DNA of 64,000 nucleotides from Owenia fusiformis (Eukaryota; Annelida; Polychaeta; Sabellida; Oweniidae): contig CAIIXF020000001.1 in assembly GCA_903813345.2 (NCBI GenBank), positions 2,418,001-2,482,000 of the forward strand, written 5' to 3'. How positions within the stretch are numbered: the stretch's first letter is position 1; the number at the start of each line of letters is the position of its first letter. Under the pieces are notes generated by a model, which saw nothing but the letters and a program-made list of their open reading frames with translations, did not search any database and was not told the DNA's origin. Positions 1 to 64,000 of this stretch are shown one piece after another. A program made the position numbers and the translations under genes.

Positions 1-350
1 GCTCCGACCGAGCTCCGGCCGATGTGGGACAGAGCATCGGCCAGTCACTGTTCAAAGCCCGTTAACAACCCGGCCGGCGATCGCACGGTGTCCTGTTACC
101 TGCTCGGGTACCGGCCGTATTCCTTCCGATGTCCGGCCGACCTCCGGCCGGTAGTTGCTGCCACATCGGCAGAAAAAAACTACCATTTTGAGACAGACTC
201 CGTACGGTCACCAGCCGGTGTTCGGTCGGTCGCCTGAAGATGTCCGGACGGAGTCCGTTCACGTCACCGAGCTCTGCTTCCGATGAGGAGAGCTCGGTGG
301 CACCAAAAAAATCCACCGAGCTCTACCGATGCCGGACATCGGCCGGGCTA
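1..350. repeat. GC-rich repeat block in NPC1 intron
   Basis: This block is far richer in G+C than the AT-rich DNA around it. It is full of short complementary words (CGGCCGAT, GAGCTC, CCGGCCG) in both orientations, as in the inner part of a fold-back or MITE-like repeat. No reading frame in it resembles a protein. It is cut by the window edge and lies in the intron before the first visible NPC1 exon. Confidence 0.5.
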
Positions 351-382
351 TGTGACTAGGCCATTAATCTTCACTTTTCCAG

Positions 383-3300
383 AGGCCATGCAGCCTACGG
401 GACTGCCGTAGACCTGAAAACAAATGACACCCAAATAAACAGCACAAATTCAAGTACAACTTCCATAGGAGCAACATATTTCATGACCTACCACAGTATA
501 CTGAAAAACTCAACAGACTATATAGAGGCATTGAAATATGCTAGGAAGATCTCAGATAACATAACAGCTAGTATATTAGCTGAAAGACACAACAATATTC
601 CTCCAGGGGAACCAGGCCATTATTCTAATATGAGTGTTACTGATAAAACATACAAGGTGTTTCCTTACAGGTGAGTACTTACTTTCTTACAATATACAGA
701 GTGGGCCAAAAATAACCACCCAAGAAAAACTTAGGGACTCAATTGTTTGTAGCTAATATTTAAGTAATATAGACAGAAGAGCCGGGGTGATATTGTCAAA
801 TACACCCCGCAGGCAGGGCTAGTCACAAACGTTTTCTGTACCCTAATGACCGAAGGGAGTGAGGTGTTCGAAAACTTTTGTGCCTAGCCCTAAGGGGTGT
901 ATTCGACAATATTACCCCTGATCTTAGGTCTATATTACGATTCGAACATGAAAACTCACCAAAATGTTTCGAATATTCATTATGGTTCCCAACTTCGACG
1001 ACCCGCTGTTATGACGTCACACATTACACGTATTACCAGGGGTATTCTTCGCGAATATACCCTGGGTGAAATGTTGACTTTGTTTACAGTTTATAGAAGG
1101 CGTGAATACAGTCATGTTCGAATGTTGTTTATATCATATCCCTGTCAGAATGCTCTTATTTGGTGCTTTGCTTAATGATCTTCAGAACTTTTTCGCTTGT
1201 AATTTCATGGGAGTTGAATAAGAGGGTCTACAAATGGGTTGGAACTGATTCCAACTGAGTTTCCTCTTGATTTGCTCTCATTTTAACATGATAAATAACC
1301 CAAATGTTCACAAAATAAATTAGTAACAGTCATGTTTTATAATGTGATATATTTAAATAATTTTTGTATTTTATTTCCAGTATCTTCTATGTATTCTATG
1401 AGCAGTACCTTACCATTGTACATGAGACCATAATCAACTTGAGTACATGTATTGGCTCCATCTTTGCCATCTCATTCATCTGCCTGGGCTTAGATAGGTA
1501 TTCAGCAATAATCATCACCTTTGTGATTGGTATGATACTGTTGTCTATGTTTGGCTTGATGTTCCTGTGGAATATCTCTCTGAATGCGATATCACTCGTC
1601 AACTTGGTCATGGTGAGTTGATGATGTTTATTTGTTAAACATTATATTAGAAATAGGATGTTATTCTTATATCGAAATTGATTTGAAAGCAGATTATTTA
1701 AAGTGGAATAAAGTTACTTGAAGATACGAAGTGTGATTTACAGAATTAAATCCTTTGCAAAGGGCTGTGCAAAAGTCAGTCCATCCCAGTGAACAGATAG
1801 TACTACAAATATCAAATATTGATGTTAGGACATAGGGTTTTCAAAGATATTGTAACAGTCTATATTATATTATGTCAAAACTGTACCAGGAATGATTTTA
1901 TTTTTTCAAATGCTATATATCTGTTTTTTGCAGTGTGTTGGTATATCAGTCGAGTTCTGTTCACATATAGTTCGAGCATTTGCGATCAGTGTGCATGAAA
2001 CACGAGTGCTTAGAGCTAAACATTCACTGGCTCACATGGGAAGTTCAGTAAGTACTACCTGATTCTTCTGTTCAATTATCAAATCCTGGCAAAAAAATTT
2101 CAAATCTTTTGACATGTTATCAAAATATCCAAGAGAGAAAACCAGATCATAAATAAGAATTCTTAATGGTTGTTACAAAGGTCAAAGTAAGGGAGAATAA
2201 GAATTCTTAATGGTTGTTACAAAGGTCAAAGTAAGGGAACATGAAACATTTATTGAATTCATAACTATACAAAGTTTCTGTTAAAACCGATATTTTTTTC
2301 AGGTGCTAAGTGGTATTACATTAACTAAACTAGGTGGTATAATTGTGCTTGGGTTCGCACATAGTCAACTCTTCAAAGTGTTTTACTTCCGAATGTACTT
2401 AGGAATTGTACTGTTTGGAGCTACGCATGGCCTTATATTCCTACCAGTATTATTAAGTTTCATAGGTGAGTTTTATAAATTATAATGTTATTGTTTTCCA
2501 GTTTGGCTTTCATAACGTGTATTTCAGTAATAGTAAGTGTACATTTGAATTAAAACTATTTCCCATAAGATTTACAATATGATAACAATATGTCTTTATC
2601 ACTATTATGTACATATATTTATATGATTTTAATAAATAAAAAAAAGATTGTGACATGAATTTCATGCTTTTGGGAGTAAAAGTAAAGTTTCTGTGATAGC
2701 AAACTAAACAACATTTGTCCATGTAGCTTCTAATTGCTTATAAGGTGCTAAGAACAGGCGTTGAGTACATGTGTTTGGTGATTGTACAAATGTACATAAC
2801 ATAACACATGGTACTGTCTGGATGTCTTTGAATATAGAATCAAAAACTTAATATCTGTAAATCTGTGTCCTCGATATGCTCCTAGTTGCTTCAGTTATTT
2901 TACTATTCTTTGTAGTGACACTAAATGATGTAATAATAGGCATAGCTAATTATGAGTGAACTGCCTCTCAAGCATATTTAGACTAAAACTGAAAATTATA
3001 TCCCACAGATCTATGATATTCTCTACTTTGACATTCATTTTGTCTTTTCTATTATTAAATTTTGCCTCACCTATTTTAGTTCTTTTGGTCGTTGGATACT
3101 GACTGACTGCGCTCTTGAACTGACTGCGCTCTTGAACTGACTGCGCTCTTGAACTGACTGCGCTCTTGAACTGACTGCGCTCTTGAACTGACTGCGCTCT
3201 TGAACTGACTGCGCTCTTGAACTGACTGCGCTCTTGAACTGACTGCGCTCTTGAACTGACTGCGCTCTTGAACTGACTGCGCTCTTGAACTGACTGCGCT

Positions 3301-4646
3301 CTTGAACTGACTGCGCTCTTGAACTGACTGCGCTCTTGAACTGACTGCGCTCTTGAACTGACTGCACTCTTGAACTGACTGCGCTCTTGAACTGACTACA
3401 CTCTTGAACTGACTGCGCTCTCGAATTGACTACGCTCTTGAACTGACTACACTCTTGAACTGACTGCGCTCTTGAACTGACTACATTCTTGAACTGACTG
3501 CGCTCTTGAACTGACTACACTCTTGAACTGACTAAGCTCCTGCTAAATGGATGCATGAACAATCGATGACCATGCTCTGACTGTGCATTATTTAGTTTTT
3601 CATCAATGTTCATTCTATTATGGAAATATGTTTGTTAAATGTTAGCCTTTAATATGCTGTTTGCTAATGCCTTGGTCACATTTGCTTCGATTTTCACTAC
3701 GGCGCCCAGCTGATTGAGTATTTTGTTCAAAATTGAATACAATATTGAGCAAAACACTCAATCAGCCAGGTGCCGGCCGATGGATCGGAGCAAATGTGAC
3801 CCAGGCATTAATGGGAGCCTTTATTATGTTGCAGGTCCTCCTATAAATAAAGCCAGATTGTATCAAGCCCAAAATAAATATTCCAGGCTAGAGTATGTCA
3901 TATATCGAGTTAACATCTGAATATCTGCATTTTTGTTTTCTGCTTAGTTCTGCATACCTTATATAACATGTATAATGTTGTGTTTGGATTTATGCACCAA
4001 ATGATGCTTTTAGGCACCAAATGCTGTTTTTCTCTTACTTGAACATTTGCCTTGATCTGTGACAAGTGGACTGTTTTGTAATTATCATTCAATTTTAATA
4101 TTAACTTTTACATTAATATTTATTCTTTGGTCACTTGGTAACTACTAATTGATACTAATTCAATGAGCCTGATAAAGGCAATGATGGGTATTACTAATTC
4201 TTTAATTAATAATGATGGGCATACATACATGTATTATTCTTTCCCTAATGTAGTGCAACTTTCTCCAGCATAAACCTGCAAGCTTTTCGACATCACATTC
4301 TCTGACTTGAACCTTCCATGTTAACATATTTATCTTCTGATCTGAATAAACGGTATGAATTATAGTTTAATACTAGTGTGTAGAAATCAAATGACTTTAA
4401 AAGAGATATGCGATTTTAAACAAAAACATAGGCTACAATAACATTAATATACGCTCTTCATATCAGAGCATATTTAATAATGCATTTTCTTTTCCACTTG
4501 CAGGGCCTCCGATTAACAAAGCAAGGCTATTTGAGGCTTATCAGAAAAATTCCAACAAACATAGAGTGTCGTCAACAGAAGAAAGAGAAGCCTTACTCAA
4601 GAGTGCTATCAACAGTGATAGTGCAAAAAGATATGAGGCTATATGA
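383..4646 (+). CDS. NPC1: NPC1 intracellular cholesterol transporter, C-terminal exons
   Basis: NPC1 is a multi-pass membrane protein of late endosomes and lysosomes that exports LDL-derived cholesterol. Five coding exons are visible: 383-670, 1381-1612, 1934-2047, 2303-2465 and 4504-4646. Each has GT-AG borders and the phases join. The translation follows human NPC1 closely from the GHAAY and [13 protein letters not shown] stretch, through [15 protein letters not shown], the [12 protein letters not shown] membrane segment, [21 protein letters not shown] and [11 protein letters not shown], to FYFRMYL and [19 protein letters not shown]. The last exon encodes a hydrophilic tail with TEEREALL, which aligns with the dileucine lysosomal signal ERERLLNF at the human C-terminus. 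The gene begins upstream of the window. The intron between 2465 and 4504 holds a minisatellite, a fold-back element and an alternative last exon. Confidence 0.96.
689..930. mobile_element. Small fold-back element
   Basis: The segments near 784-836 and 868-920 are inverted copies of each other (ggggtgatattgtcaaatac against gtattcgacaatattacccc), joined by a loop of about 30 bp. This is a non-autonomous hairpin element in an NPC1 intron. Just upstream (690-712) is TATACAGAGTGGGCCAAAA, which looks like one terminal repeat of a separate mariner-like remnant. Confidence 0.6.
2153..2236. repeat. 42-bp exact tandem duplication
   Basis: Two adjacent exact copies of a unit starting aataagaattcttaatgg lie in an NPC1 intron. 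This is a recent local duplication with no coding role. Confidence 0.85.
3098..3536. repeat. 17-bp minisatellite in NPC1 intron
   Basis: The unit ctgactgcgctcttgaa is repeated about 25 times. The first 15 or so copies are essentially identical; those after about 3360 differ by point changes (tacactc, tacattc). Because 17 is not a multiple of 3 but three units make 51 bp, an open frame with a 17-residue period appears on the minus strand. It is a by-product of the repeat, not a gene. Confidence 0.97.
3665..3810. mobile_element. Fold-back MITE beside the alternative NPC1 exon
   Basis: The ends taatgccttggtcacatttg and caaatgtgacccaggcatta are inverted copies. The similarity continues inward on both sides (ctgattgagtattttg against caaaacactcaatcag) almost to the centre. 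The element has no coding capacity. Its right end is 24 bp upstream of the alternative NPC1 exon, so it supplies the intron sequence just before that exon's acceptor. Confidence 0.85.
3835..3920 (+). CDS. NPC1: NPC1 candidate alternative terminal exon
   Basis: After a good acceptor (ttattatgttgcag) this segment reads in the phase left by the exon ending at 2465. It starts [13 protein letters not shown], nearly the same as [14 protein letters not shown] at the start of the regular last exon at 4504, and then diverges to end at TGA 3918-3920. It has no downstream donor, so it would serve as a separate last exon. The alternative tail is about 28 residues, lacks the acidic dileucine signal, and contains YSRL, which fits the tyrosine sorting pattern YxxPhi. 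An AATAAA lies inside it near 3845 and another near 4343. It could instead be a decaying duplicate of the last exon; the intact frame and splice site favour use. Confidence 0.62.
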
Positions 4647-7600
4647 GAAAATATTGAAACTAGAAAATCAAAAAACAGACTCTTATGTGCAAGGACTGGT
4701 TCAACTTCACTTGTGAAATTTAAGAGCTGATGACCAAACTTTCATCAGGGACTGAAAACTGAAATTAAAACTTCATATTGGGTAAGATATAACTCAGATG
4801 TTTCACTGATCTGAAATGGAATCAATGAAATGGACAAATGCTGGAAGTGATATTCCCAGATTGATTTGTATCATGCCGAAGGGATTGTGTAATACTAGCT
4901 ATGACAAACATTGGTCAGGGATCAAGTGAAGATCATTTCATGATTTACGGGCAACAGTTCTGTAAACAGGGATGAGTGCACTCACCACAATGAAGTGTAC
5001 AATACTAGAGAACAATTTCAGTACTACAAACCATGGTACAATACTAAAGTACAATATCATTGTTCTAATAATGGTAGACTACAGTGCCAGAGAACAATAC
5101 CTCTGTACTAACTACACTGTAGAGTGTAGACTACAATACAAGAGTACAATATTAGAGCACAATACTTGGGTACAATACCAATATCATGTTGGCCTAACAG
5201 CATTGATAATCAAAATGTTTTCAAGTTACAGGAATGGATATGTATCAAAAGTTTTATGACAATTGAAGTAGTAGACGTATAGGGAATGTTGAGAAATATC
5301 TCTCAACCACCTGCTGTAATGTGGTATTTGTACTCCCCATCTTGGCTGTCCACTCCAAAGGAATACTGTTATATTCTGAAGAAAGAATTCAACATTCTTA
5401 GATATTTCATATTAACCTTTTTGTTAATACAATACACAAATATCTTGATCAAAAGCTGTTTTTATTAGTATACTTAAGGAATAAAAACCGAGATTTTATG
5501 ATTTATGGCGTAATATATAACCGAAAATTTAATTCTGTTCATTGTTAAAAGACCGAAATCGCGTAGCGATTGAGGTCTTTGGCAATGGCCAGAGTAAAGT
5601 TTGAGGTCATATATTTGATGTAAATCATAAAATCGAGGTCTTTGTTACGATTCTAATATGATAAACTGTGAAGAAACAAAACTATTTGCATTAATGAATT
5701 TTAGTGGTCATACATACTCCAATACTGACCAGTAAATCAATTGTTCTAGCTATTGTGACGTCACGTGTCATATTAGAATCATATAGAATGCCAAAGATTT
5801 TGTTATTCTTCAAACATTAAATTGTCTGATTATGTTATTGACTCTCTATAAAAGATGATTAATATATTATTAATATATAATATACAATTTACGATGTGGT
5901 CAATGGGAAAGAGGTAAATTGCTTCATAATGGAATTATGCAAACTCCTAGCTCAGATATTAAAGAAATTAAGGCAATTGGACTAGAAGTATTGAGAGTTT
6001 TGCATTCAATGCAATGCGATGATCATAACCTCAGAAGGAAAGCTGGAACGTGCCATGTGAGTCTCAGCCAACATGTTTACAATCATAAACTGATAGCTAT
6101 TAGGAGCATGGGCTTTCAAGAGTCTGTTGAAAGCCCATGTTAGGAGCCACCATTTGTTCTCAGATGATGATTATATAAACGATGTTGAACCACATGGCCA
6201 TTTTCTACATTCCTCAAAGACCATATTGATAAGTCTGAGATCCAAATGGTAGCTGTATAATTATGTACTTGTATATATAGGCCTGCTGTACCATTGATCA
6301 TTCTAATTAAAAGTTGTATTTATTGTGTTTTAAATGGCTGACTAGTAATATGTATATTCCATTGACTGTGTTGGAAATTTTATTGTTTTGGCACAATACA
6401 CAACAATCTCAGTAGCAGTTTGTTCAGTCATTGTACCTCCTTCATTCTCTCTTCAAGATGTTTAATTTATTTATAATTTTGACCATATTCATTTATGTCG
6501 TTCCTGACACTAAATGTCATTAAATCAAAGTTAAATCAAATGTTCAGATATGTGTCACAAATTGAGAGTAAGCGATTTCATCTCAAGTTCAAGTGAGTTG
6601 AATCATTTTCCAGTAAGACTGAGTTTCCTTGGGATAAATGTCCATAGAAAGAGGTATCTGAGAGAATGTACTGAACAAACTGCTATCCAGATATGAATGC
6701 ACAACTCAGGATTCCACTGTTGCTATTAGATTGACACTATTTATTTGAACAGTAACACTCTCAAGTTACTACACTTAGGTTTTACAAACCATTTTTCAGG
6801 CCTTGCAAAATACATATTATTAAAGGATGGGAAAATACTCTTTGAAGAAATCTTGATTTAAAATGTATTATTTAACTTTTAGTTTGTTTTTTTTTATAAA
6901 AAATGTAAATATTTAAAACCTTGAAAAAACAGGATTACAAAATGCTAAACATGTGAAATCTCCAGTAAGATACAGAGCTGTTAATTTTGTGTTAAGAGTG
7001 ACTATGATATGTTAAATATCCTTTTCACATGAACATTTATCATTTTTACATGTAAATCAAACTCAAATCAGAAAAGTATATATTCCTCTATGGAAAGCGA
7101 AGGGAGAATTCCAACTTAGTATTTCTCTTGTTCTATGAAATTGTACATGTAATTCAATTACTCATTGTACATGTGTATGTTATGCTCCCTAAGATATCAT
7201 TTATTCAAACTGTTTTAGTGATATTTTAATTTTGCTGTATTGTAAGGGGGTTGATTTTCACTATACCGATAAGGGGATACAAATATCTTGGTTAGCATAA
7301 TAATAAGCCACTTGTGATCCAACCAATCAATTCATAGGTCATTATATCTGAATATGCACCGAGTACCAAAACCAAGACTGTTATTCGCTTCATGTAGTCG
7401 ATGAGTGCTTGTATGCCATCTTAAATTCTATTAGAAGTATAAATTATATTTAGAAGCTGGTTATTGCCTGGGTCAATCACTGTTTATGTAAGCATCGTTT
7501 TCTTTACAAAAATGTAAATATGATTTCAATTTAGTATTTTTGTAACATATGAATTGTTTTAATAAGAATAAATGTGGATTGGAAAATTAATTCTGTGTGT
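4647..7600 (+). other. NPC1 3' UTR and downstream noncoding DNA
   Basis: No convincing protein-coding frame is present. The stretch is AT-rich and contains a fold-back element at about 5480-5645, whose arms are related (ttttatgattta against taaatcataaaa), and a small hairpin at 6106-6142 (gcatgggctttcaa against ttgaaagcccatgt). AATAAA at 7567-7572 is one candidate NPC1 polyadenylation signal; nearer ones cannot be excluded. Confidence 0.45.
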
Positions 7601-7633
7601 GTGTTTTTAAGTCTACTAGAGGTCCTATATTTA

Positions 7634-7756
7634 GAGGTTATGTCACTATCGTGGCATATATGCCCGAGGTCTCAGTGATGGCCCGACCTTGGGAGGGACA
7701 TTGATCTCTGAGAACCGAGGGCATATGTGCCACGATAGTGACATAAGCGATTTATA
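7634..7756. mobile_element. Fold-back MITE, GGCATATATGCC family
   Basis: The arms ttatgtcactatcgtggcat and gtgccacgatagtgacataa are inverted copies around a 60-bp centre. A related, more diverged element lies at 43211-43325 in a MIER1 intron (tatgtcactattacg against catagtgacata). Confidence 0.8.
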
Positions 7757-7882
7757 ACATACCTAATATGATGATGTAGACTGGTCAGAGAGTACCGTTT
7801 TTTATAGAATTGACAAACAAATGGTTTGAAAATGATTGAAATGAGTAAAGAAAAATTGCTCGCGCAGTTTTATCTTGGATTG

Positions 7883-7994
7883 ATTGGTTATGACGTCAGC
7901 GCCTTGACCAATCAGAAAGTTAGCGGGCGCAGGCTTTTCACAACTTATATTGGCCCGCTGTCTTGTGTTCACTTTACACTATACATCATCATAG
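7883..7994 (+). promoter_or_regulatory. Promoter with CRE and paired CCAAT boxes
   Basis: Within 45 bp there are an inverted CCAAT box (ATTGG, 7883-7887), a full palindromic CRE (TGACGTCA, 7891-7898), a forward CCAAT box (7908-7912) and a GCGGGCGC word (about 7923). This is a standard housekeeping promoter arrangement. A candidate first exon ends at a good donor (catcatag|gtatgt) at 7994. It points into the unrecognised plus-strand locus that follows. The factor names are inferred from motif matches only. Confidence 0.55.
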
Positions 7995-10865
7995 GTATGT
8001 TATAATTAAACATTTGGTATGTGAATTTGACAAATTGGTATGGGAACATAATGATATCAGCAGAAGGTTCAGCCTAAGACCCCCGCCAAATTTTGTACAC
8101 AGTGAACCCCCTGGGTGCGGATGTTCTAGACATCAGAGACAACAGAGCTCTCGTAGAATTGGAAGGGTTTCCCAACCAGTACTCCTGGGAGGATTTGACT
8201 GCCAACTGGCGCAATTTTTTAAAGAAACAGGTAATTATAAAACATCAAAAAACACAATACTAAACACTAATACAAGAATCAATGTTATGTCAAATCACCC
8301 CCCCCCCATTCCTTAACTTATACTAATACCAGAACAAATGTTCACCCCTGTCCCCCCATCAGCTGACATATGTATTTATATGAAACATGAAAGTTCAACC
8401 CATGAATACTAGTATGAGACACAAGAAACGGTTCATCTGATTCTCCCAATGTAATGTACCTTTCATGCTGATGCTATGAAATATTCACTCCCCCCCCCCC
8501 TTAATAGGTTGTTCTAATAGCATTGGTGTTACACACAGTACGCCAGTGCGTACCAAATGAATTGGAAAAAAATCAAAAATGTGTTAAAAATGCATTAATT
8601 TGTTTGCACATTTATTGATTATTCTGTATTTGTAGATTCAACTATTAAGTTTTATCAGAAAAGAACTATTTAAAGTTGATAAAAACGCTCAAATTGCATC
8701 AAATAATGTCTTTACAAAGACATTTCCCGGGGAGCATACCCCTGGATGCCCCAAGATGTGTGGCCTTTGGCCACGCGATCCACACATCCACAACTGGGCG
8801 TACCAACTCAAAATGTAGCCCTACGCCCATGAATAGGGGAATTTAAGGCAAAGATCATTACTAATATGGTACAATTATAAACAAATTCAAGTATAAGCTG
8901 TATATTATTATGTCACCACCAAAAGTGGTGACATATTGTTATGGTCTCCGTTTTTTTATGTCACCACCAAAAGTGGTGACATATTGTTATGGTCTCCGTT
9001 TTTTTTGCGACGGCGTCTGGCGGTTGGAGGTTGGCGTCCGGCGGTTGGCGTCCGGCGGTTGGCGTCCGGCGTCTGTAACAATTTCTTACAACTTCCTATA
9101 ACTTAACAAATACTGTTTAGACTGACTTCAATTTTTTTCTAAATCATCTACATGTTCTCAGAAGTTCAAATCTGACTTTAGATTTGACATTTGACCTTCA
9201 ATGACCTTCTCAAGGTCAAAAAGGTCTTTTTTCAACTTGCTTCACATTGACAATTTTTTTTTTCAAAATCATCTACATGTTCTCAGAAATTCAAATCTGA
9301 CTTTAGATTTGACTTTAGATTTGACCTTCACATCTGACTTTAGATTTGACATTTGACCTTCAATGACCTTCTCAAGGTCAAAAAAGGTCAAAAAGGTCTA
9401 TTTTCAACTTGCTTCAAATTGACTAAATTTTGTTTTCAAAATCATCTACGTGTTCTCAGAAATTCAAATCTGACTTAAGATTTGACATTTGACCTTCAAT
9501 GACCTTCTCAAGGTCAAAAAAGGTCAAAAAGGTATTTTTTCATCTTGCTTCCAATTGAAAAAAAAATTTTTTCAAAATCATCTACATGTTCTCAGAAATT
9601 CAAATCTGACTTTAGATTTGACATTTGACCTTCAATGACTTTCTCAATGTCAAAAAAGGTCAAAAAGGTATTTTTTCATCTTGCTTCAAATTGACTAAAT
9701 TTTTTTTTCAAAATCATCTACATGTTCTCAGAAATTCAAATATGACTTTAGATTTGACTTTAGATTTGACATTTGACCTTCAATGACCTTCTCAAGGTCA
9801 AAAAAGGTCAAAAAGGTCTTTTTTCAACTTGCTTCAAATTGACTATTTTTTTTTCAAAATCATCTACATGTTCTCAGAAATTCAAATCTGACTTTAGATT
9901 TGACATTTGACCTTTAATGACCTTCTCAAGGTCAAAAAGGTCTGTTTTCAACTTGCTTCAAATTGACCAATTTTTTTTTTCAAAATCATCTACATCTTTT
10001 CAGCAGTTCAAATTTGACTTTACAAGTTCTCAGAAGTTCAAATCTGACTTTAGATTTGACCTTTGACCTTCAATGATCTTCTCAAGGTCAAAAAGGTCTT
10101 TTTTTAACTTGCTTCAGATTGAACAATTTCTTTTTTCAAAATCATCTACAAGATCCCAGAAGTTCAAATCTTCAAAAACCTTCTTAAGGTCAAAAGGTAT
10201 TTTCCAACTTGCTTTAAATTGACCAAATTGTTTTAGGTGGTGACATTTTGTCATGTTAATGCCTTGTTCATCCAATGTAAATGCATTATTTTATTATTTA
10301 CAAGTCGTTGACACATATATACTTTCAATCTTATACATTCAGTCTGTCCATGATAAAGTATTTTAATGCAAATAAACATATAGCAGTTATGTATATATAT
10401 ATATTGCAGGAACATTCCTACAGCTCAACATGGGCAACAAAAGAACTGAGACAGAAGTCCAGCAACACCAGAGCATTGCCTCAAGATATATACAGGGTGG
10501 ACCACCCTGTACATATATAATTGGGATATTCGAGAGGGTTGAATATGACAACACATTGTGCCTCAGGTATTGTTCATATAGTATTCGTATGACTTAAACA
10601 TGTTATATGTATGTAAAACATGAAGGTCAGGATGCAAGAAGTATCAGAATATACTAGCCTAAGGATAACATTAAATAATCAGTCAATTATGAAAATAACC
10701 TTTCATGAATGAGTGAACTATCTCATAATGTACAATATTTAGTTTTTTATTTTCCAGATGCAATCATAATGGTCAAGGAGAGACCATGGCAATGCAATCC
10801 GGTAGGGGAGCTCCTCGTGCCTGGACCCACTCACATTTCCTTGACATTTGCTTTGACAAGAGGAA
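7963..10865 (+). CDS. Unrecognised spliced gene, frame unresolved
   Basis: Three exon-like blocks have good splice sites: about 8089-8230 (donor cag|gtaatt), 10409-10565 (acceptor tatattgcag, donor ctcag|gtattg) and about 10758-10865 (donor gga|gtaagt). Only one phase-consistent chain stays open through all three; it gives TFLQLNMGNKRTETEVQQHQ in block 2 and CNHNGQGETMAMQ in block 3. The most protein-like frames of blocks 1 and 3 (ALVELEGFPNQYSWEDL and ERPWQCNPVGELLVPG) do not join to block 2. Either an exon is missing, the locus is decayed, or one block is false. I do not recognise a family. The element at 8910-10246 sits in the first intron. Confidence 0.3.
8910..10246. mobile_element. Element with ATGTCACCACC ends and 130-bp array
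   Basis: The left end is ATGTCACCACC and the right end is its inverse, GGTGGTGACAT. The first 50 bp are duplicated in tandem. The body is about eight imperfect copies of a unit of roughly 130 bp containing catctacatgttctcagaa, agatttgacatttgacc and ctcaaggtcaaaaa. It carries no protein. A short relative with the same ends lies at about 30065-30188 (ATGTCACCACC to GGTGACATaaa). Confidence 0.75.
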
Positions 10866-11684
10866 AGAACTGGAGTAAGTTTGACCTTTAGCTACCAATA
10901 ATATTGAGGGAGATGAGTACTAGTGTTTCTATGGTCCTCTTTTCTATAGAATATTCCACTTTCACTTTGTCTTATACTTCCATTTCCTGTTCCTCAGGGT
11001 ACACAAAGTTTAATCTCTCTTGCATTGATCTATTAAATGCATCAAGTCCATCTTCTGTGTAGTTGTTAGCTCTCTTTTGTCTCTCAACTTTGTATAATTT
11101 CCCTGGCAATTGATGATTTTCCCATTGCATAATCTGGAATCAGGTCAAAACAACATTTTAAGAACAAGATTTTTTATACAAGAATACATCTGTATAATGG
11201 TTAAGACATTTGGCAAAAATCTTAGTTTGCATTACATGAAACACTTATGCAGCTTAGAGTTTAATTTGAAGGTTTAAGAGTTTAATTTGTTTAATATGTA
11301 GGTCGTACATACAATTTCAAACTGGTAATTTCTTGCTTTTACCAGGAATATAATAATGATTAAAGTTTTCTGTTCATAATTTTTCATTTCAGGTGAATGT
11401 TAATACTTGAAATCAGTACCTGCGAGGAAACCTTGCTATTCACCCCATCCCTTCTGGTGCTGCTCTGGTAAAGCTTATGATGGACATGGTTCTTCTGTTC
11501 AAGACAGTGTGTTCCAAGGCAGTGAATATTTCCATATCTCTGCAGGAAGTATGGAATGTGGTAAACTAGACCTGTAATATATAGATCCAGAAAGGATATT
11601 GTACAATACATCATAACAAATTGAATATATACAAGAAACAAAAAGTGAACACAGATTGTTTAAAGTGTGCGCCAAAGTTTAAAA

Positions 11685-11746
11685 CTGCGCAGGCGCACCG
11701 CTCTCGCTAAACTATATAAAGAGATTACCACGGTACACGATTCAGA
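11685..11746 (+). promoter_or_regulatory. NRF1-like site, TATA box and first-exon donor
   Basis: TGCGCAGGCGCA (about 11686-11697) matches the palindromic NRF1 consensus. TATATAAA follows at 11713-11720, and a candidate donor (cagag|gtaagc) at 11746. Together they look like a core promoter with a short noncoding first exon on the plus strand, inside the minus-strand transposase-like locus. The gene it would serve is unknown; the zinc-finger gene at 23168, whose coding exon starts with an acceptor, is one candidate. Confidence 0.35.
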
Positions 11747-13229
11747 GGTAAGCCAGGAAGGCGAACGATCTTCGTCTCGTGATGATTTCCCATATAATCG
11801 TAACCAGGGAAGTTTCACCATTGAAATTGAAAATTACTATTAGATATACATTGTAGATGTTATTTATGAAGCTATTTAGTGTTTGCATCAATCAAATGGC
11901 TCATTTTAAACATATAAAAAGTATTTGTGTTTTGTTTCCCAGGGAATTGTATTGTACGTAGTACACACATAAATAGTGTACATTATACAGTACTTGAATA
12001 GCCTGGTTTACATAATATTGAAGGGCATGCTGATTACATGCACACGAGTACATGAATGAAGGCCTAATATTGATATACGTAGCTTGCATACCTAAATAAA
12101 AAATAAACTCTTCTAATCCCCTAATGTAAACACGGCGGTATACGTAGCCCGATTTATCGGGGACTTTAAGGATTGCATTGGATATCACACCAAATCAAAT
12201 GGATCACACATCATGTGTGAGTACATGTTAATGAAAATTTATATTCGTTTGAGCGAAGCGAATTAAGAATATAAATACTTTCTATATATGTGCAGTGAAG
12301 TGAAGAAAAGGCATGAATCATGATTTGGTAATGTAGCATGCTGTTCGAGTTGAGCAAAGATTTTTGTGTGTTAGGCCTTGTTTAGTGAGTGAGTTTTATG
12401 AATAGAGAAGTCATTCTGGGCTTGGTCGCCGAACAGTCAACTCCAAAAAATGTTAAGCAAAATTTTTTAAAAAGCTATTTCTGCATTCAAACAGAGTTGA
12501 TCTATGATTGGGTCTGATGGGTTGAGAGGTGGGGTTATACCTTTCCATAGGGCATCGACTTCAGTCGAATAGCATCTTTGGTTTTAATGGTGATCAACCA
12601 CCTTGATATCAATCAGGCAACAATTAAACGTTGCATACAACCTGTTTTACTAATTGTACAATATACCCGGCACAGTTTCTGCCATATGTACACGTATACT
12701 AGGATTTACAATGAGCAGGCCATGCAAACAGTCTTACAAAACGATATCTATTAAAAGTATTGTAAAGATCTTGTCACATGTACACATATACTAGTATTTA
12801 CAAATAAAGGGTAGCGACCACAAGCCAAAGCTAGATCTAAATTAAAGCTGTGTTGTGTTGTGTATCATGCCGTGTACGTAACGTAACGTACAGAATAGAA
12901 AACATATTTTATAAATTGAGGATTGATTGAGTGAATTGCCAACTAGACAATGTCTCAAATAGTCAGAAATCCAAAGGAATAGCCTGGATAGTTTCTTTAC
13001 TTGTATTTACACATGCACTTACATTCCAAAGTGTCTGGATGGTTTCAACGAACAGTCTAAAAGTCCCATTTGCCATATGTTGTTGCTGTCTTCCAAGTAT
13101 CTGAAGACATGAATGTGAATAAATGTAAAATTTACTAAATCAAATATATTTTAATATTTTTCTATTAGATAAGATATATGATAAATCATTAGGATATTTG
13201 TTAGGATATCCTTAAAAAGGGACTGAATA

Positions 13230-13830
13230 GATGTAAGGGGTTCATGGTAAACCAATTCTGTTCGTTCTCCCAACAAGTGGAAGTTGCAGACATTGACATC
13301 GGATGGTCCAATCATGTTGTTTATGGACCATCATGATATGAGCTCATTTTTGAATCATTACATTTTCCAACAAGATGGAGCTCCAAGTAATAGATCCCAC
13401 AAGAGTGTCAAATGTTTAAAGGAATCAGTCCCTTAAGGACAGAATTGTTGAGAAGTGGAATTCATTGTCTCAACATGTCAATGATGCTTTGACCAGTTTG
13501 GCCAAAATTGAGGGCTATAATTGATCAAAATGGTGGCAAATTAAGCGTCTGATTATGTAAATCAAGTTGACAAAAAACTTGGTTTTTGGAAGTTTTCGAA
13601 AACCCGTTTTGAAACGAAAATGACATCATTTATATTATGGATGCTGGTTTACAGGCATCATAATAAATTTGAACTTATGATATACCAAATCAAAGATAAG
13701 TAAATTCCCTATCCACTGGTATATAATATGACATGTTTTCATGAAGAATATCAATATTTATTTTTGAAATATGAGTGTCCCATTTTTGAAACCACCCTGT
13801 AAATGAGAGATGATCAATGTTTTTAAAACA
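13230..13830 (+). mobile_element. Relic of a DDE transposase (mariner-like)
   Basis: On the plus strand 13353-13440 reads FQQDGAPSNRSHKSVKCLKE, which matches the second-aspartate region (QDGAPxH) of Tc1/mariner-type and related DDE transposases. The rest of the enzyme is not recognisable and stops follow. The segment ends near ccaccctgtaaatg, a common terminal sequence of such elements. It is an old dead fragment lying between exons of the minus-strand locus. Confidence 0.6.
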
Positions 13831-14227
13831 TAAATCAGGGACATATTACAATTTTTGGCAATTTGAAAACTTCTGATTCTTTACAATCACTTTATTTTGA
13901 GATTTGAGTGAAACATACTCCAACACCAGCATTCTTTAATCTTTCCACCAGAAGAGCTTTATTCCCATTAGTTGGTAGATCCCTCCTGGCACATTCAGTA
14001 ATCAGCTGCTGTTTGGGCAGGACATTGACTGGTTCCAAACACCGGTCTTCGATGTCTCCAAGGACATTTTGCAAGTTGATCGCTGTCCTTACCTTGTGTA
14101 ACTCATCACCTAAGAATGTATAGTTTATTTATAATTATATAGTTTTTCATTGTTACAAGATACATGCCCTTGATATCAATTTTAGTACAGTGCAACTAGT
14201 TTTCTCATCTTAAGGTAGAACTAGATA

Positions 14228-14514
14228 CTGTAGAAGCAGAAATTATAGCGGGAACATACTATAACGAAATATAGGCCTAGCCAAAATCATAAAACGCGAA
14301 AATAAATTATAGCGTTTTAAGGCTGGTTTATTTTTCTATTTTGGGTTCAAATCGCCAGAAGGATCGGAGAATTTATTTTTATTTTTTTCGTCTTCATATT
14401 TTTTCACCTGTGAAGGTCTAGATGTTATTATCATGGAATTAAATGTAACGATCGAAGTTAGACGCTATTTTTTCGCTATAATATCTTCCTCGTTATAATT
14501 ACTGCTTCTACAGT
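14228..14514. mobile_element. TA-flanked MITE, CTGTAGAAGCAG ends
   Basis: Inverted ends CTGTAGAAGCAG and CTGCTTCTACAG, extending inward as attatagcgg against cgttataat, are flanked on both sides by TA (14226-14227 and 14515-14516). This is the Tc1/mariner signature. It is 287 bp with no coding capacity. Confidence 0.85.
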
Positions 14515-16439
14515 ATATATGCAAGCAACATCTACAGCTGACATTTTAATGATAAAAATGGTAACCATAAAATAGAAAAATAGTACATTATTGTAAAAAT
14601 CTTTAGTATTCCTGAACACATTTTAGTTAAGAAAACATTAATCAACATGATCAATGTACTTCTTTCTTTTTACATTTTACTACTGTTTCAAAAAGAGGCT
14701 CTAGGAGTTTTCTTATCTAAGAACAGTATTATTTACAATATCTGTACATCGTTACTGATATGGGAGATTGATACGATATAGGTATGATTTAAGATTTATT
14801 TACCATTTAGGGAAGAAGATTTTCGAATGGATTTGCTGCCGACTGTGGCTTCCTTGTCCTGCCAGAAGTGGAATTTGACATCAAATTGAGCATTTCCGCG
14901 CAGAGTTGGTCTTCTAAGTTTTGTACCATGACCCATACAATCACCTTCATTAAATTAATCAATTTAATTAAGTTATTTTACACTTTATATAAACTATATA
15001 TATACATATTATTACATCTTTGATTTTGACTAATGATGCCAAATACTCTCAAGGTTCAAGGTAACCTCAGAGTAAATTTTCAGGAAAATTAGTATTTTAT
15101 GATTTAAACTTATACTAACCAACACTGCCTTGTCAGCCACTCTATGAATAATTTATTGGACTAACTTATTCCTTACCTGGTTCAGAAGCTTTTCTGCGAT
15201 TCTCATATCCATGTGTAAGGTGTCGGGAATTATGGAGGAGAATTCAATCGGAAGGAGGGGTTGCCTCACATGGCGGCCCCTTTCGGGGGATTTTCCACAT
15301 TCAAGTAATGGCAGATACTTTGAAGTGTCCTGCTCACCTGCATGTACCATATTAAATTATGTGAAAATTATCCTAATAGCCCCCATATGTGCCTTCATTG
15401 TCCAATGAGTCTTAAGTTATTTCCTGTGCCAATGATATTTTTTGTAAGTGAAACAGATACGAAATGGTTACTTTTTCACACAAAGTTTACATTTATGACT
15501 ATCCTGTATTTATATTAGCTTCATTATACTCAAATGAAATAAATATTAACACTCACTTCCAAAGTTGCTGATTTCCGCCTTTGTGCAGTGACACCATATA
15601 CAGAAATATTTGGAATTGGCGGGACTGAGGCCCATTATGATGGCACTATCCTTCCAGTCACATTCCATTTTCCTGTTAAGACATGTAACAGTAAAGTCAT
15701 ATAAAAATTAATAATGATCCTTTAATACTGAGTAAGATCTTTATCTGGCAAAATTCGGTTACAATTTCAAATATTAATCGGAAATGAAACAATTGCTTAT
15801 GATAACATACAATACAGACTTACTCAATTAATTATTTTTCTAATAATATGGTTTACTTCTATATTTCATTGTGAATTTTATTTATGAATGACTCTACATC
15901 AATGCTTTGAATAAGTCCTACCAAAAAACTGAAATGTGTCGAGCTCATCAAAATCCAGGCCATCTCCCTTTAACAAAATCATATCTTGAAACGATGTGTT
16001 GCCACACATGGCCTCATTTTCCACATCCTCTTTTCCTGAAATCAAAACTTTTTGCAATTGCCAATTCTACAAACATTTGACATAAAAATCATCCATGAAT
16101 AAACTTTAATTTGAGAGCTCAATGAAGTAACCAGCATGTTTAAAGGGAGTATCAGATCTTGGGAATGCTCTTAACCATGTTAAGAACAATTGTTTCAACT
16201 TAAGAATATTTTTGACTTATACCATTCCTTGCAATTCTTGTTATCTAAAAATCTCCATCAGAGTGCATACTTTGTTTGATGAAAACAGATGTTTGAAGAC
16301 ACAGGTCTGATTCTACCTTTAAATATCATGAGATAAATGTACTTGGAAACTAATATACAAGATTATCCGACACTTAGTGTACTAAATGTATAATAACATT
16401 AAAGAATAAATTTGATATTTATTGGCAAAATGAATAACC

Positions 16440-16760
16440 AGAGGATATCGTAACGATATACTCCGGGCAGAGGATATCGTGACGATATACTACCCAATAT
16501 GCGGAGGATATTGTGACGATATACTCCGCTTGTTGATTTCATGCCAAATTGACTCTATTTGGCATGAAATTCATTTTGCAATGATATAATAGATTTATTA
16601 CACTTCTTGTAAGTGTAGGATAATAAGAACATCCTATGATTTTTTTCAGAATATCATTTTAATCTACTCGGTGATATTGATATATGAAATATCAATATCA
16701 CCTCGTAGATAAAAATGATATTCCTCAAAATCATAGGATATCCTATAAATATACCTTAGG
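16440..16760. repeat. Cluster of hairpins and GAGGATATCGTGACGATATACTC-type repeats
   Basis: Three tandem copies of a 30-bp palindromic unit (gaggatatcgtgacgatata) run at 16441-16530. Two further hairpins follow: tttcatgccaaat against atttggcatgaaa at 16538-16571, and a long one whose arms ccta-tgattttt-cagaatatca and tgatattcctcaaaatcata bracket aatatcaatatcacc. It looks like overlapping fold-back elements. No gene is seen. Confidence 0.6.
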
Positions 16761-17695
16761 TCCAGTGACTATTGGCTAGTAGGAAAACAGAAAATAGTCT
16801 TGCTGCAATTAATTTCAAAAAGCTACTCATGCTAATCATGCTATTCGATTTTCTTTAAAAGATCTATCAATAATAGATCAATAATGTTTATTGTTTACTT
16901 AATGTTTAATGTTTATTGTTTACTTAATACTGTACCTTTATAGACTTTATAAACTTAATACTGTTCCTTTATAAAAGTAAAATGGGTGTTCTGTAGTTAG
17001 GTAAAGAGGATTCTGGCTCTTGACACTAAAGGCCCCTTGAACAGAATTGATGTTCATTGTCAGCTTTGCACCATCCGTTTCCAATATAAGCTCTACTGTT
17101 CATATCTAGCATCAGTGCTTTCTTGACAATCTGTTTCAGGTACCGCCTAGCACCATCTTGACATGAACTCTGGAAACAAAAATAAATTAATTCTTAACTA
17201 TCTTGAATTGATATATTTTGAATTTTCTGAACCCAGAATTAGAAAAGGATACAATATTTGTAATACACTATAAATTGCCTTTCATTTGAGTATAATGAAG
17301 TTATAGCAAGATCTCAAAATTAACAAAATTTCCTATTTGCCCCATCCCTAGGGGTAGTGCCAAAAACTTGGAGTAATATATGTCATAAAGATTATTTGGA
17401 TAAACTACCCAAATTCCAAAAAGGAATACTTGAATTACTTTGGTTAGAAATGCAATAAAATACCATCATCTTCAAAGCTAAGGCCATCCAAACTTTGTTG
17501 GCATATTAACTCGGCTTCATTATGCTTCAACTTACAGATTATACTTCATATAATTGTGAAAAATAACCAGTTTTGTGAAAAAGTGTAATGCATTGTAAAA
17601 CTTTCGTTCCGGATATGAAAGGGTGTCCCGAAAGTATGCCCCCCCAGGCAGACATATACCAATGTCTCCATAGTATGTGTCATATACATTTTAAA

Positions 17696-19516
17696 GTTTC
17701 GCAAGGATCCTGCCATGACCGTGGTAGTGTTATCATGAAATCCTGGTATAACCGTGACAATGTACAGTTGGGGACAAAAATAAATGACAGGTCGATTTTC
17801 GATCACCATTTCCTAATTATGGTGGTCTGAAAGCCCATAATTTCCAATATTGTCTAGATATATATCCCTTAAAATTTGTATATTTTACATTTTGTATAAT
17901 CTCATCCACTGATATATGGCCTCTTGTAAATTCTCTTATTTTTAACATGGGAAATCCTCACTTCAGCAAATCCACCTGTCATTTATTTATGTCCCCAACT
18001 GTAATATTATATTGCAAGGCCTGTCATGACCGTGGTAATATTAAAGCCTGATATGGCCGTGACAATGTTTACGTTCTTGAATGAGATTAGAATTATAGTT
18101 TATGGAAATAAATTATGAGTTAAGTAGTAGCAGTACTACAGTAGTCTAGATTTACATATTTAAGGTAGATAAACGATGAAAGGAGAACCTCCGATAAGGA
18201 GAGCTTTTTAGAAGGACATTGCTTTTTTATTCTGGATGTGATAATCATGGAAGTTTAACACTACATCAGAGATGATCTTAGATATTAGGTGATCTTAGAT
18301 ATTCCCAAAACAACTTGTGTGATATAGAAATTGCTTTTTTAAGAACATTTTTTGCAAGGCAATGAACTCGTTTTTTAAGGTTAGACTCTTTATTTGTGGT
18401 TAAAATCCGTGTATGGCCTGATGGGATAGGCACAAAGTGTCACAGTTGTAAGATACCTATTTATCTGAACTCTCAGAAAATAAAAAGAAATCAATGGGCG
18501 TTTCCCTAGAAATATGTTTTTGAGACCTTTTCCACTCATGAGAATGACGGAATAATAGAACCAATTCATAAAAAATTCTTAAAATATATTTCTGGTGGAG
18601 CGCCCATCGATTTCTTTACGAATACTAAGACTTTGCTTCATTATGTTACTTAGCCACATTCTATTTTGCTCGTACAGTAAAGGAAAAGTTATTGATTTTA
18701 AGCAAAATGTAACGGTTAAATATGGGAAATTGAATTATATCGATTCACAAAAACCGTTCTTCAAACGCACGTTTTAATAATTTGAAGAAAATATTTCAGG
18801 ATGTATAAATTCACTTCATTTGTAAAAGTATGTATGTGCTTTTACATTACCACAGTCATGACAGGCCTTGCAACCATTGTCACTGTCATATCAGGCTTTA
18901 ACATTACCATGGTCATGACAGGCCTTGCAACCATTGTCACGGTCATATCAGGCTTTAACATTACCACGGTCACGACAGGCCCTACTATAGCATTGTCACG
19001 GTCATATCAGGCTTTAACTTTACCACAGTCATGACAGGCCTTGCAATATAGTATAGCATTGTCATTTGTCACGGTCATATCAGGCTTTAACATTACCACG
19101 GTCATGACAGGCCTTGCAATATAGTGTAGTATTGTCACGGTCATATCAGGCTTTAACATTACCACGGTCATGACAGGCCTTGCAATATAGTGTAGTATTG
19201 TCACGGTCATATCAGGCTTTAACATTACCACGGTCATGACAGGCCTTGCAATATAGTGTAGTATTGTCACGGTCATATCAGGCTTTAACATTACCATGGT
19301 CATGACAGGCCTTGCAATATAGTGTAGTATTGTCACGGTCATATCAGGCTTTAACATTACCACGGTCATGACAGGACTAGCAATATAATATAGCATCGTC
19401 ACTGTTATACCAGGCTTTCACGATAACACTACCACAGTCATGGCAGGATCCTTGCGAAACTTAAAAACACTTAATAACACGGTGACGGTTGTGCCAGGCG
19501 TAAGTCTTGCAACAGA
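17696..19516. mobile_element. Fold-back element 1 built of 66-bp repeats
   Basis: The left arm (from cgcaaggatcctgccatgac) and the right arm (to ggcaggatccttgcg and the end gcaacagataggg) are inverted copies. The right arm is a tandem array of a 66-bp unit containing tcatgacaggccttgcaata and gtcacggtcatatcaggc, about eight copies at 18840-19400. The centre (18060-18840) is unique and carries no protein. A TA-flanked MITE (17765-18001) is inserted inside the left arm. A long minus-strand open frame at 19007-19402 is an artefact of the 66-bp period. Confidence 0.75.
17765..18001 (+). mobile_element. TA-flanked MITE, CAGTTGGGGAC family, copy 1
   Basis: Inverted ends of about 28 bp (CAGTTGGGGACAAAAATAAA) are flanked by TA at 17763-17764 and 18002-18003. 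It is 237 bp with a non-palindromic centre and no protein. It interrupts fold-back element 1, so it is younger than that element. Confidence 0.9.
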
Positions 19517-19529
19517 TAGGGTGACCTCA

Positions 19530-19707
19530 GCTTGACCCCCCAACTTAATTCCTGTGACACATGAAGAGATTCATCCCTTTCTTGCAAAGCAAGTGGAAGT
19601 GCATTCATCTGTTGCCCAGATGGCAGAATTTTTCTTCGGAAATACCCCCATCTGTCATTTATGCCTAGTCTAGCTAATCTAGTTCCAGAACTTGAAAATT
19701 CTGCCAT
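19530..19707 (-). CDS. Possible first exon, function unknown
   Basis: A minus-strand frame starts MAEFSSSGTRLARLGINDRW and runs to a candidate donor (ctgag|gtcacc) at about 19527-19530. It could be the 5' exon of the transposase-like locus at 17.2-11.0 kb, since it has the right strand and position, but no junction proves this. The end of fold-back element 1 lies directly at the donor, so the splice site may be partly supplied by the repeat. I do not recognise the protein. Confidence 0.25.
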
Positions 19708-20172
19708 CGTGAAGGTAAATTGCAAATAACTGCTCAAATTTTAACTGAATAATGAAGATTGATAGTGCTCACTGTGGGTTACTCGAGTCTCTAGCTAATT
19801 CTCGCGATCGTGGCCTTAGAAGAAGGTAAACTGTGGGTATTTTTCACATTCAACCAAATATTTGCGAATTTGTATACTCCCGCCATAATTAGTCAATCTT
19901 CCGGTACAAGTGTACTTAGATCTAGATTTGCGCCCTCTATAATTTCAGTATGAAATATACTTGCGACCATCTTTCAACATTGATTCCGTGATCTTCTTGG
20001 TTTTAAAATCACAACAAGGTATGTATATAGGTATATTTGATCAAATGCTAATGCTTTACTATTAGTTCGACATAATTTTACACGAATTAATTGCTTTATG
20101 ATCTCATAATACGCCATTTCAGACCAGACTTCTCTATTATCGCCCACAACCAATGACACAATTCACTCCTAG

Positions 20173-20561
20173 AGTCCATTTCACTGCTTCAGTTCGTCAG
20201 TAGAACGGCAAAAATAAGAAATTGGGAGACCATTGTGCAATAATATGTGGAAAAGTATATTCATAATGTACATGAATGACATTTGTATATCTTGGATTGC
20301 TTCTAGTTTGACTTATAAAGTGTGTGGCCTCTTATATTTGGATGTTTCTCTGCCATGTTATTTTCAATAAGATTAACATGGCTGAAATTCTTTAAATTAC
20401 AAGACGACACAGGCTTATTGCACAAAAAACTAAAAAATCTGAAATATACAAATGTCATTCATGTACATTATGAATATACTTTTCCATATATTATTGCACA
20501 ATGGTCTCCCAATTTCTTATTTTTGCCGTTCTACTGACGAACTGAAGCAGTGAAATGGACT
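20173..20561. mobile_element. Near-perfect inverted-repeat element, 120-bp arms
   Basis: The arms 20173-20299 and 20442-20561 are inverted copies differing, by eye, at about one position in 120 (atatgtgg against atatatgg). The 140-bp centre is unrelated and noncoding. The high identity suggests a recent insertion or gene conversion between the arms. Confidence 0.85.
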
Positions 20562-20732
20562 TTAGACTATCATGGGCTTTCAATGCCCATGCTCCTATGC
20601 AGTGTCCCAGAATAGCACCACAGTTGGCACTATCTATCTTCAGATATTCAGATATTAGATTGATATTAGCCAAATCTGACATCGTTTGCCTCACCCCCTC
20701 AAGCCATCTTTATTTGACATACAGTTGGGAGA

Positions 20733-21716
20733 CCCTATCTGTTGCAAGACTAACGCCTGGCGTAACCGTCACTATGTTATTCGGTGTTTTTTAAGTAGCG
20801 CAAGGATCCTGCCATGACCGTGGTAATGTTATCGTGAAAGCCTGGTATAACCGCGACAATGCTGTATTATATTAAAATGCCTGCCATGACCGTGGTAGTG
20901 TAATCGTGTAAGCCTGGCGCGACCGCAACCTTTATATGACATTAATGACCTCCATGTTTCGCCTGTTGCTGTTGGTATTTTTTATGGATAAATCTTATTA
21001 ATTGATCATTATAGAAAGTATATGCTTTCGAATCGAAGCTCCTTGAATGAGAGTAGAGATATAGTTTGTTCGCAAATTATTTATGAGTAAAAATTAGGGT
21101 TTCGTCGTGAAATTAATACACATTTTTAGTAGTCTTTATTTACATTTAAGGTAGATAAACACGAAGAAAAATTGTCATTACGATGTTCTCATGCTACTTT
21201 AAATACAACCACGGTCATGAGAGGCCTTGCAACTATTGTCACGGTCATACGGGCCTTTAACATTACCACGGTCATGACAGGCCTTGCAATATAATATAGC
21301 ATTGTCACGGTCATATCAGGCTTTAACCTTACCACGGGCCTTTCAATCATTATGACAGTCATATAATATTTACGGCAATATAACATAGCATTTCAATCAT
21401 TATGACAGTCATATAATATTTACGGCAATATAACATAGCATTGTCAAGGTCATGGCAGGCTTTACAAGCATTGTCACGGTCATACTGGGCTTTAACATTA
21501 CCATGGTCATGACAGGCCATGCAACCATTGTCACGGTCATACGGGGCTTTTACATTGCCACGGTCATGACAGGCCTTGCAATATAATACAGCGTTGTCAC
21601 GGTTATACCAGGCTTACAAAATAACACTGCCACGGTCATGGCAGGATCCTTGCGCTACTTAAAAAACACAGAATAACATGGTGACGGTTACACCAGGCGT
21701 TAGTCTTGCAATAGAT
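20733..21716. mobile_element. Fold-back element 2 built of 66-bp repeats
   Basis: Ends CTATCTGTTGCAAGACTAAC and its inverse (ttagtcttgcaatagatag) bound arms made of the same 66-bp unit as element 1. The centre shares the words ttgaatgaga-tagagatata and aaggtagataaac with element 1. A few units carry internal changes and a 50-bp duplication (atttcaatcattatgacagt). No protein is encoded. Confidence 0.8.
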
Positions 21717-21725
21717 AGCATGTGA

Positions 21726-21962
21726 CAGTTGGGGACATAAATAAATGACAGGTGGATTTGCTGAAGTGAGGATTTCCCATGTTAAAAATAAGAGAATTTA
21801 CAAGAGGCCACAAATCAATGGATGAGATTATACAAAATGTAAAATATACAAATTTTAAGGAATATGTATCTAGACAATATTGGAAATTATGGGCTTTCAG
21901 ACCACCATAATTAGGAAATGGCGATCAAAAATCGACCTGTCATTTATTTTTGTCCCCAACTG
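21726..21962 (-). mobile_element. TA-type MITE, CAGTTGGGGAC family, copy 2
   Basis: The same 237-bp element as 17765-18001 in the opposite orientation, directly abutting fold-back element 2. The right flank is TA (21963-21964); the left flank is GA, so the target duplication has mutated or the insertion was unusual. Confidence 0.88.
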
Positions 21963-21999
21963 TATTTACAGTCTGTTAACTGTTAAAAATAATAACAAC

Positions 22000-23157
22000 A
22001 TAACTTCGACATATGAGTGTTACCTGATGAATGGGACCCTCACGTGCCTTCCAAATGGTAGTACACGAACTCTAGTGTAACTACATCAGCTTATCTTTCC
22101 GTCCGATCAACAATAAGTACAGTTATACAAGAAATGTAAACGAAGTGAAAATATTCCCAAAGATTTTCCGCCAACATAGGGACTCATTTTTAGGTAAAAT
22201 CCCTGATTCAACGATGAAAATTAACGAATAAAGTAGTTCCTGTTTACGGGACCATATTCTTGCCAACTTCAATGGTGTGTATAGTAGGTTTAAGTGTATG
22301 CACTATGGCCATTTGAGGTATGTATGTAAAGCTGAGGCCAAGTACTTTCTAAATGTGCCATTTTTAGAAAAAAATCTCAATTCATTTACTACTAGAATAT
22401 AGGACTACACTTATTTTATATGTCAGTTTTCAATTTAGTACATGTTTCATAATTGAATCTAATGTATTCATGCTAAATGTGTCAAATAAAGATGGCTTGA
22501 GGGGGTTCACTTTGGCAAATTTGGCCAAAAATCACACGAAAAGTGGTCAAAATGGTGAAAAAGTGCATGATTTTGAAAGAATTTTTGGCCATGGGGGGTT
22601 CACCTGAACCCCCTGGCTACGGGCCTGACATGTATATCAGTATAAATACTATGTAGATTAAGTTTGATCACTGTGCTAACTTTATTTAAATATGAATTGC
22701 ATGGTCTTCAGATCCATAATAATTCTATACATATGAGATATCTTACGTTCATATTTGAGAGCACATTCAAATTAAAGATCAATGTGTACATGTAAATTCA
22801 GGGATTATTTCCATTCTTCTATTCGAAACGAAATCAAATTTGTAATTATTGAGAATCTTCAAAAATCGATTCCTATTTTTATGTTTTTGTGAAATATTTA
22901 TTTTTCATCGGTCTGAGAAATAAAATTTGAGAGGCCTGTATGTACTTGGTGTACATGTAGCTATTCCACTGCTTCTTTATGCATAATTGTGGCAAAGATC
23001 CTTCATCAAAGATTCTTTCTTTTGTCTCGATCACAACTTTTAACACATTCTCCGAAAAGTTTGACTCAATGTCATGGAAGAATATTTCTGAAGTATTCCT
23101 AGAAAAGATTTTGATTTTTAGTTATATATTGTTCTAATAACTCTGATTAACTTTTCA
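22000..23157. other. Upstream noncoding DNA of the zinc-finger gene
   Basis: No supported gene. At 22481-22505 there is a word (gtcaaataaagatggcttga plus ggggg) that is an exact inverse of 20694-20718, followed by a degenerate repeat ending in cccctggctacgggcctg, a sequence seen at the ends of many invertebrate repeats. The coding exon that follows starts with a splice acceptor, so noncoding first exons may lie here or further upstream. Confidence 0.4.
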
Positions 23158-23167
23158 GGCCATCAGC

Positions 23168-25135
23168 ATGACTGATTGTGTTGATGTCCAAAATAAACCA
23201 ACTGAAACAGTTGAAGACTCGATGGCCATCTGTCCTCCAGATTCTGAGCAGTTAGAACAGAACATTGAAGAAAAGACTACATTGATTGAAGTGAAATGTG
23301 AACAACCTGAGTATGATGAACATACGGAAGAGTCCCTAAATACAGTCACTGTGTACCAGCCGGATGTCTGGCAACAAAAGGTTACGCCACCTCCAAGAGC
23401 AGCCAAGAGGAAAGCAAGAGACAAATGCAAAAAGATAGCTGTAGATGATTCAGGTATAGATGTCTCTGATCGTACTTTCAGTGTGCGTTCAACATGTAGA
23501 AGAAAGCATAAAACATACTATTGTGAACATTGTACATATGCAATTGGAAAACATGATCTCATGCAAAGTCATTATAGAACGGAACACCCAAAATTGGCCA
23601 AAATGCACAAATGTACATATAAGGGATGTGATTATTCATGTAACTGTCGCAAGTCCATCCAAGCTCATATATTAGCTATACATAAGAACGTCAAGTTCAG
23701 GTGTACACACCCTGATTGTACATTTGAGACAAACAGCAGAACTAAACTGAGGTATCATACCAAATCTCAACATTTAGCTGTGGAGGAATTTAAACCTTGG
23801 AAGTGTGATGAATGCGAGTTAAGATTTTGCCATGTTTATGATTTGAATAGACATCATTATGTACGCCACATGCCGGAGAAGCCATACTCCTGCGATGAAA
23901 AAGACTGCAATTACAAATGTAAATCAACTTGGGAATTGAAAAGTCACAAGTCACAAAGTCACAGTGATATTAGACCATATAAGTGTGGACAATGCGGATT
24001 ACGTACCAAGGTTCTTTCAGATCTTCGAAAACACATGATAAGACATTTGAATGTTCGAGAACACCAATGTGGTATTTGTGATAAGAAATTTATTTGTGCA
24101 GCAGATGCTAAACGACATAGGGATGATATACATAGTGATTTACAAATAAAATGTGAATACTGCCCCTATATTGCCAAATCAAGAGCCAAATTTAGAAAAC
24201 ATTTAGAAAAACATGGTTCAAGGTGGTTCAGTTGTGCTCACTGTTCTCAGAAGTATCATTCAAAATCTTCTCTCAAACAGCACATAAGAACACATGATCC
24301 GGATCGTCCCTTTCCTTGTCCCATCTGCGAGGAATACGTAGCAACTTCTGTATTCACATTAGTTGTTCACATTGGAAAACTTCATAAAGATTATCGGTAC
24401 CTGTATGAGTGCATTGTCTGTAGGAGATCTTATAACAAAAGTTGCCAACTGAGGCAACATTTTGAAACTGATTTACACAAGATGACTAAAGCAGCTGATC
24501 CCGCACTAAAGGATGAACCAGATGATCTGTATAAAGGACTCATGGAAAAGCTTTACTCAGTCAATGGAGTAAAGAAAACTACTAAGAAAAAAGAGAAATA
24601 CAAATGGGCAGACAACTTAAAGGGCCCTCGTCCCAAAATCAGTCCTAAGTCAAATGATTTAGTCAATGGTACATCCAAGGCGATACCTAAGAAACCTCCC
24701 AGCCGCAAGAGGAAAACATGTGAGAAGGCTACAAAATCCAGAAAAGGAAATACTCGCAATAAAAAGAGAAAGGGACAAATGTCTAATGAAAAAAAAGATT
24801 CTCATGTAGGAACTGTTAAGGAAGAATGTGAAGATACACCTATACATGATGAAAGCAAAAGAAAGCGGAAATCCAATAACTGTTATGCAACTGCAACTGA
24901 GAGCACTTGTGAAAATACTGATCAAATGGATGTACTCTCAAATGGTCACGAGAGCCATCCGACAGAATCAAGTGAAAAATTATTATCTGATTTTGTGAGC
25001 AACGCAGATGTAGGAACTCTTGAGAATGTGGTTGTTAAGATTGAGAAAGATGATGGTGAACAGGAAATGTATGGTTTCCAAGTTTTACCAAGTGAAACAC
25101 TGGAGCAAAGAGAGATAGACCCTTTAATGACATAG
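23168..25135 (+). CDS. C2H2 zinc-finger protein, 11 fingers
   Basis: 655 codons in one exon. A polypyrimidine stretch and acceptor (cttttcag at about 23151-23158) lie just before the ATG, so the 5' UTR is spliced. Residues 1-115 are acidic then basic (a PPRAAKRKARDKCKK nuclear signal). Eleven C2H2 fingers run without long gaps from about residue 118 to 437; the linkers are mostly variable rather than the TGEKP type, and several fingers have the CxxxxC spacing. Residues 440-655 are low-complexity and very basic (KKPPSRKRKTCEKATKSRK). Four PsiKxE sites (VKCE, LKDE, VKEE, VKIE) flank the finger block. It is probably a nuclear DNA-binding regulator; the finger number and spacing do not let me assign an orthologue. 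No internal stop or frame problem is present. Confidence 0.93.
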   Translation: MTDCVDVQNKPTETVEDSMAICPPDSEQLEQNIEEKTTLIEVKCEQPEYDEHTEESLNTVTVYQPDVWQQKVTPPPRAAKRKARDKCKKIAVDDSGIDVSDRTFSVRSTCRRKHKTYYCEHCTYAIGKHDLMQSHYRTEHPKLAKMHKCTYKGCDYSCNCRKSIQAHILAIHKNVKFRCTHPDCTFETNSRTKLRYHTKSQHLAVEEFKPWKCDECELRFCHVYDLNRHHYVRHMPEKPYSCDEKDCNYKCKSTWELKSHKSQSHSDIRPYKCGQCGLRTKVLSDLRKHMIRHLNVREHQCGICDKKFICAADAKRHRDDIHSDLQIKCEYCPYIAKSRAKFRKHLEKHGSRWFSCAHCSQKYHSKSSLKQHIRTHDPDRPFPCPICEEYVATSVFTLVVHIGKLHKDYRYLYECIVCRRSYNKSCQLRQHFETDLHKMTKAADPALKDEPDDLYKGLMEKLYSVNGVKKTTKKKEKYKWADNLKGPRPKISPKSNDLVNGTSKAIPKKPPSRKRKTCEKATKSRKGNTRNKKRKGQMSNEKKDSHVGTVKEECEDTPIHDESKRKRKSNNCYATATESTCENTDQMDVLSNGHESHPTESSEKLLSDFVSNADVGTLENVVVKIEKDDGEQEMYGFQVLPSETLEQREIDPLMT

Positions 25136-27095
25136 TCATTACCTCAGTTCTAGTGAAATATACTATCATGTCACATTGTGACACTATCTAAATTAACTTT
25201 ATTTTTGGTTGATATGAGGTGAATACCAAGTGGACCTTTTGGACTTCCTGCAATATCACTTTGAAATAGAATGAAATATTTGTTTTATTGAATAACTGTC
25301 AAGTTTACCATATTCACGTCATTATTCATTTGTTTAACATTGATTTATACATTCATGGAAGATGATAATTAGAAAGTTCACAGCAATAGAAAATCAAGGT
25401 AGAAAGCGACATAAAGTAAATCTACTTCTTTATTTATATTTATACAGATCATTAGCAACAGTGAAGAAGGACATACGTGAAGTACTGGCTGACCCCAAAA
25501 ATTGACACTTATTTTGAAATAACTTATATATTATATGTTCAATTTAATTGATGAAGATAGTCTGTCAAAATTGAGAAAGTTATTCCAAAATCAGATTGTT
25601 GCATATTTTGGGTCACCTTGTATTTTCAAATTTCTTCAAAGATTTGGCTTATATTCTATCAAAACACAAGATGTCCACAAAGTCTTTTTACACTTTACAT
25701 AGGCTTTGTATTGTAATTGTAGAGACTTTATGGACACCCTGTATATGAAATGTAGATTTATAATTTATTTTCCACAGGTGAAGTTTCAAATATACTCGTA
25801 ACTTGTAGGATACAGTATACTACTTTTCTGTCACCAAGAAGTTGTGACATTGTTTTTGTCACCATTTGTTGTGATTCAGTGCCAATTTCAGTATAAATGG
25901 CAAATTGTTAAACATGTGAAAAATATTGTCATACCTATGTGTTGTTTACATTCATTATACTGAGCCAAAGCAATATTTCTTTTTGAAGTCCATCATAAAC
26001 ATGTTACTTTAACTTTTATGATTGTATATCTATATCATGTCATGTACATTGTGTTTGACATGTACTTATTTATTTATTACAGAACTTAATGCACTTATGT
26101 ACATGTACAATGTTATGTACATTGTGCTTGATATGACAATATATACTTATTTATTGATAATAGAACTTAGTTCTCTTATGTATAAAATGTTACGTACTTG
26201 ATTGACATGAACTTGCCATGTTGTTTATTTATTACAGAACTTAGTTCAATTATTCATATACCTATCCATGTTATTTCCATCATATATTGTAGCCACATAA
26301 TTACTACTAGTCTTATTTATGAATATAATAGTTCTATTTATTTACAAAATGTGATGTACAGATATGGTACACTGTATTTATGTTGTCTCATGGTTTGTAT
26401 TAGAATAATATGTTACTTTTATATTAGTAAATTTAGTAAATTGTTGTGAACAAGGGTGATTTCATAAAGTAGTGTACATTTTGATCTCATACCAAAAGTA
26501 TACATTCAATCATCTTCAATGCGTATCTCTTGCAAATTTGGAAATGTTTGTAACATTTTCTGACATACATGGACACATATTTACTTTCTTTATTTTATTG
26601 TTGAGCATAAACTTTGTAATTTAACGTAAATTGTTTATTTACTTATGAGCTGTCACAGTGTTACAAGTAGACATATCATTCTTTATAGTATAGTGAAACC
26701 TGTAAAGTGGAACACTTTTCCAGCCGACCAACTGACTTACACACTACTGATGCAAGACTATAAGTGGAACACCTCCCAAGTGGATTACTTTTTAGAGGTA
26801 ACAAATGTGTTAAACTTGGACAGGTTTTACTTACTTACAATGTTCTTTATTATCAATATTCAAATTGTGTTATCAGACAATGATATCCATTTTATCTCGG
26901 GAAGGATGAAAACAATAATTGTGAATAGCAAATGTGAAATTATGACAATTTTCTCTCAACTTGTCTCAAGTCTTTAGTAGCACCTTTCAGTATAAAATGA
27001 AATGTTCATGTAAAATGAAACCTTTCTAATTATATAAGTTGTAGGTGTAAGAAGTTGTACCAATATAGTATCTGATGTTGAAAATAAATGTCTCA
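25136..27095 (+). other. 3' UTR and repeats after the zinc-finger gene
   Basis: AT-rich, no gene. AATAAA at 27083-27088 is a late candidate polyadenylation signal. Embedded are a hairpin MITE at about 25483-25625 (gaccccaaaaattgacac against gcatattttgggtcac), another at about 25668-25742 (gtccacaaagtct against agactttatggac), and a pogo-like MITE at about 26694-26832 (agtgaaacctgtaaagtgga to ggacaggttttact). Confidence 0.45.
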
Positions 27096-27239
27096 AATTT
27101 AAACATTCATCTATTTATATTATCTATTTATTCATTTATTCGTATTGTAGTATGAATATTAAAGGAGTGTAAAGTATGTATCTGAACCGGCAATTACTGC
27201 CTTGACTTCAAACCCAGACATAACTTAGGATGTTTTCAT

Positions 27240-27735
27240 AATGAAAACGTTGGTATTGATATTGGATTTGACTTTAATAGTGACAACATTGGCATTGATA
27301 TTAAGGGCTTTGACTTAAATAGTGACAACATAGGTATTGATATTAAGGGGTTCGACTTTAATAATGACACCATTGGCTATGATATTAAAGGCTTTGACTT
27401 TAATAGTGACACCATTGGCTATGATATTAAGGGCTTTGACTTTAATAGTGACAACATTGGCTATGATATTAAGGACATTGACTTTAATAGTGACAACATT
27501 GGCTACGATATTAAGGGCTTTGACTTATTAGTGAAAACATTGGCTGTGTTATTAAGGGCTTTGACTTTAATAGTGAAAACATTGGCTATGATATTATAGT
27601 GACAACATTGGCTATGATATTAAGGGCGTTGACTTTAATAGTGGAAACATTGACACTGATATTGAGGGCTTTGACTTTAATAGTGGATACATTGATATTA
27701 AGGCCTTTGACTTCAATAGTAAAACATTGACGTAT
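27240..27735. repeat. 42-bp tandem array
   Basis: About 11 imperfect copies of a unit like ttggctatgatattaaggg plus ctttgactttaatagtgaca. Since 42 is a multiple of 3, open frames with a 14-residue period arise by chance. No coding role is suggested. Confidence 0.9.
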
Positions 27736-30700
27736 CACTGACATCAACTGGATAAATAATAGACATACGATTAATAATTTTCACAAAAACTGAAGTGCTT
27801 TTACAGTGTTATGCCCCTACCCATTCATCTAGATTTAGAAATTAAAGGCCCATTTTGCGTATTTTCAACGTTTTTGGGCAAAATAAAGACTTAGATTTGA
27901 ATTTCATAGTTTGTACAATGTATTGATAAGAACCTTATCTTTCATTTGACACCAACAACAGCTCAAATGGACCATGTCAAAGCTTACAATAAATTATCAA
28001 AAAATATTTTAGATCTGCCTTTAAGGTACATGGACAACTGACAGAAAAATTAATATGAACAATAACATTACAAGAGTCACTTGGAATGATAATATTTTCT
28101 CTGATAGTGCAAAAGAAATCATTGATAATGTTGTTTTGATATTTTGGCACTATTGGGCAAGAAACTCCACAAGTACCACGGTTGACGACAGAGGAGGAAA
28201 TCTTAAGGATCTGAACATAAGAACTTATAAAAGAAGTTATTTTGAATAAGAAATGTATTCAAAATCCCAATGGAAAAAAATATAGTAGGTTTTCAAGGCA
28301 GTACTCTTCACTTATTTCCATCAAAACTTTATGAAAACACCAATTTAGATTTTACAATGCAAAAATCAAAAACACCATTTTGTAAAAGTTCATTTATTTG
28401 TTACTATATTACAATGTACACTACAGTTTTTTATATACACTTGTAATAATAAATAGTATAATTCATGATTGATCCGACCTACTGCATAATTAGACATATT
28501 GAATGAAAAGAAAATATGATGTACATATACCTCTAAAACGATGTTGTTTCTACAAGAACGTGCCATAATTTCAACTGAGGCATATCTAAGGTTTGTACAT
28601 AGTAGTTCAGGATGTTGGTATGATGCAATTTAAACCAAAGAGTAGCTCCATCAGTGTATGATACTGTACTAAATATTAGCTGAACATATGAGCTTGGGAA
28701 AATATCACATTCTACATTAATGCATCCAGGAACATTTATTCTTTTAGTGAAAGTTATATTTTGAATTCTTATCACGCCCCTATGCAGGTATAACTTACAA
28801 TAATTTTTATTGTATCTCCTGCAACCGTATCATCAAGATTGTTGCTAAGAATACCTAAATCCAAATTCAATGAAAATATATATTTTTGATATTTACAGTT
28901 TAAGTATAGTATAACCACTTTTGTCTACATGAGAGAAAACATATTAAGTATTCATTGTTTTGTATAATTACATCTGGAACTCAATAAGGATTCGTTATAA
29001 AACCTTAAATATAGACTTAACAGTGATTCTAGCAACAGTGGTGCTAATACTCATTTTACATTAAACACAATTCAAACACAACTTCTATTTCAATTTTCTC
29101 AATGATTTGCAATATACAACTCATATACTTGTGAAACAACAATGAGAAATTATGACCAACCAGGCAAATAGCAGATGAAAATGAATAGAGGGGATGGATT
29201 TCTTGAAAATGTAGATGATGTACATGTATACAATATAAGTGTATGAATGGTACCAAGCTTATGCATTGTTCCTCCATATAGTTCTTGAAAATCAGAGAAG
29301 GGGTACAAATACTTGAAATAATATCTAAAATATTAACTACTGCTTTTGTTTTCAGCGTTTATGCTACTCTAGTACTATATGCTAATATACACAATCAAAA
29401 ATAGCTCTGACAATATATTGCAATATTTTAGGACGTCAATAAAATAATTGTTAATTTGTATTTAGCAATATGACAAACTAGATGTGAATAATTTACAACA
29501 GAAGTTTTTCATAAAAACCCAAGTATATCCTTGTCTTATGCTACATTAAAACTGTTCGCAATAACAATACTGTAATACAATACAATAAATTTCATTTTAT
29601 TTGTTCAACTCCATCCCAACACAAATGTTAATAATTAACTACAAATATTGTCTCATTTCCAACTATAAAACAATCAGATGACAATATATTAACACTGAAA
29701 TAAATTCAAATGACTCGTAACACAATTTGCTTTTTGTACAAATCACAATTTTGGCCTAGATGACCTCATTAATCTAAATTATTAGGAAAATGATACATTG
29801 CTAGCATGATTAATAACTAAATCTATAGTTAAAGAACTCTACAAGCAATACAGTCTATACAGCACCTAACTAATGTACTTGCAATGATGAGATATATCTC
29901 CATCAATTGATTAGTTTATGATGAAAAATTAGTAATCAAAATGAAGGCACAACATATCCAACCAAAACAACACATAGTGATCTCAATTAATAATTTACAG
30001 CAAACAATTAAAATTGTTCTCGATAGACAGTAGATGGAGATCAATCCGAGTCTTAAATATGACAAAATGTCACCACCTTGTTACACTTACAAAAGTGTAA
30101 CCATTTGTGACAGATGACTAATGATTAAACACATAGTTACATAAATGATGGATATAACAAGATTTCACCATTTCTTGATGGTGACATAAAAGTTAATAGA
30201 ATGAAAATGTTATTTAAAACATGCCATGGATCCAACAGCTACTGCGAATCCCAATCTATGCATGTTATGATTATTATCATTAAACGTGGGAAAAATCATA
30301 ACCAGGGCTCTAGATGAAGAGAGGTCCAATGGTCACTGTTATTTTACTTTTGATACATACCAGCTTATATTTTCAATATATAGAGATATCAAAATAAAAT
30401 AACAGTGCAATTGGAACTCAAATCTATAACTAAAGCACTGAATACATTACAGGGTTAACCCAATTCTTAAAACAATTAACATGATAAATTTTCAGAGCTT
30501 TCACATGTTATCTGTAACTACATGATTAATAACAGCTTTTAATTCTTTTTTAAACTCAAAACGAGCAAAAGTTTTGTACAAGGACAATGAATGTCTGATC
30601 AACAGAGAAGTCAATGTACATACAAGGTTTATCAAAAATACTTGTATGGATGAGGAATCTTACAGAGGTCTACAAGGACTGGACACAAGAGAGGGATATC

Positions 30701-32306
30701 CCAGAATTCATAGATGAACTCTTAGAGGTTCATCTTTACATGGAGATGAATTCTGGGATATTTCCCCCTCTTGAATGGACACCCAATCGTGCATATATAA
30801 TCAAAACTGAAAGGAATTCAAAGCAATAAAGGTGATTCAAATACAAAATCGGTGTGATTAGTTTCATAACACCCTAGTTAGCCTAAAAATCCATAATTTT
30901 CAGTGTACTTTTTAGTTCCTTTGAACATGCTGCAAACATAATATAATCAGATAATATACACAGTATACAACCTTGCAGTCACATTTACCTCTTAATTTGG
31001 CATTTTAAGAGAAGCTTATTAATCTGCTTTACTCCCCCATATTTGCTTTCTACTAAAGCCTACAATAATAAAATATCTATGCTTCTGTACAAAATAAGTA
31101 TAATGATTTGTTCCAATTCAGGCTAAATAACCCATACCTCTACATACTTCCATACTGATTTGACTATGCACACATCCAACCTGAAACCTAATCTACATGT
31201 ACTCCATTATTTCCTATACTTTATTTCTAACTTTGCTGCTATTGAGCTTCATCAAGGTATGCCAAGTAGAGTAAGTTAGTGGACTAAACAACTTGGACAT
31301 GTTGTGTCACCAATTGGTTTTTATCCTACTTGGCCCACCTTAATATGACTACATGTTAGAGACCTGAATGACAAACACAATCTAGTATTGATAAATTGTG
31401 TTGAACTTTAATTACCAAAATTGTTTCATCTGATAATAGTATATCATTTCCTTATTTCCTGATGACATCATTTGGAAGCTGACTTTATTTTCCTTAAATG
31501 TCACTACAGTCTCTGTGGCATTAAATTATCATTGATATATAATGTAATTTGAAAAGAATTTATAACACCATTGTGGCTCTCAAATTAAGTGCTTTAAAGT
31601 GATTTAGGAACTCTTAAGGAATTTCATGTGACATATGAGTAAAAAAATACAACAAAAAAGTACAATTTCCATCACTCACAACAAATTGATTTGTCATTCA
31701 GGCTCTTTTCAGGCTTTACATCATTTTATTTGAGTGCTTTCTAATCCTATGCTCTACATTTCTTTAGCTGCTCTTTGTTTCACTTAATCTCTTACAAACA
31801 CTAAACTCTGTTTTATGTACAATATATATCAATTCTCACGCTATGTACAACTTATTTTCTTTTTTAAATTTCCTATTATTGTGTTAGTTTAGAAGCTCTA
31901 AAATTACCTGACACCCTGTATATTATAGTAAGTCATGGTTAGTCATTAGCTGAATTTGGACACACCTTTCTATGAGCCCAATACACTTGTGGGTGTACAC
32001 TCATTGGGGATACACTTCTACATTCTAACAATACTGTTAGAACACTAAATTGCACAATAAATTTCAGTATTAAGGCAATTCAATGTTTCCATTGAATGAA
32101 ATTCATATACAATTGTAATCAATTAAATAATGTATAAACATGATTTTGTGTAATGATATTTTTATAAGTAAGATACTCAATTGATCATTCATAATATCAA
32201 ATGAAGCATGGCCTTGGTTAACATGATTAAAAATAATAGAAATGTCTCTTATGTATGGGACAAGACAACGCTATTGCACATGCTCTAGCGTATGGTCTGG
32301 AATGTG
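27736..32306. other. Intergenic DNA and probable MIER1 3' UTR
   Basis: No supported gene on either strand. The part next to 32307 should be the MIER1 3' UTR (minus strand). A copy of the ATGTCACCACC-ended repeat lies at about 30065-30188, and a hairpin at 30696-30765 (tatcccagaattcatagatg against catggagatgaattctggga). The frame at 28055-28249 shows no family features. Confidence 0.4.
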
Positions 32307-46908
<14,602 letters not shown>

Positions 46909-47299
46909 TTTGGAAAATTATGGGATAGCGTAAATTATTTCAAAACGAGGCTGGCCTAATTGATACGTATCTTGAAAGATACATTGTGATTGGTTAATCA
47001 ATCTAGCTCATTTATCGTATTTTTATCAATTATATGTAAAATATAGAAATTTTGGTACATCCTTGCCATCAAGTGAAGTCTAAACAACTGGTGAATATTG
47101 TTTATATCATTCTTTTGGCTGAGTTAATGATATTACACAAAACAAATGCTTAAAACTCTGCAGTGTGTGAAAGAAGAATCAACCAATCAAATCATGTTTT
47201 ACTAAGCATCACTTGAAGGCATAGCAACCTGACTCTCTAATTTTTGAAAAGTTGTAAATGTGAAGTTTTACCCCAAAACAAAATAGTTTAGGAAACAGT
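46909..47299. promoter_or_regulatory. Probable MIER1/DNAI4 bidirectional promoter
   Basis: The 391 bp between the MIER1 start (minus strand) and the DNAI4 start (plus strand) contain no other gene, so both 5' UTRs and core promoters must lie here, unless there are distant noncoding exons. There is an inverted CCAAT (attgg at about 46988-46992) and a forward CCAAT (accaatcaaatc at about 47172), and no clear TATA box at either side. Confidence 0.65.
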
Positions 47300-50200
47300 A
47301 TGTCGCAACATAGAAAGAGCCTATACCCGGGGTATGTTAAAACAAATTTTCAACTGCTTAATTTCCAGGAATTTGATTTTCTGAAGAGATCTGAAAAATT
47401 TCATGATCAGTGATTCTAAAAAATGATGAACCAACTTGATTTTCAAGTTCAGAGTTTTTGATTTTGACTCATACGCTTACCTCACAAAACAAAGGGGGAC
47501 TTATTTTAGCATCATGTATATGATGGAGTTTATATTCAGTACAGTCGAGCGGAATTTCATTTGCATTCCCATCCATATTGCAAGACTTACAGTAGACTAT
47601 GCCTGGCACAACCGTCACCATGTTATTAGTGTTTTTAAGTTTCGCAAGGATCCTGCCATGACCGTGGTTTTGTTATCGTGAAAGCCTGGTATAACCATCA
47701 CAATGCTATATTATATTGCAAGGCCTGTCATGACTGTGGTAATGTTAAAGCCTGATATGACCGTGACAATGCTATATTATATTGCAAGGCCTGTCATGAC
47801 CGTGGTAATGTTAAAGTCTTATATGACTGTGGCAATGGTTGTAAGGCCTGTCATGACTGTGGTAATGCCCCATTGCCCCCCCCCCCCCCCCAGGATCCGC
47901 CACTGATCTGGTATATATTTATCGCATCCTACGACCCCTTTAGATTGTGGTCGTACGCCCGATTCATTGGTAAGCCTGTCTTTCTATAATGTCGGAGAAT
48001 GAACTACGCATTGCACTATTAAATGACCTACCTCGATACATTCCAGAGTATTTTAGAATTCTTTTTATGTTGTTAGATCGCGAATTGTATGGGTTTATCG
48101 GCAGAACGAAGATATTTTCGTTTTTGATAGCAATATTTGCGTGTAATATTTAACTTATTTCAACCGTCAAATTCCTCCATTCAGTTCCCGGCATGCACCA
48201 GTCATAAGGGAAATCCCTGGGGAATTCCCCTTCCGACATTTTGAAAATTGCTGACATATTTCCGATGTAAAAACTAAAATCTCTTCATTCTGCCGATAAA
48301 CCCATACAATTGGCGATCTAACAACATAAAAAGAATTCTAAAATACTCTGGAATGTATCGACTGAGGTAGGTCATTAAATAGTGCAATGCTTAGTTCATT
48401 CTCCGACATTGTAGAAAGACAGGCTTACCAATGAATCAGGCGTACGACCACAATCTAAAGTGGTCGGTAGGATACGATAAGTATATATAATATTGAACCA
48501 TTGTTTGTCCCATCGGTTCATTTTTGCATGTACATTTTTAGGGCAGATTGAATTTTTCAATTGATTTTAGAATTATGCTTCCATATTATAAAAACTATAT
48601 TAAGCCTACCAAGTGGGCTCACTGGAATGATTGAGTACTCAATAATTCTTATTTTCTGTTTATACAGTGGCCAAGGAGTTGGTGCAAGTACAGCCTCTCG
48701 TAAGAGTAACCAGGTGGTTTCTGTTGCGAGCAAAAGTCGAGTTGGTGGTGGAAGACAAACAACAATCGCTGGTTCACGTACCACTGTACTGTCATCTGGA
48801 AGCAGGAGGAAGATAGGAGGATCAGAAGACAAAGCAAGCGTCAGTAGAGCCCCTGTGCAGGTAAATATCCTATCTGACCTGAGATCTGACAAACTGATGA
48901 TTTTATAGTACCATAAACTCTTTAAATCCACTTTTATTTCATGGTCTTTTATTAGATTGTGTGATTGTGAAATGAATCAGACTTGCCAACCTCCCATTTT
49001 TTTACGGGAATCTCCCGTAAATTTTTTGTTTTTCCGTAAAAAATACTAAACTCTACTCCCGTACCGTTTTCTCCCGTAAACTCCCGTACCGTATTTCTAC
49101 TAAAATCTCCCGTAATTTTTTTTAAAAATATGGTTGTAAAATCTCCCGTATTTTTGCTGAAATCTCCCGTATTCTGGTGTAACTCCTGTAAAATCTCCCG
49201 TATTCTTGGTATAACTCCCGTAAAATCTCCCGTTTTCTGGTATAACTCCCGTAAAATCTCCCGTATTCTTGGTATAACTCCTGTAAAATCTCCGTTTTTT
49301 GCTGTCGAAATCTACCGTATTTAAAAGGAATTTGACAAATTTGTGACCTTGATTATTGCAGGCACGCTTCTTTCTTTTACTCCAAGAAGGTTGGCTCCCA
49401 TGGTTCACTATCGATACTTTCATAAATAACTTAAAAGTACTTCATTCCCATGATTCAAATTGCTTTTCTGCGATCAGTTCGGTATAAGTTTGCACACCAA
49501 ATGTCCACAAATGGGGGCCAGTTCATATTCTGTCATACTTCTGTCAGGAGAATACATTTTATTTTTATATGGCGCTAAACAAAATATTGCCGCAATATAA
49601 GGTGCATTATGGATAGGGACTGCTGTGAAATAATGAACGTAAGTGACATCCATCTTAGATTATAAGTTCTAATTAATTTATTAACTGCGCATGCGTCGTA
49701 ATAATTTCAACCAATTAAATCGCTGGATTTAATGCTCATAAATCTTCCGTAAAAACTCCCTTTTTTCAAAATCTAAAGTAAAAACTCCCGTTATTTCAGA
49801 AATCTATCGTAAAAACTCACGTTTTTTTTCAAAATTTACCGTAAAAACACCAGTTTTTCCAGAAACCTACCGTTAGAACTCCCGTTTTTTTTCCGAAATC
49901 TACCGAAAAAACTCCTGTTCTTTCAAAATCTACCGTAAAAACTCCAGTTTTTTCAAAATCTACCGTAAAAACTCCAGTTTTTTCAAAATCTAAAGTAAAA
50001 ACTCCAGTTTTTTCAAAATCTAAAGTAAAAACTCCTGTTTTTTCAGAGATCTACCGTAAAAACTCCTGTTTTTTCAAAATCTACCGTAGAAACTCCCATT
50101 TTTCAGAAATCTACCGTAAAAACTCCAGTTTTTCCGAAATCTACCGTAAAAGCTCCTGTTTTTTCAGAAATCTACCGTAAAAACTCCTGTTTTTTCAGAA

Positions 50201-53200
50201 TCTACCGTAAAAACTCCAGTTTTTTCAGAAATCTACCGTAAAAACTCCCGTTTTTTCAGAAATCTACCGTAAAAACTCCCGTTTTTTCGGAAATCTACCG
50301 TAAAAACTCCCATTTTTTTTAAAAATCTACCGCAAAAAACTCCCGTTTTTTTCAAAACCTACCGTAAAAACTCCCGTTTTTTGAGAATCTACCGCAAAAA
50401 CTCCTGTTTTTTCTGAAATCTTCCGTAAAAAAGTCAAGTTTTTTAAAATTTACCGCGAAAAATAGCTTTTTTAAAAAATCTCCCGTAAAAACTCCCGTTT
50501 TTTCAAAATCTCCTGTAAAAACTCCCGTTTTTTTTAAAAAATTTACCGCAAAAACCCCCGTTTTTTTTAATCTCCCGTAAAAACTACTGTTTTTTTTCAA
50601 AAATCTCCCGTAAAAACTACCGGATTTTGAAAAAAACTCCCGTAAAAGTACCGCAATTTTTTTTAAATCTCCTGTAAATTTTTCATTTTAGGTTGGCAAG
50701 TCTGTGAATGCTATAAACTTGTAGGCATATCATGTTATCAATGAGATGTTTTAAATCTATGATGCTTGTAGGTAATTGATGAAACTGGGGCAGATGTGAC
50801 TCCTCTTCCACTTCTCCATACAGATCCTAATTCAGTGAGACAGAAACAGAGTAATCTCTTAGGAGATGGCTCTATTGGAACAGTGAGTGAAATATATTTG
50901 AATCATTTGATTACAGTGAAACCTGTATATCTGAACACCTCTCTAATCAGAACACCTCCCAATGTGAACACTTTTCCCCAGTCTCAATTTTGTTATCTCC
51001 CATAGATTCACATATTAAAAAACCTTGAGATGCACACACCTGCCAATTCAAACACTTGACTGGTCCAAGTAATGTTCAGACAGGTTTAGGTTTTACTGTA
51101 TTTATGGAAAACACCTATATATGGTACATGTTTCAGAAGCATATTATTGTCATATAGAGAGATTATGATACAAAATGTTCTTATCAGGATTTAAGTCTGA
51201 AAAGTGTTTTCATTTGAGAGAAATGTTCATGAGAAATGACAATTACAATTTTACTTTAAATCATTATTTTCCATCTAAAGTTTAAACCACTTTGTCTCGT
51301 AATATGCATTTATAGGTATGTATTTTTTTAATTTGAAAAAGTGATTTTGAATGACTTTTTATTTGAAAACTTGTGAATTCAAATATTCTTGTTCTCATGA
51401 AAAATTGTCACATTTATCAATTTAGAATAAGCAATGAATAGCATTACTGTATAGCATATATCCTAATCTGTTTTATCGAGTAAGAAAGAAGATCAGTTGA
51501 AAACTTTTCTTCATATTTCAACTTTTTTAAATGTTTGTTAACAGATTTTTAATTCGCAAGAAATGCTATCAATTTCAAACTTAAGGTATTGAATTTTAAA
51601 CTTCAATTGCATTGATTTTCAGCCTACAGATCTTATGTCCCAGGCATCTATTTACCAAACAGGGACTGTGTCCGCCAGTACATTTGGAGGAGGACCTTTT
51701 ACAAGGTAAAACTTGCCTTTCTCATACATCTATTCACTGATTCAAAATTATTTGTTCAAAACAAAGAACCTTGTAAAAGTTTGTAAAATCTTTGACAAGC
51801 CAATCATGAATTATTGCAGTTCCAAATTTTGGAGACATTCTTTCTATCAATCTGGTGTCATGCACTGCTAAAGGAACTTTGATTTTCTTGCCACCCTGTA
51901 TTTATATATAATTTGATTCACCCTGTAGGTCTGTGTTCAGTCAGTCCCAGTCAGGTGCCTCTGAGTCAGTGGTAGATGATATAGCAGAACCAGCTGCGGA
52001 GATGCCGTCTGCTTTTGCTCGTAAGTGTTGTACATGGAAAGATTTTTTTTAATAAAATTTATCCAACATGGAAACCAATTAAAAGATAACATTTAAATAT
52101 AACACTCTGTAAGTGAAACAATTTTCAGAGCCCTATGAACAATTGAATTAATGTTATATAAACCTCTGCAAGTGGAATACTTTCCAAGTGGAAAATATTT
52201 TTTGGACGTACCACACATGTTCCACTTGCACATGTTTTTCAGTATATATATATTTAAATGATAAATTATATCGCCTCAGAATATACCCCATATATAATGT
52301 AAAATCTCTGATTTTCAGAAATCACTCACGTGAGAGAAGATGTCAAAGAAGAGCTTACAGAGAGTGACTTGGAGAAGATGGTTGATATAAAACTGACAGA
52401 GACAGATACAATATGGATGCTAGACATGCCTGGTGTTTGCGTGCCTGCGGACAGTGATGAAGCAGTCACCGTCAAAGAACAAAATGAACTTTATAAAGAA
52501 GTGAGTTTTTGTATTTTTATTCATTTTGAAATGTAAAGATTATGTACAAAGTAGTTTACTGAATCATTGACTTAATGATGAATTTTGTCTGTAGTATTAT
52601 ATTTCTATTGGTTTGCGTTTGCTATTAAAATATGGCTTGCTTTCAGCTGTGTAAAACAAGAGTCGGCAATGACCGCTATGTTGAGAGAGGAGTTACAACA
52701 TTCAATGAACCACCAAAACTGAAGGTTGTACAGACAACCCGGATAAATCATAATGTAAGTACTTATAAATATGTAGATAGAATTCTAATCTATTTCATTA
52801 CCATTAAAGAATAATTAAATCAATTTATGTCATGCTTTGTGAATCTCTCGTATTTGCCACCCTGTTGCCCTATTGGGATTTTAGATCGAAGACCAAGTTG
52901 TCATAAATAGTTCATGTAAGTGTGGAATGAAAGATCAAAATGTATTGTACAGTTATACCTTTTTATCCCATACTTGGACGTGTTACAGGTACATAAAGCC
53001 GGTTTGTAAAAACTTATATTTTCATCAGCGGGCAGATATAGCTTTACGTCCCGCTCCGAGCGGGCAGATATAGTATATCTGCCCGCTACGTCACAATCGC
53101 TACTCGCATATTTGTTCATAATTTGTAACGTTCGCGTAATGACTGTAAACGACAATGGAGAAAACACAGACAATCGGGATCTGTTTGATGGTTTAAAAAA

Positions 53201-56200
53201 GAGAAGGAGCATCAACTTAATCAATCAGAAATTTGGGAAAATAAATGTGGGAATATTTGAGAGAACAGGAAAATCCGCCCACGGCCGAGAAAACAAAACT
53301 GGACATGAATATTCTAAAATATTTCCACAATTGAACAATGTGAACCAGATGACCAAGATTGGTATGGGATAAACATATTATCCTATAGTCGGTTCAGGAT
53401 ATTGGGATTATCCCTTGGCCAATATAATATATTTTCCCTCGGGACCTGCGGCCCTCGGGCAAATATATTATATTTGCCTCGGGATAATCCCAATATCCTG
53501 AACCTCATATAGGATAATCTCTATATATCCAAACAGCTCTCTCATCTGAATACCTCTTTTTTAATTGGCTGTATATTTCCATGTTAAAATAACGCGAACA
53601 CCTGTTAATTCAAACAGTTTTTGCCACAGTGGCCCAATGGTGGCCCAATGGTGCTAGACAGGTCTACTGCACTTATAGCACATTGAAGCTGTTGTCAAGC
53701 CAAACATTATTCCAAGCATATCCATCCTTTTTAAAGCAACATATTTTTTCTTCAGGATATTGGGATAATGGCAACCACATGGGACATGTATGACACCTAT
53801 AAACTTGCTGAGGAACTAGAAAAGGGTAGGTGAACATCTGATTGTTTTACAAAGGTAGAAAAGACAGATGAATGGACAAGTAGGCGATTCCATAAGCACA
53901 TAGATTATAATTTGTTCCTTTAATTTACACTGACACTACCTGCAATGCTAAAGGTCATTGGTAGGCGGTACTTTCTCTAATTTTCACTATCAGTATTTCT
54001 TGGAGTTAGCATTGACCTCTACCCAGATTTACGAATGTGGACAATTCAAGGATGCTTTTCTGGAGAAAAAAGTACAATGTACATGCATTATGAGCATATA
54101 GACGTTTTCCAATATTTGATTAATGTTCTTCAATGCAACGATTACAGCCAAAGAAAAGGAAGCAGAAGATGAGGAGAATGAAGAAGAGGGTGAACCAAAG
54201 GAAGAAAAAACAGATGAAGAGAAAAAAGATGACAGTGCTTCACAAAAAGAGGGTACTGGTATTACAAAACAAGGCACACAAATCAGTATCATGAAATCAG
54301 GCTTAGGTATGTATCATATATATACATATATTTTTGCACTTTCCAGTTTTTGGTGTCTATACAACAGTAATTTAATTTTCACAAATTCACACCAGCCACA
54401 CAAGTATTTCCAAAGCTACAAACATTTAGTGTGGTATGTCAGTTTACAAAGTGATTTCCAAATGTAAAAGAGTAGCGGTTGATAACAAGGCAGTGATTCA
54501 AATTAAGAGAGAATTTGAATTTAAATAAAGAATTGTGAGAATTATGTATTGATTATATATTTTCTGGTGTTTAATAATGGACTCAATCACAAACATAATA
54601 TATTTGCTTTTTCTTTGTAAATATTAAGTTTCAAACTTTTTTTATTATAATTGGATACGTTTTGCCAAATAATAACTCTGTTACTCCTCAATCTAATTAA
54701 TATCATGTTTGTATGTCTATAAGAATTATCTTGGTATATTTTCAATGAATCTTCAGTTTTCATTGAGTTTGAACATGGCCTTTGATATATTGCCATTCTT
54801 CAAGTCCTTGAATGCATCATCAAAGCCATCAAGGCTGTAGACCTTGACCCCTAGCTTTTCATAATCCAGGTAGCGTTCCCCCATAGCAGCTACTAATGGG
54901 ACTGCCTTAATGAAGGTATAGGGGTTGATCAGGGAACCTACGATTCTTAGCTCCTTCATCATGATATCAGCAGGGCAGATGTTAGCCTTAGACCCACTAG
55001 GGCAGCATCCAAAAGTACACAATGTAGCACCTCTACAAAGTAAGGGAAATATGGCCTCAATAGCTCGGGGAGACCCTGTACAATCCATGATTAAATCAAA
55101 CCCATGAACTGCTGTGTCTACGTCTTTGTACTGTGTTGCTAAGATGTCTGGTGTAAGCACTTTCAAATTGAGCCCAAGGTTCTTTGCAAGTTTTCTTCTC
55201 CCATCAGTCGGTTCAGAAAGAGTGATATTTCTGTAGCCTTTGTGGTGAAGCAGAGAGGCCCAGAGGAGTCCAATCATACCAGCGCCAGTTATGAGTATCT
55301 TGGCATCATCAAGTAATGGCTGAATCATGTCCCATCCACGTTGGAGGCAGGACATTGGCTCACATAGGGCACTGGTAGCAAGACTCAAATCTGCTGGGAG
55401 GGAAAACACCTGGGCTACAGGGACCACACAATACTCTGCCCACCCTCCATTCTGGAACATTCCAATTGCTGACCTACCACCCCCTGTTGGGCAGTAATTA
55501 GGCTGGCCTTTGAGACAGAATGCACATTTCATACAGGAGCTGTTTGGATCAACTGCAACATTATCTCCAATTTTGAATCCAGTCACCTCTCCTCCAATAT
55601 TCTCTACAGTTCCAGTAAACTCATGCCCCATGACAACTTTTTCAGCTGCTGGAAACTCTTGTTTCATAACATGGAGATCAGTCCCACATACGCCACTGTA
55701 AGCCACCTTGATGAGCAGTTGGTCTGGCTTGGTAATCTGGGGTTTCTCCAGTGAGACCAGTTTCACTGACCCTCTGCTAGCATCCCAGTGGAGAGCCTGC
55801 ATTTCTGAAATGCAGAAATAAACAAATAGGTGAAAATCGCTTATTTTGTGAAAATCTTCTTTTTATTGGAAAACTTGAGAGAACAGATCTTAGAATCCAA
55901 GAATGGGGAGACTATATTCCCATCCTTCGTCAAATATTGTTGTTTAAAAAAAAACAAGTATGATTGAATAACAGGATTTTAAACAGAATTTTTTGTCAGT
56001 ATAAATGAGTTCATTGCTTTTTACCTAATATCATGAGTTATATTGGTTGCAAATCTGCTTTTACTCCACAGTTACTGACATTCATAGGTAAGGATATCAT
56101 GTCAAAATAATTTTTCTGTAACCAGTGTAAAGATAGATATACCATTTGGCAAATTTTCACTTAACCATGAGATACAGCATCATATCCATTACAGATTCTT

Positions 56201-59200
56201 ACTACTTGACTCGAAATGAGGCTGATAGGAATCAGTCAGTTTGGAAAATTTAATTTGAATCATTTAAACACTCTTTAACTACTGTATTGAATAGAAAGAA
56301 CATCTTATGATTTACTCATGGTATGATTTTTATCCACTTCTTGATATTAATTTTCTTAACATACTCATTCAGCATTCTTGTAAAGATATCATATCCATTT
56401 GCCATAAGAATCATATCTCTAACAAAACAGACAAAAATCATATCACTGATAAATCAAAGGATTTCCTCTTGATATAAATCATAGGATCCTAGGATATCAT
56501 CTAGATCTTCATATTCAATGTATTTTGTGTATACTAACTTGAAAATTGAGGTTGTCCTGTAGAGTTTGAATTGATAGACTAGTCCCATGCAGTACAGGAG
56601 AGAAAGGGGAGTGTTATCACCAAATTGTTATTATTATGTATGTATGTAACAAATTAGATCACTGGACTCCTTGAACTGATAGTACTCCAATGAATGGTTT
56701 ATCATTAACTTGATAGTTCAAGGCTAAATCCCTATTCATCAAATTCATTATGGTAATGCTACCGTAAGGTGAATTGCATTAATTTTTCGCCAGAGGTAGG
56801 AACAACTGAAGCCTTGTGAATTAAGATGTTTTTCACATCATCCTGAAAAGTTGCCATTGCAAATACACACTTATCAGCAATGCTCATTGTGCCTATATAA
56901 ACATGAAATAACTGGAAACATTAATTATGTGATTCCATATATTTATTCAGTCAACTTACCTCAATTCAAGACTGGACTCTTTGGATTTCTTAATTCCCAC
57001 ATTATGAAAAATATAATGAAGAGAGATGACAATGATGAATCTTACTTGTATTGTAATTTTCAATATTTGAAGACTTATGTGTTGATATGAGCTTTGGTTT
57101 CAGTTTCAGTTTCAATAATCATAATGTACAGAATATGTGAAGGGGTCAAGGGCAGAGTACCAAAATGACACTTATTCCTGACAAAAGATGAAAAGAAACA
57201 TGTTTTCCATAAATCCTGCATGGACTCTATGTTTATGTTGATTAAAACAAAAGTTATTTGAAAATCTTTGTAATTCAAATATTTTGTTTATTTAAAACTT
57301 ATGAAAACATATGGGACAATAGTATAAAACAGATAAGATATGCTGACCACTTCTAACTTGAATTGCATTTCAGTTTTCTTTATGCAATGCAAATACAAAT
57401 AATAAGTAAATAAATAAGATATGTTTTTTTTCACAATTTATTCACAGTAAAACCTGTATAAGTGGAACACATTTGGTACTTCTAAAAAAGTGATTGATTT
57501 GGCAGGTTACCCAGGTTACTTTAACATTGAGTCAATAACACAAATGCGAGTACTTATTATTGTATTTCTTTTCAATGATGTTCATATGTGTATTACAGAG
57601 AGTCAAGGAACTATGATGTCTACTGCTAGTAGTATATTTGGTAGCAAAGAATCTGGAGTCAGTGCAGTTTCTGATGTACAATCAACTGGAAAAGATGATA
57701 TTCTAAAGGTAAACAAACATTGACCAACATGTTGCACCATATTTTTGACCATGTTTCCTCGAAGAACCTCATTTATGAAAATCAGTCCGGGTTCTTACCA
57801 GGCCATAATACACAGAAGCAACTATTTTCTATTGTTTATATGTTAGCCGATAATTTTGACTCTAACCTAGCAACCCGTGGAATATTTTTAGACGTGGAAG
57901 GTGCATTTGACGCAGTCCCACATTTTTTGTTACTCCATAAGATGAAATCTTATGGATTAGGCAACAATATTATAGAGTTATTGACCTCATATCTAACAGA
58001 TAGGAAATTAAAAGTAAGGATCAATGATACTTATTCAGACATTTCATGTAATGCTGAAACTGGTGCAAATATTCCTCAAAATCTTCAAAATCGAGACTCT
58101 AGATCCTATGAAATAAATAGTGGGGTTCCCCAAGGATCAATTCTTGGCCCCCTATTATTTTTGTTATATATTAATGACTTAGCAGACTCAGTTCATAATT
58201 GTAAACTTTTCTTATATGCTGATGATAGTTTGATCTTCTTGACAGTACCAAAGAATGAATCAGTTGAAACAACAAATCAAAAAATTCAATCAGATATCAA
58301 TGAAATGGCTAATTGGTCCACTAAATGGAAACTCAAATTTAAGGCATCTAAGAGTAAGGAGGTTATCTTTCAATCTAAACACACACGAAAAGTTAAGAAA
58401 CAAATTCCAGTAACAATGAATAATGAGCAAATACCTCTTGTAAATAGCCATAAACATTTAGGCATCATTTTAGACAAACACCTTAGCTTTGAAGAACACA
58501 TTAACTCAGTGATTACTAGGTGTAATAAAATGTTAAATCCATTAAAAGCACTCAAATTTTCAGTAAGATCAAAACACTTACAGACAATTTACATGGCATT
58601 CATTCTCCCACATCTCGAATATGGCAATATTATTTTTGACAGCGCAAATCTAAACCTCTTAGCAAGTTTAGATAGAGTCCAATATAGAGCGGGTCTTATT
58701 GTAAGTGGTTGCATCCAAGGGTCAAACTCTGAGAAGGTGATGGCATGTCTTGGATGGAGATCCTTATCCAATCGAAGAAAAGAAAAAAAACTAGTTTTTA
58801 TGTTTGACTTTGTAAATAATTATAAGATGCCTTCATATGTTTCAAATGTTTTTGAACAGTATAAGAATCAGGTAACCCACCAAAGACTTCGTCGTAGCAA
58901 TGATTTTAAGATCCCATTCAAAGCATCTGCTAAACTTAGAAAGTTTACAGCTTTATCCAGTATTAAATTATGGGATAATTTACCTGATGAACTGAAACAA
59001 GCACACTCACGCAACTCATTTAAGTATAAAATTAGAACATTTTTGAATGGGAAAAAGAAAGAATTCACAACCCCAAGATTAAACCTATCCAGAGATAAAG
59101 AAATTGTCTTAAATAAAACGAGATGTGATCTCATTTTTAGGCAGCATCTTTTTACACATAACTTCAAAAATATTCCAAATGCCAAATGTAAATGTGGTCA

Positions 59201-62200
59201 CTCTACTGAATCAACCAAACACCTATTGCTCCATTGCCCTCTTTTTAACACTCAAAGACTCAATTTTCACAGAGAACTAGGGGGACTGCCATCCTTTAAT
59301 TTAAACTCTTTTAATAATAGAAAACAGGAGGACAGGGTAGACTTTTTACTTTTTGCAGATCCTTCTCTTGACACAATTACAAATAAAAAGGCTATTGAAT
59401 TAACAGCCGAGTTTTTACACTCTATTGTCAAGGAAGTTAAATAGTCCAATATTCATTAATTTATACATATATCTCTGACCTGTCTTCATGTTTTCAAGAT
59501 TATTTTCATGTTCATAAATATGTTCTATATCTATCATTTTTACATTATGACCTATTTTAACTTATATTGTAACTACTTCAACAGGGCCAATAATGCTTCG
59601 GCGTAGGCCCTGTATCTGTTTGTATGATGTATTATGAAATAAAGGAAATATAAAAATTTAAAAAAACATGTTGCACCCAGGCTGGTTGAAGTTTCCAATT
59701 TTCAGACATGCTTGCATTTTTTACCTTATTTCTAAGAACTGGGCCAAAACTTGACCATCTTGACTAAATAGTTTATTGAAATTTGTCTTTTTTGACCAAA
59801 AATCTCATTTTCAAGAAATTGTTGAATTCCTTTTGAGAACCTATCCTGGGTCTGTGTACTATCCACCAATTATGCTATACTCCTGCTCATGCACATTTAA
59901 AGTGTTTAACCCAGTTAAGGCACATAACTGATACCATTAAGAAATGTGATGATCCATTGTCTCTTTCTGAATTATGCATTTTTAATATTTTATCAGATTT
60001 ACATTAAATAGACCTTTAAATTAAAAATGAACCTTTAAGTTGTTCCATGGATTTCATTTGTAAATTGTAATACTGTTATTTTACTATACATGTACTTGTA
60101 TATATTTTACTTTTAGTCTGATAGTTTGCGTAAAGATCTGTTCGTCATGGAGCGTGTGGTGAATAATAACACATACCAACCTAAACAAGCCTGCTACAGG
60201 GGCTTTGACATAATACCAGGTATACTGTTTTAATATTCTTCAGCAGAAGGGGCAATTTCATATTAATCTGATCGAGCAAGTTAACTTTACAAAAATATTT
60301 CATTTTGAAACAGTGAAGAATACACTGGTTTGCCAATTGTACATGTCACCCCTAATATCACTGATTCTGCCTTTAAAGTTCATAAACATCATAATAACTT
60401 TCCTGCAAAATGAATTCGTCTTTCAATGTTTTTAACTTTAAAAAGTAGGCTTTTAACCTTCTCCTAAAATAGAATTAACGGTCAAACATAATCAAGACTT
60501 GTAATACTAATACTATTAGTGTCTGAACTCTGAATGGAGTTCTTGAATACATAATAGCATATGTATAATACAATTAGTATTCACATGTACAAAAACATGA
60601 ATTGATTGCAGACATTGACAAAGTGACAAAGGAAGACACAATGCTTGGGGCACTGGAGGAGATGGGGCCCAACTTAGACAGACTTTGGTCATTCTCATGT
60701 CCACTTACAAAGGGAAGGAATGTTAGCTGCATGTCTTGGAACAGAGCAAATCCTGTAAGTTAATGTTCAGTTGTTTATCATGGAATACACAGTCAATGTG
60801 CAACAAATATGGCACCATTTGAGCTACAGTATCATACAGTACAATGATATCGGAGTGGTGATTGAGGGTGAAAGGGAATAACAGGATAATTTTATTCAGC
60901 AAAAGATATGAACATTTAAATCATATTTGCAACATTATAAAGTAAGAAAAAAGAAAATATTCAAGGATATAATAACAACAAATGCCAAAGAGCTGTAACT
61001 TTTGCTATGTTTGCTGTAACAGCAATAATAGATACTACATAATAGATACTATTGATGTTTACTTTTCAGGACTTAGTTGCAATAGGGTACAGTCAGTTTG
61101 AGTTTACCAATCAGAAAGGAGGCTTAATATGCTGCTGGTCTTTGAAAAATCCAGAGGTAAGTTGAAATGAAGTTTGATGTTCATTGTTGTTCAAATAAAG
61201 AATGATTGAATTGTACCACATAAACCTTTTTAATGAACAGAAGTACTGAAAGGATAAGGGTGGTTTTACTGAACATTTTATTTATCTCCAACATCAGTGA
61301 GTGGATTAATTTCTAAACTGTACATTTCAGTATCCAGAGCGTATCTACACTTGTAGTTCTGGGGTGACTGCCATGGACTTCTCCACTGCACATGCAAATC
61401 TGCTGGCTGTAAGTACCATTTTTTTTATGTACATTATCCCTCATCAAATTTTATATCATTTGCAATGTGATTTCCACGGAAAGTGGTGCAAGTTTCATGA
61501 ACAACAGAGAAAAATCTAGATTGTGTCAGATCAGCAGAGATATTTTTTAAAGATTATAACTTTGAAAAAAGTAACTAATGTTCCAATACATTTTTGATGT
61601 GGGTCAACCTGAAATATAATTGAAGGGGATAACAGTGGGTTTCTGGCCTGATCCCTTTACCAACTAAATGTATAGTATAAATGACATATTAGGAAATCTC
61701 AAGACATGGGAAGTAGCCTGTTTTACTTACTCTGAATATCCAACAAGTGTATATTACATCATTTTGTAGGTTGGATTGTATGATGGCACAGTAGCAGTGT
61801 ATAATGTTCGCAATACAATCAATGCCCCCATCCTTGATAGCCTGTAAGTATGAACTGTAATTTTGTAAAGAAGGCTTTTAAATATTCAGGATTATCAGGG
61901 GTATCCAGTCAGGATTCATTGTTGATGAATACTTGTAAATATTTCTGTAGGAGGGAATTGTCATTAAAATTCGGCTTAAAATCAACCATTGTATTTCTGC
62001 TCTACCTTCCAACAACATTAGAAAAAATATTTGATAAAGGATGACATGAGATAAAAAGTTGAGACTAATAAATTGTAAAATGTTTCTCCCTATCACTTTC
62101 ATGAATGCAAATACAATTTTATAATAAGAAATATCTCGATTCAAAATTAAAACGAATGAGCTTATAGGTTGCTTAGGTTATACTGTATAACATACTGATG

Positions 62201-63837
62201 CTTTTTAGAGATTTGAAGATCGACCCACAGAGGTATGCTATCGCACGTAACAGAGAATCTCATCTAGTGAATTGTCTATGTTTTTTATAATGTAATAATG
62301 TATGTGTCTGTCAATGTATCATACTTCTTCTAACAGCCTCACTGAGGAATTCTTTCATGCACGTAATGTTAATAAAGCACATATATTGTAATGATATTCT
62401 GTTTTATAATAGTCTTGCATCAGACCCCTTATTTACCTCATTTTCTCAAGACTTGGGTAAATCCATGTACCGTAGATTAGATAGTAAGGACATGGTTGAA
62501 ACTTGTATGTAAGACTATGTTAATTAATATTTGTCTTCTATTTTAATAGTATTTGTCCAATACTCTATTCTTTTAAGAAACAATCTTAATTTAAAATATT
62601 ATCCAATAATTTTAGAAACCCGCAGAAAATGCCAAGTGTTCTAAAATGTGTGTTCAAAGAACAGAAATGGGATAAACAATAAACAGATCATTCTATACTC
62701 ATTTCATGATGTTAGGCCTATCCCTGGGCCAACATAATATATCTGCCCTTTGGGCTTCAGGCCCTCAGGCAGATACATAATACTGGCCTAGGGATAATCC
62801 CAGTATTCTGATTCTGAACCTCATATAGTATAATCTCTATAGATTTACCATCACTTTAATATTGATGTATTTTGCATCAAGAACTAGCTTTATATGAGTT
62901 TTTAAAAATGATGTCTGAACATTGCACAATGTTAATTGCATTACCATTACCTTAAAGATTTTAATTTAAGAGGAAAAAAGGCTCCAAAACTTAAATTTCA
63001 TTAGAAATTTCTCTTTCATTGGAAATAAATCACATCAACCAATGTATAATATGCAACTCGTGATTCAATACTTCAGTCAAATAGCCTTCATTTTTTATTA
63101 TGATGTGTATATTTCAAGGAATTTTGTGTATTGTTTGTGGAATAATGGACTGTCTGTGTGAAATGCTAATATTCTTTTAGACATAATCTATTTTTTGGTA
63201 TTGTTTTGAACATGAAAGTATATGTTAAAATGTTGATGTTGTTGGGCATGTATCTTATCCTTGTACCATTAGAAATTGTTACTTTATTTGTAATTTTTTC
63301 GAAAAGAAAACTTAAATCAGTATCACCAATTTAATATGTTTTATGATCAGATATGCCTTAGACGAATTCTCAATGAAAATTCATGTCACAGGAACAGAGT
63401 GGATGATGACTGGTGAATTGTGGAGACATAGTGTTTTTTGGCTTACAGAATAGGTTAGATATGTCCAGGTTAAAGAATTATGGTTTGACACAATCCCCCA
63501 AGAAATCTTGCTTCAATACTGTCGACCCCCCTTATCTTCTTCACCAACATAGAAGACCTTGTGAGAAGGTGTGTAGTGGTGAGGGGAGGGGTGGGTCACA
63601 AGGGCCTGTAGTTAGACTATCCTCCTAGGACAGTTGGATCTAGAAGCTATAAATATTAATCGCTCTATTGTTTATATTTTAGTGAATCATCCGGCAAGCA
63701 TACTGGTCCTGTGTGGCAATTGAGTTGGATTGAGAAGGAGAGAGGGTCAGGAGATGAGAGAATGGAGGTGTTGGTTTCAATATCAACAGATGGAAGAGTT
63801 ACACAATGGTATATAAGGAAAGGTTTTGAATGTGCAG
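47300..63837 (+). CDS. DNAI4: DNAI4 (WDR78), axonemal dynein intermediate chain, 5' part
   Basis: DNAI4/WDR78 is an intermediate chain of ciliary inner-arm (I1/f) dynein. Exons: 47300-47331, 48668-48860, 50772-50882, 51623-51705, 51929-52020, 52319-52500, 52647-52754, 53756-53825, 54148-54306, 57599-57708, 60117-60219, 60612-60754, 61070-61156, 61331-61408, 61770-61843 and 63683-63837. All borders are GT-AG and all phases join; the gene runs past the window. The start MSQHRKSLYPG is inferred from phase and a good donor. Landmarks are DETGADVTPLPLLHTDPNS, IWMLDMPGVCVPADSDEAV, an acidic stretch (KEAEDEENEEEGEPKEEKTD), then the WD-repeat region from about SCMSWNRANPDLVAIGYS, through GGLICCWSLKNPEYPERIY and VGLYDGTVAVYNVR, to GPVWQLSW and STDGRVTQWYIRKG. 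A dehydrogenase gene, a LINE and several DNA elements lie in its introns. Confidence 0.93.
47577..47875. mobile_element. Half of a 66-bp-repeat fold-back element (element 3)
   Basis: It begins ttgcaagactta, then gcctggcacaaccgtcacc and cgcaaggatcctgccatgac, followed by three to four 66-bp units like those in elements 1 and 2. No inverted second arm follows; it ends in a C run (47875-47890). It is a one-sided or deleted copy in DNAI4 intron 1. Confidence 0.8.
47911..48490. mobile_element. Long-arm fold-back MITE
   Basis: Arms of about 190 bp (from tatatatttatcgcatccta and, inverted, to taggatacgataagtatata) share long words such as agattgtggtcgtacgcc, aagcctgtctttctat and attgtatgggtttatcggca. 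The centre is about 170 bp. No coding capacity. It lies in DNAI4 intron 1, next to element 3. Confidence 0.85.
48978..50704. mobile_element. CAG-ended element filled with a 30-bp array
   Basis: Ends CAGACTTGCCAACCT and AGGTTGGCAAGTCTG are flanked by TGAAT on both sides (48973-48977 and 50705-50709). The inside is almost entirely tandem repeat: first a unit like cccgtaaaatctcccgtatt (49050-49325), then a spacer, then about 30 copies of a unit like tctaccgtaaaaactccagt plus tttttcaaaa (49745-50690). 1727 bp, in a DNAI4 intron. Periodic open frames on both strands are by-products. Confidence 0.88.
50914..51098. mobile_element. pogo/Tigger-like MITE
   Basis: Ends CAGTGAAACCTGTATATCTG and, inverted, caggtttaggttttactg are flanked by TA (50912-50913 and 51099-51100). 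Inside are degenerate copies of a gaacacct word. Related sequences are at 26694-26832, 52160-52215 (partial), 53525-53670 and 57444-57505 (partial). The superfamily is inferred from the end sequence. Confidence 0.75.
52990..53092. mobile_element. GCGGGCAGATATA fold-back
   Basis: Three copies of gcgggcagatata in both orientations form a strong hairpin (gcgggcagatatagtatatctgcccgc at about 53068-53094). It is noncoding, in a DNAI4 intron. Confidence 0.75.
53365..53535. mobile_element. Fold-back MITE, GGATTATCCC family, copy 1
   Basis: Arms ttcaggatattgggattatc and gataatcccaatatcctgaa are inverted copies around a centre rich in ccctcggg/atatatt. A second, diverged copy lies at 62700-62840 (gcctatccctgggccaac against ggcctagggataatccc) in a later intron of the same gene. 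Confidence 0.85.
54753..55802 (-). CDS. Zinc-dependent medium-chain alcohol/polyol dehydrogenase
   Basis: 349 residues in one uninterrupted exon, the usual length of the sorbitol/threonine/arabinitol dehydrogenase branch. The GroES-like half has the catalytic zinc ligands C39 (GVCGTD), H60-E61 (GHEF) and E148 (CEPM), and the structural zinc cysteines C90, C93, C96 and C104. The Rossmann motif GAGMIG is at 173-178, followed by LSEPTDGRRKLAKNLG; the glutamate after the second strand points to NAD. It would oxidise an alcohol or polyol; the substrate cannot be read from the sequence, though D-arabinitol-type enzymes are the nearest I recall. A pyrimidine-rich acceptor (tttctgcatttcag) ends 2 bp before the ATG, so a 5' UTR intron is likely. 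AATAAA for the minus strand is at 54641-54646. The gene lies antisense within the DNAI4 intron 54307-57598. Confidence 0.94.
   Translation of the reverse strand: MQALHWDASRGSVKLVSLEKPQITKPDQLLIKVAYSGVCGTDLHVMKQEFPAAEKVVMGHEFTGTVENIGGEVTGFKIGDNVAVDPNSSCMKCAFCLKGQPNYCPTGGGRSAIGMFQNGGWAEYCVVPVAQVFSLPADLSLATSALCEPMSCLQRGWDMIQPLLDDAKILITGAGMIGLLWASLLHHKGYRNITLSEPTDGRRKLAKNLGLNLKVLTPDILATQYKDVDTAVHGFDLIMDCTGSPRAIEAIFPLLCRGATLCTFGCCPSGSKANICPADIMMKELRIVGSLINPYTFIKAVPLVAAMGERYLDYEKLGVKVYSLDGFDDAFKDLKNGNISKAMFKLNEN
57739..59664 (+). mobile_element. 5'-truncated Jockey/CR1-type LINE
   Basis: A 13-bp duplication (aacatgttgcacc, 57726-57738 and 59665-59677) brackets 1926 bp that end in an A-rich tail with AATAAA at 59638-59643. 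The frame is open from the left end to TAG near 59444. It contains the reverse transcriptase motifs FLDVEGAFDAVPH, GVPQGSILGPLLFLLYIND and LFLYADDSLIF, and a C-terminal CKCGHSTESTKHLLLHCPLF zinc-knuckle-like motif. The endonuclease and the first part of the reverse transcriptase are missing, as usual for 5' truncation. The ATG at 57720 lies in host DNA. The lack of frame damage over about 570 codons suggests recent insertion. The insertion is in the sense orientation, 30 bp after DNAI4 exon 57599-57708. The exact clade is not settled. Confidence 0.92.
62700..62845. mobile_element. Fold-back MITE, GGATTATCCC family, copy 2
   Basis: Same design as 53365-53535 with more differences between its arms; both copies are followed by the words cctcatata and ggataatctctat or close variants. 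It lies in the DNAI4 intron before exon 63683. Confidence 0.75.
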
Positions 63838-64000
63838 GTAAGGATTGAGTATAAAGCTGAACAATATTTTAAAGAGTACTTATATCCTTTTATGTCGCAA
63901 TTTCGAAATTTTGCAGAGAAAATATAATCATTGAATTTGTTTACAATGATTGAACCACTGTGAACCACCATGTGATAACTTATATCTCCACTTGAACACA

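What the first reader, a model, noticed from the sequence alone, without database searches (positions are those of the whole stretch)
2303..4646. NPC1 has a second last exon that would change its sorting signal
Two segments, 3835-3920 and 4504-4646, follow good acceptors, fit the same phase, and both begin GPPINKAR before diverging to separate stops. The regular tail carries TEEREALL, at the place of the dileucine lysosomal signal of vertebrate NPC1. The alternative tail lacks it and has YSRL, a YxxPhi pattern. If both are spliced, one gene would make two NPC1 forms with different routing. The exons and motifs are seen; the routing effect is inferred from known sorting motifs.
Basis: partly seen in the sequence, partly recalled or inferred. 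Interest (0 to 1): 0.8.

Follow-up and report, generated by a model that had tools for sequence, protein, structure and literature searches.

The report
Second tail exon in animal NPC1
An animal cholesterol-transporter gene (NPC1) carries an old spare copy of its last exon that would remove the usual dileucine address label from the protein's tail; the spare exon looks long preserved as coding sequence, but its use in RNA and its effect on where the protein goes are not shown.

Summary
Segments 3835-3920 and 4504-4646 follow AG acceptors, fit the donor at 2465 in one phase and begin GPPINKAR. Likeness runs to 12 of 17 residues; the first 9 codons differ by 8 synonymous and 0 non-synonymous changes. 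So the spare exon is an old duplicate of the last exon, long kept as protein. A tandem NPC1 paralogue 36 kb upstream keeps it, open and with both splice sites; no other copy was found.

Three corrections. The exon probably ends at 3892, where both paralogues have a donor; joined to 4504 it gives ...KYSRLEASD*. And YxxPhi does not imply non-lysosomal routing: C. elegans NCR-1 (dileucine) and NCR-2 (YxxPhi) both overlap lysosomes (PMC11291935).

In the paralogue only the spare tail has either motif. A young hairpin element sits 24 bases before the spare exon, here only. I had no RNA and no other species. Use is likely; changed routing is open. A new variant of a known kind (compare LAMP2).

The parts
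383..670 (+). NPC1 coding exon before the last transmembrane block
   Evidence: AG acceptor, CAG|GTGAGT donor; open frame shared with the tandem paralogue
1381..1612 (+). NPC1 coding exon
   Evidence: CCAG| acceptor, ATG|GTGAGT donor; paralogue match
1934..2047 (+). NPC1 coding exon [16 protein letters not shown]...; donor TCA|GTAAGT
   Evidence: match to NPC1 chains from residue 1162; splice sites
2303..2465 (+). penultimate NPC1 exon [12 protein letters not shown]...LLSFI; shared donor at 2465/2466
3102..3533 (+). 17-base tandem array (25.4 copies) in the last intron, mostly lacking in the paralogue
3665..3810 (.). 146-base hairpin transposable element (MITE-like), inserted just before the spare exon in this gene only
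   Evidence: inverted arms; relatives elsewhere at up to 96% (90 match rows, most places listed on both strands, 40 of 2,376 candidates scored); absent from the paralogue
3835..3892 (+). spare tail exon, 58 bases: (G)[18 protein letters not shown](E); donor AGA|GTATGT
   Evidence: homology to last exon; kept in paralogue with GTAAGT; splice scores
3893..3920 (+). extension of the spare exon if it is terminal: YVIYRVNI*
   Evidence: open frame here; in the paralogue the same frame stops at once
4504..4646 (+). regular last coding exon with TEEREALL (dileucine type) and a final YEAI

Best explanation
The last exon of this NPC1 gene, which codes for the cytosolic tail after the last membrane helix, was duplicated in tandem long ago. 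The two copies are alternatives behind the same donor at 2465. The downstream copy (4504-4646) gives the usual tail with a dileucine-type signal (EREALL) and a final YEAI. The upstream copy (3835-3892) gives a shorter tail that keeps the membrane-proximal GPPINKARL, lacks the dileucine and carries YSRL 16 residues in. Most likely it is a 58-base exon with its own donor, joined on to 4504 in a shifted frame (tail ...KYSRLEASD*); it may instead be a terminal exon (...[14 protein letters not shown]). Because the stop lies in the last exon either way, it should not be a nonsense-decay switch. Expected effect: the NPC1 body is unchanged while the dileucine adaptor site is lost and only a tyrosine-type one, nearer the membrane, is left. 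That would change the path or speed of delivery (for example through the cell surface) more than the final lysosomal address. Shown: sequence, phase, homology, past coding constraint, retention in a paralogue. Inferred: splicing, adaptor binding, routing.
For: Spare versus regular exon: first 9 codons 9 of 9 residues equal, 8 synonymous and 0 non-synonymous differences; 17 codons 12 of 17 equal, 10 synonymous and 7 non-synonymous; simulation 90 of 200,000. The paralogue keeps the exon, open over the same 58 bases, with 4 substitutions, no indel, acceptor TTGCAG|G and donor GTAAGT. Against intron divergence of 18-21%, 4 or fewer changes in 58 has p 0.003-0.012. The exon duplication (synonymous sites saturated) is much older than the gene duplication (dS 0.19 over 253 codons). 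Between the paralogues the spare exon (2 synonymous, 2 non-synonymous in 19 codons) is no worse kept than the first 20 codons of the regular last exon (1 and 4). The acceptor scores 2.86, within the range of the five ordinary acceptors scored in the window (1.16 to 8.64); the donors (3.29 here, 6.12 in the paralogue) resemble the constitutive TCA|GTAAGT donor (4.78). Precedent for dileucine and YxxPhi tails in the NPC1 family: PMC11291935.
Against: No transcript was seen and only one genome was available. Conservation between the paralogues alone is weak: 79 of 1,865 windows of 58 bases elsewhere in the last intron, in two blocks, are at least as alike. The donor here is weak: 9 of 84 GTs in the intron, itself included, score as well; for the acceptor 4 of 61 AGs, itself included; the paralogue's acceptor scores only 1.21. 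Changes since the gene duplication are too few to prove present constraint. In the paralogue the two tails agree in only 8 of 17 residues, 6 of the first 9. A hairpin element has inserted 24 bases upstream. A single YxxPhi is expected by chance in 15-21% of such tails, and the regular tail has one as well. The 82-residue and 311-residue pieces given to Pfam had no match over a curated cut-off.
Confidence: 0.55

Rival explanations
1. Relic: the exon was once an alternative tail but is no longer used here; the nearby hairpin element and the weak donor mark its decline.
For: Hairpin insertion 24 bases before the acceptor, with relatives at up to 96%; donor GTATGT scores 3.29 against 6.12 in the paralogue; paralogue has 2 of 19 residues changed, one in NKAR; the first nine residues of the paralogue's two tails agree in only 6 of 9.
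Against: No indel or stop in the 58 bases in either paralogue, and both splice sites present in both, while the surrounding intron has many gap columns.
Confidence: 0.28
2. Real alternative exon used as a terminal exon ending at 3920 with its own poly(A) site in the intron, as the first reader proposed (a form of use, so it overlaps with the best explanation).
For: The frame runs on to a stop at 3920 here; hexamers AATAAA lie at 3846, 3873 (inside the exon) and 4345 here, and ATTAAA/AATAAA at L037 7640/7666 in the paralogue.
Against: The 3893-3920 codons are not kept: the paralogue stops at once, in the TAA of its GTAAGT. By eye the downstream hexamers are not at matching places. A donor stands at the same position in both genes.
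Confidence: 0.3
3. The alternative tail is made but its purpose is not sorting: it removes tail residues that bind partners or control stability, and YSRL is accidental.
For: Chance of one YxxPhi in a tail of this length is 15-21%; the regular tail has a YxxPhi too; the best conserved part is the membrane-proximal GPPINKARL, shared by both tails.
Against: YSRL is identical in both paralogues (but these differ by only about 0.19 at silent sites), and a family member with a YxxPhi tail exists (PMC11291935).
Confidence: 0.2
4. Chance resemblance or assembly artefact.
For: Short match (17 codons).
Against: Present at two places in the genome, tblastn E 4e-4 in the window, exact phase and AG, pattern of synonymous change.
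Confidence: 0.02

Closest known systems
LAMP2 with three alternative copies of exon 9 (A, B, C)
   Same: Lysosomal membrane protein with a shared luminal part and alternative last exons giving different cytosolic tails (PMC8956266, passages).
   Different: In LAMP2 the swapped exon includes the membrane span and expression is proven; here only the cytosolic tail of a polytopic sterol transporter is swapped and expression is unproven.
C. elegans NCR-1 / NCR-2
   Same: NPC1 relatives with a dileucine-type and a YxxPhi-type tail signal (PMC11291935, section 15 read in full).
   Different: There two genes, both lysosome-associated; here two exons of one gene.
Vertebrate NPC1 / NPC1L1
   Same: Human NPC1 has a dileucine tail motif, LLNF (PMC11291935). 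NPC1L1 has a tyrosine-containing carboxyl-terminal motif YVNxxF that NUMB binds, recruiting AP2/clathrin (PMC10575946, passage).
   Different: Separate genes; YVNxxF is not YxxPhi; no membership claimed.

Membership tests
NPC1 (Niemann-Pick C1 transporter) | sequence match over the C-terminal membrane block to solved NPC1 | tested here: met
   NPC1 chains E 2.1e-43; NPC1L1 2.4e-29; Patched 4e-10
NPC1 (Niemann-Pick C1 transporter) | dileucine-type signal in the tail | tested here: met
   EREALL fits [DE]xxxL[LI] in the regular tail, absent in the spare one
NPC1 (Niemann-Pick C1 transporter) | full-length protein with N-terminal sterol-binding domain | not tested
   upstream exon-like matches between the two gene copies were seen, and a Patched-family exon at C1:2406116, but the full protein was not assembled
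Alternative last/tail exons by exon duplication (LAMP2-like) | two homologous exons behind one donor in the same phase | tested here: met
Alternative last/tail exons by exon duplication (LAMP2-like) | both exons found in transcripts | not testable with these tools
   no RNA data on hand
Alternative last/tail exons by exon duplication (LAMP2-like) | spare exon kept in a second gene copy | tested here: met
   L037 7263-7320
YxxPhi sorting signal | motif present in the spare tail, in each reading | tested here: met
   YSRL in 4 of 4 spare-tail readings over the two paralogues
YxxPhi sorting signal | motif distinguishes the spare from the regular tail | tested here: not met
   the regular tail of the window gene has YEAI; only position differs
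YxxPhi sorting signal | binds an adaptor mu subunit / directs sorting | not testable with these tools
   needs binding or localisation assay

The most novel reading that the evidence does not exclude
One NPC1 gene makes a lysosome-directed dileucine form and a form with a tyrosine signal alone by choosing between two ancient tail exons, doing within a gene what vertebrates (NPC1/NPC1L1) and nematodes (NCR-1/NCR-2) do with separate genes; the upstream paralogue, whose regular tail has lost both motifs, has specialised in the tyrosine form.
Probability: 0.2. Interest if true: 0.75.

Novelty: new variant of a known kind. Interest (0 to 1): 0.5.

Why it matters
NPC1 controls export of cholesterol from lysosomes, and its tail signal helps to decide where that happens. 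A natural switch of the tail within one gene would allow a direct test of whether sterol transporters are sent to different membranes in different cells, and would show exon duplication doing the work of gene duplication. If the exon is a relic, it is still a dated case of an alternative tail being lost.

Tried and rejected
Cross-species comparison: not possible, since the genome tool states that this genome has no relatives on hand; I did not scan the bacterial or viral collections for it. A third tail exon: no place below E 0.1 in the window apart from the two described (whose printout was cut in the middle, so the part on the third NPC1-like gene was not seen). Third NPC1-like gene (C1:1749-1764 kb): its tail reads SWLGPGPYIINHGEVDNVEKDVEKDG; in about 10 kb behind it none of the 4 GP-starting candidates resembles either tail. 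RNA families: 0 hits at gathering threshold in the window; four weak miRNA hits at 3684-3793 lie in the hairpin element and were rejected. Poison-exon reading: rejected, because the stop after inclusion lies in the last exon. One search used a wrong start and showed stops; one search failed because a locus was looked for in the wrong file. A first long alignment misplaced two exons (49 of 114 and 70 of 163 identical; 25 of 2,979 intron windows as alike as the spare exon) and some exon ends were off by one; I replaced these with a 3'-part alignment and corrected ends. Splice-site frequency tables and amino-acid frequencies are recalled. On re-checking I found that the regular tail has a YxxPhi of its own; for that reason I lowered the best explanation from 0.6 to 0.55 and the novel case from 0.25 to 0.2, and raised the relic and non-sorting rivals a little.

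Literature: of ten searches, those on NPC1 splicing or tails were (6 of 7, 15 of 97 and 7 of 7 papers listed) and, less directly, 24, 27, 31, 45 (15 of 38, none found, 12 of 123, 12 of 28); no listed title or abstract start reported alternative NPC1 tail exons. Only listings were seen, except the passages and the section cited; one further paper, PMC12350143 (passage), says that molluscan homologues of NPC1 and related proteins are scarcely studied. The library lacks most subscription journals. Searches were on other points, on a guessed species, neither supported nor refuted the guess, and I claim no species.
Full report
Setting. The window is G000:C1:2418001-2482000 of an unnamed 498-Mb genome. 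Two preceding exons plus the regular tail match NPC1 chains of the PDB at E 2.1e-43, NPC1L1 at 2.4e-29 and Patched at 4e-10; Pfam gave no match over a cut-off for the two C-terminal pieces tried. Exons in the window are 383-670, 1381-1612, 1934-2047, 2303-2465 and 4504-4646, all with GT and AG at the introns. The match reaches GPSVNKAK of NPC1, which follows the last membrane helix (recalled). So the last exon codes for the cytosolic tail alone, and exchanging it exchanges the tail and nothing else.

The observation. Likeness extends past [25 protein letters not shown] against [17 protein letters not shown], 12 of 17 residues. The DNA differs at 17 of 51 bases, 11 of them at third positions. 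In the first nine codons there are 8 synonymous and no non-synonymous differences. Placing 17 differences at random gave 12 or more equal residues in 90 of 200,000 trials. The pair was found through its protein likeness, so this figure is somewhat flattered. Still, silent sites are saturated while residues are kept, and this is the mark of two coding exons kept for long. A search of the window with both tails found no third place below E 0.1.

The paralogue. A second NPC1 gene lies upstream on the same strand, its last exon 36 kb away. It keeps the spare exon at L037 7263-7320: [19 protein letters not shown], 54 of 58 bases equal, no indel, the same TTGCAG|G acceptor, and a GTAAGT donor. The genome search with the spare tail found these two places only (the tool scores its best candidates). 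Synonymous divergence of the two genes is 0.19 over 253 codons, so the exon duplication is much older than the gene duplication. Conservation between paralogues is suggestive, not decisive: p is 0.003 or 0.012 depending on the intron segments used, but 79 of 1,865 other windows of the same length in the last intron are as well kept.

Where the spare exon ends. In the paralogue the same frame ends at once, within the TAA of GTAAGT, so the residues YVIYRVNI are not a kept feature. What both genes share is a donor right after base 58. Spliced to the regular last exon, this gives [23 protein letters not shown] here and [29 protein letters not shown] in the paralogue. I therefore favour a short exon joined to 4504 over a terminal exon, but not strongly: the donor here is weak (3.29; 9 of 84 GTs in the intron do as well, itself included), though close to a constitutive donor of the same gene (4.78). 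Stops lie in the last exon, so nonsense decay is not expected.

The motifs. All 4 readings of the spare tail over the two genes hold YSRL at residue 16 and no [DE]xxxL[LI]. The regular tail of the window gene holds EREALL at residue 27 and also YEAI at residue 44, its very end. So the spare tail does not bring a new class of motif: it removes the dileucine and puts a YxxPhi nearer the membrane. The regular tail of the paralogue has neither motif.

Results against. No transcript could be seen. Since the gene duplication the spare exon has 2 synonymous and 2 non-synonymous changes, which says little about the present. In the paralogue the two tails agree in only 8 of 17 residues, and the acceptor of its spare exon scores 1.21. 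A hairpin element of 146 bases, with relatives at up to 96% elsewhere in the genome, sits between 3665 and 3810, directly before the exon, in this gene only. It may have moved the branch point and weakened the exon (inference).

Routing. One YxxPhi is expected by chance in 15-21% of tails of 20-28 residues. A YxxPhi is also a lysosomal signal: NCR-1 ([DE]xxxL[LI]) and NCR-2 (YxxPhi) of C. elegans both overlap a lysosome marker, in neurons partly (PMC11291935, section 15 read in full). NPC1 is said to have a further signal in the sterol-sensing domain (PMC13080411, passage). On the other side, NPC1L1 uses a tyrosine-containing tail motif to leave the cell surface (PMC10575946, passage). A change in path or speed of delivery is plausible; a change in final address is not established.

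Paralogue tail. In the upstream gene the ordinary last exon has a +1 insertion, so that in frame it reads ...KSVVNRFRRERSLTQKCYQH*. Its penultimate exon has diverged without silent-site bias (dN 0.215, dS 0.206), and it carries a 19-copy array made from part of a coding exon. It may be decaying, or may have specialised in the spare tail; I cannot tell.

Verdict. A real, old, duplicated tail exon of NPC1, of the LAMP2 exon 9 kind (PMC8956266, passages). Alternative NPC1 tail exons were not reported in the listings, which cover one open library and only part of the hits. Expression and sorting remain to be tested. Interest 0.5.

Noticed in passing
L039 4192-5918 (C1:2362192-2363918): In the upstream NPC1 paralogue, a 90-base tandem array of 19.3 copies made of an acceptor plus the first part of a coding exon (GGLTNMPAVKVF...), most copies followed by an in-frame stop; by eye only the last copy runs on into the full exon. 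Many decoy acceptors.
   Followed up: partly
L037 8193-8341: Regular last exon of the paralogue has a +1 and a +6 insertion against the window gene; the dileucine stretch is out of frame and its in-frame tail has neither motif.
   Followed up: partly
window 4632-4646: The regular NPC1 tail ends in YEAI, a second possible sorting motif at the very C-terminus.
   Followed up: partly
window 3665-3810: 146-base hairpin (MITE-like) element with many relatives at 94-96% in the genome, inserted just before the spare exon.
   Followed up: yes
window 3102-3533: 17-base satellite ACTGACTGCGCTCTTGA, 25.4 copies, in the last intron.
   Followed up: no
window 2667-2777 and 4251-4342: Two further intron blocks unusually alike between the paralogues (windows of 54 or more of 58 bases, up to 58 of 58), not explained.
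   Followed up: no
L025 2814-7141 (minus strand): Retroelement-like open frames (by eye) lying between exons of the window's NPC1 gene.
   Followed up: no
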